Assembly (NCBI GenBank): GCA_913048295.1
Contig: CAJWWK010000008.1
Span: 1-60,793 of the forward strand
Length of the DNA: 60,793 nt
Source of the DNA: an uncultured Dehalococcoidia bacterium
GTDB taxonomy: Bacteria; Chloroflexota; Dehalococcoidia; Lucifugimonadales; Lucifugimonadaceae
Reading direction: 5' to 3'
Shown: piece by piece, positions 1-60,793 of the stretch
How positions within the stretch are numbered: position 1 is the first letter of the stretch
Layout: each line of letters starts with the position of its first letter
Notes under the pieces: generated by a model
What the model was told of the DNA's origin: nothing
Databases searched by the model: none
What the model saw: the letters and a program-made list of their open reading frames with translations, nothing else
Position numbers and translations under genes: made by a program

Positions 1-390
<390 letters not shown>

Positions 391-415
391 AGGGCCCGGC
401 ATTGCCGGGCCTTTT
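391..415 (+). terminator. Rho-independent terminator of the 16S transcript
   Basis: A perfect 8-bp stem GGCCCGGC (393-400) / GCCGGGCC (404-411) with an ATT loop is followed directly by TTTT. It ends the rrs transcript before any 23S gene. Confidence 0.85.
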
Positions 416-419
416 CGCG

Positions 420-671
420 CCCGGGAGCGTTTTAGCTCCGGGCGTGCGAGGCGCACTTGCTCGCGCGTCGCATATCTCCTTCTTTTTTGGTCTCCCCCGG
501 TCTGGGGGAGAGGGCGTTACCAGCTACGGGCGTTCTTTTGGGCCGGGCGTTAGAGGCTGACTTGGGCCTTAATTGCAATCTCGTTAGCTCCGGGCGTCGT
601 CGAACGACTTGGTCGCTCGCGGGGTCTGCTACGCGGCCCCTGACCCCTCCCGAAGGAGGGGTATAGGGCAG
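420..671. repeat. Mosaic intergenic repeat, copy A
   Basis: GC-rich non-coding block built from short modules that recur near 6.1 kb and 24.5-24.8 kb. AGCTCCGGGCG occurs at 434 and again near 588. GCGCGTCGCATATCTCC (463-479) recurs exactly at 24698-24714. The palindrome ACCCCTCCCGAAGGAGGGG (643-661) recurs at 24578-24596. Similar GGAGAGGGCGT segments occur in copies A and C. No transposase is present. The modules are shared in different orders, so this is a composite of small palindromic repeats rather than one unit. Confidence 0.7.
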
Positions 672-706
672 AGTTCAGCCTTGTACCGACTCTGTACACT
701 GCCCAC

Positions 707-1126
707 ATGACACACGAACACGGCCCTGCCAACGAAATAGTTATTACGACTGCAGACAATCTAGAAATGGAAGTAAGTTCAGGCCCCATGACACGCTTGG
801 CCGGAGTCTCTGAACTTCTGACGGGATCGACCGGCATCCACATGGCAATTGCCAATATTCCACCCGGCCGCTGCTCAACCGCGCACTATCACGTCAACTG
901 CGAATCGGCGATATACGTGATCAGCGGCAGCGGAACGTTCCTGTCCGGTGAGCAACTGGAGAAGGAAGAGCCGATCAACGCCGGCGACTTCATATTCGTA
1001 CCACCCGACGCCAATCACCAGCCTGTCAACACATCGGGAACGGACGATCTCATCATCATCGTTGCCCGAAACGCTCCGGTCGAGATAGTCGTGGAATTGG
1101 AAGGCGCCGGTCGCCAGGACTGCTGA
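707..1126 (+). CDS. Small cupin-domain protein
   Basis: 139 residues, the size of a single-domain cupin (Cupin_2 type). A glycine/proline-rich first cupin motif is visible around residues 50-75 (IPPGRCSTAHYHVNCESAIYV, with H62 and H64 as probable metal ligands). A second follows near 93-107 (GDFIFVPPDANHQPVN), where H105 would be the third ligand. Such proteins bind a metal and often act on small oxygenated metabolites or serve as sensors; the substrate cannot be read from sequence. It stands alone between the 16S terminator and tRNA-Ile, in a place where other bacteria have the rRNA spacer. Start is the first ATG of the frame. Confidence 0.8.
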   Translation: MTHEHGPANEIVITTADNLEMEVSSGPMTRLAGVSELLTGSTGIHMAIANIPPGRCSTAHYHVNCESAIYVISGSGTFLSGEQLEKEEPINAGDFIFVPPDANHQPVNTSGTDDLIIIVARNAPVEIVVELEGAGRQDC

Positions 1127-1238
1127 TATTGTGTGAACTCGTGAGATTGCGGAAAAATTACCACAAATTCGTCCACAAGCAGTAGTAAAATTCACTGTTG
1201 CGGCTGGTGTACTCCACAGTCCACAGACCGCCATACGC

Positions 1239-1315
1239 GGGCCCGTAGCTCAGTTGGTTAGAGCGCTACTCTGATAAAGTAGAGGTCGGATGTTCGAGTC
1301 ATCCCGGGCCCACCA
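1239..1315 (+). tRNA. tRNA-Ile (anticodon GAT)
   Basis: Full cloverleaf: 7-bp acceptor GGGCCCG (1239-1245) / CGGGCCC (1305-1311); D arm GCTC...GAGC; anticodon stem CTACT/AGTAG around loop CTGATAA (1271-1277) with anticodon GAT at 1273-1275; T arm GGATG-TTCGAGT-CATCC (1288-1304). Discriminator A1312 and CCA (1313-1315) are encoded. tRNA-Ile(GAT) usually sits in the 16S-23S spacer; here it follows the 16S by 1.2 kb with a protein gene and a terminator in between. Confidence 0.97.
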
Positions 1316-1449
1316 TTTACGTATTTCTCAAACTTATTTCGCCGCCATTTTGGCGGTGTCGTGCATTAACTCGCACCTGTTTTATTCGTACTTCGAGGTT
1401 TTGTCGGCGCAGCGGAACGCGAAGTCTGGCGGTATAGGATGGAAAGCCT

Positions 1450-2577
1450 TTGGCCATTCGATCGAAAAAACCGCGTCGTAAGAGCGTACAACCGCGGGCG
1501 GTCGCACCTTTGAACCGTTACGACATCGAAACGGTGTTCGGAATTGAGAGCTACGTCGAGACGGAGATACGGCAGCAACTCAGGGGCCGCTTGGTTCTCC
1601 ATAAGCGGACGAAACCCGGTCGGATCCGAATCGATTATGCGGGTGACGCGGGCGGTCTGACCGACCTTCGCTCTGCTGTGGCGGTTTACGGAACGCTGTC
1701 AGTCCCGACCAGGCGTCCGACCGGACTGCTCGGTCACGGCAATTTCACGACACTGGTTTCAAAAGCCCGCGATGTGATGAAGCGCTACCCGGCAGGCACA
1801 TTCACCACGCTTTCTATATCTGCGTCCGGGAAAGAGACGAAGGTCATCCGCCGGATCATCGATTCACTGTGCGACGAACTGGGCCTTGCGTATGAAGGAG
1901 GGCAGGGCGACCTTGCGATTGCCCTGACGCGCTCGTCGCAGGACGAGCCCGGCTGGGACGTTTCGATACGGCTCACACCCCGCCCGCTGTCGACCCGGCC
2001 CTGGCGCGTGTGCAACATGCCGGGGGCTATCAACGCGACGGTCGCGCATGTTGTGGCGCAACTGACAAACCCCGCGCCGCATCAGCACTTCCTTAACCTG
2101 GCATGCGGATCGTCCACGATCATGATCGAACGGCTTCGAATCGGTCTTGTGCGATCGGCGGTCGGAGTGGACATTGATCCGGCGGCGATCGATTGCAGTG
2201 CACAGAATCTAACGGCTGGCAATCTCGGCATCGACGCCAGACTGGTCTGCGCAGATGCCGTCGACCTGCCCTTTCCAAATGCCAGTTTCGATGCAATCGT
2301 TGCCGATTTGCCATTCGGGATGCTCGTGGCCCGTAACGACGACAATGCGGTGTTTTACCCGAAAGTGCTGATGGAAGCGGCCCGGGTTGCGAAATCGCAG
2401 GCGATATTTTCACTGATCGCGGTCGACCACCGCTCGATTCAGCAGGCAACCGACTCGCTTGGTAAATACTGGAGAATAAAACAGACGGTGCCGTTCAAAC
2501 TCTCTTTCAAACGCGGCTACATCAGCCCATCGATTTTCGTTCTCGAGCGGTCCAATGTGGAAGTCGTCGGAGACTGA
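1450..2577 (+). CDS. THUMP/UPF0020-type RNA guanine-N2 methyltransferase
   Basis: 375 residues. The N-terminal ~160 residues resemble the poorly conserved THUMP-containing part of the TrmN/Trm14/RlmL superfamily. The C-terminal half is a Rossmann methyltransferase: SAM motif I NLACGSSTIMIE (about 215-226), acidic ribose contact VGVDID (about 238-243), and catalytic motif ADLPFG (285-290), the form used by tRNA (guanine-N2) methyltransferases of the COG0116 group. The likely role is m2G modification of tRNA or rRNA; the exact target nucleotide cannot be told. The chosen start is TTG, with GGAAAG six bases upstream. It follows tRNA-Ile in the same orientation, 134 bp downstream. Confidence 0.75.
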   Translation: MAIRSKKPRRKSVQPRAVAPLNRYDIETVFGIESYVETEIRQQLRGRLVLHKRTKPGRIRIDYAGDAGGLTDLRSAVAVYGTLSVPTRRPTGLLGHGNFTTLVSKARDVMKRYPAGTFTTLSISASGKETKVIRRIIDSLCDELGLAYEGGQGDLAIALTRSSQDEPGWDVSIRLTPRPLSTRPWRVCNMPGAINATVAHVVAQLTNPAPHQHFLNLACGSSTIMIERLRIGLVRSAVGVDIDPAAIDCSAQNLTAGNLGIDARLVCADAVDLPFPNASFDAIVADLPFGMLVARNDDNAVFYPKVLMEAARVAKSQAIFSLIAVDHRSIQQATDSLGKYWRIKQTVPFKLSFKRGYISPSIFVLERSNVEVVGD

Positions 2578-2691
2578 CCCCGCAGATAAGTGCCCCGCAC
2601 AACAGCGTGTACCGAGAATGCTCGCAATATCCGGCTTACTGGCAAACCAACGGGCACTACAAGTTCGATAGACTGCGGGTGATCTCCGGTA

Positions 2692-5600
2692 TTGACCGAT
2701 GAATTCAGGTTCTTCAGTAGCTTGAATTCGGGTTCCGAGTATTTCTTCATCTTGAACTTTTTACGATTGGTACAACGCCGCGCCCGCGGCGACCGCTTCC
2801 TCGCGATCGGAGTGCTGATCGCCGTATTTCTTGCCGCGACCGTTGCTGCAGGTGGTCCGATATACCTGCGTTCGCTCGAACGTGTGGGCATGGCCGATGT
2901 CGTCGATACTCTCGGTGTGCACAACAAGAACCTTGCCGTTGTTTCCAGCTGGATACCGCTCGAATCAACGGCGATCGAAGAGGCCGACGCACAGGTCAAT
3001 TCTGCCGTAAGCGACGCTCTCCTGCCTATCATTCAGCGCCGCTCAACCCGTATCAAGTCCCGGGCGCACTTCTGGGGATTGAACGATACGGAAATCGCTC
3101 GAGGTGAGTTTGTGTCCAGGGCCTACTTCCACGAGATGGAAGGCATGTTCGACGAAGTCACATATGTGGAAGGCAGGCCCCCGAACACCAACCTGAGGAC
3201 CGATGAAAACGGCGACATGATCGTTGAGGTTGCAGTGTACGAGCCGCGGTCGAACCAACTCAGGCATGGCGACGTGCTCGAAGATTTGAATATCGGCGAC
3301 ATTATTCTTGCGACGTCGATATCCAGGAGCGCCGGGATTGTGAAGGGTGAAATCGTCGGTAAATTCATTGAAATCGAACCCCGCGGTGAGTTCTGGCTCG
3401 GCAGTCCCGCTACGATCCTCGAACCCGTGCCGCCAACGCAGTTTGGCGGCCGAGAAAACCCGATAGTGCTGTTCACTGCGAACGACGCGATAGCGGCCGG
3501 CGTGGGTCCTTCCAACGCCGGGTTGCCGATGAACTACATGCGGGTGCTGTTTACCGACCCTGAACGGATTTCGCTAACCAAAGCGGGCGTCATCGTCTCG
3601 GCCACTGACCATTTTGAGCAGGTGATCACCGATGACATGCCCAGGGCTACCGCGCTGCTCGGGTTGCGGGCTTCGACCAGGCGTATGTCGACGAAAATGC
3701 TGTTTTTGCGCCTGCCAGCGCTACTTTTGGCGGCGCTGGGAGTGGCGGTAGTCGGCTATTACCTGTTCCTCGTTTCGGGGTTGATCGCCCGAAGGCGAGA
3801 ACTGGAAACCGCGATGCTGCGGTCGCGCGGGTTATCGACGTTGCAGGTCGTGCGCGTGCAGGTCATCGAAGCGGTGGTCACAGTGGCGCTGCCCGCGGCC
3901 GTCGCCCCGCTCCTTGCTTCAGCGGCGATCGGGCTGGCTGGTCGCCTCCCGGTATTTAAGTCGTTAACCGGCGGGCAGAACCTGCCGGTTGAACTATCGC
4001 TAATGGCCTGGGCATGGGCAGCCGGCGCCGCCCTCGTGGCGTTCATTATCGTGCTCGTCCCGACCCTGGCCATCGCGCGCTCAGGCCTTGCGGATGTCGA
4101 GCGTTCGAGGGCGCGACCGGACCGGCCACCGGTGTTCCAGAGGTTGTATTTCGATCTGCTGATCGTCATCCTCGGTGGTCTTTTCCTGTGGGAGATCACA
4201 ACGCGTGGCGTTGCGACGACCGACCGAGATGGAGAGATTGTCACCGATCCGACCCTGCTTTTCGCCCCGGTAATGTTGCTGATATCGGTGGCGCTCCTGG
4301 TGTTGCGGGTATTCCCGCTGGTAACGAAGGCCGGGTCGTGGCTGGCGACTCGATTCACATCGGCCTCGGCTGCGGTCGGATTCTGGCGTCTGAGCAGAAG
4401 TCCTTACTGGTACGCCTGGCCGGCGCTGCTGATAATCCTGGGCGTTGGTCTTGGCGTGATGGTCGGAACTCTCGGTTCGACGTTGGAACGGAGCAGCCGC
4501 GAGCAGATTTTTTACGATAACGGTACGAATTTTCGGATACAGCCCGGTTCATCACGCACAGACGTTCGCCCCGCCGATATTGCTGAGCTGACCGCCATAG
4601 AAGGCGTGAATTCCGCCACCATGGCGTTTCGACAGACCGCGAAAATTGGCACGACGGGCCGGGGACTTGAATTCACGGTTCTCGGTATTGAATCGGAGCG
4701 ATTTGGGGAAATGGCGTGGTTCAGAGACGATTTCTCAGATGTGGACCTGGGCACGTTGCTCGAGCGAGTGAATGTGCCCGCGAAGCCGGAACCGATCATC
4801 CTGCCTGAAGGCGCAACCACCATTTCGGCCTGGACGAAACAGGACCCGTACGTTATCGACCATTTCTTCTGGATCGTCCTGAAGGACTCAGAAGATCGGC
4901 AGGTGACTGTAACCCTTGGCCAGATCGGTGCCGAGTGGTCGGAGCAATTCGGTGAGATTCCCGAACACCTGGTGGACCCGATCGAGATTATTTCACTGCA
5001 GACGTTCATGCAGGCAGGCGGCGATGGTGGAGCGCCGACAACCTGGCATTTTGACGATCTAAAAGTTACGGGACCGGGTTTTGAGCAGGTGCTCCTGGAC
5101 TTCGAAGACACCGGCCTGTGGACGCCACTGCCAACTTCTAACGGCCTCGACGACGTGTACTCAGATGCTGCCGAGGAACCCGGAGTGGGCGAGCCGGGAT
5201 TCGGTGTGGGCAAGGCCGTGCTTGAGCGGGGGACGGTAGCGGGGGTGCGCGGGCTGTACCGCAGCGCCAGTGGTGACCCACTTCACGTGATCGTTTCGGA
5301 AAACTTTTTGAGCCTGGGCGCCGTCGCACCCGGTCAGCCCATCGTCGTTCAGATTTTTGGCGGCTTCCTTCCCGTTGTGCCGGTCGGGACTGTGAGCCTG
5401 TTTCCAACACTCGATCCTGATACCCGCCCGTTTATGGTCATCGATGTCGAATCGCTGCTGGGATTTGTTGAGCTCCGCGGGTTGGTGAACATTAGCGCCA
5501 ACGAGATATTCGTCGATATCGATCCGGAAGGACACGCGGCAACGGCCCGGAGGATCCGGCAGGTGTTCAGAGCAGGCTCGTTGTTCGATCGGGAGGCCCG

Positions 5601-6060
5601 AATTGAGGATTCCGTTATCGACCCGCTTACGGTCGCCGGATGGCGGGGGATGGGCTTTGTGGCACTGATAGTCGGCGGCGGGGCACTGGTGCTTGGATAT
5701 TTTACATACCTGGTCGCGCACTCAAACCGCACGATTCACGATTCTGCCTATCTCCGTGCAATGGGACTGTCGAAACTCGGATTCATGAGGAGCGCCCTGA
5801 TTGAGCACGGCATCGTGGCGGGAATCGGCGTGATCGTTGGAATTGCTTCAGGTCTTGTGGCGAGCCGAGTTGCCGTGGGTGCGATTGCCCATTCGGAGAC
5901 TGGAAGAGAACTCCTCCCACCGTTCATTTTGCAGACGAGTTGGTGGCCGGTCGCGACGATACTGGTGCTCGCAGCGGGTGCGGGTATTATCGGTGTGGTA
6001 TCGGCGTTTATCGGGTTCCTCCGCACACCGCTACATGAACTAACTCGCTCGGCCGAGTAG
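2692..6060 (+). CDS. Large FtsX/MacB-type ABC transporter permease
   Basis: Up to 1122 residues, about the size of long double-FtsX permeases. One N-terminal membrane segment (about 38-60) is followed by a long external domain. A first FtsX block lies near 340-500 (LLAALGVAVVGYYLFLVSG, then the ETAMLRSRGLSTLQV signature), with further membrane segments to about 605. A second long external domain follows. The C-terminal FtsX block (about 983-1115) carries a second SAYLRAMGLSKLGF signature. Such permeases move lipids, peptides or lipoproteins, or signal mechanically, with a MacB/LolD-type ATPase. No ATPase gene adjoins it here. The start is uncertain: TTG at 2692, 2722 and 2752 are all in frame, and 2752 gives the more typical cytoplasmic N-terminus MNFLRLVQRRARGDR. 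Confidence 0.82.
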   Translation: MTDEFRFFSSLNSGSEYFFILNFLRLVQRRARGDRFLAIGVLIAVFLAATVAAGGPIYLRSLERVGMADVVDTLGVHNKNLAVVSSWIPLESTAIEEADAQVNSAVSDALLPIIQRRSTRIKSRAHFWGLNDTEIARGEFVSRAYFHEMEGMFDEVTYVEGRPPNTNLRTDENGDMIVEVAVYEPRSNQLRHGDVLEDLNIGDIILATSISRSAGIVKGEIVGKFIEIEPRGEFWLGSPATILEPVPPTQFGGRENPIVLFTANDAIAAGVGPSNAGLPMNYMRVLFTDPERISLTKAGVIVSATDHFEQVITDDMPRATALLGLRASTRRMSTKMLFLRLPALLLAALGVAVVGYYLFLVSGLIARRRELETAMLRSRGLSTLQVVRVQVIEAVVTVALPAAVAPLLASAAIGLAGRLPVFKSLTGGQNLPVELSLMAWAWAAGAALVAFIIVLVPTLAIARSGLADVERSRARPDRPPVFQRLYFDLLIVILGGLFLWEITTRGVATTDRDGEIVTDPTLLFAPVMLLISVALLVLRVFPLVTKAGSWLATRFTSASAAVGFWRLSRSPYWYAWPALLIILGVGLGVMVGTLGSTLERSSREQIFYDNGTNFRIQPGSSRTDVRPADIAELTAIEGVNSATMAFRQTAKIGTTGRGLEFTVLGIESERFGEMAWFRDDFSDVDLGTLLERVNVPAKPEPIILPEGATTISAWTKQDPYVIDHFFWIVLKDSEDRQVTVTLGQIGAEWSEQFGEIPEHLVDPIEIISLQTFMQAGGDGGAPTTWHFDDLKVTGPGFEQVLLDFEDTGLWTPLPTSNGLDDVYSDAAEEPGVGEPGFGVGKAVLERGTVAGVRGLYRSASGDPLHVIVSENFLSLGAVAPGQPIVVQIFGGFLPVVPVGTVSLFPTLDPDTRPFMVIDVESLLGFVELRGLVNISANEIFVDIDPEGHAATARRIRQVFRAGSLFDREARIEDSVIDPLTVAGWRGMGFVALIVGGGALVLGYFTYLVAHSNRTIHDSAYLRAMGLSKLGFMRSALIEHGIVAGIGVIVGIASGLVASRVAVGAIAHSETGRELLPPFILQTSWWPVATILVLAAGAGIIGVVSAFIGFLRTPLHELTRSAE

Positions 6061-6065
6061 CAGAT

Positions 6066-6165
6066 GGGTTATTAGCTCCGGACGTTGGCGTTTTGCTCCG
6101 GGCGCACATTCGTGCTTGGTCGCCGCTGCAATCTACCCTCCCCTAGGCCCCCCCTAAGTGGGAGG
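6066..6165. repeat. Mosaic intergenic repeat, copy B
   Basis: Short non-coding block between convergent genes. TTAGCTCCGG and TTGCTCCGGGCG echo copy A. CCGGGCGCACATTCGTGC (starting 6098; identity continues three bases further) recurs at 24653. GCTTGGTCGC and GCTGCAATCTACCCTCC (6125-6141) recur at 24546-24573. It ends in a pyrimidine/purine hairpin-like stretch. Confidence 0.7.
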
Positions 6166-6169
6166 AAAA

Positions 6170-7336
6170 TCACCGCACCCGTTCTATGAACTCCGTTACC
6201 AGGAATTCGTATTCATCGGTGAAGTAATTCCACCCCTGAACGTGACCGGCATCGGCAAACGTGTGGAGTTCGACAAGATCGGGTGCTAGATCGGCAAATT
6301 CGATGCTTGTCTCGATAGGCACCGTGTCGTCTGTATCGCCGTGAAACAGCAGGATGGGAACGGTCATTTCATCGGCGTGTGAGAGGAAATCCAGCGCCCC
6401 CCAGTCGACGCCGAACCGCAGAGCTGAGAAGAACTTCGCCGCGGCTGTGATCGGGGGCGGGACACTCCGCTCTTCGGCACCTTTATCGACCGTCCTGCCG
6501 AAGTTGAGCATGGGCGCATCGAGTATCAACCCCGAGGTGAAGCCGGCGAGATCGGACTGGAGCTGGTAGTTCACGACTATCCCGCCGCCCATCGAGTAGC
6601 CGACCAGGACGATGTCTGAAGCCCCGTTGTCGAGCGCGTACTGCACCGCGGCCTCAACGTCCTCCCATTCGGTCACCCCGAAATCGTAGTAGCCAGACTT
6701 GCTCGGTGGTGCGCCTTCGTCGTTGCGATAGTCGATGGTCAGCGAGTGGATGCCGAGGGCCGCGAGATTGTTGAGAAGCTTGATCGACGTGTCGCGCCCG
6801 GCAGTACGGCCGTGAACGAGCACAGCCCACACTTCTGGACCGTCCGGCTCAGAGAGGTCGGGAGAGATGTACCAGGCACCGAGGTTTCCGATCGGGCCTG
6901 GAATTACAACCTCCTGATAGTCGAGTCCATAGGACGAGAAAGGATCGTGGGGAAACGCCGTACGTTCGAGATAGACCTGCTCGCCAACCTGAAACTCTCC
7001 GACCATCTGAACGAAATCTCGGGTTACAAGGCCGCCGGAATCTGAAATGACGTCTCCGAGCTGGCCGTAGTCCTCGCCGTTGGTGACACCCCACCTTGCC
7101 GAAATCGAAAGATTTTCGTCTTCCTCGGCGCCGTCGAGCAGTTTCAGGGTTATCGTATCTTCGCCGATTGCAGCGATCGACAGATTGAGCTCAGGCGGTG
7201 TGTGGTCGATTTCGAGCCCGTCTGCTTCAAGTACGTCGGAGAAGTACCAGCCGCCGCCCGCGATCGCCAGCACCGCCAGCACCACAACGCCGGTCAGGAT
7301 GTAGCGAATCAACTTATTTAGATACAGAATTCCCAT
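6170..7336 (-). CDS. Membrane-anchored alpha/beta hydrolase
   Basis: 388 residues from the ATG at 7336; a GTG 25 codons upstream is possible but gives an atypical N-terminus. One hydrophobic segment at the start (about 9-30) suggests a membrane anchor with an external catalytic domain. A ~110-residue spacer domain precedes the fold. The hydrolase core has VLVHGRTAGRDTS (oxyanion region), the nucleophile elbow GYSMGGG with its serine at about residue 245, HGDTDDTVP for the acid region, and DAGHVQGW supplying the catalytic histidine. The layout resembles BAAT/YfhR-like esterases and dienelactone-hydrolase relatives. The substrate is unknown. It stands alone and converges with the upstream permease. 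Confidence 0.82.
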   Translation of the reverse strand: MGILYLNKLIRYILTGVVVLAVLAIAGGGWYFSDVLEADGLEIDHTPPELNLSIAAIGEDTITLKLLDGAEEDENLSISARWGVTNGEDYGQLGDVISDSGGLVTRDFVQMVGEFQVGEQVYLERTAFPHDPFSSYGLDYQEVVIPGPIGNLGAWYISPDLSEPDGPEVWAVLVHGRTAGRDTSIKLLNNLAALGIHSLTIDYRNDEGAPPSKSGYYDFGVTEWEDVEAAVQYALDNGASDIVLVGYSMGGGIVVNYQLQSDLAGFTSGLILDAPMLNFGRTVDKGAEERSVPPPITAAAKFFSALRFGVDWGALDFLSHADEMTVPILLFHGDTDDTVPIETSIEFADLAPDLVELHTFADAGHVQGWNYFTDEYEFLVTEFIERVR

Positions 7337-7492
7337 TGCCGCCCCGGTGTTTATGGCCTGAACATCGGTGATCGGAGCGAATAGTAGCAGTGCCCCACGG
7401 TGCCCATGCACGATGCTTCGTTGACCGGCCTCTGTTACAGTCTCCCAACCCTGCTGGTTCTTGCATTTTTTATCTCAGGTGAATAGTTTCCG

Positions 7493-7990
7493 GTGGAGCA
7501 CGATCACAAAAACAAGATGCCTGACCTGCTTCCGGGGCCCCATGGACACCCGGAGTGCTCGGTGTGCGGTCGCACCATCTGGAACGACCCGAAACTGGCG
7601 GCCGCGGCGATCGTCCCGATGGACGGTGGGATTGTGATGGTCCAGCGTGCGATCGAGCCGGCCATCGGTAAGTGGAGTTTTCCATCCGGATATGTCGACC
7701 GCGGCGAAAAAGTTGAACGGGCCGTCGAGCGCGAGGTGCGCGAGGAGTGCGGACTCGAAACCGTGGTCGAAGGGCTGGTGGGTATTTATTCGGAGGACGG
7801 CAACGCAATCGTCCTGGCGGTGTACGAAGTTCGGGTTACGGGCGGGGTTTTGCAGGTTGGCGACCATGAGACGCTCGATGTGAAAGTTGTCGATGTTGAA
7901 AACCTGCCGAGCCTGGCCTTTAACCATGATCGGGGGATTATCGCCGACTGGATTGCCCGGAAGAGTTTGCCGACCAGCGGAGATTCCTGA
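7493..7990 (+). CDS. Nudix hydrolase
   Basis: 165 residues. A full Nudix box GX5EX7REUXEEXGU runs from G66 to L88 (GYVDRGEKVERAVE, then REVREECGL), giving the metal site that cleaves nucleoside diphosphates linked to another group. The N-terminus carries a CSVCGRTIWNDPK knuckle with one CxxC pair, as in NudC/ADP-ribose pyrophosphatase-like subfamilies. Start GTG at 7493, chosen because the domain begins soon after and no better start exists. The exact substrate (ADP-ribose, NADH, oxidised nucleotide) cannot be called. A flavoenzyme pair follows 53 bp downstream on the same strand. Confidence 0.88.
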   Translation: MEHDHKNKMPDLLPGPHGHPECSVCGRTIWNDPKLAAAAIVPMDGGIVMVQRAIEPAIGKWSFPSGYVDRGEKVERAVEREVREECGLETVVEGLVGIYSEDGNAIVLAVYEVRVTGGVLQVGDHETLDVKVVDVENLPSLAFNHDRGIIADWIARKSLPTSGDS

Positions 7991-8042
7991 TGCAGCCAGC
8001 ACGGGCCTCGGTACGCCCGGCGACTAACGTTAAGAACAGGCC

Positions 8043-9179
8043 ATGAGAACTCATAGCGATGTCGTAATAATCGGTGGTGGTGCCGTCGGGACTTCGATTG
8101 TCTACCACCTTGCAATTAACGGCGCGAGCGTGACGATCGTCGAACGCGACTCGATCGCTAGTCACGCCTCGGGTTTTTCAGGAGGGTTACTGAACCCCAC
8201 AAGTGAAATCGGCAAGCTTGTGCCGCTGCATCACCAATCGTTCCGCATGCACGAAGAGATGCTCGACCGCGTGCAGGAAGAATCGGGAATCGACGCGCAG
8301 GTGCTGAGGATGCCACACATTGAACTGGCGCTTACGGAGGACGATGTTGAAGTCCAAAAAGCGGATTTGCGGCGAATTTCGTATTTCCCCGACTTCAAAT
8401 CCGATTGGCTCGAACCGGGTGACATCCGGAAGCTGGAGCCGAGGATAACTGAGGACCTTTACGGCGGTGTACTCGTCGAGGACGTGATCATTCTCGATAG
8501 CTACAACCTGACGCTCGCGACTTCCCGAGCGGCCGAACTGCACGGGGCCGAAATCGTGCTCAGGGAAGCGACCGGGATTATCTACGAAAACGACCGTGTA
8601 GTCGGTGTGGAGTTGGGTCCCGATCGCATAAATTGCGATGCTGTGGTACTGGCGCTCGGGCCGTGGTCGGGAGCAGCAAGTCTCTGGCTCGATATCGATG
8701 TTCCGGTTGCACCTCAAAAAGGTGAGCTGGTACGACTTGAAGGGTTCGACCGACCGCTTGGCTTTCATCTGCGGTCGCACTATTCAGGCATGCATTCTTC
8801 GGCTTACCAGAAGGCCGACGGGCTGCTCTGGATGGGTGCTACGAGAATGGACGGCAGCGGATTCGACACGGTGCCAACGGGCGATGCACTCGAGCGGATT
8901 TCCAGCATCGGCATACGCATGATCCCCGAACTCGAATCGCACCGTGTCGTCTTGCAGACCGCGTGTCTGCGCCCGGTCACTCCCGACGGCGATCCGATTC
9001 TCGGTCGGGTCCCCGGAAAAGATGGCCTTTTTATTGCGACCGGTACTGCCGGCCAGGGGATACTACTTGCGCCAGTGATCGGAAGGGCGATATCCGACCT
9101 GGTAACTACAGGCGAGACTGATGTCGACATCTCGCCGTTCGGGTTCGAGAGATTTAGCGGGCAAGGACCGGATTTATGA
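8043..9179 (+). CDS. FAD-dependent oxidoreductase (DadA/glycine-oxidase type), copy 1
   Basis: 378 residues of the DAO family. The N-terminal dinucleotide-binding motif VVIIGGGAVGTSIVYHL ends in the acidic IVERD that binds the FAD ribose. The middle has the substrate domain, and the C-terminal FAD motif is ACLRPVTPDGDPILGRVPG followed by GTAGQGILLAP. Members oxidise amines or amino acids such as sarcosine, glycine or D-amino acids; the substrate is not readable. Its TGA overlaps the ATG of the next gene (ATGA), and the two proteins are clearly homologous along their whole length. The pair probably forms a translationally coupled, possibly heteromeric enzyme. Confidence 0.88.
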   Translation: MRTHSDVVIIGGGAVGTSIVYHLAINGASVTIVERDSIASHASGFSGGLLNPTSEIGKLVPLHHQSFRMHEEMLDRVQEESGIDAQVLRMPHIELALTEDDVEVQKADLRRISYFPDFKSDWLEPGDIRKLEPRITEDLYGGVLVEDVIILDSYNLTLATSRAAELHGAEIVLREATGIIYENDRVVGVELGPDRINCDAVVLALGPWSGAASLWLDIDVPVAPQKGELVRLEGFDRPLGFHLRSHYSGMHSSAYQKADGLLWMGATRMDGSGFDTVPTGDALERISSIGIRMIPELESHRVVLQTACLRPVTPDGDPILGRVPGKDGLFIATGTAGQGILLAPVIGRAISDLVTTGETDVDISPFGFERFSGQGPDL

Positions 9180-10279
9180 GATCTCAGAGTGACGTCGTGA
9201 TCGTTGGTGGAGGCATCATCGGTTCGTCGATTGCCTATCGACTGGCGAGCGAAGGAATGGGCGTAACCGTTCTTGAGCGTGACTCGGTTGGCAGCCACGC
9301 TTCTGGATTTGCCCTCGGACTGCTGAATCCGACGAACGCTACGGGCGAACTCGAACGGCTGGTGCACCAGTCGCACGGCATCCACCTTGAGCTTCACGGC
9401 AGACTTCAGGAAGAATCGGGAGTCGACTTACAGCTTCAGACCATGCCGCACATAGAGCTGGCGCTTGCAGAATCTGAAGTTCCCGAATTGAAATCCGAGT
9501 GCGAACGAATCTCCCGGCTGCCGGGTTTCAAGACCGCATGGCTCGAACCTGAAGACGCATGGAAGCTGGAACCACGGATTACCCGGGACCTTTTTGGCGC
9601 GGTGCTCGTCGAAGATGTCATCATGCTCGACAGCTACAACCTGACGTTGGCGACCGCGCAGGCTGCGGAGGCCCTGGGAGTGGAAATCGTGCTTGCCGAA
9701 GCGACCGAGATTCACTACGAAAAAGACCGGGTCGTCGGCGTGAGGGTTGGACAGAACCGCATCGATTGTGATGCCGTGGTGCTGGCGCTCGGTCCGTGGT
9801 CGGGTGCCGCGGGTGTCTGGCTCGATGTCGATATTCCGATTGTGCCCCAGAAAGGTGAAATAGCCCGGGTCGAAGGGCTCGATCCGGTCCTCGGGCTTCA
9901 TGTTCATGGTCCATGCTCGGTGGTGCAGAAGGCAGACGGCCTGACGTGGCTGGCGGCTACGAGAAAAGACAATACCGGCTTTGACGTAACGCCCTCGAAC
10001 GAGGCGCTTGAAACGCTGTCTGAACGAGGAATGAGGATGCTACCTGAGCTGGATTCGCACCGGCTTGTGCTACAGACGGCCTGCATGCGTCCGGTCACTC
10101 CTGACGGATTTCCGATAATCGGCCGGGTGCCCGGCCAAGAGGGCATGTTCATCGCGACCGGCACAGGAGGGCAGGGGATTGTGCTTGCACCGGCGATTGG
10201 CAAGGCGATTTCTGATCTGGTGACGGCAGGCGAGACCGAGATCGACATCGGGCGGTTCGGCTTGGAGCGGTTCGCCTAG
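9176..10279 (+). CDS. FAD-dependent oxidoreductase (DadA/glycine-oxidase type), copy 2
   Basis: 367 residues, tandem paralogue of the preceding gene and overlapping it by 4 nt. It keeps the FAD motif VVIVGGGIIGSSIAYRL with VLERD, the shared block LLNPTNATGELE, and the C-terminal ACMRPVTPDGFPIIGRVPG and GTGGQGIVLAP. Many stretches are identical to copy 1 (for example VLALGPWSGAA, LDSYNLTLAT). It lacks roughly ten residues between the substrate strands where copy 1 has HLRSHYSGMHSSAY. Duplication followed by divergence is the simplest reading; different amine substrates or a two-subunit enzyme are both possible. Confidence 0.88.
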   Translation: MRSQSDVVIVGGGIIGSSIAYRLASEGMGVTVLERDSVGSHASGFALGLLNPTNATGELERLVHQSHGIHLELHGRLQEESGVDLQLQTMPHIELALAESEVPELKSECERISRLPGFKTAWLEPEDAWKLEPRITRDLFGAVLVEDVIMLDSYNLTLATAQAAEALGVEIVLAEATEIHYEKDRVVGVRVGQNRIDCDAVVLALGPWSGAAGVWLDVDIPIVPQKGEIARVEGLDPVLGLHVHGPCSVVQKADGLTWLAATRKDNTGFDVTPSNEALETLSERGMRMLPELDSHRLVLQTACMRPVTPDGFPIIGRVPGQEGMFIATGTGGQGIVLAPAIGKAISDLVTAGETEIDIGRFGLERFA

Positions 10280-10289
10280 GTCGGAATTT

Positions 10290-10456
10290 TCTTCCTCCCT
10301 TCTAGGGAGGGAGGAAGAGCACGTCCTGAGCCTGTCGAAGGGGGTGGGCTGGTTCCCGGGAACGAGAAAAGTGGAAACCGGTCACTTCGCAGAATCTCAC
10401 CTCTAACGACAGTTTCGACCCACACCCTAACCCTCTCCCTCGCAGAGAGAGGGGAT
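10290..10456. repeat. REP-like inverted pair between convergent genes
   Basis: Left element: palindrome TTCCTCCCTTCTAGGGAGGG near 10292 followed by a G-rich tail ending GGGGGTGGGCTGG. Right element: the same type in the opposite orientation, CACACCCTAACCCTCTCCCT then CGCAGAGAGAGGGG near 10421-10454. Related single or paired elements lie at 28617-28666 and 35086-35202, all at 3' ends of convergent genes. Between them is CCTGAGCCTGTCGAAGG, resembling a short motif I have seen repeated in unrelated bacterial genomes. The palindromes could also act as bidirectional terminators. Confidence 0.65.
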
Positions 10457-10464
10457 CAGGCCAG

Positions 10465-11235
10465 TCAGCTCTGCGCCCACTCTACGGCCGCGGCCTGCAT
10501 GGCTGCTTCACCGGACTTGAATTCGCTGAAGTCGATCCCGTAGTTCCAGTCTGTCCACAACTCGTCGCTGACTATGAGCATGTTGCAGGCCGCGATCCCA
10601 CGCAGCCGGGCGACCCGGTACATTGCCGAGGTCTCCATGTCGATGCCAAGAATCCCGTTTGCGATGTGGCGGGCAATATCGTCGGTCATCTCACGATAGA
10701 AACCGTCGGTCGTCCACCAGTCGCCGCTGGCGGTACGGCCCCCGTGCTTTTCAAGAAGCGATGTCAGGCCGGCCAGTAGTTCACCGTCTGCGGTCGGTGG
10801 GTCGGCGTCGGGGTAGTGAGCTGTTGTTCCTTCGTCGATGATGCGACAGACATCTGGTAGCAGCACATCGCCCACCGGGTGATCCCGGTTAAGTCCGCCT
10901 GAGGCACCTACCCCGACGATCGATTCAGCTCCGCATGCGATCAGGTCTTCCAGCAGCATGATTGTGCCGGGAGCGCCGATCGGTGCGAAGGCCACGCTGA
11001 TCCCGCCCTGGTCGTTGTTTGCAGTTTTCAGCCAGAACGTATCGATGAACATCGTCTGGGGCACCGGCACCGCCCCCAGTGCATCGGCCATCGCCTCGCC
11101 CCATAATCGCGACCAGGTCAGCAATACCTTCTTCCCAACTCGCAGGTCGTCGAAGCTCAAACCACGCGCCTTCAGGCGGTGCCCCACTGCCTGGCGAGGG
11201 GTGAAGCGAGGCTCAGAATTCTGGGAGTCTGCCAA
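10465..11235 (-). CDS. Nucleoside phosphorylase family protein (PNP/UDP type)
   Basis: 256 residues with the start placed at TTG 11235, just after the upstream aldolase gene. The open frame continues upstream, but only by overlapping that gene's end. The family signature is visible: a glycine-rich phosphate strand (VGVGASGGLN), and near the C-terminus GIDMETSAMYRVARLRG, where the Met-Glu pair contacts the ribose in purine/uridine phosphorylases. SDELWTDWNYG then carries the usual base-site aspartate region. Likely reaction: phosphorolysis of a nucleoside; the base preference is unknown. It lies 21 bp downstream of an HpaI-type aldolase on the same strand, so the two are probably co-transcribed. 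Confidence 0.78.
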   Translation of the reverse strand: MADSQNSEPRFTPRQAVGHRLKARGLSFDDLRVGKKVLLTWSRLWGEAMADALGAVPVPQTMFIDTFWLKTANNDQGGISVAFAPIGAPGTIMLLEDLIACGAESIVGVGASGGLNRDHPVGDVLLPDVCRIIDEGTTAHYPDADPPTADGELLAGLTSLLEKHGGRTASGDWWTTDGFYREMTDDIARHIANGILGIDMETSAMYRVARLRGIAACNMLIVSDELWTDWNYGIDFSEFKSGEAAMQAAAVEWAQS

Positions 11236-11255
11236 TGGGTAATCGTCCGTAAAAA

Positions 11256-12026
11256 CTAAAGTCCGAGCGGTCCTTTTACGGCGCTGAGATAGTCGGCCGT
11301 GCCGGCCTGGAGAAACTTCGGCGCAGAGTTCACTATCCACCGCACTCCCCGCTCGTGCCAGTAAAGGGTTTGCTCGATCGTCACTCCAAGCGTGCCAGCG
11401 TGCTTGCCGGCATCATGAATACTGGTCACCAGCGAATCGATTGTGTCGAGAACTTTCGGGTTCATCGTATCGCCCGGGATTCCGAAATTCACCGAAAGAT
11501 CTCCCGGTCCGAGAAAAATTGCATCGGCGTGCTCCGTAGCAATGATTTCGTCCTGATTTTCAATACCCTCAGGCGTTTCGATCTGGAACGAGATGAACGT
11601 CTCCTCGTTGGCTTCCTTGATGTACTCGGCCATCGCCTGCAGCCCGAAGTTGGCGCTGCGACCCGCAAAGGCCCCTCGTTTTCCGATCGGCGGGTATTTG
11701 ACTGCGTCGACGACTTTCTTTGCGTCGTCGGCGTTGTTTATCAGCGGAATCATCACACCCGCAGCTCCGGCTTCAAGATATCGCTGGATGTGCTGCTGCT
11801 CGTTCAGCCCGATCCGCAGAATAGGGGTCGTGCCCGAAAGCTCGGCCGCCCGGATCATGTGCTCGGCGGTTTCATAGTCCATCGGCCCGTGCTCGCAGTC
11901 GATCACAACGAAATCGAACCCCATCCAGCCCATCGTCTCGACCATTCCCGGTGAAGGCAGACCGACGAACGGTCCGATCGCGGTTTTACCGGCGTTCAAT
12001 TTTTGTTTGAGTGTGTTCTTGTTCAA
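11256..12026 (-). CDS. HpcH/HpaI-type 2-oxo acid aldolase
   Basis: 256 residues from TTG 12026, preceded by GGAG nine bases upstream; the longer frame (to 12176) adds a 50-residue non-conserved piece and overlaps the divergent gene's promoter region. Class II aldolase features: FVVIDCEHGPMDY (metal/substrate region with the active-site histidine), IPLINNADDA, FQIETPEG with the metal-binding glutamate, FLGPGDLS with the metal-binding aspartate, and GVRWIVNSA near the end. Relatives cleave 4-hydroxy-2-oxo acids to pyruvate and an aldehyde, as in HpaI, YfaU or GarL. It fits the catabolic enzyme mix of this region. Confidence 0.87.
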   Translation of the reverse strand: MNKNTLKQKLNAGKTAIGPFVGLPSPGMVETMGWMGFDFVVIDCEHGPMDYETAEHMIRAAELSGTTPILRIGLNEQQHIQRYLEAGAAGVMIPLINNADDAKKVVDAVKYPPIGKRGAFAGRSANFGLQAMAEYIKEANEETFISFQIETPEGIENQDEIIATEHADAIFLGPGDLSVNFGIPGDTMNPKVLDTIDSLVTSIHDAGKHAGTLGVTIEQTLYWHERGVRWIVNSAPKFLQAGTADYLSAVKGPLGL

Positions 12027-12166
12027 CAGCAGGTGCTCCGCTGGCTGGTGGCGATCTGGCAAACGAGAATACCCGCGAGACGGTCTCGTTGAAAGTGGGG
12101 TGTGGTCGAGTTCCCGCGTGCTCTGTTGTGTTGAGTGTTCCCCGGTCCGGCCAATAACATGATTGA

Positions 12167-13299
12167 GTGAGTTCACCTGATATTAAGCGAGATTCGATAC
12201 TAACCCCGAGGTTCAGCGCCGTTCGGAACCTACTTGAGCGGCAGATCGACGATGGGTTTCATCCCGGCGCACAGTTGTGTGTCGAGCTGGGGGGCGAGAT
12301 TGTTGCCGACCTTGCCGTAGGTAAAGCCCTCATCGGTTCTGGAACCCCGCTTGCCCACGATTCGGTGATGCCGTTGTTCTCATCAGCCAAGCCAATCACC
12401 TCCGTGGCAATCGGGGCGCTTGTGGATTCTGGCCGCTTGAACTTCGACGACCCGGTCGCTACCCACGTGCCCGAGTTCGCTACGCACGGCAAGTCGAACA
12501 TCCAGGTCCGGCACCTGATGAACCACACCTCTGGTCTTGCCGATGACGCGCTTTTCGACGGCGGGTCAAGTCGGGCCGAGGTCATTGCAGGGATCTGTGA
12601 TTCAGTTCCCGTCCCGGGCTGGGTTCCGGGCGATCGGGCCGCCTACCTGCCGACCGCCGGGTGGCACATGCTTGGCGAAGTGGTCGAGCGAGTGAGCGGG
12701 AGTTCGTTCAGATCGTTCGTGCAGAGTTTCGTGCTTGACCCGCTTCGGATGGGCGACACCTACCCCGTTGTCGGCCCTGACCTGGCTGAAAGGCTGGGCC
12801 CCCGACTTGCCGTAATGCACAACACGCGCCGACAGCCCATGACGCCGGATCCGCAGTACTTGCCCGATCAGCTTGGCCGGTTCGTGCGCCCGGGCAGCAG
12901 CTTTCATGGTCTGGCGCATGACGTGGTGAAGCTGTACTCGATGCTGCTGCGAAACGGTGTTTCCGCAGAGGGCGAGCGGATTCTTTCTGGCGAAACTGTG
13001 CGCATGCTGACCACCCGGCAGCACGACGGCCTGCTGGATGAGACTTTCGGCGTTGTGATGGACCGCGGGCTTGGATTTTTATCGACAGCCAGCGGCACAG
13101 TCCTGCGGTTCCCTACGGGTATGGACGAGCGGTATCGCACTTGACATTCGGGCACGGCGGTAAAGAATCGTCGACCGGATTTGCCGACCCTGAACGCGGG
13201 TTGGCGTTAGCGCTGGTCTTCAACGGAATGCCGGGTGAACCCAAACACGACCGCAGGTTGAAGCAGGTGCTTGGGGCGGTATACGAGGCGGTGGGTTAG
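12167..13299 (+). pseudogene. Serine beta-lactamase-like hydrolase, frameshifted near the 3' end
   Basis: A class C beta-lactamase/esterase-type protein. It has SSAK (the SxxK nucleophile motif, about residues 71-74), a YLPTAG second motif, and HTSGLADD. The first frame stops at 13144. The family's C-terminal end is in the -1 frame from 13111 to 13299: it encodes PYGYGRAVSHLTFGHGG, then STGFADPERGLALALVFNG, i.e. the third motif HGG and the final strands. One missing base in the GGTTCCC run around 13108-13113 would join both parts into one ~378-residue protein. The start is GTG 12167 without a clear ribosome site. Its last 4 bp overlap the convergent tmk end. Recent inactivation or a sequencing error are both possible. 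Confidence 0.82.
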
Positions 13300-14036
13300 C
13301 GTTTGAAGAGAGCTTCAGGAACGCCGTGGTCGACCAACAGGCGACGAGCTCGTTTCATGATCGCGTCATGAATTCGGTGACCTGCCTGATCAGCACCAAT
13401 CACGCACCACCTCGAATCGCCTTTGGACAGCTCGAGGTATCCCTTGCGAATATTCTGGTGAAACTTGAGTGGAGCCTGTTCGAAACGTCGTTCGCCCTCG
13501 GGATCGACTCGTTTTGGCCCGCTGTTTTGTTCGCTGTCGAACAGGTTCGGTCGGTTGGACACCCGAGCCAGTGCGATCTTGGGGTCGGCGTCGAGTAATA
13601 CTGTGAGGTGCGGGACCAGGCCTCCGGTGGCGATTTCGTTCAGGCTTTTAATGACCTCGATATCTCCACCGCGGGCATAGCCCTGGTACGCGAGAGTCGA
13701 ATCGGTAAATCGGTCGAGTATCACGGTCTTGCCATCTTCGATCGCGGGGCGGACCGTCTCATGCAGCAACTGGGCGCGGGCCGCCTCGAACAGCAGGGTT
13801 TCGGCGAGGGGAGAAGATGAATTAGACCGCTTGATCCACCGCCTGACGTTGTTTCCGAGATCGGAACCGCCCGGCTCCTGGGCGAGGACCGAATCGACGC
13901 CCAGGCTTTCGAGTTTGTGAAACAGCCGCTCGGCCTGGGTGGATTTTCCAACGCCCTCGCCACCCTCAAACGTGATCAGCAAACCACCTTTGATCGATTG
14001 CTTCTTCAGCCGGTCGCCACCCGGCCCAAAATCCAA
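13296..14036 (-). CDS. tmk: Thymidylate kinase
   Basis: Phosphorylates dTMP to dTDP. Walker A FEGGEGVGKSTQ lies near the N-terminus, followed by the EPGGSDLGNNVR substrate loop (DR-type motif region), DRFTDSTLAYQGYARG (dTMP-binding signature) and a LID segment. About 246 residues, slightly longer than most (~210) because of an extra stretch around DSEQNSGPKRVDPEG. The start TTG 14036 is chosen because AGGGAG lies nine bases upstream; a TTG at 14060 is also in frame. It is the last gene of the minus-strand run that begins with pdxS. Confidence 0.93.
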   Translation of the reverse strand: MDFGPGGDRLKKQSIKGGLLITFEGGEGVGKSTQAERLFHKLESLGVDSVLAQEPGGSDLGNNVRRWIKRSNSSSPLAETLLFEAARAQLLHETVRPAIEDGKTVILDRFTDSTLAYQGYARGGDIEVIKSLNEIATGGLVPHLTVLLDADPKIALARVSNRPNLFDSEQNSGPKRVDPEGERRFEQAPLKFHQNIRKGYLELSKGDSRWCVIGADQAGHRIHDAIMKRARRLLVDHGVPEALFKR

Positions 14037-14114
14037 TGCGCTCTGCTCCCTGGCAGTCAAAATTCCATGCCCCTTGTCCGTGTCTATTCGCGAACAGAAT
14101 TACTGGTCAGAACC

Positions 14115-15821
14115 CTACCGCTTGAGGCGACGAATGACAACGCGCCGTGACGGCTCTCTACCCATGCTGGCCGAGCCGAGGTTGTTGCGGGCGGCGAGGC
14201 CGTGTTGGAGTCTTCGGACAAACGGCGGTTGGGCCATCAGTTCGACCCTGCGTTCACCCGAAACCACCCTGCCAATCGCCGACTCTGTTTCTTTCAGCGC
14301 TTCCCTAGCGCGGCCTCCCTGTTCGAGGTCATCGTAGTCGGCGTTGATCCCGTTTTGTGCCCGAATACGATTCTGGCTGAAACGTTTCAGGAACTGCTTG
14401 ATCTGCTCTTTCGTCCCACGCCTGAGCACATGAACCATCACGCCATCTCGCTCGGCCCGGCGGACCGCGGTAGGACGCCGACTATAGTGCGACTTGGTGG
14501 TAACGAATATCTCGGCGGCATCGGCAAAGTCGACCACTGCCACAGGCGAATTTGTCTCAGCGATGATCTCGTTGATAGCGCTTTTTGGGATGCCGAACGG
14601 AAAGACCTTCGTGACGACCGGCTTCGGGGCGTCCGCATCGTCGAATTGCCCGCTTACTTCGCCCGGCTCGTAACCGCCACGGATCCGATCGGCCTGATCG
14701 GGCCAATCGCGACTACCGCCACCGCCCCGGCCGGAGCGATTCCTCCCTACGTCACCCACTTCAAAGGGCGCCGGGGTGAATTCCGATTCTGTGCCGGGGA
14801 TCTCTTCGATCTGTGTCTCGACGCTGCCGTCCGGTTGGAGTCGGCGCTCTTCTTGAGGGATGGATATACCACGGAGCATGCGATCGACTGCGATCCCGAC
14901 TTCCGGGTGTACGGTGACGACGTTTCGTTCGCGAATCTCCACGACGATGTCGAACGTGGGATCGTGTTTTCGTTCGAGAACGGTCTTCTGGGTCCGCCTG
15001 CGACGGGCTTCGATGTCGCCCAGCGTTACCGTCTGAGTCCCACCGACGAGGTCGGAAAGGGTCGGGTTGGAGACAACGTTGGACAGCGTGTTCCCGTGTG
15101 CCGTGGCGACCAGTTGCACCCCCCGTTCAGCGATCGTGCGGGCTGCGAGCGCTTCGAGTTCGGTGCTCATCTCGTCGATGACGATGACTTCTGGCATGTG
15201 GTTCTCGACGCCCTCGATCATCACGTTGTGTTGCAGGCTGGTGTTTGCCACCTGCATGCGGCGCGCCCGACCGATAGCGGGGTGTGGCACATCGCCGTCG
15301 CCAGCGATTTCGTTGGAAGTGTCGACAACCACCACGCGCTTGTCGGCCTCGTCTGCCAGGACCCTGGCGGTCTCGCGGAGAATGGTGGTTTTGCCCACCC
15401 CGGGTCGTCCGAGTATCAGCACGCTCTTTCCCGAGCGGACGAGGTCTTCGATCAGCCTGACCGACCCGTAAACGGCGCGCCCGACCCGGCAGGTCAGACC
15501 CACAGGCTCGCCAGCCCGGTTCCTCAGTACAGATATTCGGTGGAGAGTACGTTCGATTCCGGCCCGATTGTCGTCGCCAAAATGTCCAACGTGATCTACG
15601 ACGTGGGCAATCTGATCGTGCGTAACCTCGATGTCGCTCAACGAAACCTGCTCACTCGGGAAGCGTGCCTCGGGGGGTCTGCCCAGGTCGAGTACAACCT
15701 CAAGGAGATCCCCTATATCTTTTTGCTCGCCAAGTGCGGCGGCTATCTCCGCGGGAAAAATTTCGATGAAGGCTTCAAGGTTGTCAACAACCTGTGCGTT
15801 GGGGTCTACCAGTTCGAACAT
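14115..15821 (-). CDS. Ycf45-type R3H-domain AAA ATPase
   Basis: 568 residues. Residues ~40-65 contain EVVLDLGRPPEAR, typical of the chloroplast Ycf45 / SpoIIIAA-like family. The ATPase core follows: Walker A GRPGVGKTTI (about 138-147), VVVVDTSNEI, Walker B EVIVIDEMST, and the sensor region VATAHGNTL. A linker rich in G/R/D (GRNRSGRGGGGSRDW) leads to a C-terminal nucleic-acid-binding part with ALKETESAIGRVV and a terminal R3H-like segment with LPP/MAQPPFVRR. Probably a single-stranded nucleic-acid-binding ATPase of unknown exact role. An AAGGAG sequence abuts the ATG directly, an unusually short spacing. It lies in an operon with the GNAT-like gene upstream. Confidence 0.87.
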   Translation of the reverse strand: MFELVDPNAQVVDNLEAFIEIFPAEIAAALGEQKDIGDLLEVVLDLGRPPEARFPSEQVSLSDIEVTHDQIAHVVDHVGHFGDDNRAGIERTLHRISVLRNRAGEPVGLTCRVGRAVYGSVRLIEDLVRSGKSVLILGRPGVGKTTILRETARVLADEADKRVVVVDTSNEIAGDGDVPHPAIGRARRMQVANTSLQHNVMIEGVENHMPEVIVIDEMSTELEALAARTIAERGVQLVATAHGNTLSNVVSNPTLSDLVGGTQTVTLGDIEARRRRTQKTVLERKHDPTFDIVVEIRERNVVTVHPEVGIAVDRMLRGISIPQEERRLQPDGSVETQIEEIPGTESEFTPAPFEVGDVGRNRSGRGGGGSRDWPDQADRIRGGYEPGEVSGQFDDADAPKPVVTKVFPFGIPKSAINEIIAETNSPVAVVDFADAAEIFVTTKSHYSRRPTAVRRAERDGVMVHVLRRGTKEQIKQFLKRFSQNRIRAQNGINADYDDLEQGGRAREALKETESAIGRVVSGERRVELMAQPPFVRRLQHGLAARNNLGSASMGREPSRRVVIRRLKR

Positions 15822-15843
15822 CTCCTTTTTGATCGATCCTCGA

Positions 15844-16821
15844 TCAGCTTATCGCAGCAAATGCGTTTGCCGTCTCAGAAACCGTCTGTGCCAGCGGTTT
15901 GACGAGCACGTCGTACCGTTCTTTTTCCTCGAATCCCAGCGTGACAAGCAGGTGAGCCAGCGCCGGGCGGTACTCGGGAACGGTGGTAGAGACCGGCACG
16001 TCCTTGCAATCTAGCAGCGCAGCCGCGACCAGGCCCGGCAGCTCGGAGCCGCCCGCCGTTGACCAGTTGAGGTTGAAAGTATGGCCTGACCGGTTGGTAA
16101 CGCGTTGCATCTGCGCCCCGAGCGAGCCGTCGGGAAGTTCGAATATCCACCCTGAGGCTTTTCGCCCGAGACGTTCTACCCCGGCAGCCCAATCCTGCAC
16201 GGTCTGACCGGATTTCATGCGGGCCTCGATGGGTGTCGTGGCGCTGTACATCCGGAACAGGGCCAGGTTATCCGATTCAGTTTGTGCTCTCAGCTGCAGC
16301 GAGTGATCGGGGATGCCCAGGCGTCGGAGGGCCGAATGTGCCGAGTCGCAGCGATACACAGTTTCCCGGTAAATCGTCGAAAACCCTGCTCTGCGGGCAC
16401 TGTCATAAACGCTCTCAATCGTGCCGTGACTGTCCGTGCCGCTACTTACCTGCCCGTCTACAGGGATCCTCACAAAAATCCGGTGAGCACCGGCACCTAC
16501 GGCAGGTATCGCTATCTGCTCCAGCAGGTCAAGTGCGAGTTCAGTTCTGGATTTTCGCAGGTAAAGTTCGCCCACTTCCCACGCCTCCGGACCCGAGCGT
16601 GGACCGGCACGGAGCAGGGCATCGATCCGGCCGCGGCGCGCCTCGACCCAGCAGCTCTGCCAGGCGCGGGGCGAAAGAGCGATTCCGGCATATTTAACAG
16701 TGGGAAATCCGTCCGGCCCGCCTTGCAATGCATCGACCAGCGTGCATGTTTCACCCCGGCCCGATGACTGGCTGAACTGCAGCAGCCCGGGCGAGTCGGT
16801 TGGGTGAAGATGGCGGATCAT
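15844..16821 (-). CDS. Uncharacterised GNAT-like protein
   Basis: 325 residues, family not securely recognised. The N-terminus [16 protein letters not shown] and segments such as VYDSARRAGFSTIYRETVYR and LVAAALLDCKDVPVSTTVPEYRPALAHLLVTLGFEEKERYDV look like two weak GNAT acyltransferase lobes; the last resembles the family's final strand-helix pair (neighbour, GF, F/Y). No clear acetyl-CoA Q/RxxGxG/A loop is seen, so activity is doubtful. Its ATG overlaps the TGA of pdxT (ATGA), so it is translationally coupled to the PLP synthase genes and precedes ycf45 by 22 bp. Confidence 0.7.
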   Translation of the reverse strand: MIRHLHPTDSPGLLQFSQSSGRGETCTLVDALQGGPDGFPTVKYAGIALSPRAWQSCWVEARRGRIDALLRAGPRSGPEAWEVGELYLRKSRTELALDLLEQIAIPAVGAGAHRIFVRIPVDGQVSSGTDSHGTIESVYDSARRAGFSTIYRETVYRCDSAHSALRRLGIPDHSLQLRAQTESDNLALFRMYSATTPIEARMKSGQTVQDWAAGVERLGRKASGWIFELPDGSLGAQMQRVTNRSGHTFNLNWSTAGGSELPGLVAAALLDCKDVPVSTTVPEYRPALAHLLVTLGFEEKERYDVLVKPLAQTVSETANAFAAIS

Positions 16822-17480
16822 GCTGTATTCGAGATTTCCTCGGCATTCCGGGTGGGATTCAGGGTATCTATTTGCGCTTCCCTGGCCAGTTCTACGAACA
16901 GAGAGTGCATGCGGGTGTCGGTTGTAAGTTCCGGGTGGAACGAACTGGCAAGCACCCGGCCTTTCTTCACCGCCACCGCCTGGCCATCGTCAAGACTGGC
17001 TATCTTCACCACGCCATCTCCAACGTCGCTCACAACTGGTGCCCGGATGAACACCGCTCGCATGGCTTCGCCGTCTATGCCCTCAATGTCGATTTCTGCC
17101 TCGAAGCTATCTACCTGCCTGCCGAAGTAGTTTCGGGAGACACCGATATCGAGGAGGTTGAGCGGGGTCGGGTATGAATCGGCAAGTTCGCGGGCGATCA
17201 CGATCATGCCGGCACAGGTACCCCACAACGCCATCCCCGATTCGACTCGTGATCGGAGTTGGTCAACAAATTCGAAGCGCATTAGCAACTTCACGATCGT
17301 CGTGCTTTCCCCACCCGGGATGATCAGGCCATCGATTTCGAAAAGCTGTTCGACTTTTCGTACCTCGACAGCGTGGATGCCGATTTCGCCGAGCATGTGA
17401 ATGTGCTCGGCAAAATCGCCCTGCAGTGCAAGCACACCGATGCGAGGTTGCGACGGTGTGTTTCTGTTCAAACTGCTCAC
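16818..17480 (-). CDS. pdxT: Pyridoxal 5'-phosphate synthase, glutaminase subunit
   Basis: Class I glutamine amidotransferase that feeds ammonia to PdxS. Visible: [12 protein letters not shown] at the N-terminus, [10 protein letters not shown], the nucleophile elbow GTCAGMIV with the catalytic cysteine, and [12 protein letters not shown] with the catalytic His/Glu. About 220 residues, slightly longer than usual through a C-terminal tail that reaches the next gene. The start is GTG 17480 (overlapping the pdxS stop) or TTG 17471; a TTG at 17483 is also open. The order pdxS-pdxT on one transcript is the standard DXP-independent vitamin B6 arrangement. Confidence 0.95.
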
Positions 17481-18436
17481 CAACCGCGGGTCTGAAGCTG
17501 TTCGGCTTCAGGAATTTTGTTCGCTTCGATCCCCGGCATCGCGTCGCCGAGGCCCCGTGAGATTTCGGCCAGCATATCCGGGTCGTTGTAGTGAGTTGTC
17601 GCTCGAACGATCGCATCGGCCATCTTTGCCGGATCCGAACTCTTGAAGATTCCGGAACCGACGAAAACACCTTCGACACCGATCTGCATCAGTAGAGCAG
17701 CATCGGCTGGCGTCGCAATACCACCGGCAGCAAAGTTCACGACCGGCAGCTTGCCTGTGCGGTGGACTTCTACGACCAACTCGTATGGAGCCTGGTAATC
17801 ACGGGCCGCCGACATCAGTTCTTCGGTCGGCATGTTGTGTATCGCGCGAATATCGGCCAGGATCTGGCGAGCGTGGGTCACGGCGTGGACGATATCGCCC
17901 GTCCCGGCTTCTCCCTTAGTTCGGATCATCGCCGCGCCTTCGCCGATTCGGCGGAGTGCCTCGCCGATGTTCCTTGCGCCACAGACGTAGGGCATTTTGT
18001 ACTGCCACTTGTCTATGTGGTACTCGTTGTCGGCAGGCGTCAGCACTTCGGACTCGTCGCAGTAGTCGACCCCCAGGGCTTCAAGTATCTGTGCTTCGAC
18101 AAAGTGACCGATACGGGCCTTTGCCATGACTGGGATGGAGACGGTATCGATGATGCCTGAGATGAGATCGGGGTCAGACATTCGAGCCACACCGCCGTCG
18201 CGCCGGATGTCTGATGGGACACGTTCGAGCGCCATTACGGCCACCGCGCCTGCGTCTTCAGCTACCTTCGCCTGGTCAGGGGTTACGACATCCATGATGA
18301 CGCCGCCCTTGAGCATTTGCGCGAGTCCGCCCTTAACGCGCCAGTCGCCAATTTCCGGTTTTGACATTTCTTTCCAACGTTGCGCACCCGTCGTGCCGTT
18401 GGTTTGCGTGCTGCTGCTCGTGCTTGTCGTTGCCAT
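17477..18436 (-). CDS. pdxS: Pyridoxal 5'-phosphate synthase, synthase subunit
   Basis: Makes PLP from ribose 5-phosphate, glyceraldehyde 3-phosphate and ammonia in a 12+12 complex with PdxT. Motifs: [20 protein letters not shown] (first Schiff-base lysine region), [17 protein letters not shown] (second lysine), [12 protein letters not shown], and [13 protein letters not shown] with GSGIFKS (phosphate site). The start ATG 18436 follows AAGGAC eight bases upstream, giving 319 residues; an upstream open extension to 18565 is non-conserved. The N-terminus carries a Ser/Thr-rich tail before the core. Confidence 0.96.
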
Positions 18437-18828
18437 TTGACTTTGGTCCTTCCGGCTTTTGAAAATCGAACCTTGAACCCGGAATCGAGCTCCGGTTCGA
18501 ATTGGGATGTGATCGCGACACCGAACCCGCGCCACACCTTTGCGCCATAGCTGCGCATTGGCCACGATTATACGCCCGCGTTTGGAGATAAATCGGAATA
18601 TGAGGGCGAATTGACCAGGGGGGTGCCGAGGGTAATCGGGTACGAAAAGGCGGCGAAAAATGCGAACGAATCTTTTGGATTTGCCCGTTTCGAGAGCTGC
18701 ACGTTCAGTGGAGGTTCATCAGTCCAGCAAGTTTGAAGTAATCAACTTTCTTCGACACACAGATCGGAAACATCGCACAGGTTCGGTATCTCGTCGATAG
18801 GAATGAGAAATAGCAAACCTTTCCGGCC
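18437..18828 (-). promoter_or_regulatory. Leader and promoter region of the pdxS operon
   Basis: About 390 bp without a gene. On the minus strand a perfect TATAAT -10 box lies at 18572-18567, about 130 nt before the pdxS ATG; the -35 region is poor. The leader contains an imperfect inverted repeat GAACCCGGA / TCCGGTTC around 18472-18497 that could form a hairpin. I recognise no known riboswitch class. The rest (18600-18828) shows nothing I can name. Confidence 0.45.
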
Positions 18829-18860
18829 AAAAGAAAACCCGTGGCGATGTGCGCCACGGG
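18829..18860 (-). terminator. Rho-independent terminator of gap
   Basis: Read on the minus strand, a 9-bp stem CCCGTGGCG / CGCCACGGG (18852-18860 with 18838-18846) is followed by TTTTCTTTT. It lies 35 bp after the gap stop codon. Confidence 0.9.
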
Positions 18861-18894
18861 CAGCCATGCGATTACAACGGCTTCTGGTCGCTAA

Positions 18895-19911
18895 CTAAAT
18901 ACCCTTTTCGACCATGAAGTTGGCGAGGTCGGCGGTCCTGGAGGAGTAGCCCCACTCGTTGTCGTACCAGCCGACAACTTTGACGAAGCCGGCGCCTACT
19001 GCCGATGTCGCAAGCGAATCGATGGTGGCGGAGTTGGGGTTGCCAATGTAGTCGACCGAAACAAGTGGTTCATCGGAGTAGCCGAGGATTCCGTGCAGGC
19101 TTTTCATCGAAGCCTCCCGGTACGCCTTGTTTACGTCATCCAGCGACGCATCGCTCTCGAGCTTCACGGTGAGGTCGGTCACTGAACCCGTGATGACCGG
19201 CACGCGATAGGCCATCCCGTCGATCTTACCTTCGAGTTCCGGTATCACGAGTGTCACGGCCTTCGCGGCGCCAGTAGTCGTTGGAATGATGCTGTTGGCC
19301 GCTGCCCTTGCACGTCGGAGGTCGTCGTGGACCTGGTCGAGGATTTTCTGGTCGTTCGTGTAGGCATGGATGGTCGACATCAGTGCGCTTTCGATACCAA
19401 AACTGTCCTGCAGAACCTTGGCCATCGTCGCCACGCAGTTCGTTGTGCATGACGCGTTCGAAACGACGTTGTGCGCGGCCGGATCGTAGCTATCGTCGTT
19501 TACGCCGAGCACGATCGTCAGGTCTTCGTTCTTGGCGGGAGCCGAAATGATCACTTTCTTTGCACCGCCGGTAAGGTGCCCGGCAGCTTTTGTCGCGTCG
19601 GTGAAGAAGCCAGTGGACTCGATCACGATGTCGACGCCCTCATTGCCCCACTTGATGGCTGAAGGGTCGCGTTCGGAGAACGATGCAACGGCCCGCCCAT
19701 CGATCTTCAGCGCTCCACCCTCGGCCTCAACGGTGCCGGGGTAGCGACCGTAGGTGGAATCGAACTTGAACAGGTGTGCGTTGGTCGCGGCATCGCCGAG
19801 ATCGTTTACGGCAACTACTTCGAGCGTGTCCGGGTGCCGCTCCGAAATGGTGCGAAACACCTGCCTGCCGATGCGCCCGAACCCGTTTATTCCAACCTTT
19901 GTTTTCGCCAT
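18895..19911 (-). CDS. gap: Glyceraldehyde-3-phosphate dehydrogenase, type I
   Basis: 338 residues. NAD-binding start [23 protein letters not shown], catalytic SNASCTTNC with the active-site cysteine, HAYTNDQ, the phosphate-site [18 protein letters not shown], and the C-terminal [12 protein letters not shown] glycolytic/gluconeogenic enzyme. Start ATG 19911 is preceded by AAAGGA at six bases; the TTG two codons upstream (19917) overlaps the ribosome site. No pgk or tpi gene adjoins; it is monocistronic, with its own terminator. Upstream is a short inverted repeat TGAACC / GGTTCA (19999-20019) of unknown role. Confidence 0.97.
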
Positions 19912-20041
19912 GTTCAATCCTTTGTTTCCGGAGATTTATTACTGAATATTGTGCCCGATTTTCGCCACGTTTTACGTTTTTGCTGCCAGATGTGCCGCTG
20001 AACCTTGCAGCGAGGTTCAAACAGGCCCAATTTTTAGCTTG

Positions 20042-20539
20042 CTAAAGGCCCCGCGCTTTATTAGCAGCTGAAATCGCGATTTCAACGGCCGCCGCCGGGC
20101 TCTCAGCCCTGATAATCGACGCATCCGGGGCGCCATCCCGGCTTAGTTCCCATGTGTTAAGACCGACGACCGTCTTACCGTCGGCAATTGAGTGGCCGAT
20201 CTCCGAGAGGGTCCCGAAGGCCCCGGCAATTGCAATCACCGCATCGCCGGTCTTTACCACGACGGCGTTCCTGGCATAACCGAGTCCCGTCGGAATCGGT
20301 ATGTCGATCCACTCGTTGGCCGCTTCGTGGTCGTCGCCCGGCAGCACCCCGATCGTACGTCCACCGGCCTGCCTGGCACCGCGGGAAACGGCCTCCATCA
20401 CCCCATTAAGGCCACCGCACACCACTGTTGCGCCGCGCTCCGCGAGCAGGCGGCCTACCTCTTCCGCCGCGTTTAGCGCCGATTCAGGCGCTTCGTTGCC
20501 CGCGCCTATCACTGCTATAAAAATTGGGCGTTGTGCCAC
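20042..20539 (-). CDS. LOG-family / TIGR00725-type nucleotide-binding protein
   Basis: 165 residues. The family hallmarks are [13 protein letters not shown] at the start, [18 protein letters not shown] (the PGGxGTxxE-type region in its TIGR00725 variant), [14 protein letters not shown], and [17 protein letters not shown]. Related proteins were first labelled lysine decarboxylases, then cytokinin-type phosphoribohydrolases or molybdenum-cofactor carriers; a precise role cannot be set here. GTG start at 20539, overlapping the end of rph by 25 nt, so the two are coupled. This slot downstream of rph is usually taken by the RdgB/HAM1 pyrophosphatase, so a nucleotide-hygiene role is conceivable. 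Confidence 0.82.
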
Positions 20540-21270
20540 GAGTAGCTTCCAATGGCTGCGCGCTGCGCTGCCAGGAGGTTCTTGATGCCCGAATCGGCAA
20601 GTTCGAGCATCTGTTCGAGCTGGTTGCGATCGAATGTCGCCTCTTCACCGGTGCCCTGTAGCTCCACGAACTCACCGCCGCCGGTCATCACAACGTTCAT
20701 ATCGACGTCTGCTGCCGAATCTTCGTTGTAGTCGAGGTCGAGCACGGCATCGCCATCGACTATTCCAACGCTGATCGCAGCGATCTGGTCTTTAAGCGGA
20801 ATCGCTTTGAGCTTGCCTGCCTCGATAAGTCCGGCCAGGGCCAGGTGGAGCGCTACGTAAGCACCGGTAATGGAGGCTGTCCTCGTGCCCCCGTCGGCCC
20901 GCAGGACATCGCAGTCGAGCAGAATCGAAATCTCTCCGAGCGCTGGAAGATCGGTGATTGCCCGCAGCGCACGGCCGATCAGCCGCTGGATCTCCTGTGT
21001 CCTTCCCCCGATAGTGCCGCGCTCCCGGCGAACTCGCTCGGTGGTCGACCGGGGTAGCATCGAGTATTCCGCGGTCACCCAGCCGGTGCCTTTCCCGCGC
21101 ATCCACGGCGGCACCTGGAGTTCAACGGTTGCGGCGCACATCACGCGTGTATTCCCGGTTTCGATAAGGGCTGAACCTTCAGCGTCGGGCACATACCCGG
21201 GGATGATTTTGACCGGCCGCTGTTCGGATACTGACCGGCCGCCCGAACGGACGAGCGATAGGGATGACAT
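20515..21270 (-). CDS. rph: Ribonuclease PH
   Basis: 251 residues. Phosphorolytic 3' exonuclease that trims tRNA 3' ends. Motifs: [34 protein letters not shown] (RNA-binding arginines), [38 protein letters not shown] with the catalytic/phosphate residues, [25 protein letters not shown], and [16 protein letters not shown]. The C-terminus is complete. ATG start at 21270; the leader just upstream reads CCCTCC rather than a Shine-Dalgarno, so translation initiation looks weak. Confidence 0.96.
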
Positions 21271-21534
21271 TTAGGAGGGTTCCAGAAGCTAATGTGTTCT
21301 TGAAATTTGGACCGGGCAACGAGTCTAGCAGTGGAATCCGATTGCACCGGGCACATATTCATGCTGCGCGGACCTGTTCGCACCGGGGCCGGTGATATTA
21401 AGGACGCTTTTCGGTTCGGGACGAAAATCCAGCGGGGCTATCTTCGGATAATGTTGATCGATCAAAATTTTTACGGACTCGTTTTTTTCTGATCCCCAGT
21501 TTGAACCGTAATTAGAACGGGGAGGTTACTGGTA

Positions 21535-22449
21535 ATGCGAATCGCGATTATGGGCGCGGGTGCGGTCGGCGGGTACTTTGGCGGCGTGCTGGCGAATCAT
21601 GGCGAAGACGTTGTCTTGATCGCCCGGGGCGCGCACGGCGAGGCGATCGCAAATAGCGGCCTGCAGGTGGACAGCCACTGGGGCAACTTCAACGTGAAGG
21701 TTGATGTGACCGACGACCCTTCAACTGCCGGCACAGTAGAGCTAATCCTGCATTGCACCAAGCTCTATTCAAACGCTGAAGCACTGCCCGCTCTTGCCGG
21801 CATGGTCGGCGGCGATACCAATATTCTCACTATTCAAAACGGCGTAACGAGCGGTGCAACCGTGGCGAGCCATTACGGCTGGGACCGCGTTTTACAGGGC
21901 GCAACATATATCGAATCGGGAATTATCGGCCCCGGGCACATCAATCAGACCGGCTCGGTCGCGAGGATCGAGTTTGGCGAGAACGATGGGTCGTCAACGC
22001 CGCGCACCGAGGCCATACGAGGCCTTTTCGAAAAACCGGGCATCCAGGTCGAAGTGAGCAGCAACATCGTCGATACGCTGTGGAGCAAGCTGGTGTCTGT
22101 CGGAGCGATCGGGACACTCATGACTGCGGCGCGAGCTTCACTTCCCGAGATACTTGCCAGTCCGCACGGTGAAGCAACCATCCGGATGCTGATGGAGGAG
22201 ATTGTCGCAGTGGGGCAATCGCAGGGTGTGACCTTCCCGCCGCGCTGCGTCGAGTCGAAACTTGAGGGAGCGAAAGCCGAGGCTGACGAATTCCAGTCCT
22301 CACTCCAGTACGACCTGTCGATCGGAAAACCGCTTGAACTCGACGAGCTGCTCGGCGCTGTCGTGGAGATGGCAGGTGAGTCCGGCATCCCGGTTCCCGC
22401 AAGCGCGGCGCTCGTCTCGGTGCTTGACAGGTTCAAACACGGCTCTTAG
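21535..22449 (+). CDS. 2-dehydropantoate 2-reductase family protein
   Basis: 304 residues. NADPH-binding MGAGAVGGYFGGVLA at the N-terminus, then VVLIARG, HCTKLYSN, ILTIQNGV, the catalytic region SNIVDTLWSKLVSVGAIGTLMTA with the family lysine, and a C-terminal SSLQYDLSIGKPLELDELLGAVVEMAG, the ketopantoate-reductase ending. GGGGAGG lies nine bases before the ATG. In pantothenate synthesis the enzyme makes pantoate, but many genomes carry paralogues of unknown substrate; no panB/panC is nearby, so I leave the symbol empty. The next gene (RraA type) follows 46 bp downstream. Confidence 0.85.
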   Translation: MRIAIMGAGAVGGYFGGVLANHGEDVVLIARGAHGEAIANSGLQVDSHWGNFNVKVDVTDDPSTAGTVELILHCTKLYSNAEALPALAGMVGGDTNILTIQNGVTSGATVASHYGWDRVLQGATYIESGIIGPGHINQTGSVARIEFGENDGSSTPRTEAIRGLFEKPGIQVEVSSNIVDTLWSKLVSVGAIGTLMTAARASLPEILASPHGEATIRMLMEEIVAVGQSQGVTFPPRCVESKLEGAKAEADEFQSSLQYDLSIGKPLELDELLGAVVEMAGESGIPVPASAALVSVLDRFKHGS

Positions 22450-22495
22450 TACGCACATTTTTTTACTCAGTAATTAGACAATCCCGGAGATAACA

Positions 22496-23215
22496 GTGGC
22501 AACCGCAACCGCAATTTCAGATGAAACTCTGGCGAAGCTCGGCGAACTCCCCACGCAGACGCTGATCGACGGCCTGTGGGTGGACAACTGGCCGCAGTCA
22601 ATGATCCACGGGGCACGCCCGATCTTCCCCGGCCAGAAAATGGTCGGCCGGGCCGTCACGCTCCGATTCGTGTACCACCGCCCCGACATCCTGGCCGACA
22701 AGCCCAAGGCCGAGGATTCGCCTGAGTACGTGGCATTCGAGTTGTGCGGTCCCAATGAGGTGCTCGTCGCTTCGGCGGTCGGGCCCTGGGAATCGATCGG
22801 TGGCGACATAAAGTTCTACCGGCTGGCCCAGCTCAAGGTCGGTGGCCTCGTTACAGACGGTTCGGTGCGTGACACGGCCGAGCTAAAGGACTACGGCTTC
22901 CCGGTATTCGCACACTCTTCGACTGCCAAGCAGGGGCCAGCCGTCATGCAGCCGTGGGCTGTAAACGAGGTGATTTCGTGTGGTGGGGTGGTTGTTCGAC
23001 CGGGCGACGCGATCATTGGCGATGACGACGGCGTGGTGGTGGTCCCGGCGGTTATGGCGGAGCGCGTTCTGGAGATCGCTGCCGAGCGGGAAGAGGTCGA
23101 GCAGGTCATCAAAAAGGAACTGCGGAAGAACCCTGGCTCGCCCGGCAAGTACTACCCGTTCAACGACGCCACCTGGAAACTTTTCGAAGAGTACAAGTCG
23201 CGCGGCGAGGCGTGA
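22496..23215 (+). CDS. RraA-family aldolase/decarboxylase-like protein
   Basis: 239 residues from a GTG start preceded by CGGAG. The family signature is visible: TLIDGLW, GRAVTLRF, GGDIKFYRLAQLKVGGLVTDGSVRDTAELKDYGFPVFA (the conserved Gly-rich strand and the R-D pair binding substrate and metal), VVVRPGDAIIGDDDGVVVVP with the acidic metal ligands. Relatives are 4-hydroxy-4-methyl-2-oxoglutarate / 4-carboxy-4-hydroxy-2-oxoadipate aldolases; the E. coli RraA binds RNase E. The catabolic aldolase role is likelier in this enzyme-rich context. It is probably co-transcribed with the reductase upstream. Confidence 0.85.
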   Translation: MATATAISDETLAKLGELPTQTLIDGLWVDNWPQSMIHGARPIFPGQKMVGRAVTLRFVYHRPDILADKPKAEDSPEYVAFELCGPNEVLVASAVGPWESIGGDIKFYRLAQLKVGGLVTDGSVRDTAELKDYGFPVFAHSSTAKQGPAVMQPWAVNEVISCGGVVVRPGDAIIGDDDGVVVVPAVMAERVLEIAAEREEVEQVIKKELRKNPGSPGKYYPFNDATWKLFEEYKSRGEA

Positions 23216-23325
23216 GGCTGAGTATCGCTGCTTACCGGGTCTGATCACTGGTGTCGACGCGTCGAACTCAATTCGGCGGGTTATTGACTCTCGGTCCGGC
23301 AAACCGATATGCAAAATCATTCATT

Positions 23326-23360
23326 AAAAAAAGGTCTGGCGTTTTCGCAGCCAGACCTTT
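23326..23360. terminator. Bidirectional rho-independent terminator
   Basis: Stem GGTCTGGC (23333-23340) / GCCAGACC (23350-23357). It is flanked by AAAAAAA on the left and TTT on the right, so it serves the RraA-like gene on the plus strand and, more strongly (seven U), the DUF4395 gene on the minus strand. Confidence 0.9.
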
Positions 23361-23381
23361 CCCCAATTAGGAGCTACACCG

Positions 23382-23936
23382 TTAGCCCACAAGCGGCGTA
23401 CCGTCGGGGCGGAGTCCGCGGGCAGCCATGCGTCGTGCGCGGCTATCAAAGTTGGCGCAGTCTTCGCAGACGCTCTCGGGAATGATGCCCCGGTTGATGA
23501 GGAACCCGAATATCGCGCAGCCTAGGCAGAAGCCGAAGATGCTTTCGAGTCCGGCAGCGAAGATAAGGCCTCCGAGAACGATATAGGCAACACCGTTCAG
23601 ACCGAACCCGAGCGACAACACCGCTGCACTAACGCTGAAAGCGATGCCCATAGTTGCGGCAAAGCGTTTTGGGGGACCGGCGACCGGTCGGTAGGGGAGG
23701 CGAAACCTCGGGACAATCACCTTTGTGACGAGTATCGCAAGCGGGCTGAGACGGGGTCCGGCCAGCACCCGCGCTATGAATCCGTAGGCCAGCACCAGGG
23801 TGATGAGGGGCTGGTCGAAAACGATAGTTGCAACTGCCATTATCACCACGCCACCTGCCACCGACCGGGCCACGCTGGCGTTCATTGGGTGAGGGAAGCT
23901 GAAAAACGCATCTTTTTGAGGTGTGATTGTTGTCAT
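23382..23936 (-). CDS. DUF4395 membrane protein
   Basis: 184 residues with about four hydrophobic segments (around 25-50, 60-75, 90-115, 118-140). The family-typical motif ESIFGFCLGCAIFGFL carries a CxxC-like cysteine pair, and a second pair VCEDC lies near the C-terminus. RLSPLAILVTKVIVPRF is also typical of DUF4395. The cysteines suggest a thiol or metal role at the membrane; in other genomes such proteins sit next to thioredoxin-like or sulfurtransferase genes (family knowledge), but not here. Function unknown. Confidence 0.82.
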   Translation of the reverse strand: MTTITPQKDAFFSFPHPMNASVARSVAGGVVIMAVATIVFDQPLITLVLAYGFIARVLAGPRLSPLAILVTKVIVPRFRLPYRPVAGPPKRFAATMGIAFSVSAAVLSLGFGLNGVAYIVLGGLIFAAGLESIFGFCLGCAIFGFLINRGIIPESVCEDCANFDSRARRMAARGLRPDGTPLVG

Positions 23937-23979
23937 TATTGAATTTTATGAATTTCTGGCCTGATCCAGAACTTGCCAA

Positions 23980-24008
23980 ATAAAAACCCCTCACATTAGA
24001 TGCGAGGG
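23980..24008 (-). terminator. Minus-strand terminator with no gene immediately upstream
   Basis: Reading the minus strand, a 10-bp stem CCCCTCGCAT / ATGTGAGGGG (with one G-U pair) and a CTA loop is followed by TTTTTA. The nearest minus-strand gene upstream ends at 24780, over 770 bp away, and DUF4395 starts only about 45 bp downstream. It therefore either ends a short non-coding transcript or acts as an attenuator in the DUF4395 leader. Confidence 0.75.
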
Positions 24009-24480
24009 GCGGCGGTCAAGGTCGTTTCGTGCGCGAGCCTAAAGTGCCGTCTCCTCGGTGGTGAAACAGCAACAGGGACACTTTGTGCGGAATGGTGCGC
24101 GTGAAAGGTAAATGCTCATATCACTAGAAGCGTAACTCCAAACGGCCCGTCAACGCAATTCGTATCGACCCCTGCTCGTGAAGAAAATCTGTAAAGACGT
24201 TCGCAACGTCAGACGTTCGTTTTCTAAAGAAACTCCTACAAACGTCCGACTTGACCCTCACAAGCGTCTGTTTTCATAGAGGTTATACGGACTAAGGCGG
24301 TTCAATTACTCGGCGTTACAGCCGGTGATTCCCCGGCAAGAACTGAACCCTGATTACGTCAGTGCCGATTGGACAATATATAGGCCTTCGGGCCGTGCGG
24401 TCTCCTCATCCGTATTGGTGGAGTCGGCCCACGAACAGTGATATTGCTGTCGTGGACCGGCCCCATCATGTTTTCAGAGG
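24009..24480. other. Non-coding stretch with a cluster of GACGTT half-sites
   Basis: No protein or known RNA recognised. At 24196-24217 the half-site GACGTT/AACGTC occurs three times in alternating orientation (GACGTT-CGC-AACGTC-A-GACGTT), and AACGTC occurs again at 24241-24246, with CGTCTG near 24265. This pattern looks like an operator array or a structured RNA. A GC-poor region to 24300 precedes GCCGGTGATTCCCCGGC (24321-24337), a short hairpin. Confidence 0.4.
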
Positions 24481-24484
24481 GTTG

Positions 24485-24772
24485 TGCTTCGGGCGTGAGC
24501 GTTATGTTCCGGGCGTTCATTATCAACTCCGGGCGCAATCGGATTGCTTGGTCGCAGCTGCAATCTACCCTCCGCTAACCCCTCCCGAAGGAGGGGGACA
24601 GCGCGGGGTGCTGGCTATAGGCGTATTAGCTTAGTGCGTGTGTTTTTTAAAACCGGGCGCACATTCGTGCTTGCCAGATGACTGGCGTGAGCAAATAGCG
24701 CGTCGCATATCTCCCCCTCTCGGTCTACCCCGGTCCGGTGGAGAGGGCGTCACGCTTCGGTCGAAATCACTG
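24485..24772. repeat. Mosaic intergenic repeat, copy C (longest)
   Basis: Contains modules of both other copies: TTCCGGGCG and CTCCGGGCG runs; GCTTGGTCGC and GCTGCAATCTACCCTCC (24546-24573, as in copy B); the palindrome ACCCCTCCCGAAGGAGGGG (24578-24596, as in copy A); CCGGGCGCACATTCGTGC (from 24653, as in B); GCGCGTCGCATATCTCC (24698-24714, as in A); and GGAGAGGGCGT near 24740. It lies directly at the 3' end of the methyltransferase-DUF371 gene. Confidence 0.72.
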
Positions 24773-24779
24773 ACCGGGT

Positions 24780-25886
24780 CTATTTCTGTTTGACCGTAAC
24801 CATTATTGATGCGTCTGGATCAGACAGGCTGCGAATAAAGCTTCGGGTGAATTGCGAGGCGGGCTTGTCTAAATCGACTGCAAATGTTTGCTCGGTGGGC
24901 AGTCGCGACTTCCGAAATATCATCCGTTCAGAATCCCCGTACGCTGGATTCACCGTGGCGTGGAACGTCTCGGAGGAGTCGCCGACCGCAATTTCAACTG
25001 TCACATTGCCCACGATATTTTGTAGATCGGCGAGAGAGAAGTCGGCTGCGACCCCGAGTACGCAGGTGGCCCGACCTGTGATCTCGTTATCGCGCGTGAA
25101 CTCTACAGTTTTATGGTGAGTACCTCGAATATTGGGATGACCCGAACACTTGAAGGTGTACGAGGCCGAATGCGTGCCAGCCAAATTCTTGCCAGAAGGA
25201 CTGGGGGGCGTATCACCCGTTTGACGTTGCAGTGGTCGCGTCGCCGTTGCCTCAATCTGGACGGCTTCCGCAAGCTGGTTTTGAGCCAGCTTTCTGGCCC
25301 ATGTAGTACCTATCTGCCGGATCTCCTCACTTCCGACGCGGCAAACGTCTGTGACCTGAAATCCCGATTGCTCGAGGCCTGGCATCACCACCGAATCAAG
25401 GTACGCGGGTGTCAATTCCGGTAAATCTGCCAGGACCAACGGTGTCGGCGCCCCTGCCGTCTGGTGATACAGAGAAAGTCTCAACGGTGCCCCCGGCATG
25501 CAGATCCGCCGTATGCTCGACAGAAGCTCGGGCTTGGGAACCACAATCCCGTGTAGCAACTCACCCCACGGTAAGTTCACGAACACCTCGTCGGCTATCG
25601 ACTGAAGTTCATCCGTAATCTCTTGAACGCGAGAGACCAAATACAGGATGTTGTCTTTTCCTCCGCGCGTCGGCTTGCGACGGACGCGCTTTGATTGCTT
25701 CAGAAGGTTGTCCTGGTTCGCGTCAATTCCGATGCAAAACGCGTCTGGTCGATCTGCTGCCAGCCGGTAGGCAAATTTACCGTCACCGGCACCGATATCG
25801 ACGATGACCGGGCGCCGCTCGCCTATCATTCCTTCTAGCTGAACGCGGGTTAAATTAGCGATCCGCCCGCCAACCAGGGCATTCAT
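24780..25886 (-). CDS. KamB/NpmA-like 16S rRNA (A1408-N1) methyltransferase fused to DUF371
   Basis: 368 residues, two parts. Residues 1-~212 match the aminoglycoside-resistance methyltransferases NpmA/KamB: SAM motif VDIGAGDGKFAYRLA (29-43), GIDANQ with the ribose-binding D55, RKPTRGGKDNILYLVS, and LPWGELLHG (105-113). The two tryptophans that sandwich A1408 in NpmA/KamB correspond to W107 and W196 (TTWARKL). After a Pro/Ser/Thr linker (~213-243), residues ~247-368 match DUF371, an uncharacterised and mainly archaeal domain: GHPNIRGTHHKTVEFTRDNE, then a GR-TCVLGVAADFSLADLQ strand and MIFRKS. The start at 25886 encodes MNALVGGRIANL, typical of the family. Predicted reaction: SAM-dependent N1 methylation of 16S A1408; the role of DUF371 is unknown. 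The gene is isolated, with repeats at its 3' end and a 680-bp gap to the divergent EF-G2 gene. I know of no described example of this fusion. Confidence 0.85.
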   Translation of the reverse strand: MNALVGGRIANLTRVQLEGMIGERRPVIVDIGAGDGKFAYRLAADRPDAFCIGIDANQDNLLKQSKRVRRKPTRGGKDNILYLVSRVQEITDELQSIADEVFVNLPWGELLHGIVVPKPELLSSIRRICMPGAPLRLSLYHQTAGAPTPLVLADLPELTPAYLDSVVMPGLEQSGFQVTDVCRVGSEEIRQIGTTWARKLAQNQLAEAVQIEATATRPLQRQTGDTPPSPSGKNLAGTHSASYTFKCSGHPNIRGTHHKTVEFTRDNEITGRATCVLGVAADFSLADLQNIVGNVTVEIAVGDSSETFHATVNPAYGDSERMIFRKSRLPTEQTFAVDLDKPASQFTRSFIRSLSDPDASIMVTVKQK

Positions 25887-26566
25887 ATTCCAAGTCGCGA
25901 ATTGCCGTGACTGCTATCAGAAATCTTCGCCCGGTATGTTAGGTATCGCAACGGCATAGAGAAATTGTGCGAGCAATAAGTGCTTCGCTACGCGTACTCG
26001 GGGCTCCGGATTATTCCGCACATTGGGCAGGGGCCTGGGTGCCAGAGCTCTGCCAGACATATCGCAAATCAAGACAGATTCCTACCCGGCGGGAGTCCTA
26101 GCTTAACTGCGAGAAATAGCGATTTAGATTAGGCCGCACAGTATATCAGTGCCATCTATCTGCATCTGCGATATTTTGCGTGCCACCCGCGGGTTTGATT
26201 CCAGCAAAAAGACACCGTTCAGTCTTTCTCTCAAAAAAAGAAAATCCTATCCCCCGAGGGTGCTATGCCAGTCAATTCTGAGCTGCTGAGAAGCGAGCCG
26301 GTTTCGATTGGAAGAACTCGATCCGGGGGGATGCTGCAAAAGCAACGTCACGGGGTGTCCGCCGGGCTATTTGGTCCAATACGCTGATCAGCTCTCGTAA
26401 AACGTCGCGGGGAGTACGCTGCGGGCTTCACAGAATTCACCTTTTGGACAGGGCGAAATTTACCTGTTTTTCGATTCCGGTGCTAACATCGGCGGCATAG
26501 CGAACTCGACCTATCGAGACGAGGCAGAAATCGTCCTATCGCCTCGGATATCAGGAGACACGAGGT
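25887..26566. other. 680-bp non-coding region between divergent genes
   Basis: Separates the methyltransferase-DUF371 gene (minus) from EF-G2 (plus). Stop codons are frequent in all frames and I find no tRNA, SRP RNA, tmRNA or known riboswitch. It is more AT-rich in the middle (26100-26260, with a run CTCAAAAAAAGAAAATCC near 26231) than the neighbours. It must carry both promoters; its length suggests extra regulation or an unrecognised RNA. Confidence 0.5.
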
Positions 26567-28534
26567 ATGGTTGAATTGAACACAGGCCAAATTCGCAACG
26601 TGGCCCTTGCGGCGCACAACGGTGCGGGTAAGACGTCACTTGCCGATGCATTGTTTTTTGTAGCTGGCGGAACGACCCGGCAGGGCAAGGTCGACGACCA
26701 GACGAGCCTTTCCGACTATGAACCTGAAGAGCAGCGTCGCGGTTCAAGCATCCAACTCGCAATTTTGCCTTGCTCCTGGAACGATCACCGAATTAACGTC
26801 CTCGACACCCCGGGGTACCCCGATTTTCGCGGCGATATGGTCTCGGCCATCCGCGTTGCCGATTCCGTGGTCATCGTCATCTCGGCCGCTTCAGGAATCG
26901 AAGTCGGTGCCCAGCAGGCCTGGAACTACACTTCTGACCTCGGCCTCCCGACCGCGATCGTGGTGAACAAACTTGATCGAGAAAACACGTCCTTCGGGCA
27001 AACCTGTCTGGAAATAGCCGAGGCATGGGGTCGTCAGTGCGTGCCCGTCCAGACCGTCAACGCCGATGCTGAATCGTTCAGCAGCGTTTCGAGTGCGCTC
27101 GAGTCGGGTGACCTTGACGAGAGCGTTATCGAGGCCATTGCGGAGGCCGACGACGACCTGATGATGAAATATCTCGAAGGTGAGGAGCTTTCGCCCGATG
27201 AGATTTCTTCGGGTCTGAAAGCGGGAGTCCTCGACCGCAGCATCATTCCAATTTTTGCGACCTCCGCTGCCAACAACACCGGCATGACCGAACTGCTGGA
27301 CGGCATTATCAGTCTTCTGCCATCACCCGACGACGTCGAGTTGCCCGACCTGCCCGAGGGTGCCCAGGCCGCACTTGTGTTCAAGACGTCCGCCGACCCG
27401 TTCGTCGGAAAGCTTTCATATTTCCGTGTATATGGCGCAACGCTGAAATCGAACGCACCGCTCTGGAACGTCAACAAGGGCGAAAACGAACGGGTGGGCC
27501 AGGTATACCGGCCGGCTGGCAAGGAAAACGAAGCGGTCGACCAGGTCGTCCGTGGTGATATCGGCGTCATCTCGCGTTTGAGCCACACCCAGACATTCGA
27601 CACGCTTTCCGACAAGGGCAAAGATGTGAAGCTGGTCGGTATCGACCTGCCAACGCCAGTGTTCGCCCTGGCTGTGACGCCGAGCACACAGGCCGATCTC
27701 GACAAGATGGCCGATTCGCTGAGCAGGATCACTGAAGAGGACCCCACTCTCGAAATTGAACGGAACGCCGCCACGTCGGAGACCATCCTTCACGGCCTTG
27801 GCGATATCCATGTCGACCTGGCAATTGAACGTATTGCCAGGAAGTTCGATGTAAATCTCGATACCGCTTTGCCCAGCATTCCCTACCGCGAAACTGTCAT
27901 CGGGCAGACATCGGTCTCTTACAAACACAAAAAGCAGTCGGGCGGGCGTGGGCAGTACGGCCACGTCGTACTCGAGATATCACCTGCCAAAGCCGGAGAG
28001 GGCATTACGTTCGGGTCCAAGGTCGTTGGTGGAAACGTGCCCAAGGACTACATTCCGTCGGTCGAAAAGGGTGTCCGAAACGCGGCCATTGGCGGCGTCG
28101 TTGCAGGATTCCCGGTTGTCGATGTAGCGGTGATGCTCACCGACGGCTCTTCGCACTCAGTCGATTCATCAGGCATGGCGTTCGAGATCGCCGGTAGCAT
28201 GGGATTTCGGCAGGCGGTGCGTGATGCAAAGCCAACTCTGCTTGAGCCGGTACTGAAGCTGAAGATTCTCTCGCCCGACGATTGCGCTGGCGATGTTATG
28301 GGCGATCTAAGCAGCCGTCGTGCGCGCATTGGCGGAATGGAGCCAAAGGGCATGGGTCTTACCGAGATCACCGCGGAGGCCCCCGCGTCGATGATGCAGC
28401 GATATGCCGCCGATCTGAGGTCGCTTACGAAGGCCCGAGGAGACTTTACGGCGGTTCTGGACCATTACGAGCCGGTGCCGCCACAGGACGCCCAAAAGGT
28501 GATAACGGCACGCGGTTCAGGCGAAGAAGAATAG
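26567..28534 (+). CDS. Elongation factor G-like protein (EF-G2 type)
   Basis: 655 residues, shorter than canonical EF-G (~690-700). GTPase motifs: G1 AAHNGAGKTSL (canonical EF-G has AHIDAGKTT), switch region EQRRGSSIQ, G3 LDTPGYPDF where the usual catalytic histidine of DTPGH is tyrosine, and G4 VNKLDREN. Domains II-V follow (FKTSADPFVGKLSYFRVYGA; HGLGDIHVDLAIERI; KKQSGGRGQYGHVV; PEPKGMGLTEITAEAP-like end). This matches the EF-G-like "EF-G2" paralogue group rather than housekeeping FusA, so GTP hydrolysis and ribosome role are uncertain. AGGAG sits nine bases before the ATG. No str operon genes are adjacent. It is divergent from the rRNA methyltransferase gene. Confidence 0.92.
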   Translation: MVELNTGQIRNVALAAHNGAGKTSLADALFFVAGGTTRQGKVDDQTSLSDYEPEEQRRGSSIQLAILPCSWNDHRINVLDTPGYPDFRGDMVSAIRVADSVVIVISAASGIEVGAQQAWNYTSDLGLPTAIVVNKLDRENTSFGQTCLEIAEAWGRQCVPVQTVNADAESFSSVSSALESGDLDESVIEAIAEADDDLMMKYLEGEELSPDEISSGLKAGVLDRSIIPIFATSAANNTGMTELLDGIISLLPSPDDVELPDLPEGAQAALVFKTSADPFVGKLSYFRVYGATLKSNAPLWNVNKGENERVGQVYRPAGKENEAVDQVVRGDIGVISRLSHTQTFDTLSDKGKDVKLVGIDLPTPVFALAVTPSTQADLDKMADSLSRITEEDPTLEIERNAATSETILHGLGDIHVDLAIERIARKFDVNLDTALPSIPYRETVIGQTSVSYKHKKQSGGRGQYGHVVLEISPAKAGEGITFGSKVVGGNVPKDYIPSVEKGVRNAAIGGVVAGFPVVDVAVMLTDGSSHSVDSSGMAFEIAGSMGFRQAVRDAKPTLLEPVLKLKILSPDDCAGDVMGDLSSRRARIGGMEPKGMGLTEITAEAPASMMQRYAADLRSLTKARGDFTAVLDHYEPVPPQDAQKVITARGSGEEE

Positions 28535-28616
28535 GTGCCATCGGCACGATCACTGAGAGATTGGTGGGCGTGTGCACGGTTGGGCCTGTCATGCTTCGGT
28601 GAGGACGCGACGTACA

Positions 28617-28666
28617 CATTCTCCCTCCCCAGCAGGGAGGGAGTTAGAGAGTGGGTTGGGACGTAC
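28617..28666. repeat. REP-like element (single)
   Basis: Palindrome CTCCCTCCCCAGCAGGGAG plus G-rich tail GTTAGAGAGTGGGTTGG. It belongs to the same family as the elements at 10290-10456 and 35086-35202, again between convergent genes. The remaining intergenic sequence to 28813 shows nothing else I can name. Confidence 0.65.
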
Positions 28667-28813
28667 CGATAGCCACCACCGCCCACCGACCGACGCGAGT
28701 TTATTTTCATCACCATTGTGTCGCTGGAGTCCTTCCACTGTGGTCGGCATATCGAGTGCCGACCGGCGCCCCCGCGGCGCGTTGTGATGAACCAGGTGCC
28801 CTCAGAACAGTTT

Positions 28814-29554
28814 TTAGCCGAACAGAGGGTTCGAGCCGCCAAACGAGTCTATTGCTGTGCCCGTAACTGCGGAGCTGGCATCCGAAGCTAGGAACAGCGC
28901 TACCTCGGCTATCTCGGAAGGGTCCATCAGCTTCGGGTTTTCCGCACGTCCGGTCGTGTTGAACGCGGCCCTGAAACCTTCTGTATCGGTCCCACCGGGG
29001 CAGATTGCGTTCACGTTGATTCCGTGCTCGTACACCTCGGCTGCGAGTGATTCCGTAAGACTAATCAGGCCTGATTTCGTGACACGGTAGGCACTTCTGC
29101 CGGCCCCACCCTTCCGGCCGCCTATCGAGGAAATGTTGATAATCCTGCCGTAGCCGCGGTCGATCATGCCCGGCAGTATGGCGCGGGTGAGCAGAAATGC
29201 CCCGGTCAGGTTTACGTTCAGCACATCGCGCCAGAGATAGGGATCAAGCTCCATGACCGGGATGCGACCGTGGATGATCGCGGCGTTGTTGACGAGAATA
29301 TCGACACCGCCGAACTCGTTTTCTGCAGTGCGGGCCATGCTTTCGATATCGGCCTCAACCCCCATGTCGGCAACAACGGCAAGCGCCTGGCTGCCGAACC
29401 CACGAACCGAATCCGCTACGTCCTCGATCTCGCTGGCCGTGCGCGCTGTTGCCACGACGTTAGCGCCGGCCTCACCGAATGCGAGTGCAATGGCCCGGCC
29501 GATGCCTTTGCTGGCACCGGTCACAAGTGCGGTTCTTCCTGAAATTGATGTCAT
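28814..29554 (-). CDS. Short-chain dehydrogenase/reductase
   Basis: 246 residues from the ATG at 29554 (the frame is open 24 codons further upstream without conservation). Classical SDR: cofactor motif TGASKGIGRAIA, ATAR after the second strand (an Arg there favours NADP), NNAAI, IINISSIGG, and the catalytic YRVTK with the serine ~13 residues before it, then CPGGTDTEG and the C-terminal AVTGTAIDSFGG. Likely a 3-oxoacyl-ACP reductase-like or sugar/alcohol dehydrogenase; the substrate is unknown. Monocistronic. Confidence 0.9.
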   Translation of the reverse strand: MTSISGRTALVTGASKGIGRAIALAFGEAGANVVATARTASEIEDVADSVRGFGSQALAVVADMGVEADIESMARTAENEFGGVDILVNNAAIIHGRIPVMELDPYLWRDVLNVNLTGAFLLTRAILPGMIDRGYGRIINISSIGGRKGGAGRSAYRVTKSGLISLTESLAAEVYEHGINVNAICPGGTDTEGFRAAFNTTGRAENPKLMDPSEIAEVALFLASDASSAVTGTAIDSFGGSNPLFG

Positions 29555-29635
29555 GCACGAAATGATAACCCCGGCGGGCACCTCCGCTTCCTCGTCCTGA
29601 TTATTTACCGGAATACTTACCGGCATGCCCGGTGA

Positions 29636-29776
29636 ATCATTGCCGATAACCTGAACTTGTTACCTGATCCGCTCGGCTCAACGGTGTTGTTCCAGTACCT
29701 TTCGCCCCTGATCGGTTTCACATTTCTTCTGCTCACGCTGCAATTCTGGCGAGTAGGTGTCAGGCATTACCGATGA
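29636..29776 (+). pseudogene. Remnant: C-terminus of an ABC-2 family (DUF990-like) permease
   Basis: A 46-codon open stretch with no start, between the SDR and CocE-type genes. It encodes ADNLNLLPDPLGSTVLFQYL then SPLIGFTFLLLTLQFWRVGVRHYR and a stop. This is the typical end of ABC-2 permeases of the DUF990 type, which close with DPLG, a YLSPLV-type strand, an FLLLAL-like membrane helix, and W-R-x-G-x-RHY followed by a short S-x-G-S tail. The tail and everything before the fragment are missing, so this is a decayed leftover. It is too short for certainty. Confidence 0.5.
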
Positions 29777-29793
29777 ACGGGTAGTTAACTCGT

Positions 29794-31740
29794 TCATGAA
29801 GGGATAATCGGCAGGATCACCCGCGACGTCAGTTCAGCGCTTGTGTGAAGCGTATTGTCGGCTTTGACCATCTTCGTGTGCCGACCCACAGGTTCGCCTG
29901 TGTTCGGGTTCACATCGAACCTCGGGAAGTTCGAGCTCGAAATGTCGATTCGAATCCGGTGCCCCTTTTTGAATACGCTCGAGATCGGCCACAGCGTGAT
30001 CGTCGCTTCGACCGGCTCGCCGGGGGTCATCATCTCGGGCTCGGTCCACGAGTTGCGATAGCGCATCCGCAGAATCGTGTCGGTCAGGTTCAGGTGGTAT
30101 CCGTCCGGGTAGTCGTCGCTTTCCGGGTAGACATCGATCAGCTTCACGGTGATATCGGTATCGACCGCGGTTGAAGAAACCCACAGCTTCACCGAAACCT
30201 CGCCGGTGACCTCCGTATCGTCCTCCAGAGGATCGGTCTCGAAAGCCAGCACATCGGGCCGGTCCTTCAGCAGCGGATACGGCTCCTCGGCACCGATCCA
30301 CTCGGGCCCCTCTTTCTGGTGGAACCCACCCGCTGCGATCACCTCGCTCAGGTTGTTTCGGGCGAGCGTCCACTGGTCGAGAAACGGTGGGACGTCGTCA
30401 AGGGCAGGTCCCCCGTCTTCGGGCGAAGTGATCTTGAACATTCCGACCAGTTGACCACCAACGGTCGGGACCGGGTGTTCGGGATCGTAGGTGTACGTCA
30501 GTGAGCCATCCTCATCTTCCGACGCAAAAGGATCGAGCGATCCGTCCTCGTGCATGTAAAGCGTCTGGAACTGAGTACGCGCAAGTGGCCACTCGGCCTC
30601 GTCGCGCCAGTAACCGCCGTGATTCAGGTGCCCCTCTGCGGTCTTCGTGCCGTCCCCGGTGCCCAGGACATACAGGCGAACGGGCGGGTCGTCTTCCGGC
30701 GCAGTGATCCCTTTCAGGTGCCGATCGAAGAACTTCAGCCGTTCAGGGTTGTAAATCTCGTTGCCCCAGACACTTGCTTTGCCAGTGTCAACATCTCCGT
30801 GCCACGACCCGGTGGCTCGCATTCCGCCGTGTCACCAGGCACCCAGAACAAGCCGAGTCGGCGATTCGTTCTGGTGGTCCATGGCGATGAAATAGTTGGC
30901 GGTTGCGCCGACGAAGTTGTCGTACCAGCCGCAGGAAACGGTCATGGGCACGTCGGCATGTTGTCCAAGCTGAAAGAGTGGCTCCTGGTTTGCGGCCTCC
31001 TGGGCCCACCATTCGTCATACTCGCCCCGGTAGTAGTAGTCGAAAACGGTCTTTTCTAAATCAGGAGCAACCCTGAGCGCCGTTTCGCCGGGTTTCAGTG
31101 GGAATTTCTGGAGCCATTCACCCATGTCCCGCATGGCGTCAAGGATGATGCGGGCCTTTTCCAGATCGTCACCGACCTCGTGACTGTCGAGGGCATGAAG
31201 GTGTGCCGCTCCGAACATCTGCAGTGACATTGCGCCGCCCTCGCGGGCCTCGTGTCTGTAGATATCGGTCGGGCCCGCCTCGACCCACATGGCGGCGAGG
31301 TGCGGGGGCTTGCGGAGAGCGAGCTGTGTTTGCGTTATGGCGCGGTGTGAAGAGCCGAGTGTGCCGATATTGCCGCTGCACCAGTCCTGCCCGGCAAGCC
31401 ACTCGACGGTGTCGTAGCCATCGTCGCCTTCCCACGGATTTATCGTGTGGTAGTAGTGGCCGTCGCCTTCGCTGCGAAAACGTGAACGTAGATCCTGAAC
31501 GACGAATGCGTAGCCGCGGCGGGCGTAGTAGGGAATGACGTCGTCCCACTCGGGGGCGGTCTTGTCGTAGGAAGTGCGGACCAGCAGGGCGGGTACCTGT
31601 TCATCAAGCGGGCTGCCGTCGCCGTGATTCGGCAGGTAGATGTCGGTAGCGAGTTTTATCCCGTCGCGCATCGGGACCATCACGTCGCGCAGGGCGTGAA
31701 AGCCGTAAAGAGGCTGGGAGGGAGTGTTGGTGGTTGTCAT
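29794..31740 (-). pseudogene. CocE/NonD-type hydrolase interrupted by an in-frame TGA
   Basis: A 648-codon frame broken by one TGA at 30832-30834, after LVLGAW and before HGGMRATGS. Both halves continue in the same frame, and the join is where intact relatives have a residue such as Arg or Thr (PWTHG-like). The N-terminal part has the alpha/beta hydrolase core: VPMRDGIKLATDIYLP, VVQDLRSRFRSEGD, and the nucleophile GSSHRA (where intact copies have GxSYxG). The C-terminal part has the X-Pro dipeptidyl-peptidase jelly roll: KLWVSSTAVDTD, GHRIRIDISSSNFPRFDVNP. TGA is a normal stop elsewhere in this window. One C-to-T change (CGA to TGA) would explain it. Either the gene is dead, or there is a sequencing error. 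Confidence 0.85.
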
Positions 31741-31742
31741 TG

Positions 31743-31764
31743 CCGAGCGAGTTTAGTCGCTCGG
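31743..31764 (-). other. Hairpin directly before the CocE-like start codon
   Basis: Perfect 8-bp inverted repeat CCGAGCGA / TCGCTCGG around GTTTAG, ending two bases before the ATG at 31740. It occupies the place of a Shine-Dalgarno sequence, and none is visible. The remaining intergenic sequence to 32052 (about 290 bp) holds no gene I can support. Confidence 0.5.
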
Positions 31765-32052
31765 GCAGCGTGCGTCACCGCTACAGACGGTTATTTCACG
31801 CTGACATCTGAACCCCGCGCTCTCCTCTTCCCGACCCCTGCGGAGGGATCGAAAGACAGCACGGGTAGAGTTGGTCAATTCAGCCGACACCGATCCTGCC
31901 ATCATCTGCCGTACTTGCGCAGCAACAGTGGCTAAATTAATACTGCGGATCGCAAGAGAGAACACTGCGTTGCAGGATCGGACTGCGTCCCTCCGCTCCG
32001 GTCGGGAAGAGGACACGGTGTTGATCGAACCGGTCGATTTCAACTAATGCCA

Positions 32053-33786
32053 TCACCCCGGAATAACCGGAAGCGTTATGTGCGAGGGGTGTAGGGAGTC
32101 GTGGTAGACCTGCTGGTTGGCGACGGTGATTTCGGTGTCGGTGGCTATCGGGTTTCCGCTGTTCAGGTTGCGGTTGTAGCGCGGGAAGTTCGAGCTGGAG
32201 ATCTCGACTCGGATGCGGTGACCTTCCTCGAACAGGTTTGACGTGTCCCACATATCGATATCGAACTCGTAGATCTCGCCCGGAGCCATCATTTCCGGAT
32301 TGTCGGTACCGTTGCGGAACCTCGCCCGCACGATGCCCTCGCACAGGATGATCGGCCTGCCTTCTTCGCCGTCTTCGGCCGCCGGTTCGACATCCACTAA
32401 AGCCGCCGTGAAATCGGTGTCGAGCGTGTCGGACGACGCCCATATGGTCGCTGTAACCGGGCCGGTAACCTCTACCGCCTGGGTCAGCACCGCAGATGTA
32501 AAAGTCAGCACATCCGCGCGTTGCTCGATCGCGGTGCGATCACGCGGACCACACAGGTCGAGGCTCTGGTACTGCGCCCCCCAAGACGGCACAGGATCGG
32601 CGGGGTCGTACGTAAACCTGTCGGCAGTTTCATCGATAGCCGCCAGATCGGTCGAAAGCCAGCCGCCCGTTCCCGCCGAATCGCCAGTTCCGTGCAGGTA
32701 GTACTTCGTCCACTCCGTTCGGGCCAGCGGCCACTCGTTCTCGTACCGCCACTCGTTCTGGCCCATCACAAACAGCTTGATCGGCGGCTCATCGTCGATA
32801 CCGGTGTCGATTCCCTTCAGCCGCTGGTCGTACCAGTGGGTGTGCATGTCGACGATGTCCCACAGGCCCTGCCTGCCGAAAGTGCGGTCCTGGTACTCGC
32901 CGTTTTCGCCCATCGGCTCCCGACCCCACGGCGAGACCTGGTGACTCCACGGCCCGACAATCAGCTTGGTCTTCTTGCGGGCGTCTTCGGTCCGCGCCTG
33001 CGTCGTCCAGCCGTTGAATAGCTTGAAATTCTCGTGCGAAAGCGAATCGAACCAGCCCGTAATGAACAGCGACGGCACCGCCATCTCGGAGTACTTGTTG
33101 CGCAGGCTGTAGCTGTCCCACCAGTCGTCATACTGCTCGTGGTCGATCACGCCCTTGTAGTAGGGGTGCGTCCGGGTGACCACCTCCATCGCGGTGTCGA
33201 TTGGCAGTGTCTTAAAAAACTCCTGCTGGTCGTAGTGCTTGAGCGACTCGCTCTGCATCGAGTGGCCCAGCATGTTGAGAAACGTGAGTGAGACGCTGTG
33301 GTGGATCACGCCGTTCACCCGGTGGTGGCCGTAGTTGTCCTGTTGCGAGGCGATTGGGGCGACTGCTTTCAGGTACTTCGACCGCAACGATGCGGGAAGG
33401 GTTTGGGTAAAGCCGGGGTACGACAGACCGAATGTGCCGACATTGCCGTCGCACCACGACTGCTGGCCGACCCATTCGTGGGTGTCGTAGCCGTCGTTTA
33501 ATTCGCAGACGTAAGGATCCCACTCCCCGCCGGAATCGCCGCGGCCCCGGCAGTCCTGCACTACCACCGAGTAGCCACGCTCGATGAACTTCCGGGTCCA
33601 GCCCATGTAGCGCGGCTCCTGGTTATCGTAGATCGTCCGCAGTAACAGAGCCGGCCACGGTCCATCGCCCTGCGAACTTGCGGGAAGCCAGATGTCAGCC
33701 GAGAGATTCACCCCGTCGCGCATGGGCACCGGGATGTTGATCATCAGTCGGCCGGGTTCGACGAGTGGTTCGTGCTGCGAGGTCAC
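32053..33786 (-). CDS. CocE/NonD-family hydrolase (X-Pro dipeptidyl-peptidase type)
   Basis: 577 residues, intact. N-terminal alpha/beta hydrolase: VPMRDGVNLSADIWLP, VVVQDCRGRGDSGGEW, nucleophile GLSYPGFTQ (Gly-x-Ser-Tyr-x-Gly, the CocE signature), FITGWFDSLSHENFKL with the acid, and VGPWSHQ with the histidine. The C-terminal ~200 residues form the jelly-roll domain (TATIWASSDTLDTDFTAALVDV, GHRIRVEISSSNFPRYNRN). Family members cleave acyl bonds of esters (cocaine esterase) or X-Pro dipeptides; the native substrate is unknown. No signal peptide, so it is cytoplasmic. It lies upstream of, and is homologous to, the disrupted copy, so the two arose by duplication. Confidence 0.9.
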   Translation of the reverse strand: MTSQHEPLVEPGRLMINIPVPMRDGVNLSADIWLPASSQGDGPWPALLLRTIYDNQEPRYMGWTRKFIERGYSVVVQDCRGRGDSGGEWDPYVCELNDGYDTHEWVGQQSWCDGNVGTFGLSYPGFTQTLPASLRSKYLKAVAPIASQQDNYGHHRVNGVIHHSVSLTFLNMLGHSMQSESLKHYDQQEFFKTLPIDTAMEVVTRTHPYYKGVIDHEQYDDWWDSYSLRNKYSEMAVPSLFITGWFDSLSHENFKLFNGWTTQARTEDARKKTKLIVGPWSHQVSPWGREPMGENGEYQDRTFGRQGLWDIVDMHTHWYDQRLKGIDTGIDDEPPIKLFVMGQNEWRYENEWPLARTEWTKYYLHGTGDSAGTGGWLSTDLAAIDETADRFTYDPADPVPSWGAQYQSLDLCGPRDRTAIEQRADVLTFTSAVLTQAVEVTGPVTATIWASSDTLDTDFTAALVDVEPAAEDGEEGRPIILCEGIVRARFRNGTDNPEMMAPGEIYEFDIDMWDTSNLFEEGHRIRVEISSSNFPRYNRNLNSGNPIATDTEITVANQQVYHDSLHPSHITLPVIPG

Positions 33787-34000
33787 GCTTGCGGGTCCTT
33801 GTTAGGGATTTGGATTGATCGCAGCATTGTGTGCCCGCGAGGAGCGATGGGCAATGCCTTTGGGGTCTTTCTCCTGGGTCGGCGAGGCAGATCAATCGCT
33901 CCGCGGTAGTCAACCATTTGGGAGTAAGCTTCGGCCCGTTATTTCATTTTCTCGCGCAGCTGGTATCAGTCAACCGCAATGCCACAACTGGAGCCGCCGA

Positions 34001-35068
34001 ATGTCCTTCAAAGTCGTTATCACCATGAACAACCGTCCGCCCAGTGAGATCACGCTGAACGTGATCCGAGATGCCGGACTCGAGGTGGAGTACGTGAAGT
34101 GCGCCACTGAAAACGAGGTAATAACGGCTGCGCAGGGTGCCGATGTGCTGCTGGTTGGCACCGTTCCGCACACTACCCGGAGGGTGCTGGAGGCGCTGCC
34201 AAATCTGAAGATGGTCGGCCGCTCGGGCGTCGGCGTCGATTCAGTCGATCTTGACGCCGCGACCGAGCTTGGAATCTGCGTTACCAACACCCCGGGAATC
34301 AACACCAGCGAAGTCGCCGATCACGCAATGGCGATGCTGCTTTCGATCACCCGAAAGATCCCCGAGCAAACTGCGGCGTTGAAGAGCGGTGCGTGGTCGG
34401 ACCGGCCCCAGGAAGTTGAAAAGCTGCGGGGGCAACTGCGCCGGATAGCCGGCACCACGGTCGGTATTTTTGGACTGGGCAGTATCGGCAAGGCGTTTGC
34501 GATCCGGGTGCGCGGGTTCGGTCCGGAAAAAATCATTGCGCACGACCCGTACGTACCGCAGACAACGGCCGACCTTTTCGGCGTTCAACTGGTCGATTTC
34601 GACACGCTGCTTGCAGAATCGGACTTCATCACCGTTCACTCGCCAGCAACTGTCGAGACGAACCATATTTTCAACATCGACGCGTTCAGAAAGATGAAGT
34701 CGTCTGCGATATTCATCAACTGCGCCCGGGGTCCGCTGGTTGACGAGGCGGGACTGCAGGAGGCGCTTGAGACCGGCGAGATAATTGCCGCCGGAATCGA
34801 CGTGACGGAGGTCGAGCCGCTGGACGCAGAAAGCCCGCTCCTCAAAATCGACAACCTGACGATCAGTCCGCATGTGGCCGGGACATCGGAAGTTAGCGGG
34901 CGTGAGGGTGCCCGACGCTGGGGCGAAAACGCTGTAAAAGTGCTTACTGGCAAGGCCCTGCACGGGCTTGGCAATCCCGAGGTTGTAAAGCGAATTGCAG
35001 TGCTGCGGGCGCAGGGCCCGAGCCGGTGGGACGGCATTCCCGACCCGGTAACCGTGGCGTGGAGCTAG
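34001..35068 (+). CDS. D-isomer-specific 2-hydroxyacid dehydrogenase (SerA-like)
   Basis: 355 residues from the ATG at 34001, which has GGAG seven bases upstream; the frame is open further upstream but non-conserved. It shows the catalytic triad context of the family: NAD motif GIFGLGSIGKAFA with HDPYV (aspartate for NAD), NCARGPLVDEAGL with the catalytic arginine, DVTEVEPLDAESPL with the glutamate, and ISPHVAGTS with the histidine. There is no C-terminal ACT/regulatory domain, so a catabolic 2-hydroxyacid or hydroxypyruvate reductase role is as likely as serine synthesis. A ~45-residue tail follows the core. Confidence 0.88.
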   Translation: MSFKVVITMNNRPPSEITLNVIRDAGLEVEYVKCATENEVITAAQGADVLLVGTVPHTTRRVLEALPNLKMVGRSGVGVDSVDLDAATELGICVTNTPGINTSEVADHAMAMLLSITRKIPEQTAALKSGAWSDRPQEVEKLRGQLRRIAGTTVGIFGLGSIGKAFAIRVRGFGPEKIIAHDPYVPQTTADLFGVQLVDFDTLLAESDFITVHSPATVETNHIFNIDAFRKMKSSAIFINCARGPLVDEAGLQEALETGEIIAAGIDVTEVEPLDAESPLLKIDNLTISPHVAGTSEVSGREGARRWGENAVKVLTGKALHGLGNPEVVKRIAVLRAQGPSRWDGIPDPVTVAWS

Positions 35069-35085
35069 GGGGCTCGAGCGACCGT

Positions 35086-35202
35086 GGCCTCCCTCCCTGC
35101 CCGGGAGGGAGTTAAAGGGTAGGTCGGAGCGTGCAAGTCATAAGTCTGAGCGTGCGTAAACATTCACCCACACCTAACCCTCTCCCTCGTAGGGAGAGGG
35201 GA
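35086..35202. repeat. REP-like inverted pair between convergent genes
   Basis: Left: CTCCCTCCCTGCCCGGGAG then GAGTTAAAGGGTAGGTCGG (from about 35089). Right, in the opposite orientation: CACACCTAACCCTCTCCCT then CGTAGGGAGAGGGGA (about 35169-35202). Same architecture as at 10290-10456. Confidence 0.65.
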
Positions 35203-35206
35203 CATG

Positions 35207-36686
35207 CTATCGTTCCGCCACCACCCACACCCGTTCGCCGTCCGTGCTGACCGTCACCGTCCCGCGGTCGCGAGTTACGTACACGGATTCCTCAGGCAGG
35301 CGTTCGTACAGCCGCTGCATCACTTCGTCATGGGGGTGAGAACTGGTTTTTGATGCCGGTCGTGACGATTGCCAGGGCCGTGTCGACGGCGTCGAGGAAG
35401 ACAGGACCGGTCGAAGTTCTGCTGCCGTGGTGCCCGACCTTCAGCACTGTCGATCGGACCCGCTGGTTGGTCTGCAGCAGGTCGGTTTCGGCTCTCGTTG
35501 TCATATCGCCGGTGAACAGGAACGACACACCGCGGAAGTCGAGCCGGACCACTGTGCCTTCGTCGTTGAAGTTCGAGCATTCGACAAGTACGCAGTTCGT
35601 CTGAAGCACGGTCATCGCGACATCGTCATCCAGCGTGACAACGATTCCCGATTGTGCCGTGATCACCCTCTCGTCACCGGAAATCAACTGCGTCCAGCTT
35701 TCGTAGATTGCCGAATCGTCGGGCACGCCGGAATCGACTATGGTACCGACATCGAACCCCTCGACGATCCGCTGCAACCCGCCCATGTGATCGGCGTCGG
35801 GGTGGGTTGACAGCACGACGTCGATGCGCCGGTCGAGCGGCGGTAAGACCGACTCCAGGTTCTGCACAGCCAGGTCGGAATCGTCTCCGCCATCAATAAG
35901 CAGCCTCGTTCCCGACGGCGTTTCGACCAGGATCATGTCGCCCCGGTTTGTCTCAAAGAACCTGAACTTGAGGTCACGGGGTGACGAATCCGTCAGGACG
36001 AAGCCAATCAGTGAAGCGGCCGCGATCAGCCAGACAGCGGTCACTGTGTATGTGTATCGACTTTTTCTCGGGTTCAGCGCGATTCCGGTGACAGTTGTTC
36101 CACCGATTCCAGTGCTGCGGAAAACGGCCGTCAGATGCCTCAATCGCGCGCTCAACGCTCGACGGTGGAGCAGGGCGAAAAGAACTCCGTACCACGCTGC
36201 CATCAACGCAATCGACACTTCATTAGCGGCATTCACCGTCCCGAACGGTAGTGAAGCGAACGTGTTGGCGATGAACGACATGTAGTTGCCGAGGCCCAGC
36301 GCGATAACACTTACGGCTACCACGGGTTCGGTCGCCAATGCGCCTGCAACCGCAACAAGCACCGATCCTCCGATGAAAAGTGGAAGCACAGGCACCAGCA
36401 ACAGTGTGCTCGGAATGCCCCAGACCGGGACTTCACCAAAGTAAAAGGCCACAAGCGGCGCGGTGACGAAGGTCGCTGCGATCGAGACCGACATACCGTA
36501 GACGATTCCGGTCAGGGGCCGTTTGGCGATAGCGGGTACACGCCTCGACGATTCGATCCATTCGCTGCCCCGCGCCGCGAAACGCGAGCTGAACAGCGCA
36601 ATGCCGAGCACCGCGGTGAAGCTGAGCTGGGGGTTTCCTAACCGCCTGGATTGGTCCGAGCGAAACGATGCTGCTGTTCGGTGCAT
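35207..36686 (-). pseudogene. comEC: comEC/rec2 fragment, 5'-truncated and 3'-frameshifted
   Basis: Encodes only the second half of ComEC, the inner-membrane DNA-uptake channel (normally ~750 residues). It begins inside the competence domain at NPQLSFTAVLGIALF and has several membrane helices. The C-terminal metallo-beta-lactamase-like domain has THPDADHMGG, FLFTGDM and GHHGSRTS. The N-terminal DUF4131 and first competence helices are absent, because the divergent enolase-superfamily gene begins 160 bp away. Near 35340 the frame shifts: the main frame ends IKNQFSPP-stop (35328), while the expected end continues in another frame from about 35340 to 35207 (HPHDEVMQRLYERL, then TVSTDGERVWVVAER). 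One extra base would explain it. The function is almost certainly lost. Confidence 0.82.
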
Positions 36687-36848
36687 TGATCGGTGCCACG
36701 GCGATACTCGTATTCACGAAATCTCCTGAGTTACGTAACGCAGGCTGATCCACCACCGCCCGCGAGTGGTTATACCCGTCGGTTCGCGCCTAGAATGCGT
36801 CCCGAAAACAAACCACCTTGGCCCGCACCAGGAGAAAGCTCCCGTCCA

Positions 36849-38003
36849 ATGAAGATCGAGCAAATTTCAGTAACCGTGTTCAACACAACGTCGAAAAAAG
36901 TCAACGACACCGATGGGCACACCCATCCCGGGCCGGAACACGATTCGCAGGAGGCTTTGCTGACAATTACGGACGATGAAGGCAACTCCGGCTATTCATT
37001 CGGTTCGTCCGAATCGCTGCGGCCTTATGTGATCGACAACTACGTCAAAAAGGTCTTCATGGGTGAAGACCCGATGGACCGAGAAAAACTCTGGATCAAT
37101 CTTGCGAAGTGGCAGCGAGGCAGCGGGGCGAACCTGACCGACCGCACTCTTGCTGTCGCCGAAATGACGCTCTGGGACCTCGCCGGCCGTGCGCTCCACA
37201 CCCCGGTCTGGAAAATGCTTGGCGGCTTTCGCGACAAAGTCCTGGCTTACGGATCGACCATGTGTGGCGATGAAGAGCCGGATGGTCTTGCCACTCCCGA
37301 GGACTACGCGAATTTTGCTGAGTGGATGGTGAACCGTGGCTACAAGGCGATCAAGCTCCACACGTGGATGCCCCCGGTTTCGTGGGCTCCCAGCGTAAAG
37401 ATGGACATCAAGGCATGCGCGGCTGTCCGTGAGGCCGTTGGACCGGACTTCCCGCTGATGCTCGACGCGAACCACTGGTATTCGCGTATGGAAGCCCTCG
37501 AATTGGGCAGGGGCATTCAGGCACTAGATTACTACTGGTACGAAGAGCCGATGGACGAGCATTCGACCGAGTCGTACCGCTGGCTCGCTGAACAGCTGGA
37601 AATTCCGATCATTGGCCCTGAATACGCATACGGCAAGTTCCACACCCGGGCCGAGTGGATCGCGACCAGGGCGTGCGATATTTCCCGGGTGGGCGTTGCC
37701 GATGTAGGTGGAATCGGTCCGAGCATGAAGATCGCCCACCTTGCCGAATCGTTCAACATGGACTGTGAAATCCATGGTGGTGGTGCCGGAAACCTTGCAG
37801 TAATCGGCGCTATTTCCAACACGACATGGTACGAGCGCGGCCTGCTGCACCCGTTCATCGATCACGATGAAGTCCCGAAGCACCTGAACTCGATTGTCGA
37901 CCCGATGGACGCTGACGGGAATATCCCGATGCCGACGCTTCCGGGTCTTGGCGAAGATATAAATTTTGATTACATCACCGAGCGCACAATCGAGACACAC
38001 TGA
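36849..38003 (+). CDS. Enolase-superfamily sugar-acid dehydratase/racemase (mandelate racemase type)
   Basis: 384 residues from ATG 36849 (MKIEQISV is the standard start; an upstream ATG at 36795 is open but non-conserved). The capping domain spans ~1-130. The barrel has GYKAIKLHTW (position of the KxK acid/base strand), LMLDANHWY with the first metal aspartate, WYEEPMDEHS with the second, IGPEYAYG with the third, SRVGVADVGGIGPSMKIAHLAE, and DCEIHGGGAGN with the histidine. Members use Mg2+ and abstract the proton alpha to a carboxylate. No substrate can be named. Expanded families of this type are known from SAR202-like marine Chloroflexota (general knowledge). Confidence 0.88.
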   Translation: MKIEQISVTVFNTTSKKVNDTDGHTHPGPEHDSQEALLTITDDEGNSGYSFGSSESLRPYVIDNYVKKVFMGEDPMDREKLWINLAKWQRGSGANLTDRTLAVAEMTLWDLAGRALHTPVWKMLGGFRDKVLAYGSTMCGDEEPDGLATPEDYANFAEWMVNRGYKAIKLHTWMPPVSWAPSVKMDIKACAAVREAVGPDFPLMLDANHWYSRMEALELGRGIQALDYYWYEEPMDEHSTESYRWLAEQLEIPIIGPEYAYGKFHTRAEWIATRACDISRVGVADVGGIGPSMKIAHLAESFNMDCEIHGGGAGNLAVIGAISNTTWYERGLLHPFIDHDEVPKHLNSIVDPMDADGNIPMPTLPGLGEDINFDYITERTIETH

Positions 38004-38061
38004 GAAGAGGCGCAATCATTCGAGACTCGAACTTCTGCGGCAGATCGTCTCGATAGAGGGC

Positions 38062-38089
38062 TTGTTGCCCGCTTCGACCTTCGTATAAT
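38062..38089 (+). promoter_or_regulatory. Predicted sigma-70 promoter for ilvE
   Basis: TTGTTG (38062-38067), a 16-bp spacer, and a perfect TATAAT (38084-38089). It lies about 145 bp upstream of the ilvE ATG, with no other gene in between. Confidence 0.6.
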
Positions 38090-38233
38090 TGCCCGGCTGG
38101 CGATACCAGGTATCCGATGTCGCTGAACAGTGCAGTTACTAATTTAATTTGAGCTGACACGCCCGCGCTATCTGCTTCCGTTTATTACGGGGGCGGGGCA
38201 TGCGGGCGTTGCTATAGATTCAGGAGAAAAGTC

Positions 38234-39169
38234 ATGACGCAACAGGCCTGGGCATTCCTCGGTGGGAAGCAAGTTCCCCTTGAGGACGCGAAGGTAGGCG
38301 TCAGGACGCACGCTCTCCATTACGGCACGGCGGTGTTCGAGGGGATTAGGGGCAACTGGAACGAGCGTACGGGCAAAGTGGTCATATTTCGATTGAAGGA
38401 GCACTACGAACGGCTTCTACGCGGTTGCAACATCCTGCGCATCGACCTTCCATACTCGGTGTACGATCTCTGCAAGATCACAACCGATCTACTCGAACGA
38501 AACGGCTACCGGGAAGACGTGTACATCCGCCCCCTCGCGTTCAAAGGCGAACAGCTCGTCGCCAATCTGAACCTCAAGACGGTGGAGGACGAGTTCACGA
38601 TCGTGATCGTTCCGTTCGGCTCGTACATCGATAACACTCGACCGCTCAAATGCCAGACTTCCTCGTGGCGAAGGCCGATGGACTCCTCGATGCCGACGGG
38701 CGTCAAGATTTCCGGTCTGTACACCACCAGCATTCTTGCGAAGACCGAGGCGATTGCGGCCGGGTTCGACGAGGCGATTCTGCTCAACCAGGACGGCACG
38801 GTGTCAGAGGGCAGCGGCGAAAACCTGTTCATGGTCCGTGACGGCGTCATCATCACTCCGTCGGAAACGGACAACTGCCTGCTGGGTATAACGCGCGACT
38901 CGGTCATCCGTCTGGCCGGGGAAGAACTCGGAATGGACGTCGTCCAGAGGCACATCCACCGCTCGGAGTTGTACCTGGCAGAAGAGGTTTTCCTTACCGG
39001 CACAGCCGCGCATGTCATCGCAGTCGGCGAGCTCGACCACCGCGCTATCAGCACTGGTGAAACCGGACCGATCACGAAAAAGCTTCAGGATCTGTATTTT
39101 TCGTCTGTTGTTGGTGACAACGATAAGTATTCTGACTGGTGCACGCTCGTATCGCCCTCGGGCGGATGA
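38234..39169 (+). CDS. ilvE: Branched-chain-amino-acid aminotransferase
   Basis: 311 residues. Class IV PLP aminotransferase that interconverts Val/Ile/Leu and their 2-oxo acids. Seen: HALHYGTAVFEGIRGNW, YIRPLAFKG, the Schiff-base lysine in GVKISGLYTTS, FDEAILLNQDGTVSEGSGENLF, and LLGITRDSVIRLAGEELG, then EVFLTGTAAHV. AGGAG eight bases before the ATG and a good upstream promoter mark the start. It serves the same pathway as the ilvBNC/leuAC operon, 14 kb away. Confidence 0.96.
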   Translation: MTQQAWAFLGGKQVPLEDAKVGVRTHALHYGTAVFEGIRGNWNERTGKVVIFRLKEHYERLLRGCNILRIDLPYSVYDLCKITTDLLERNGYREDVYIRPLAFKGEQLVANLNLKTVEDEFTIVIVPFGSYIDNTRPLKCQTSSWRRPMDSSMPTGVKISGLYTTSILAKTEAIAAGFDEAILLNQDGTVSEGSGENLFMVRDGVIITPSETDNCLLGITRDSVIRLAGEELGMDVVQRHIHRSELYLAEEVFLTGTAAHVIAVGELDHRAISTGETGPITKKLQDLYFSSVVGDNDKYSDWCTLVSPSGG

Positions 39170-39309
39170 CGGACCCTGGGCCGTTTGAGCCGGAAGACGT
39201 TGCCGTTCTGGCCCGGCGATACGGGCCGGGTCGACGTGTGGTCGCAGCGTGCTGGCACGACGGATCTCGGGGCACCAAAACTGGGCTAGAAAAGGTAGTG
39301 ACCGGCCAG

Positions 39310-39942
39310 ATGAATACTGATCCGCTGGCGGTGAGGGACGTCTTCGCAAGCCACTATTTTCTGCTCGCTTTTCTTGCAAGTCTCGGAACGACGCAGGTTG
39401 CGGTATCCATCTCGGGGGCACGTGGTCTGTGGCTTACGCCGCACCGAACGGTAACTCGCTGGCTGGGGATCGCCCTAATCGTTACCGGGTTCTTGATCTT
39501 CTTCGCCCAGCCGCTGTGGATAGAGGGACCGTGGGCGGCAGGATCGGTCGAAGCCGACTCGGTGAGTCGAGAGTGGGGGCAGGCCGACTGGGGAGACCTG
39601 AGTGGGGCGCGGAACGTCAACGATATTCATGGCGGACTGGACGGCACCAAGCAGGCGATCTGGTTTCCGCTTTCCGCGGTGCTGGCATTTGCAATTTCCG
39701 CCCTGTTTGGCGCACTGAATTTACGCGTATTTAAGACCACGGTTGGCCCGGGCGAACGACTCGGGCTTGATGAAGAAGGTGCTGGCGGGTTGACCGGTCT
39801 TGCACGCCGGTCATATTTCTCGAACCTGCCGGTTTCGTGGCGGCTTTTTACTTCGGAAGTTGGCGAGATCTGGCGCACTGGACTTGCATCCGCCGACCGC
39901 TGGAGCGTGTTCAGGGTGATTTTCGGAAGGTCAGGGGAATGA
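39310..39942 (+). CDS. Uncharacterised membrane protein
   Basis: 210 residues from the ATG at 39310; the frame is open to 39139 but overlaps ilvE. Three hydrophobic segments: SHYFLLAFLASLGTTQVAVS, WLGIALIVTGFLIFFAQPLW, and IWFPLSAVLAFAISALFGAL, with a polar loop rich in Glu/Asp/Trp (VEADSVSREWGQADWGDLSG) between the second and third. The family is not recognised. Its stop overlaps the ATG of the PAP2-like gene, so the two are probably translated together and may act at the membrane in one process. Confidence 0.65.
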   Translation: MNTDPLAVRDVFASHYFLLAFLASLGTTQVAVSISGARGLWLTPHRTVTRWLGIALIVTGFLIFFAQPLWIEGPWAAGSVEADSVSREWGQADWGDLSGARNVNDIHGGLDGTKQAIWFPLSAVLAFAISALFGALNLRVFKTTVGPGERLGLDEEGAGGLTGLARRSYFSNLPVSWRLFTSEVGEIWRTGLASADRWSVFRVIFGRSGE

Positions 39943-40526
39943 ACTCGCTCGACGCCGACCTTGTGATACGGCTGAACGGCCTTTCGGGGAACATCGCGAT
40001 TTTCGACGACCTGATGCGGTTTGTTGCCAGCGACTACCTGATGCCACTGATTTTCTCACTCTGCATGCTGGCGCTGTGGTTTTCGGGTCGTAGTCCGGCA
40101 GAGCGAGCGAAATACCAGCTTGCCACGCTCGTCGGTATCAGTGCGCTTGCACTTTCGAACATCGCCGTCTGGCTCATCAACATCACCTGGGAGCGCCCGC
40201 GCCCGTTTATCGATCACGGAGATCAACTGAACCTGCTGTTCTACCCCCCGACGGACCCGTCGTTCCCCGCGAACCCCGTGGCGATTGGATTTGCCGCCGC
40301 CGCTGCGGCGTGGAGCGTCAACAGAAAATTCGGCTGGTGGATGTTCGCGGCCGCGAGCCTGTACGGCTTTTCACGGCTATACGCCGGTGTTTTCTATCCG
40401 ACCGATATCGTCGGCGGCGCGATCGTGGGGGTAGCTGTATTCGGATTCACCAGCTACCTGCGCCGGTTCCTCGAACCGCTCGTGACCACGTTTGTCAGGC
40501 TCATGCGCGGTTTGTCAGCCGCCTGA
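39939..40526 (+). CDS. PAP2-fold membrane protein lacking catalytic histidines
   Basis: 195 residues from ATG 39939 (AGGGGA just upstream, coupled to the previous gene); a longer frame to 39837 overlaps that gene. Five to six membrane segments in the PAP2/undecaprenyl-diphosphate-phosphatase pattern. Motif 1 is NITWERPRPF (the usual KX6RP has Asn at the Lys position). Motif 2 is SFPANP instead of SFPSGH. Motif 3 is SRLYAGVFYPTD instead of SRX5HX3D. Thus both catalytic histidines are replaced (Pro113, Phe152), while the arginines and the Asp remain. A phosphatase reaction is unlikely; a binding, flipping or scaffold role is an inference. It converges with the CpsB-like gene, overlapping by 26 nt. 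Confidence 0.82.
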   Translation: MNSLDADLVIRLNGLSGNIAIFDDLMRFVASDYLMPLIFSLCMLALWFSGRSPAERAKYQLATLVGISALALSNIAVWLINITWERPRPFIDHGDQLNLLFYPPTDPSFPANPVAIGFAAAAAAWSVNRKFGWWMFAAASLYGFSRLYAGVFYPTDIVGGAIVGVAVFGFTSYLRRFLEPLVTTFVRLMRGLSAA

Positions 40527-41379
40527 TTCTGCGTCGCCATCGACGTCGCAGACGTTCCGATAACGGATTGCTTATCTTGATGCTCGGAGCCCGGACCCAG
40601 ACCCTCCGGACCCTTGGTGAAACGGTCGGCTCTCGCTGTGGTGAGCGACCCTCCAGAAGCATGTCCGGATTGGTCTCGAATAGGTCTATGGCGTCCTGTT
40701 CATCGACCAGCTCGGCAACTACGTCGAATGCATCGCTGAGTTCTGGCGACCTCGGTGCCTGGACCGCGTGCATTTCGGATGCCACAACATGGGCGATGCC
40801 GCGCCTGACGAACTGCTCGGCAGCCCTCTTTGCGCCTGCACCGTTCTGCCCTGTCAAGCTTCCGGCGGCGATCTGGACGACCACGCCATCGTTGACAAGC
40901 CCCTGCAGACGCTTTGGCCGACGTTGAAATTCGATGTTTCGTTCCGGATGGGCCAGTACTGGCACGAGCCGTTGTGTAAGGAGCCGCCCGATTACGTCCT
41001 CTATATAGGACGGAGCCCTGTTGAACGGCGGCTCCACCAGCAAAAACGGGGTCCTGTTAAGAGTGATCGCACTCTCAGCGTCGACGAGGTCGGGCAGTGA
41101 AGTGTCGAGTCGATTTGTCATACCGGTGAAGATGCGGACCGACGGCGCGTTTCTCTGGGCCGAATCGCTTCGCAGGGCGGCGTTCAACGTATCGGCCAAG
41201 TCACGGACCATTCGTGGGCTCTGGCGTTCAAGTTCCATGTCGCGATAGTGGGGGGTTGCCACTATCGTGTCGGTGCCGTCGCGTGCGGCCATTCGGGCCA
41301 TCGCCAGGCTCTCTTCGACCGTAACCGGACCATCGTCCAGCCCCGGCAATATGTGTGCGTGGATGTCGACTCGTGCCAT
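40501..41379 (-). CDS. CpsB/CapC-type PHP-family phosphatase
   Basis: 292 residues. Starts MARVDIHAHILPGLDDGP, the signature of the bacterial tyrosine phosphatases CpsB/YwqE that control capsule/exopolysaccharide export kinases. Metal-site motifs: HxH (H7, H9), DDG, ATPHY, LAHPERN, and SEMH (usually SDxH). The position of the metal-binding glutamate (family G-Q-E-x-R) reads GMTNR, so one ligand looks lost. A basic Arg-rich tail (RLRRRWRRRIRRL) ends the protein. No tyrosine kinase or polymerisation gene is adjacent. Activity is uncertain. Confidence 0.82.
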   Translation of the reverse strand: MARVDIHAHILPGLDDGPVTVEESLAMARMAARDGTDTIVATPHYRDMELERQSPRMVRDLADTLNAALRSDSAQRNAPSVRIFTGMTNRLDTSLPDLVDAESAITLNRTPFLLVEPPFNRAPSYIEDVIGRLLTQRLVPVLAHPERNIEFQRRPKRLQGLVNDGVVVQIAAGSLTGQNGAGAKRAAEQFVRRGIAHVVASEMHAVQAPRSPELSDAFDVVAELVDEQDAIDLFETNPDMLLEGRSPQREPTVSPRVRRVWVRAPSIKISNPLSERLRRRWRRRIRRLTNRA

Positions 41380-41432
41380 TAGTAGCTAATTCCTCGAACG
41401 CGCCCGCTGCGGGCCGTGCCAGTTAGTTGCCT

Positions 41433-42185
41433 CTATGTTCGGGCCGTCAGGCGGCGAAAAGCTTCACCGTACTCGAAACCGTAACCTTTTGCCGCATCGG
41501 CGTGGTGTGCCCGCATGCGCAGGTCCATATCGGAACCAAACGATAAACCAGGAATCTGGCTTTTGTGCTGCGCCAGTGCCTTGATCTTCGTATCGACTGA
41601 ATCAGTAACGTCCACGATCACATCGGCCTGATCGGTACCCCAGTAAAACAGGTGCTTCACCTTGTAGGGCTCGATGCCGCCTGTGAGCTGTTCAGGGAAA
41701 TGCAGGTGGTCCCGGGCATAAGGGTAGATGGCATCCTGGACCGTTATCCCAACGCTCCTGTGATCGCGGTGTTGGAAGCCGTTGGTGCGGTTCTGGTCGT
41801 GAGTGAAAACGACCTCCGGGCGATACTTTCTGAGGACACGAACGATCTCGCCGAGGAATACACGGTCTGCATCAAGCTCGCCGTCCGGGTGATCAAGCAC
41901 CACGATGTCGCCGACTCCGATCGCATCGGCCGCTGCCCTCTGTTCGGTCGCTCGAATTTCCACGATTCGGTCTGAAATCATAGCGAGGTCGTTCGAACCA
42001 CTACTACCCGTTGTGCACTGGACGTACGTGATTTCAGTGCCGTTCGCGGCCCACAGTGCCGCGGTAGCCCCGGCACCAATCTCTGCGTCGTCCGGGTGGG
42101 CGAATATCACCATCGCCCGCCGCGGTACTTCTTCGATCACTTCATATTTCGTCACCCTGTTCGGTGTCGAAAAAGGGTAGGTCAT
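41433..42185 (-). CDS. PIG-L/LmbE-family deacetylase
   Basis: 250 residues from the ATG at 42185 (GGGAGA four bases upstream; an in-frame start 16 codons upstream is weaker). Zn2+ motif AHPDDAEIGAG at about residue 28, then FTHDQNRTNGFQHRDHRSVG with the second metal histidine, and a C-terminal ALAQHKSQIPGL. Members remove N-acetyl groups from amino sugars (MshB, BshB, PIG-L) or mycothiol-type conjugates. Substrate unknown. Confidence 0.9.
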   Translation of the reverse strand: MTYPFSTPNRVTKYEVIEEVPRRAMVIFAHPDDAEIGAGATAALWAANGTEITYVQCTTGSSGSNDLAMISDRIVEIRATEQRAAADAIGVGDIVVLDHPDGELDADRVFLGEIVRVLRKYRPEVVFTHDQNRTNGFQHRDHRSVGITVQDAIYPYARDHLHFPEQLTGGIEPYKVKHLFYWGTDQADVIVDVTDSVDTKIKALAQHKSQIPGLSFGSDMDLRMRAHHADAAKGYGFEYGEAFRRLTART

Positions 42186-42450
42186 TGGTTCTCCCGAGGG
42201 TGGTTCACCAGGCTGGCAGCGCGCACGAAGCAACCCATGATAGCGACAGGGCGGGATACTTCACTGATTTCTGGCAATGAGAAGCGAACGCCCGGTGCCG
42301 GATATAGACTTTAAATACGTTCTCGTGTCGTCACTCGCAAAACGCCGGAAAGACACCGGAACCCCGGAACTGGAACCCTGAGCTGGAAGCAAAGCAACAC
42401 AACGCGCCCGCGCCGGTAAATAAACAGAACGGTGTGGAATCGGAGAACCC

Positions 42451-43695
42451 ATGTCGGCAGTTGCCACTATCGATCCTGAAATCAAGCGAATCATCGAAAA
42501 TGAAGAAAAGCGCCAGCGTGAACAGCTGGTGATGATCGCTTCTGAAAACTACACCAGCGCCGCGGTGCTCGAGGCCACGGGATCGGTGCTTACCAACAAG
42601 TACGCCGAGGGCTACCCCGGTCGCCGCTACTACGCTGGCTGCGAGAACGTCGACATTTCCGAACAACTTGCCATCGACCGTGCAAAGGAACTGTTCGGTG
42701 CCGACCGCACCAACGTGCAGCCCCATTCTGGCTCGCAGGCGAACATGGCGGCATTCTTCGCACTCGCAGCACCTGGCGACCGGATCATGGGCATGTCGCT
42801 CGACCACGGCGGGCATTTGACACACGGCTCGCCGGTCAACTTCTCAGGTAAGCTCTACGAGTTCGGGCACTATGGTGTGGACCCCGATAGCGAGGCACTC
42901 GATTACGACGAGGTGCAACGCCAGGCCGAAGCGTTCAGGCCTTCGGTGATCATTGCCGGTTATACCGCGTATCCGCTGACGATCGATTTCAAGCGTTTTC
43001 GTGAGATTGCCGACTCCGTTGGAGCGGCATTACTGGTCGATATGGCCCACATCGCCGGCCTGATCGCCGGCGGCGCACACCCGTCGCCTGTGGGACTTGC
43101 CGACATCGTGACAACCACTACCCACAAGACGCTGCGGGGTCCCCGTGGCGCAATGGCCCTGATGACGAAGGACCTTGCTCGCAAGTACAACTCGGCAGTG
43201 TTCCCGAACATGCAGGGCGGTCCGATGCAGCACGTGATCGCAGCCAAGGCCGTGGCATTCCGGGAAGCGATGCGCCCCGAATTTAAGGACTACGCCCACC
43301 AGATCGTGCAAAACGCGAAGGCGCTTGCGAGCGGGCTTTCGGCAGGTGGTCTGAGGATCGTTGCCGGTGGGACCGAAAACCACCTGATGCTTGTCGATAC
43401 ACGGCCGCTGGGACTCACCGGACGGGATGCCGAGGCCGCGCTTATTGCCGCGGGCCTGGTCGTGAATAAGAATGCCATACCGTTCGACCCTGAACCGCCG
43501 ATGGTCACATCGGGCGTTCGAATTGGGACTCCGGCGCTAACGTCAAGACAACTGAACGTAACGGATATGGAACAGGTTGCCGGGTACATTCTTGAAGCGC
43601 TCAGGGCTCATGCCGACGAATCGAAACTATCGAAACTCGGCACTGAAGTAGCAGGTTTCGCATCGAAATTCCCTGTGCCGGGTCTCGATAGCTAA
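42451..43695 (+). CDS. glyA: Serine hydroxymethyltransferase
   Basis: 414 residues, complete. Interconverts serine and glycine with tetrahydrofolate. Visible: [55 protein letters not shown], the PLP-lysine segment [30 protein letters not shown], and [17 protein letters not shown] six to ten bases before the ATG. No glycine riboswitch found in the 265-bp leader. Confidence 0.97.
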
Positions 43696-43840
43696 CCTGG
43701 CTTACGGGAAGCCAAAACGGTGGAATTGTGCCAACTGGCTTGCAGCCACCGATTGCAGCCACGAAAATGGGTACAGACGCGCTGTAATAGCGTGATAAAC
43801 TGAATCGGTTTCGCGCTAATTAGAAGAACACGGTGGATAG

Positions 43841-44161
43841 TTGAGAAAGTACGAATTAGTCTGGATTCTCGGTAACGATGCTGGCGAAGAGCAGGGTGCC
43901 GAGTCCGTCGAGAAAATCACTTCGCTTGTGACTGATGCCGGTGGCGAGGTATCGGCAATGGATATCTGGGGCAAACGGACGCTTGCCTATCCGATCCAAA
44001 AGAACAACGAGGGCTACTACCTACAGGCCAACTTTGAGCTGGACGGCACAAAGGCACAGGAGCTTGAGCACGCGATCGATGCCGATCAGTTGATTATTCG
44101 ACACCTGCTGGTCCGGGATGAGCCGAAGCCGATCATCGTCGAAGCAGAGGCTGCGCAGTAG
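43841..44161 (+). CDS. rpsF: 30S ribosomal protein bS6
   Basis: 106 residues. Start TTG with GGTGGA just upstream, then RKYELVWILGND (S6 beta strand), DIWGKRTLAYPIQKNNEGYYLQANFELDG, and IIRHLLVRDE with a short acidic tail. First gene of the usual S6-SSB-S18 operon, 50 bp before ssb. bS6 heterodimerises with S18 on the platform. Confidence 0.96.
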   Translation: MRKYELVWILGNDAGEEQGAESVEKITSLVTDAGGEVSAMDIWGKRTLAYPIQKNNEGYYLQANFELDGTKAQELEHAIDADQLIIRHLLVRDEPKPIIVEAEAAQ

Positions 44162-44210
44162 ATCGATAAGCCTAATCAGCGAGACCTAAAGAGCTACAGG
44201 CAATTTTCAA

Positions 44211-44669
44211 TTGAGTCTTAATCAAATACTCCTCATCGGGCGCGCAGGTACTGACCCCGAGATGCGCTACACGCCCAGTGGAACTCCGGTCACAAACTTC
44301 CGCCTTGCGGTAAGCAACAACCGGCGCGACCAGAACGGCGAGTGGACCGAGGACACCGAATGGTTCACGGTAACGGCCTGGGAACGCCAGGCGGAATCGG
44401 TGAATCAATACCTGGCAAAAGGTCGTCGCGTTTTCGTCGACGGGCGATTGTCGACACGGCAGTACACAAGCAATTCCGGCGAGGCACGCACATCGCTGGA
44501 AGTTAAAGCGTTCAGAGTCGTCTTCCTAGATTCCCAAAGCGGTGAATCTGCGGGCGCCGATGCACCACCTGGTGCACAATCTTATTCACCAGGCTCATCA
44601 GGTGCGTCAGGTTCTGACGCACCTGCGACAAGCAACCCAACAGAAGACGTGGAGGAACTGCCCTGGTAG
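44211..44669 (+). CDS. ssb: Single-stranded DNA-binding protein
   Basis: 152 residues. TTG start, SLNQILLIGRAGTDPEMRYTP, PVTNFRLAVSNNRRD, TEWFTVTAWERQAESVNQYLAKGRRVFVDGRLSTRQ, an OB fold to about residue 105, then a Gly/Ser/Pro/Ala tail ending EDVEELPW, close to the canonical acidic tip DDDIPF that recruits repair proteins. The last residues carry Trp instead of Phe. Confidence 0.96.
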   Translation: MSLNQILLIGRAGTDPEMRYTPSGTPVTNFRLAVSNNRRDQNGEWTEDTEWFTVTAWERQAESVNQYLAKGRRVFVDGRLSTRQYTSNSGEARTSLEVKAFRVVFLDSQSGESAGADAPPGAQSYSPGSSGASGSDAPATSNPTEDVEELPW

Positions 44670-44736
44670 CAGTTTCCGCGTGGGGTCCGGCCGGTGTTTG
44701 CCGTGCGGTTCCACAGTCCATTCCGCGAGGTAAAAA

Positions 44737-45453
44737 ATGACCACTCCCCGACCCACCCAGGGCGCACGCCCTCCGTTCCGCCGCGGCGGCCGCCGCCGCC
44801 GCCAGTGTTACTGCAAGGAAAACACTGTCGATTACAAAGATGTTTCCAGCATTCGTCGATTTATTACTGACCGTGGTCGGATCGAACCCGGCAAAAAATC
44901 CGGAAACTGCGCCAAGTGTCAGCGGAACCTGACGACGGCCATCAAGCGGGCACGCCACCTGGCACTGCTCCCGTTCGCTCCCGATCACCTTCGAGTGACA
45001 GGATCTGTAACGCCAAACGCCAGGGCTATCGATGACGAAGAAGAAATATCCACAGACGACGAGCAGACCAAAGCAACCGCAGAGTCGGTGGATAACGACG
45101 GCACGACTGAAGCGGCACCTGAAGCTGCTGCAGACGATAAACCTGAAGATGCGGTCGTGACCGAAGTCGCAACGGACGATGCTTCGGACGAGTCTGAGTC
45201 TGAAAAAGATTCATCTGAACAAGTCGAGGCTACCGACGACGATGCAGAGGTCCATGAGACATCCGACGATGAGCCGGAAACGGAATCCGAAGGCGATGAG
45301 TCGCCGGAAGATACTGTAGAAGCCGAATCAGAAGAGGACGATTCCACTGCTGAAGCTGAATCCGAGGAGCCTTCTGAAGACGTTTCAACTAGCGAGCCAG
45401 AAACGGATGCCGAGCCGGAAGCCGAAGCCGACAGCGACGAAGAAGACAAGTAG
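44737..45453 (+). CDS. rpsR: 30S ribosomal protein bS18 with a long acidic tail
   Basis: 238 residues, whereas bS18 is normally ~75-90. Residues ~14-88 are an ordinary S18: basic FRRGGRRRRQCYCKENTVDYKDV, RRFITDRGRIEPGKKSGNCAKCQRNLT, RARHLALLPFAPDH, with four cysteines (C24, C26, C58, C61) like zinc-type S18. From ~99 to the end the protein is dominated by Asp, Glu, Ser and Thr (for example EEDDSTAEAESEEPSED) with almost no Lys or Arg. The tail shares the reading frame without any internal stop. GAGG lies eight bases before the ATG. S18 normally pairs with S6 encoded two genes upstream. The tail's role is unknown; it would carry a strong negative charge on the ribosome platform. Confidence 0.93.
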   Translation: MTTPRPTQGARPPFRRGGRRRRQCYCKENTVDYKDVSSIRRFITDRGRIEPGKKSGNCAKCQRNLTTAIKRARHLALLPFAPDHLRVTGSVTPNARAIDDEEEISTDDEQTKATAESVDNDGTTEAAPEAAADDKPEDAVVTEVATDDASDESESEKDSSEQVEATDDDAEVHETSDDEPETESEGDESPEDTVEAESEEDDSTAEAESEEPSEDVSTSEPETDAEPEAEADSDEEDK

Positions 45454-45532
45454 TCGCTTCTGGCCGATCAATTCATCGTTATCAGGGCTGGAGTTACTGA
45501 CCGGGTAGCGGTCCCGCTTTAGCCATCACTGA

Positions 45533-46774
45533 GTGCCGAAAATGTCCCCAGAAGACAATCAAGAAAATAGTCCGGAAAACGAAAACGCCGAGCCGAACGA
45601 GTCCCAAGACCCACAGCGATCGACCGACGTCCCGAGCGTTGATTACGTTGCCGGCCGTCGCAGTATCACCACGCGCGGCGCGGTAAGTCGGCGGCAGATG
45701 GTTGAGGAAAAGCGCCAGCTGCAACTCAAGTCCCGGCCGTTCATCATCGCTGCAGCAATTGTGCTCATCGGTCTCCTGGTGATCCCCGTCTACGCATATT
45801 TTCAGATTTTCGTTTTTCCGCCGCGTGAACTGGCGCTCAGGGTCGCCGATACCGAATACACGCGTGGCGACGTCGTAAATTTCATTCGATTCAATCAACG
45901 GATGAGTGAAGACCTCGGCGTCCCGTTCGAGATCGGGAACTCGTTGTTCGATGCCCTCCTGACTTTGCAGGAAAATGAGCTCGCGTTTCAACTGGCACCC
46001 CAGTACGGGATTGCCGTATCGCCCGAAGAAGTCGACGATCGCGTCGATTTTATCCTCGGATTTGTCGCTACAACCGTCGCTGAGCGCGAGTCGAGGGAGT
46101 ATAAGGACAATATCGAGGAAGCAAAGCGCCAGTTCATTCACCGCATTGGGATGGACGAGGACGTTTTCCGTGATTTCATTCGCAAAAGCATGTTCAAGGA
46201 GCGCCTTCGGGCGGTAATTGCCGAAGGGGTAGACCGAGTACAGGTACAGGTTCATCTCTATGAGATCATCCTGATTAACCCCGATTCCGAAATTCAACGT
46301 GCGATGGAACGTGATCTCAGAGGCGGTGATTCGGTCGAAGAAGTGGCCCTGCGATACTCGGACGACCCAAACGTGCAACGCAATCGCGGCGACCGTGGAT
46401 GGTTCCCGTTCGGGGTGTCGCCCGAGCTCGACGCCCTCTTGTTTGGCCTCGACGCAGATGGAAACCGGATCCTTGCACTTCGGACTCCCAGCGAAGGTCG
46501 CTATGATGAAACTACGCGAACATATAGCTATGTCATAGTCGATGAAGTAAACGACGCCCGAGAAGTGGATGTAGAAAACCTGGATGCCCTGACGACCCGT
46601 GCGATGACGATCTTCTTGAACGAGGAACGCGGCAACTTCGATCTTTACATGGTCCTCGATAGCGAGATCTTCGACTGGGTCAACAAGCAGGTACGGCTTT
46701 CTACGATTCTGACAACACCCACACCCGTCCCGTTCGGTGCACAGTTCGGCGGGCTATCGCAACTGGAGCAATAG
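45533..46774 (+). CDS. SurA/PpiC-like membrane-anchored foldase
   Basis: 413 residues, GTG start (an ATG three codons in is equally possible). The N-terminus is cytoplasmic and Asp/Glu/Asn-rich (EDNQENSPENENAEPNESQD). A membrane helix follows (FIIAAAIVLIGLLVIPVYAYF, about 70-90), with the body outside. SurA-N-like part: ALRVADTEYTRGDVVNFIRFNQR. A PpiC-type parvulin segment follows at QVHLYEIILINPDSEIQRAM, VEEVALRYSDDPNVQRNRGD, and GWFPFGVSPELDALLFGL. Likely an extracytoplasmic peptidyl-prolyl isomerase or chaperone; activity not certain. It lies directly after rpsR and 5 bp before hom. Confidence 0.82.
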   Translation: MPKMSPEDNQENSPENENAEPNESQDPQRSTDVPSVDYVAGRRSITTRGAVSRRQMVEEKRQLQLKSRPFIIAAAIVLIGLLVIPVYAYFQIFVFPPRELALRVADTEYTRGDVVNFIRFNQRMSEDLGVPFEIGNSLFDALLTLQENELAFQLAPQYGIAVSPEEVDDRVDFILGFVATTVAERESREYKDNIEEAKRQFIHRIGMDEDVFRDFIRKSMFKERLRAVIAEGVDRVQVQVHLYEIILINPDSEIQRAMERDLRGGDSVEEVALRYSDDPNVQRNRGDRGWFPFGVSPELDALLFGLDADGNRILALRTPSEGRYDETTRTYSYVIVDEVNDAREVDVENLDALTTRAMTIFLNEERGNFDLYMVLDSEIFDWVNKQVRLSTILTTPTPVPFGAQFGGLSQLEQ

Positions 46775-46779
46775 CCCCG

Positions 46780-48099
46780 ATGGCAGCTGGAGCACGGGCG
46801 GCGCATGGTGAATCAACCGGGATTGGTCTTCTGGGCCTCGGGGTTGTCGGCTCGGCGGTTGCCAGGGCCATAATCGAACGCCATCGCCAAGGCGACCCGA
46901 ACTTCCCGCTTAACTTGAAATCCGTGGTTGTGCGCGACCCTGAAAAAAAACGGGCAGTCGAGCTTGACCGCTCGATAATCTCGACCGACGCCGAATCGGT
47001 AATAGCAAACCCTGAAGTTGGAATTGTCGTCGAACTGATGGGAGGCGAAAACCCTGCGTTCGACTACATATCCAGTTCGCTCAAGGCCGGCAAACCCGTG
47101 GTGACTGCAAACAAGGAAGTCCTGTCCAAGCGAGGTGGCGAGTTGCTGTCTATCGCCGCCGAAAACGGTGTGCAATTGTTCTATGAAGCAAGCGTTGGCG
47201 GCGGCATACCGATTATTGGACCGCTCATGAACGACCTGACGGCGAACAAAATCCAGAGCATCCGTGGAATTATCAACGGGACCACAAATTTCATTCTTTC
47301 CAAGATGGCGCACGAAGGTGCCGACTTCAACGATGTGCTCGCCGAAGCGCAATCGCTGGGCTATGCCGAGTCCGATCCAACCGCGGATATCGACGGTTTT
47401 GACTCGCTTTACAAGATCTCTGTACTCGCCCGCCTTGCGTTCCACACCGAAGTCCCCGTCGACTCGATTCACCAGGAAGGCATCCGCAATGTCCATGCCA
47501 AGGACTTCCGCTACGCCAGCGAGCTCGGTTACACCATAAAGCTCCTCGCGGTGGCTCAGGCCAGCGAAGAAACGGGCCTGCTGGCCCGCGTGCACCCGGC
47601 GCTGATCCCGCTCGATGTCCCCATGGCCTCGGTAAACGGGGCGCTCAACGCGGTCGAGGTCGAAGGCGATCTCGTCGGTCCGTTGTGGTTCCAGGGGCCT
47701 GGAGCCGGACCAGAGCCGACCGCGAGCGCCGTGATGGGCGATGTACTGCGAATCGCGAAGGGTGGGCCCGGAGCAGCGAAGCCAGTCCAGACACCGGCCC
47801 CGTTCGATATCGCACCGATGGGAGATCACGTCTGCCAGTTTTTCCTGCGAGTGACCGTGGCCGACCGGCCCGGTGTGCTGGCAAGTATTGCAAAGGTTCT
47901 GGGCGACGCCGACATTAGTATTGATTCGGTTCTCCAGAAAGATAGCGATGTGGAAAACCAGTCGGCCGACCTGGTGATAATGACGCACCCGGCGCAGGAA
48001 GCTAAAATGCAGGATGCCGTGAGTTCGCTCAGACAACTTGAGGCCGTGGTGCGACTGGACAGCTTACTGCGGGTTGAAACATACCCGAACCGGTCCTAA
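46780..48099 (+). CDS. hom: Homoserine dehydrogenase
   Basis: 439 residues. NAD(P)-binding GLLGLGVVGSAVARA, VVELMGGENPAF, the catalytic TANKEVLSKRGGEL, SVGGGIPIIGPL, RGIINGTTNFILSKM, and a C-terminal ACT domain (CQFFLRVTVADRPGVLASIAKVLGDADISIDSVLQ) that usually senses threonine or methionine. It makes homoserine for Thr/Met. The first ~13 residues (MAAGARAAHGEST) are poorly conserved. It is followed by thrC. Confidence 0.96.
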   Translation: MAAGARAAHGESTGIGLLGLGVVGSAVARAIIERHRQGDPNFPLNLKSVVVRDPEKKRAVELDRSIISTDAESVIANPEVGIVVELMGGENPAFDYISSSLKAGKPVVTANKEVLSKRGGELLSIAAENGVQLFYEASVGGGIPIIGPLMNDLTANKIQSIRGIINGTTNFILSKMAHEGADFNDVLAEAQSLGYAESDPTADIDGFDSLYKISVLARLAFHTEVPVDSIHQEGIRNVHAKDFRYASELGYTIKLLAVAQASEETGLLARVHPALIPLDVPMASVNGALNAVEVEGDLVGPLWFQGPGAGPEPTASAVMGDVLRIAKGGPGAAKPVQTPAPFDIAPMGDHVCQFFLRVTVADRPGVLASIAKVLGDADISIDSVLQKDSDVENQSADLVIMTHPAQEAKMQDAVSSLRQLEAVVRLDSLLRVETYPNRS

Positions 48100-48162
48100 C
48101 GTTTAGATGTGTTGTGTAGTGGCTGTCGTGAGATGCCAGCCAGATCAGGAGTAACTCTTTCA

Positions 48163-49227
48163 TTGCCGATGTTGCCGGGTGTGATCGAAAGGTATCGGGA
48201 ATTTCTCGAAGTTACCGACGCCACACCTTCCGTTTCGCTCGGTGAAGGGAGCACTCCGCTCGTCAGGTCTCGGAGCATCGGCGATGCGGTGGGCTGCAAG
48301 AATCTGTATTTCAAGCTCGAAGGGTGCAACCCGACCGGGTCGTTTAAAGACCGCGGAATGGTAATGGCGATCGCCAAGGCGCTGGAGGCTGGTAGAACAC
48401 GGATCATCTGCGCCTCCACGGGCAATACCAGCGCGTCGGCTGCGGCATACGGCGCCCGGTACCAACTCGAAACGCTTGTCCTTGTGCCGGCCGGCGAAAT
48501 AGCGCTCGGCAAACTCGCCCAGGCAATGGCCTACGGAGCCCGCATCCTGGCAGTCAACGGAAGCTTCGATCAGGCCCTGAGCGCCGTGCGGGGTATCGTC
48601 GAACTGATGGATATAGAGCTGGTTAATTCGGTGAATCCATACCGAATCCAGGGCCAGAAGACCGGGGCGTTCGAAATCGTCGATGAACTTGGTGAGGCCC
48701 CCGATTTTCTGTGTATACCCGTTGGCAACGCGGGCAACATTACGGCCTACTGGAAGGGATTCACTGAATACCAGTCGAAAGGCAGGGCCGAGTCGACGCC
48801 ACGGATGATGGGGTTTCAGGCGGCAGGCGCGGCACCGATAGTTCTGGGTGAACCCGTGGCCAGGCCAGAGACGATCGCAACGGCGATCAGAATCGGGAAC
48901 CCGGCAAGCTGGGAACAGGCGGAGGCGGCCCGGGACGAGTCGAAGGGTATGATTGATATGGTCGACGATAACGAGATCGTCGATGCATACCTCCGGTTGG
49001 CCCGGGAAGAAGGTATCTTTTGCGAACCTGCCTCGGCCGCATCGGTTGCAGGGTTGCTAAAACTACCTGAACTGGGTGTGGACGTATCGGGAAAGACTAT
49101 TGTCTGCATTCTCACCGGCAATGGTTTGAAAGATCCCGGGACGGCGGAGAAGCGTGCGCTTGTTGAGCTTGAATACGTCGAGCCCGACATCGATTCAGTA
49201 ATGAACCTCTTGACCGGTGGCAAGTAA
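48163..49227 (+). CDS. thrC: Threonine synthase
   Basis: 354 residues from TTG 48163, which has AGGAG ten bases upstream; GTG 48109 would overlap the spacer, and ATG 48169 is also possible. PLP enzyme converting phosphohomoserine to threonine. Seen: SLGEGSTPLV, PLP-lysine motif NPTGSFKDRGM, ASTGNTSASAAAYGARY, SVNPYRIQGQKTGAFEI, GNAGNITAYWKGF, and EPASAASVAGLLKL. Directly after hom, so a hom-thrC unit; no thrB in the window. Confidence 0.95.
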   Translation: MPMLPGVIERYREFLEVTDATPSVSLGEGSTPLVRSRSIGDAVGCKNLYFKLEGCNPTGSFKDRGMVMAIAKALEAGRTRIICASTGNTSASAAAYGARYQLETLVLVPAGEIALGKLAQAMAYGARILAVNGSFDQALSAVRGIVELMDIELVNSVNPYRIQGQKTGAFEIVDELGEAPDFLCIPVGNAGNITAYWKGFTEYQSKGRAESTPRMMGFQAAGAAPIVLGEPVARPETIATAIRIGNPASWEQAEAARDESKGMIDMVDDNEIVDAYLRLAREEGIFCEPASAASVAGLLKLPELGVDVSGKTIVCILTGNGLKDPGTAEKRALVELEYVEPDIDSVMNLLTGGK

Positions 49228-49333
49228 TTATTTGCCGGTATCTGGCGGCCAGTCTTCAGATTTTACGACGCCCGACCAGGAATCCTGCTCCGGGCTCCTC
49301 AATCAAATTTCGAAATAGGGTACGACCAGAATA

Positions 49334-50338
49334 TTGACCTGTTGCACAGCCGGAACCGAGCAAGGAACCTTCGAAGAGTTCGCCGGTTACTGGCAACACC
49401 TTATCGATGGGTGCTCCGAACCGACATTCTTCGATTCTCTGACTTGGCAAAAATTGTGGTGGTCGGAGTTCGGGGCGAATTCGGAACTCAAACTGCTGGC
49501 TGTTCGTTCCGGTTCGGGCGACATCAAGATGATCGCTCCGTTGATGATCGACGGCAGCGAAATCAGCTTTCTGGGGAGCACGGACCTCGTCGACTACCAC
49601 GACTTTCTGTCGACGGACCACTCGGCCGCCGGTTCTCTTGAAGCGGTTGCCAGGGCGGTCGACGAGATGCCCGGGGTCAAATCGATCAATCTGCAGTCGA
49701 TTCCCGGAAACTCGGCAACTATTACCAAATTTCGTGAATTCGCTGAAAAGTTCGGCTGGAACGTAGAGATCCGCCAGGAAGACGTTGCGCCGCGTCTGGC
49801 GCTACCCGAATCGTGGGATGCGTATCTTGCCAGTCTGCGGAGAAAAGATCGGCATGAGCTGCGTCGCAAGTTACGAAGACTCGAAGCGGCCGGAGAGATC
49901 AGGCAGATCGAGTTGACCCGGCCCGATGATATCGACGCCGCGATGGACGCGTTCATGGCGCTGCTCCGCATGAGCACGGTCGGCAAGGCGGAGTTCATGA
50001 CGGCGGACCGGGAGCGCTTCTTCCGCAGTGTTGCCGTGGCTCTGGCGCACGAAAACGCGACCCGACTGGCTTTCCTCGAGATCGATGGTGAAAAAGTCGC
50101 TACTTCCCTGTCATTTGTGTGTAGAGACGTGCGCTATCTGTATAACAGTGGTTACAATCCCGCTCAGTCCAGTCTTTCGGCTGGACTCTTGAACCACGCC
50201 TTCACAATACAGAGGTCGATCGAAGAGGGGCTCAGGGTATTCGATTTTATGCGGGGCAATGAGTCGTACAAGTACCATCTTGGCGGAGTCGACCGCGCGG
50301 TATTCGCCCTGACCGCCACACGCCAGGTGGGCAGCTGA
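49334..50338 (+). CDS. FemAB/CelD-like GNAT acyltransferase
   Basis: 334 residues (start TTG 49334 uncertain). Two-lobed fold of the BcsL/CelD group: FFDSLTWQKLWWSEFG and LKLLAVRSG in the first lobe; RKDRHELRRKLRRLEAAGEIRQIEL, then LAFLEIDGEKVATSLSFVC, YLYNSGYNPAQSSLSAGLLNHAFTIQRSIEEG, and FDFMRGNESYKYHLGG in the second. This is the typical signature (F-D-F-x-R-G-x-E-x-Y-K). Such enzymes transfer acyl groups in exopolysaccharide or cell-envelope synthesis. It is followed by a GT4 glycosyltransferase 22 bp downstream, so a surface-polysaccharide function is plausible. Confidence 0.82.
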   Translation: MTCCTAGTEQGTFEEFAGYWQHLIDGCSEPTFFDSLTWQKLWWSEFGANSELKLLAVRSGSGDIKMIAPLMIDGSEISFLGSTDLVDYHDFLSTDHSAAGSLEAVARAVDEMPGVKSINLQSIPGNSATITKFREFAEKFGWNVEIRQEDVAPRLALPESWDAYLASLRRKDRHELRRKLRRLEAAGEIRQIELTRPDDIDAAMDAFMALLRMSTVGKAEFMTADRERFFRSVAVALAHENATRLAFLEIDGEKVATSLSFVCRDVRYLYNSGYNPAQSSLSAGLLNHAFTIQRSIEEGLRVFDFMRGNESYKYHLGGVDRAVFALTATRQVGS

Positions 50339-50360
50339 GCGAAATTACGATCGTACGAAC

Positions 50361-51587
50361 ATGCAGATAGCTTTTATCACGGTCCACGGATGTCCCCTGC
50401 GCCAGGCAGGCAGCAAAGACTCCGGTGGGATGAACATCTACATCCTCGAGATGGTCAGGAAGCTCGCGGCACGCGGCGTGCAGGTAGACGTGTTCACTCG
50501 CCACCACGACCCCCTCGATCCGCAGATCGTGATGCTCGCTCCCGGTGCGCGGTTGATTCACCTGACGGCCGGAGTGCCGTTGCTCGACAAGACCGGTGTG
50601 TACGAACTGCTGCCCCAGTTCACGTCTCAGATGCGCCGGTTCTGTATTTCAAACCACCTGCAGTACGACCTCGTTAGCTCCCACTACTGGCTGTCAGGGC
50701 TGGTCGGGATGCGACTGGCTTCGGAGTGGGGTGTGCCCCACAGCACGAGTTTCCACACCATGGCCGAAATGAAGCGCCGCGGCCGCCCGGAAGAACCGGA
50801 AGCAGACCAACGGGATTGCTCTGAGTTGGAAGTGGCGAAGTCGGCGGATTCGGTGGTCGTCTGGACCAATGACGAGCGTGCCGCAATCGTCGAGTACTGT
50901 GGGGTTGATGCCGAAAAAATCTGTGTAATTCCCCCGGGAGTCGACCTCGCTCGGTTCCGCCCGATGTCTCAGTGCCAGTCCAGGGAACACCTCGGGTACG
51001 GCGAAGAGAAGAACATCCTGTTTGTCGGCCGGCTTGAGCCGCTCAAAGGCCTGGACAACCTTTTCCGTGCAGTGGCGAGCCTCGAGAATTCAAATTCGAT
51101 CCGCCTGAACGTTGTCGGCGGTGACGAAAATTCGGAAGAAAAAGTCCGGCTCCAGGCACTGGCATCGCGAATGAAGCTCAACAGCTCAATTCGGTTTATC
51201 GGAAAGGTCTCGCAGGAAGAACTGCCAGTGCATTACAACGCGGCCGATGTTTGCGTGTTGCCATCGCACTACGAGAGTTTTGGACTCGCGGCGCTCGAAG
51301 CGGCTGCCTGCGGCCGGCCGGTGATCGCTTCAGATGTCGGTGGGATTCCGACCATTGTCCTCGACAGCAAGACTGGCTACCTTGTGCCGTCTCGTCGGCC
51401 CGACCTGATGGCCGAACGTCTGTGCACACTTCTAAAAGACGATGTACTCCGGGCAAATCTTGGCGCAGCTGCCAGGATTCATGCAGAAACGCTCAGCTGG
51501 GACCGCTCGGTCGAATCGCTGCTGGCCCGCTACCGTGAGCTGGTCCCCGAGCAGGTTGTGGCCGCAATGCCCGCTGCGGGTGGCTAG
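50361..51587 (+). CDS. GT4-family glycosyltransferase (MshA-like)
   Basis: 408 residues. N-terminal MQIAFITVHGCPLRQAG then GGMNIYILEMVRKLAARG, as in sucrose-phosphate-synthase-like and MshA-type GT4 enzymes. Middle linker VVVWTNDERAAIVEYCGV, VIPPGVDLARF. Nucleotide-sugar C-domain: ILFVGRLEPLKGLDNLFRAV, GKVSQEELPVHYNAADVCVLPSHYESFGLAALEAAACGRPVIAS with the EX7E motif. The acceptor cannot be named: it could be inositol-phosphate, sugar or lipid. Its stop precedes the double-GNAT gene, with which it converges. Confidence 0.88.
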   Translation: MQIAFITVHGCPLRQAGSKDSGGMNIYILEMVRKLAARGVQVDVFTRHHDPLDPQIVMLAPGARLIHLTAGVPLLDKTGVYELLPQFTSQMRRFCISNHLQYDLVSSHYWLSGLVGMRLASEWGVPHSTSFHTMAEMKRRGRPEEPEADQRDCSELEVAKSADSVVVWTNDERAAIVEYCGVDAEKICVIPPGVDLARFRPMSQCQSREHLGYGEEKNILFVGRLEPLKGLDNLFRAVASLENSNSIRLNVVGGDENSEEKVRLQALASRMKLNSSIRFIGKVSQEELPVHYNAADVCVLPSHYESFGLAALEAAACGRPVIASDVGGIPTIVLDSKTGYLVPSRRPDLMAERLCTLLKDDVLRANLGAAARIHAETLSWDRSVESLLARYRELVPEQVVAAMPAAGG

Positions 51588-51598
51588 AGTATCGCCCA

Positions 51599-51623
51599 CC
51601 GTCTCCGCCGCGCATGGAGACGG
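51599..51623. terminator. Hairpin between convergent genes
   Basis: Stem CCGTCTCC / GGAGACGG around GCCGCGCAT. No T run on either side, so termination is only suggested by its position between the converging GT4 and GNAT genes. Confidence 0.4.
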
Positions 51624-51629
51624 AACGAT

Positions 51630-52592
51630 TTACAGCGACTTCTCCCACCAGTCGACCTCGCTCACGGTGACGAACCCCAGCGACGTGTAGATCTTTATCG
51701 CGGGTGCATTCGTCGAATCGACGTCCAGTTCGATCACCTCAACGCCCCGTTGCAAAAGATGGTTGAAGCCCGCCTCGGCAACCGCCCGGCCAAGCCCGTG
51801 TCCCTGTGCGTCGGGCAGGACAGCCGTCATTCCTATTCGCCCGAAACTCGACCCCGCATGCTCGCCGGTCTGCGTCCAGCAGTAAGCCACAAGGAGGTCG
51901 TCTGCATCACGAATCAGCAGCACATCGTCAAACCCACTTCCGGGAGCGAGTAGCCGCGCCTTGATCTCGCTATCGGTATTCGGGGAGTAACCGAAGTGCG
52001 CGCTGAACGACTGGTTTTGCAAATTTGTAAGTTCAGTCAACTCGTCGAGACCCGTCATCACTCTGAGCGTGAAGCCAGATGGAATGACCGCCGCGGCACG
52101 GCTACTCCCGGGCCTACACTCAAGTTTTAGATATTTACGAACTCGCCTCCAACCGATACTTTCTACAAACTCGCCGAGGTCTCTCTCGTGCTCTCGTGTT
52201 GCGAGATGGGCAACGGGGGCGAACTCGGCAGCTCGTTCGGTTGTCCAGTCGAGCAACCTCCCCGCGAGGCCCTCGCCATGTTTTTTCGCTGCTGTTGCAA
52301 CCCCAACGACCGAACGCTCGATGTTCTGCTCGGGCTCGACTATCGCGTAACCGACCAGCTCACCAGCTGCATCTGCCAGGACCAGGTTTTGCTGGGGTTG
52401 CACCCGCGGGTATTCAAGCTCGAATCGCAAACCCTCGACGCCTTCCGGCCATTGCCTGTGACCGTGCGTCCCGACATCTCCAAGCAGCCCGGACAGCGCG
52501 CTGGTGTCGGACCACTTAAAGTTGCGTAGTTGTATTTCAGATTGTGTAGACAATGCCTTCTGATCGATTCGATGCCGGATTGAACAGGCCAT
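51630..52592 (-). CDS. Tandem GNAT-domain protein (MshD-like layout)
   Basis: 320 residues containing two GNAT lobes. N-terminal domain ~20-155 (IQLRNFKWSDTSALSGLLG, VVGVATAAKKHGEGLAGRLLDW). C-terminal domain ~170-320 (FTLRVMTGLDELTELTNLQNQSF, RIGMTAVLPDAQGHGLGRAVAEAGFNHLLQ with the acetyl-CoA Q/RxxGxG loop, and the end INxPAIKIYTSLGFVTV). The layout equals mycothiol synthase MshD, but the whole mycothiol pathway is not known in Chloroflexota and msh genes cannot be proven here. The start could be the TTG at residue 14; both lack a clear ribosome site. Confidence 0.8.
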   Translation of the reverse strand: MACSIRHRIDQKALSTQSEIQLRNFKWSDTSALSGLLGDVGTHGHRQWPEGVEGLRFELEYPRVQPQQNLVLADAAGELVGYAIVEPEQNIERSVVGVATAAKKHGEGLAGRLLDWTTERAAEFAPVAHLATREHERDLGEFVESIGWRRVRKYLKLECRPGSSRAAAVIPSGFTLRVMTGLDELTELTNLQNQSFSAHFGYSPNTDSEIKARLLAPGSGFDDVLLIRDADDLLVAYCWTQTGEHAGSSFGRIGMTAVLPDAQGHGLGRAVAEAGFNHLLQRGVEVIELDVDSTNAPAIKIYTSLGFVTVSEVDWWEKSL

Positions 52593-52697
52593 CGGGAGTG
52601 AACAGCTGGAGAATTATATTCCTGCGGCGCCTGTTACATGCACATTTGAGCAATCAACCGAGGCGTGATTCTTTTTTATTAGCGTATGGCCCACTGT

Positions 52698-52743
52698 CAC
52701 AATTGCTTCCACATACACAAGACACATATACTTAGCAATTGTG
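52698..52743 (+). promoter_or_regulatory. Promoter of the ilv-leu operon inside a perfect inverted repeat
   Basis: TTGCTT (52703-52708), 18-bp spacer, TATACT (52727-52732), predicting transcription from about 52740, exactly where the T-box leader begins. A perfect 10-bp inverted repeat CACAATTGCT (52698-52707) / AGCAATTGTG (52734-52743) brackets it, covering the -35 box and the start site, as an operator for a dimeric regulator would. Confidence 0.65.
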
Positions 52744-52999
52744 AAACGCTGTGAACGGGAGTAGTACCGAATACGGCGCGCCGAGAGAGCCGGTGGTTGG
52801 TGTGAACCGGTGCGTGCCAGTTTGGGAACTCGCCCTGGAGCGGTTGGTCTGAACGTTGAGACGCCAGGATCAAACGGGTTGCCACGTTACGGCCAATTGA
52901 GCGGTCAGGTGTTCGCTAGCAATTGCTGCACCCGGCAATCAAGGGTGGTACCGCGGGATGCAAGTCTCGTCCTTTGGATAGAGGGCGGGACTTTTTTTT
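52741..52999 (+). promoter_or_regulatory. T-box riboswitch, predicted Leu (CUC) specifier
   Basis: Senses uncharged tRNA and opens transcription of ilvB. Antiterminator T-box AAGGGTGGTACCGCG at 52941-52955. Terminator stem GTCTCGTCC (52964-52972) / GGGCGGGAC (52983-52991) plus eight T (52992-52999). Stem I is well formed: lower stem AACGCT / AGCGGTT with a kink-turn-like GUGA/UGG loop; AGTAGTA (52760-52766) on the 5' side of the specifier loop; CCGAAT / GTTTGG; GGCGCGC / GCGTGCC; and the AG-bulge region GAGAGAGCCGGTGGTTGGTG. The 3' side of the specifier loop reads GAACTCGCC, placing CTC (leucine) at 52829-52831, followed by a purine. The specifier assignment rests on manual folding. Confidence 0.85.
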
Positions 53000-53111
53000 G
53001 CCCGCAATAAATGGGATTTGGTCCGCAGTAAGTCTGATCGGGTTAGTCACTAACAGATGGCAGGGAAGGAATTGTCGAAACGATTTCGGGAATGTCGCCA
53101 GGAATATTGAA

Positions 53112-54794
53112 ATGTTAAAGCACCTTACCGGAAGTGAAATCGTCTGCGAAGCTCTAATTAAAGAGGGTGTAAGCGTCGTATTCGGCATCCCCGGGGGCGC
53201 GATTCTCCCGCTCTACGGAGTGCTCTCCAAGTACCCGGCTCTGCGCCACATACTTACTCGCCACGAGCAGGGTGCTGCTCACGCAGCGGATGGCTACGCC
53301 CGTTCGACGGGAACTGTGGGCGTTGCATTTGCTACATCCGGCCCCGGGGCAACCAACCTCGTCACCGGGCTGGCGACTGCCATGATGGACTCCGTTCCGA
53401 TGGTTGCCATTACAGGGCAGGTGGGCCGCGCAGCCATCGGCACGGACGCGTTTCAAGAAGCTGACATCACAGGCGCTACCATGCCCGTCACAAAGCACAA
53501 CTACCTTGTAATGCGGGCAGACGATCTAGGTCGGACAGTTCACGAGGCGTTTCATATTGCGCGTACTGGTCGACCCGGTCCAGTGCTGATCGATATTCCA
53601 AAAGATGTCTTCATCGAGATGGGTGAATATGATCCGGACGAGTCAATCGATCTACCCGGGTACAGTGTGCCCGGCATGGCAGACGAGGCGCAGATCGACG
53701 CTGCGGCTGCCCTGATCAATCAGGCGGAACGCCCGGTAATACTCGCGGGACACGGAGTCGTTCTGTCACGGTCATTCGACGAACTGCGAGAATTGGCTGA
53801 GAAAGCCCAGATCCCCGTGGTTACGACCCTGTTGGGAATATCTTCGTTTCCAGAGGATCACGTTCTGAGCACCGGATTCCCGGGAATGCACGGGATGGCG
53901 TATGCATCACTCGCCATAGATCAAGCCGATTTGATAATTAACTTTGGCAGTCGGTTCGATGATCGTATCGTGGGGGACGCGCAGCGATTTTCTACCGGTT
54001 CCAAAAAAATCCACGTCGATATCGATCCAGCTGAAATCAACAAGACCATCCATGTCGAGGCCCCGGTTGTGGGCAACATTAAAGATGTGTTCGGGCAGCT
54101 GCTTCCGAAAGTGAAAAAGACTACCCATGTGGAATGGCTGCAGCATGTTGAGCACCTCAAGGCTGAACACCCTTCACTTCGCATCCCGGAGTCCGATCGG
54201 CTGATGGGGCAGCATGTTGTCAAGGCCCTTTCTGACGTGACGAAGGGTGATGCAATCATCACGACAGGTGTAGGCCAGCACCAGATGTGGGCGGCACAGC
54301 ATTACCAGTTCAAAAATGCGAACTCGTGGCTGTCTTCAGGCGGCGCTGGCACGATGGGTTATGAGGTTCCGTCGGCGATCGGTGCGCAGGTCGGCAACCC
54401 AGACAAGCTCGTCTGGTCGATCTGCGGTGACGGCGGTTTTCAGATGACGATGATGGAACTGGCGACCGTTGTCGAAAACCGGTTGCCGATTAAATACGCG
54501 ATTATGAACAACAACCACCTGGGGATGATTACCCAGTGGCAGAGCTTTTTCTATGACGGTGATTACCAGGCCGAGACATACACGGGGAATCCCGATTTTG
54601 TGAAACTTGCCGAAGCGTACGGAATCAAGGGAATCCGCGTAACAAGTCAGGATGAACTTGAAAGTGCCATTCGGGAAGCGAATGCCCACGAGGGCCCGGT
54701 AGTTGTCGATTTCGTTATCGAAAAAGTCGACGATCTCTACCCGATGATTCCGGTCGGCCAGAGCATTGAGGAACTGATAGAGGACCCAAACTAA
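53112..54794 (+). CDS. ilvB: Acetolactate synthase, catalytic subunit
   Basis: 560 residues from ATG 53112 with AGGA eight bases upstream; the longer frame would run back into the T-box terminator. ThDP enzyme: catalytic glutamate in TRHEQGAAHAADGYAR, FATSGPGATNLVTGLATA, TGQVGRAAIGTDAFQE, RPGPVLIDIPKD, the ThDP/Mg motif GDGGFQMTMMELATVVENRLPIKYAIMNNNHLGMI, and QWQ after it. First step of Val/Leu/Ile synthesis. Its stop overlaps ilvN. Confidence 0.97.
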   Translation: MLKHLTGSEIVCEALIKEGVSVVFGIPGGAILPLYGVLSKYPALRHILTRHEQGAAHAADGYARSTGTVGVAFATSGPGATNLVTGLATAMMDSVPMVAITGQVGRAAIGTDAFQEADITGATMPVTKHNYLVMRADDLGRTVHEAFHIARTGRPGPVLIDIPKDVFIEMGEYDPDESIDLPGYSVPGMADEAQIDAAAALINQAERPVILAGHGVVLSRSFDELRELAEKAQIPVVTTLLGISSFPEDHVLSTGFPGMHGMAYASLAIDQADLIINFGSRFDDRIVGDAQRFSTGSKKIHVDIDPAEINKTIHVEAPVVGNIKDVFGQLLPKVKKTTHVEWLQHVEHLKAEHPSLRIPESDRLMGQHVVKALSDVTKGDAIITTGVGQHQMWAAQHYQFKNANSWLSSGGAGTMGYEVPSAIGAQVGNPDKLVWSICGDGGFQMTMMELATVVENRLPIKYAIMNNNHLGMITQWQSFFYDGDYQAETYTGNPDFVKLAEAYGIKGIRVTSQDELESAIREANAHEGPVVVDFVIEKVDDLYPMIPVGQSIEELIEDPN

Positions 54795-55387
54795 TGGCTG
54801 AAACAGCTAACGGAACCTTTCAGAGGACAATCGCGGCCCTGGTGCAGGACCGCCCGGGTGTGCTGGCGCGCATCGCTGGCCTGTTCCGCAGGCGCGGCTT
54901 CAACATCGCGAGCCTGGCCGTTGGACGGTCAGAGCGGTCTGGTCTTTCGCGCATGACCTTCGTTGTCGAAGGGCCCGAAGAGGTAGTCCGACAGGTGGCC
55001 GCGCAGCTCGACCGTCTAATCGACGTGGTCGAAGTCCACGACATCACCGAACAGAACATCGTCTGGCGTGAACTGGCCCTGATCAAAGTGAGGGCCAATG
55101 CCGGCAAACGTGGCGAAATACTTGAACTCGCCAATATATTTCGCGTCAATGTGATAGATATCGGAGTCGAGAGCCTGACGATGGAAATCTCTGGCGGCCG
55201 CCAGAAAATCGACTCCCTAATCGAACTGCTCCGCAAGTTTGGACTCGAAGAGGTAATTCGCACCGGTCGGGTCGCCACGCTGCGCGGGACCTTGGTCGAG
55301 GGCGAAGACGATGGGCTGTTCCAATCGGACGCGAGTAAATCGACTTACACACTGCCAACCGCGACAGGTGAATCTGGAAGCGTCTGA
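54794..55387 (+). CDS. ilvN: Acetolactate synthase, regulatory subunit
   Basis: 197 residues, somewhat longer than the minimal ~165. N-terminal ACT domain TIAALVQDRPGVLARIAGLFRRRGFNIASLAVG, SERSGLSRMTFVVEG, LIDVVEVHDITE, then the C-terminal half (RELALIKVRANAGKRGEIL, RVNVIDIGVESLTMEISG, KIDSLIELLRKFGLEEVIRTG). ATG overlaps the ilvB TAA by one base. Gives valine feedback control to the enzyme (family knowledge). A Ser/Thr/Asp tail ends the protein. Confidence 0.96.
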   Translation: MAETANGTFQRTIAALVQDRPGVLARIAGLFRRRGFNIASLAVGRSERSGLSRMTFVVEGPEEVVRQVAAQLDRLIDVVEVHDITEQNIVWRELALIKVRANAGKRGEILELANIFRVNVIDIGVESLTMEISGGRQKIDSLIELLRKFGLEEVIRTGRVATLRGTLVEGEDDGLFQSDASKSTYTLPTATGESGSV

Positions 55388-55471
55388 CACGCCTTCATTT
55401 TCTAGCTGCTAAAAAGCTGTCGGGACTACCGGCAGAACACCAACCCATAGGCCCGAGGCTGAAACCCAGAC

Positions 55472-56470
55472 ATGGCTACTCTTTTTTACGACAAAGACAT
55501 CGACGACTCGATACTGCGCGACAAGGTGGTTGCGGTGTTGGGCTATGGATCGCAGGGCCACGCCCACGCACTGAACCTGAAAGATAGTGGGTTCAATGTT
55601 GTGGTTGGCCTGTACGAAGGCAGCCGCAGTAAACAGAAGGCAGAAGAAGCCGGGCTCGAAGTGCTCTCAAACGCAGATGCCGTCGGGCGGGCCGACCTAA
55701 TTTCATTCTGCCTGCCCGATACCACCCAGGCGAAGGTCTACCGGGAGGATGTCGAACCTAACCTGTCGGCCGGCAAAACGCTTTTGTTTGCCCACGGCTT
55801 CACGATCCTCTACGAACAGATCGCACCGCCCGAAGGTGTCGATGTCGTGATGATCGCTCCGAAGGCACCGGGCCACCGCGTGCGCGCCGTATTCGAGCGC
55901 GGGCTAGGCGTTCCGTGTCTTATCGCCGTCCACCAGGATGCCTCGGGCAACGCCCACGACATTGCAGCAGCCTACGGCAAGGGCATCGGTGGTGGCCGGG
56001 CTGGAATCCTGGAAACCACGTTCAAAGAAGAAACCGAAACCGACCTGTTCGGCGAGCAGGCCGTTCTATGCGGCGGCGTCAGTCAGCTTGTGAAAACGGC
56101 CTTCGACGTGATGGTCGAGGCCGGTTACGAGCCGGAGTCGGCGTATTTCGAGGTCCTTCACGAACTCAAGCTGATTGTCGATCTCATGTACCAGGGTGGC
56201 CTTGGCTATATGCGCTACTCGGTCAGCGAGACCGCCGAGTACGGTGATTACACACGTGGTCCGGTGATTATCGATGATCACGTCAAACGGAATATGGAAA
56301 AAGTTCTGAAGCAAATCCAGTCTGGTGAATTCGCCAGGGAGTGGATTGCCGAGAACGACGAGGGCCTGCATAAGTTCAAGCAGATGCGGGCCGAGAACAC
56401 GGAGCATGGAGTCGAAATAGTAGGCAAAGAGCTCCGAGACATGATGCCCTGGTTGGAGTCGACTACATAG
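55472..56470 (+). CDS. ilvC: Ketol-acid reductoisomerase
   Basis: 332 residues, class I (short) form. NADPH site [19 protein letters not shown] followed by [16 protein letters not shown], whose Ser residues in the beta2-alphaB loop fit NADPH use. [52 protein letters not shown] (metal-binding Asp/Glu), and [37 protein letters not shown] 84 bp after ilvN. Confidence 0.97.
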
Positions 56471-56606
56471 TCACTCCTTTGTAGTGGGGATGCCAGCCCG
56501 GCGAGGTTCGAAAATTTTCCAGGTTGGCATTCAAAACAGACGGTCCATCTCGATGAGAAATTATTGATGGTCCCGCCAAAAGGTCGAAAGCGCTGGAGGT
56601 ATTCAC

Positions 56607-58175
56607 ATGGCGCAGCAGAGCAGTACTGAAGACAAAGTAATAATTTTTGACACGACCCTTCGTGACGGCGAGCAGTCTGCCGGCGCAGGCCTTACCGTCG
56701 AAGAGAAGCTTCGTATTGCTCACCAGCTAAACAAGCTTGGCGTCGACGTGATCGAGGCGGGCTTTGCGGGCAGTTCAGCGGGTGATTTCGAAGCTGTGCG
56801 CCGCATTGCGAACGAGGTGAAGGGTCCGATCGTCACCTCGCTCGCCCGGGCGGTAGATGTCGATATCGATGCGGCGGGCAGGGCGCTGGAGGGTGTCGAC
56901 AACGCACGTATTCACGTGTTCATCTCCGCTTCCGACATTCACTTGATGCACCAGATGCGGAAGAACCGCGAGGTGGTCATGGATATGGCCGTAAATGGAG
57001 TTGAACGCGCTAAAAGATTTGTTGACGACGTCGAGTTCTCGGCGATGGACGCATCTCGCACCGAGCCAGAGTATCTCTACACCATGCTGGAGGCCGTGAT
57101 CAAGGCCGGGGCGACCACGGTCAACATCCCGGACACTGTCGGGTATTCAACTCCCGACGAGTTTGGTGCCCTGATCAGGGGCATAAGGGAAAACGTCCCG
57201 AACATCGATCAGGCAGTGATTAGCGTTCACTGTCACAACGATCTCGGTATGTCTTCTGCCAACTCGCTCGCAGCCATCGAAAATGGTGCACGCCAGGTAG
57301 AAGGCTGTATCAATGGGCTCGGTGAACGGGCAGGAAACGCAGCAATCGAGGAAGTGATCATGGCGATCGAAACCCGCCCCGATCACTACGGACTCAGTAC
57401 TGGAATCACAACGGAAGAGATCGGCAATACCAGCCGAATGGTCTCTTCGATCTTCGGGTTTCTGGTACAGGCCAACAAGGCGATCGTCGGCCAGAACGCA
57501 TTCCGCCATTCGTCCGGCATCCACCAGGACGCTTTCCTGAAAGAACGCACGACGTTCGAGATCATGGAACCGGATACCGTTGGCTGGCGCGGGCAGGCCC
57601 TTGTACTTGGCAAGCTGTCGGGGAGGGCGGGCCTGCGAGCGCGCCTGCACGAACTCAACTACACCCTGACCGACGATGAACTTGCCGATATTTTCGTCAC
57701 ATTCAAGGACCTGGCCGAAACGAAGCGTGAAATTACCGATATGGACCTCGAGGCGCTCATGTCGGAACAGCACCGCCTGGTCGATACCGACCGCGCTTAC
57801 AAGGTCGGTACTGTTCACGTGGTCTGCGGTAACGACACTTCGCCGGAAGCTACAGTCACACTCGATTGTCCGGATGGCGAGTCACGCACGGTCGAAGCCC
57901 ACGGTACTGGCCCTGTCGATGCCGTTTGCAAGGCAATTGACGATGTAGTGGGTCTCGATATTGAGCTCACCGAGTTTGCCGTGACCGCGGTCACCGAAGG
58001 CATAGATTCACTTGGCGAAGTGACTATCAGGGTTGCGAAGGACGGCTCGGTCTATTCGGGTCGTGGTTCCGATTCCGATATAGTCGTGGCCTCGGCCAAG
58101 GCATATGTGAACGCAATCAACCGGCTACTCGCGATTGGTATCCAGGACCGTTCGGCCACCGAAGGCGCGGTCTAG
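56607..58175 (+). CDS. leuA: 2-isopropylmalate synthase
   Basis: 522 residues. DTTLRDGEQSAGAG metal/substrate motif, VDVIEAGFAG, FISASDIHLMHQMR, the His-x-His metal site VHCHNDLGMSSAN, INGLGERAGNAAIEEV, RHSSGIHQDAFLKERTTFEIMEP, then the C-terminal LeuA dimer/regulatory domain (VGTVHVVCGNDTSPEATV, VKDGSVYSGRG-like end), which binds leucine in homologues. CTGGAGG about eight bases upstream of the ATG. Condenses acetyl-CoA and 2-oxoisovalerate. Confidence 0.97.
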   Translation: MAQQSSTEDKVIIFDTTLRDGEQSAGAGLTVEEKLRIAHQLNKLGVDVIEAGFAGSSAGDFEAVRRIANEVKGPIVTSLARAVDVDIDAAGRALEGVDNARIHVFISASDIHLMHQMRKNREVVMDMAVNGVERAKRFVDDVEFSAMDASRTEPEYLYTMLEAVIKAGATTVNIPDTVGYSTPDEFGALIRGIRENVPNIDQAVISVHCHNDLGMSSANSLAAIENGARQVEGCINGLGERAGNAAIEEVIMAIETRPDHYGLSTGITTEEIGNTSRMVSSIFGFLVQANKAIVGQNAFRHSSGIHQDAFLKERTTFEIMEPDTVGWRGQALVLGKLSGRAGLRARLHELNYTLTDDELADIFVTFKDLAETKREITDMDLEALMSEQHRLVDTDRAYKVGTVHVVCGNDTSPEATVTLDCPDGESRTVEAHGTGPVDAVCKAIDDVVGLDIELTEFAVTAVTEGIDSLGEVTIRVAKDGSVYSGRGSDSDIVVASAKAYVNAINRLLAIGIQDRSATEGAV

Positions 58176-58204
58176 TTGCGTTTTGCGCTTGCTAACACAT
58201 GGCG

Positions 58205-58234
58205 AAGCGGCGCCCTCTAACGGGTGCCGCTTTT
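58205..58234 (+). terminator. Terminator-like hairpin between leuA and leuC
   Basis: 11-bp stem AAGCGGCGCCC (58205-58215) / GGGTGCCGCTT (58222-58232) with one G-U pair, ending in TTTT (58231-58234). It is only 30 bp after leuA and 75 bp before leuC, inside the operon, so it may reduce leuC expression relative to leuA or act as an attenuator. Confidence 0.65.
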
Positions 58235-58309
58235 GCGTTACCATTCCTAGTCGAATTAATTCGATTTAGTCTGCGTTTCACGTTTTTGTCTGGGGAGGGA
58301 TGCTCGCAC

Positions 58310-59719
58310 ATGGTCAGCACCATGTTTGAAAAGATTTGGGATAGCCACATCGTGGCGGAGCCCGAAGACCAGCCAGCGCTGATTTACATCGACCTGCACC
58401 TGGTACACGAGGTCACGTCACCGCAGGCATTTGAGGCGCTCCGGCTCACCAACCGGAAAGTACGCCGGCCCGATCTCACAATCTCCACGGTCGACCACAA
58501 CCTTCCGACCGACGAAACGCGGGCGCAGACCATCAAGGACCCGATCGCACGCATCCAGGTCGATACTCTCAGGAAAAACTGCGAAGAGACCGGCGTGGTC
58601 CTGTACGACGTCGATTCGGCCGCACAGGGCATAGTGCACGTCATCGGCCCCGAGCAGGGCTACACCCAGCCGGGTATGACCATCGTTTGCGGCGACTCCC
58701 ATACTTCGACGCACGGTGCGTTCGGCTCGCTGGCATTTGGTATCGGGACATCGGAAGTCGAGCATGTCCTCGCGACGCAAACCCTGCGACAGCGCAAACC
58801 CCAGACGATGGAAGTCCGGTTTACAGGGGAGTTACAGCAGGGCGTTACGGCCAAAGACATGATTCTCGCGACCATTGGCAAAATGGGAACGGCGGGCGGC
58901 ACCGGCTATGTGATCGAATACACCGGCGAGCCGGTCAGGAAGCTTGATATGGCAGGCCGAATGACGATCTGCAACATGACGATCGAGGCGGGGGCGCGGG
59001 CAGGTCTGATCGGCCCTGACGAGACTACGTTCAAGTGGATGCGTGGACGCAAGTTCGTGCCGAAGGGCGAAGATTTCGAGACAGCCATTGCCGAATGGCG
59101 AGAACTTGCGAGCGACGAAGGCGCGACCTACGACGCGCTGATTGAGATCGACTGCGACGTGCTCGAACCGCATGTCAGCTGGGGCACGAACCCCGGCCAG
59201 GTGGCCCGCGTAAGCGACCGCGTACCGTCGCCTGAGGATTTCGACGACCCGGCCGACAGGTCTTCGGCAGAACGTGCACTCGAATACATGGGGCTCAAGG
59301 GCGGCACCGCGATTGAAGATATCAGTATCGACCGCGTTTTTATCGGCTCGTGCACGAACGCCCGAGTCGAAGATCTCCGCTCTGCCGCGGCAGTCGTCAA
59401 GGGGCGCAAGGTGGCGTCGACGGTGCTCGCACAAATAATGCCAGGTTCCACCCTGACCAAGATGCTGGCCGAAAAAGAGGGCCTCGACCTGATATTCAAG
59501 GAAGCCGGTTTCGAGTGGCGCGAGTCGGGTTGCTCGATGTGCCTGGGGATGAACCCCGACATTCTCGTTCCGGGTGAGCGCTGCGCTTCGACATCGAACC
59601 GTAACTTTGAAGGTCGTCAGGGAAAGGGTGGCAGGACCCACCTGGTCAGCCCGGCCATGGCCGCTGCTGCTGCCATCAAGGGTCACTTTGTCGACGTAAG
59701 GGACTGGGAACAAGAGTAG
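58310..59719 (+). CDS. leuC: 3-isopropylmalate dehydratase, large subunit
   Basis: 469 residues from the ATG at 58310, ten bases after GGGGAGGG; the frame extends upstream to 58199 through the hairpin and lacks conservation. Aconitase family: [91 protein letters not shown], the first iron-sulfur cysteine in [14 protein letters not shown], and the pair [15 protein letters not shown]. No small subunit (leuD) or leuB follows in the window. Its TAG overlaps the next GTG by one base. Confidence 0.96.
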
Positions 59720-60793
59720 TGCCCGAACTTCCTGAACAGCCAACGCCAGATTACGACCCACGACCACCCGGAGAAAGACGGACCGCCGGCGAGGGGTCGG
59801 AGTCTTCGCGTCGCACGAGGCGTCGGCCACGCAGTGGTCTGGATACGTCACCCACCCGCGGTGACAGCATTATGGGGCGGATATCGGGGCGGCAGGAACT
59901 CGAACGCGCGAAGCTCAAGAGATACGACCCGTACTCGTATGAATCGAACAGCCGCCAACTCAAGTGGCTCCTCGTTGCACTGATGGTCTGGACCGTTATC
60001 GCACTCGCCCTGGCATGGCAGGACCGATCAACTGCGGCTGTGTTGGTCGATCTTCGTGACCGTGGGCTGGCAAGCGTTCCGCCTGCCCAGTTCACTGTCG
60101 GGGGGATTCTCGACTTTGCAGTGCGAGAAGGGTTCGCGTGCGATACCGAATCGCAAATAGTAGAACTCTCCCCCGAGTGCACGGGGATCATGGATGCCCA
60201 GAGCGAATATGCAGGTGTCAAGGACACAGGATCGATCCTGTTTGTACTGCTTTTGATCACATGGCTGGCCAACATGTTTGCGTTTGGATCGTTCACCCAC
60301 CGCGCCAGCCGAAACCTGCTGACCCTCAAAAGCAAGGGTCAGGGGTTCAGCCCGGAAAAGAGCGTGTTCTGGTTTTTCGTACCGGTTTTTAACCTGATCA
60401 AACCGTGGCAGGTATTCCGGGAGTTGTTCAGAGGTAGCGATCCGGCGGTTACGACCGACGATCAACTGGCCTGGAAGAAAAAGGGCAGGGTTCCCGCGAT
60501 CGTCCACGTTTGGGCCGGAATATTTGTGGGCGTATTTTTCTTCAACTCGATAACAATAGGGCGGATCTGGTATTCAGTCCGTGAGAGCGTCGACGACGTT
60601 ATCACTGCTCACCAGCGGCTGATCATTGCCGATTTACTGCTGGTGGTCCTCGGAATTGCCGCCATAATCGTTGTGCTCGAACTCCACCACCGACAGGAAG
60701 CCCGGCACTCCATAATCGGCGACATCACTGTCACACCACCACTACCAATCGATCCCCTTGAAGAGGCCCTCAAAGAGGGGATTCGACGCAAGG
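59719..60793 (+). CDS. DUF4328-like membrane protein (partial, runs off the window)
   Basis: Open from GTG 59719 (in TAGTG at the leuC stop) to the window end: 358 codons without a stop. A charged, Arg/Pro-rich N-terminus (MPELPEQPTPDYDPRPPGER, SRRTRRRPRSG) leads to about four membrane segments: WLLVALMVWTVIALALAW, SILFVLLLITWLANMFAFG, IVHVWAGIFVGVFFFN, LLLVVLGIAAIIVVLEL. Between the second and third lies FSPEKSVFWFFVPVFNLIKPWQVFRELFRGSDP. That matches the DUF4328 hallmark (FxPVxNLxxPxQxxxELxR). Function unknown. The position where leuD normally sits makes the 1-nt overlap noteworthy. Confidence 0.8.
   Translation, partial: MPELPEQPTPDYDPRPPGERRTAGEGSESSRRTRRRPRSGLDTSPTRGDSIMGRISGRQELERAKLKRYDPYSYESNSRQLKWLLVALMVWTVIALALAWQDRSTAAVLVDLRDRGLASVPPAQFTVGGILDFAVREGFACDTESQIVELSPECTGIMDAQSEYAGVKDTGSILFVLLLITWLANMFAFGSFTHRASRNLLTLKSKGQGFSPEKSVFWFFVPVFNLIKPWQVFRELFRGSDPAVTTDDQLAWKKKGRVPAIVHVWAGIFVGVFFFNSITIGRIWYSVRESVDDVITAHQRLIIADLLLVVLGIAAIIVVLELHHRQEARHSIIGDITVTPPLPIDPLEEALKEGIRRK

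Follow-up and report, generated by a model that had tools for sequence, protein, structure and literature searches.

The window, i.e., the whole stretch of DNA that was analysed (60,793 nucleotides, contig C8 of a 2.43 Mb metagenome-assembled genome, MAG), encodes a protein in which an NpmA/KamB-type methyltransferase is joined to a DUF371 domain. This protein is probably an m1A1408 methyltransferase whose DUF371 part would be an accessory domain for methylation of the decoding site, most likely devoted to docking or positioning on the 30S subunit. DUF371 is considered as a decoding-site accessory because it is shared with RsmI by fusion and with the A1408 enzymes by linkage or fusion.

Table 1. 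Features of the fusion gene and of its surroundings (positions in the window)
Feature	Positions	Strand	Basis or remark
Left syntenic flank, DUF4395 gene	23382..23936	minus	present in 19/19 genomes of the genus searched
Segment missing from sister genomes, carrying the fusion gene	24469..26459		alignment to L149, L150, L151
Fusion gene, NpmA/KamB-type methyltransferase + linker + DUF371	24780..25886	minus	368 aa, ATG to stop
DUF371 domain (PF04027), residues 245-366	24789..25154	minus	Pfam; G249, H257, C275, R325 kept
Linker, residues 216-241, Pro/Ser/Thr-rich	25164..25241	minus	pLDDT <50 at 225-237
NpmA domain (PF24675), residues 4-213	25248..25877	minus	Pfam, PDB sequence search, Foldseek
W196 codon	25299..25301	minus	= CacKam W203, NpmA W197 (alignment; PMC4705659)
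W107 codon	25566..25568	minus	= CacKam W113, NpmA W107 (alignment; PMC4705659)
Right syntenic flank, EF-G-like translational GTPase gene	26567..28534	plus	synteny with sister loci

The open reading frame is real and lies on the minus strand, which the original prediction did not give; all the motifs cited there are found in its product. The NpmA profile of Pfam, which stands for 16S rRNA (adenine(1408)-N(1))-methyltransferase, matches the N-terminal part with 196.9 bits (cut-off 60; 3.4e-58) and the DUF371 profile matches the C-terminal part with 76.1 bits (cut-off 25; 3.3e-21), i.e., far beyond chance in both cases. Two confidently folded domains are seen in the AlphaFold2 model (mean pLDDT 91.5, pTM 0.65). 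The linker between them is disordered in this model, thus the mutual orientation of the two domains is not predicted. With Foldseek, 19 solved chains of the m1A1408 family are ranked at the top (TM to target 0.79-0.95) and are followed by both solved DUF371 structures (3cbn and 7y7n), which are also retrieved by the PDB sequence search with the C-terminal part. The assignment of the two parts to the NpmA/KamB family and to DUF371, already proposed from the sequence, is thus borne out by profiles, PDB matches and predicted folds.

The best 10 matches of the PDB sequence search are all m1A1408-family enzymes, the first being CacKam, Kmr, NpmB, NpmA and KamB. The NCBIfam KamB model is matched as well (6.4e-37), yet below its narrow cut-off; the protein also falls under the narrow cut-offs of the other models of single named proteins (NpmA, NpmB, WarA). 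The methyltransferase domain has the class I fold with the linkers specific to the family (TM up to 0.95 to 3p2e and 0.92 to 3mte), and its identity to the aligned homologues is about 25-36%. In the alignment of the window protein with 33 homologues (34 sequences), D30, D55, W107 and W196 are invariant and E88 is nearly so; the tryptophan pair singled out by the original prediction is thus kept throughout. These five residues correspond to D36, D61, E94, W113 and W203 of CacKam; substitutions there cause loss or a strong drop of resistance (PMC4705659, Table 1). S201/S202 of CacKam, which precede the second tryptophan, are replaced by T194/T195, and threonine is also found in several homologues. 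Judged by alignment, the window protein keeps the family's catalytic residues or has conservative substitutions at these positions. A 30S-docking surface should be basic, and the beta2/3 segment KQSKRVRRKPTRGGK is strongly so. The fold, the SAM site, the W107/W196 pair and the basic beta2/3 linker are thus common to the window domain and to KamB (Streptoalloteichus tenebrarius), CacKam (Catenulispora), NpmA, NpmB and Kmr; unlike the window protein, none of these solved enzymes is fused to DUF371. The conserved 3' motif of 16S rRNA has no match in the MAG assembly.

The DUF371 domain has a TM of 0.80 to 3cbn. Among 48 DUF371 sequences of archaeal and bacterial origin, no variation is seen at G249, H257, C275 and R325 (window numbering), and H250, R254, T256, T260, T334, R348 and L354 are nearly invariant. 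Sequence, fold and invariant residues are common to the window domain and to the DUF371 proteins of methanogens (MTH639/3cbn, 7y7n). However, most of the archaeal DUF371 found are short stand-alone proteins (about 140-180 aa), whereas that of the window is C-terminal on a predicted rRNA methyltransferase. ECOD places DUF371 among duplicated RIFT-related barrels, with homology to the GutA-like PTS IIA component, and assigns a conserved site to it (PMC4256011). The view that DUF371 occurs mainly in archaea is correct but incomplete, since it is also a rare bacterial domain. The recurrent neighbours at the archaeal loci (L059-L121) are genes for PCMT, TRM5/TYW2 tRNA methyltransferases and XPG/FEN1 nucleases.

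Genome contigs were scanned with three bacterial DUF371 sequences as queries, giving 80 loci (35 bacterial and 45 archaeal). Two degenerate patterns were matched exactly, a procedure that diverged copies can escape; the mixed archaeal/bacterial alignment is too diverse for pattern search. Neighbour genes were called mechanically from open reading frames. An NpmA/KamB-type gene adjoins DUF371 at 31 of the 35 other bacterial loci, mostly at 25 bp or less, and at none of the 45 archaeal loci. In tandem arrangement, DUF371 precedes the methyltransferase in 11 of the 31 pairs and follows it in 8; another 9 pairs are convergent and 3 divergent. Because several loci belong to close relatives (Catenulispora, Actinokineospora, Streptomyces), the pairs represent nearer a dozen independent lineages, which fall in Actinomycetota, Chloroflexota, Alphaproteobacteria and Myxococcota. 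Concerning the four exceptions, the contig ends inside or soon after the DUF371 gene in two (L044, L056), and the two others (L048, L051) have no NpmA-type gene in the fetched flanks and one elsewhere in the genome. The domain pair thus recurs in bacteria as a pair of genes, and as one chain it is found in the window only: no relative of the full fusion protein was obtained by single-protein scans of genome contigs, viral contigs, plasmids and phages.

Within Chloroflexota, DUF371 is above the cut-off in 2 of 400 genomes, i.e., that of the window and G095, where the DUF371 gene starts 15 bp past the stop of an NpmA-type gene. A congener of the latter (G464, search of the order) has the same pair, with a four-base overlap if the GTG start is used. 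Three weak matches in the phylum (G238, G277, G292) were discarded as false positives since, by inspection, their open reading frames are LysZ/ArgB-like amino-acid-kinase genes in an operon of arginine/lysine type. Among 396 Actinomycetota genomes, DUF371 is above the cut-off in one, namely the centre genome itself, and the NpmA profile in seven, six of which are without DUF371. Both families are rare. The dependence is one-sided: NpmA-type genes without DUF371 occur, and bacterial DUF371 is nearly always found with NpmA. No biosynthetic family recurs in the tally of 76 flanking proteins from 15 bacterial loci that would indicate an aminoglycoside biosynthesis context. At L052, L053 (Pseudomonadota) and L055 (Myxococcota), the methyltransferases encoded beside DUF371-RsmI form a separate long branch.

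KamB itself, product of a classic resistance gene, is among the paired methyltransferases: that of the antibiotic producer S. tenebrarius DSM 40477 has 99.5% identity to PDB 3mq2, i.e., one difference in 215 residues with the crystal structure. Its gene lies 76 bp downstream of a gene encoding DUF371 plus a degenerate RsmI (L077:1713-3546). In Catenulispora, the genus of CacKam, loci with the same pair of DUF371 and kam-type genes are found. With kamB as with the kam genes of this genus, DUF371 thus adjoins as a separate gene, in contrast to the window.

All 33 bacterial DUF371 proteins scanned match the DUF371 profile. TIGR00096 (RsmI, 16S C1402 2'-O-methyltransferase) is matched by 8 of them (best 3e-68; 174.4 bits against a cut-off of 167.9 for L043) and TP_methylase by seven. 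The RsmI domain is intact in 7 of these partner proteins and degenerate in the rest; the tails of 24 out of 32 are too degenerate for the TIGR00096 profile. Taken jointly, the degenerate tails align to the intact RsmI tails with an hhalign probability of 99.4 (E 2.8e-21, 258 columns). The AlphaFold model of the kamB partner (pLDDT 91.6, pTM 0.82) comprises a DUF371 and an RsmI fold, matching 3cbn/7y7n and RsmI structures, among them 9pzg, which shows RsmI on the small subunit. In the five genomes checked (L043, L045, L046, L048, L052), the intact DUF371-RsmI fusion is apparently the sole RsmI, and these proteins appear to be housekeeping C1402 methyltransferases with an extra N-terminal domain. 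In the checked genomes with the degenerate form, a separate canonical RsmI is present. The window's genome has an ordinary RsmI on contig C2. Whereas DUF371 is N-terminal to an intact or degenerate RsmI in other bacteria, the window protein has no RsmI part: it ends at residue 368 with no RsmI/TP-methylase domain after DUF371, and no RsmI remnant was found downstream of the gene. RsmI and NpmA both require a mature, assembled 30S subunit, on which they act at the top of helix 44 (PMC5053481, PMC4705659). DUF371 is fused to RsmI and is linked or fused to the KamB/NpmA enzymes, thus it travels with helix-44 methyltransferases. The idea that the fusion offers a functional hint for DUF371 is therefore supported, but was too narrow in resting on one fusion, since bacterial DUF371 is systematically linked to KamB/NpmA and is also fused to RsmI.

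The fusion gene was probably acquired horizontally, judging from its distribution and surroundings. It is absent from 59 relatives (18/18 congeneric genomes and 41 further ones), and the sister loci L149, L150 and L151 have 134-252 bp at the site as compared to about 2 kb in the window. These loci align with the window up to about 24427-24468 and again from about 26460-26481. The GC content of the insert is somewhat lower than that of the flanking genes (0.52-0.56 vs. 0.58-0.60). The original prediction of an «intrinsic» enzyme is thus not upheld: because of the absence in relatives and the empty site in sister genomes, the gene looks acquired. The position of the insert inside conserved synteny argues against contamination and for acquisition in the lineage of the window; loss in all the other relatives would be formally possible instead. 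The EF-G-like GTPase encoded next to the insert has all five EF-G Pfam domains. Elsewhere in the window, a T-box leader (Rfam RF00230, 112 bits) is located at 52742-52977 and overlaps the 5' end of the open reading frame 52923-54794.

The proposed mechanism is as follows. The N-terminal domain would bind SAM and dock on the mature 30S subunit via its basic beta2/3 linker; W107 and W196 would clamp the flipped A1408, whose N1 would then be methylated, a modification expected to block many aminoglycosides. The DUF371 barrel, held on a flexible linker, would assist helix-44 methyltransferases as an accessory domain, most likely in 30S docking or positioning. In other bacteria, DUF371 would be supplied in trans, on the RsmI or RsmI-like partner encoded beside the A1408 enzyme. 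It must be noted that A1408 methylation as such does not require DUF371, since those solved family members that were tested in E. coli are active with no DUF371 in their own chain, and since six of the seven NpmA-positive Actinomycetota genomes lack it. Because archaeal DUF371 is stand-alone and without NpmA-type neighbour, a more general role can be imagined. Tentatively, DUF371 might be a general module of the small-subunit decoding site: alone in archaea, in the maturation or modification of helix 44; in bacteria, coupling C1402 methylation by RsmI with A1408 methylation by KamB/NpmA, a degenerate pseudo-RsmI keeping docking only.

Other readings of DUF371 have to be weighed against an accessory role at the decoding site. 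The barrel could be a sensor of a small ligand, such as an aminoglycoside, SAM/SAH or some other metabolite, and act as an on/off switch of the A1408 methyltransferase, restricting a costly modification to times of need. The ECOD relationship to the GutA-like PTS IIA barrel with its conserved site (PMC4256011) goes in this direction, and the G, H, C and R invariant over archaea and bacteria would fit a pocket better than a surface used for docking only. Nevertheless, sensing is unlikely: DUF371 is common in archaea, where no A1408-type methyltransferase adjoins it, and a switch leaves unexplained its fusion to an intact RsmI that is apparently the only one in five genomes. It is even less probable that DUF371 is a separate enzyme whose target is the ribosome or the rRNA close to the decoding site, the fusions joining consecutive steps. 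Strict conservation of His257, Cys275 and Arg325, near-invariance of His250 and Thr256, and the tRNA and protein methyltransferase genes next to archaeal stand-alone copies would fit such an activity, but the best 50 fold matches of either model include no relative of the DUF371 part that is an enzyme.

Two further explanations concern the methyltransferase domain and the gene. The domain may have drifted to another target, i.e., a different 16S rRNA base or a tRNA, as could be expected from the long branch of the window protein in the homologue tree (1.52) and from its identity of at most 36% to any homologue there; this is improbable given that the m1A1408 active-site and base-clamping residues tested are kept or conservatively replaced and that the basic beta2/3 linker is present. 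Least probable of all, and very doubtful, is an artefact, i.e., an assembly or sequencing error that merged two adjacent genes. The fusion is known from a single assembly, this MAG, and tandem pairs with the methyltransferase first and gaps of only 11-23 bp exist (L002, L037, L047). However, both domains are in one frame through a linker of 26 residues without stop, and the sole nearby alternative start is a TTG without clear ribosome-binding site; moreover, the synteny of the flanks with the genus makes a contaminating contig unlikely.

The m1A1408 family, RsmI and DUF371 are already known. A literature search, reaching only a minority of subscription papers, gave the ECOD paper alone for DUF371; no function of the domain was found described, despite two solved structures and a fold classification, and no evidence of RNA or ribosome binding was found. 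The same search returned no DUF371, RsmI or tetrapyrrole-methylase partner of KamB, and no description of the NpmA-DUF371 fusion, in agreement with the original prediction, nor of the DUF371-RsmI fusion or the KamB-DUF371 pair.

The fusion and the conserved gene pair, including that of kamB, connect DUF371 with two methyltransferases whose targets in the decoding site are only a few nucleotides from each other, which makes its role testable at this site. These results suggest that a dedicated partner exists for some resistance methyltransferases of producer type and has been overlooked because these enzymes have been studied alone in E. coli. According to PMC12406665 (citing Lioy et al.), Arm/Kam enzymes interfere with nearby housekeeping methylation. 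This conflict might be managed by the linked RsmI-type partner, a concrete candidate for such a task.
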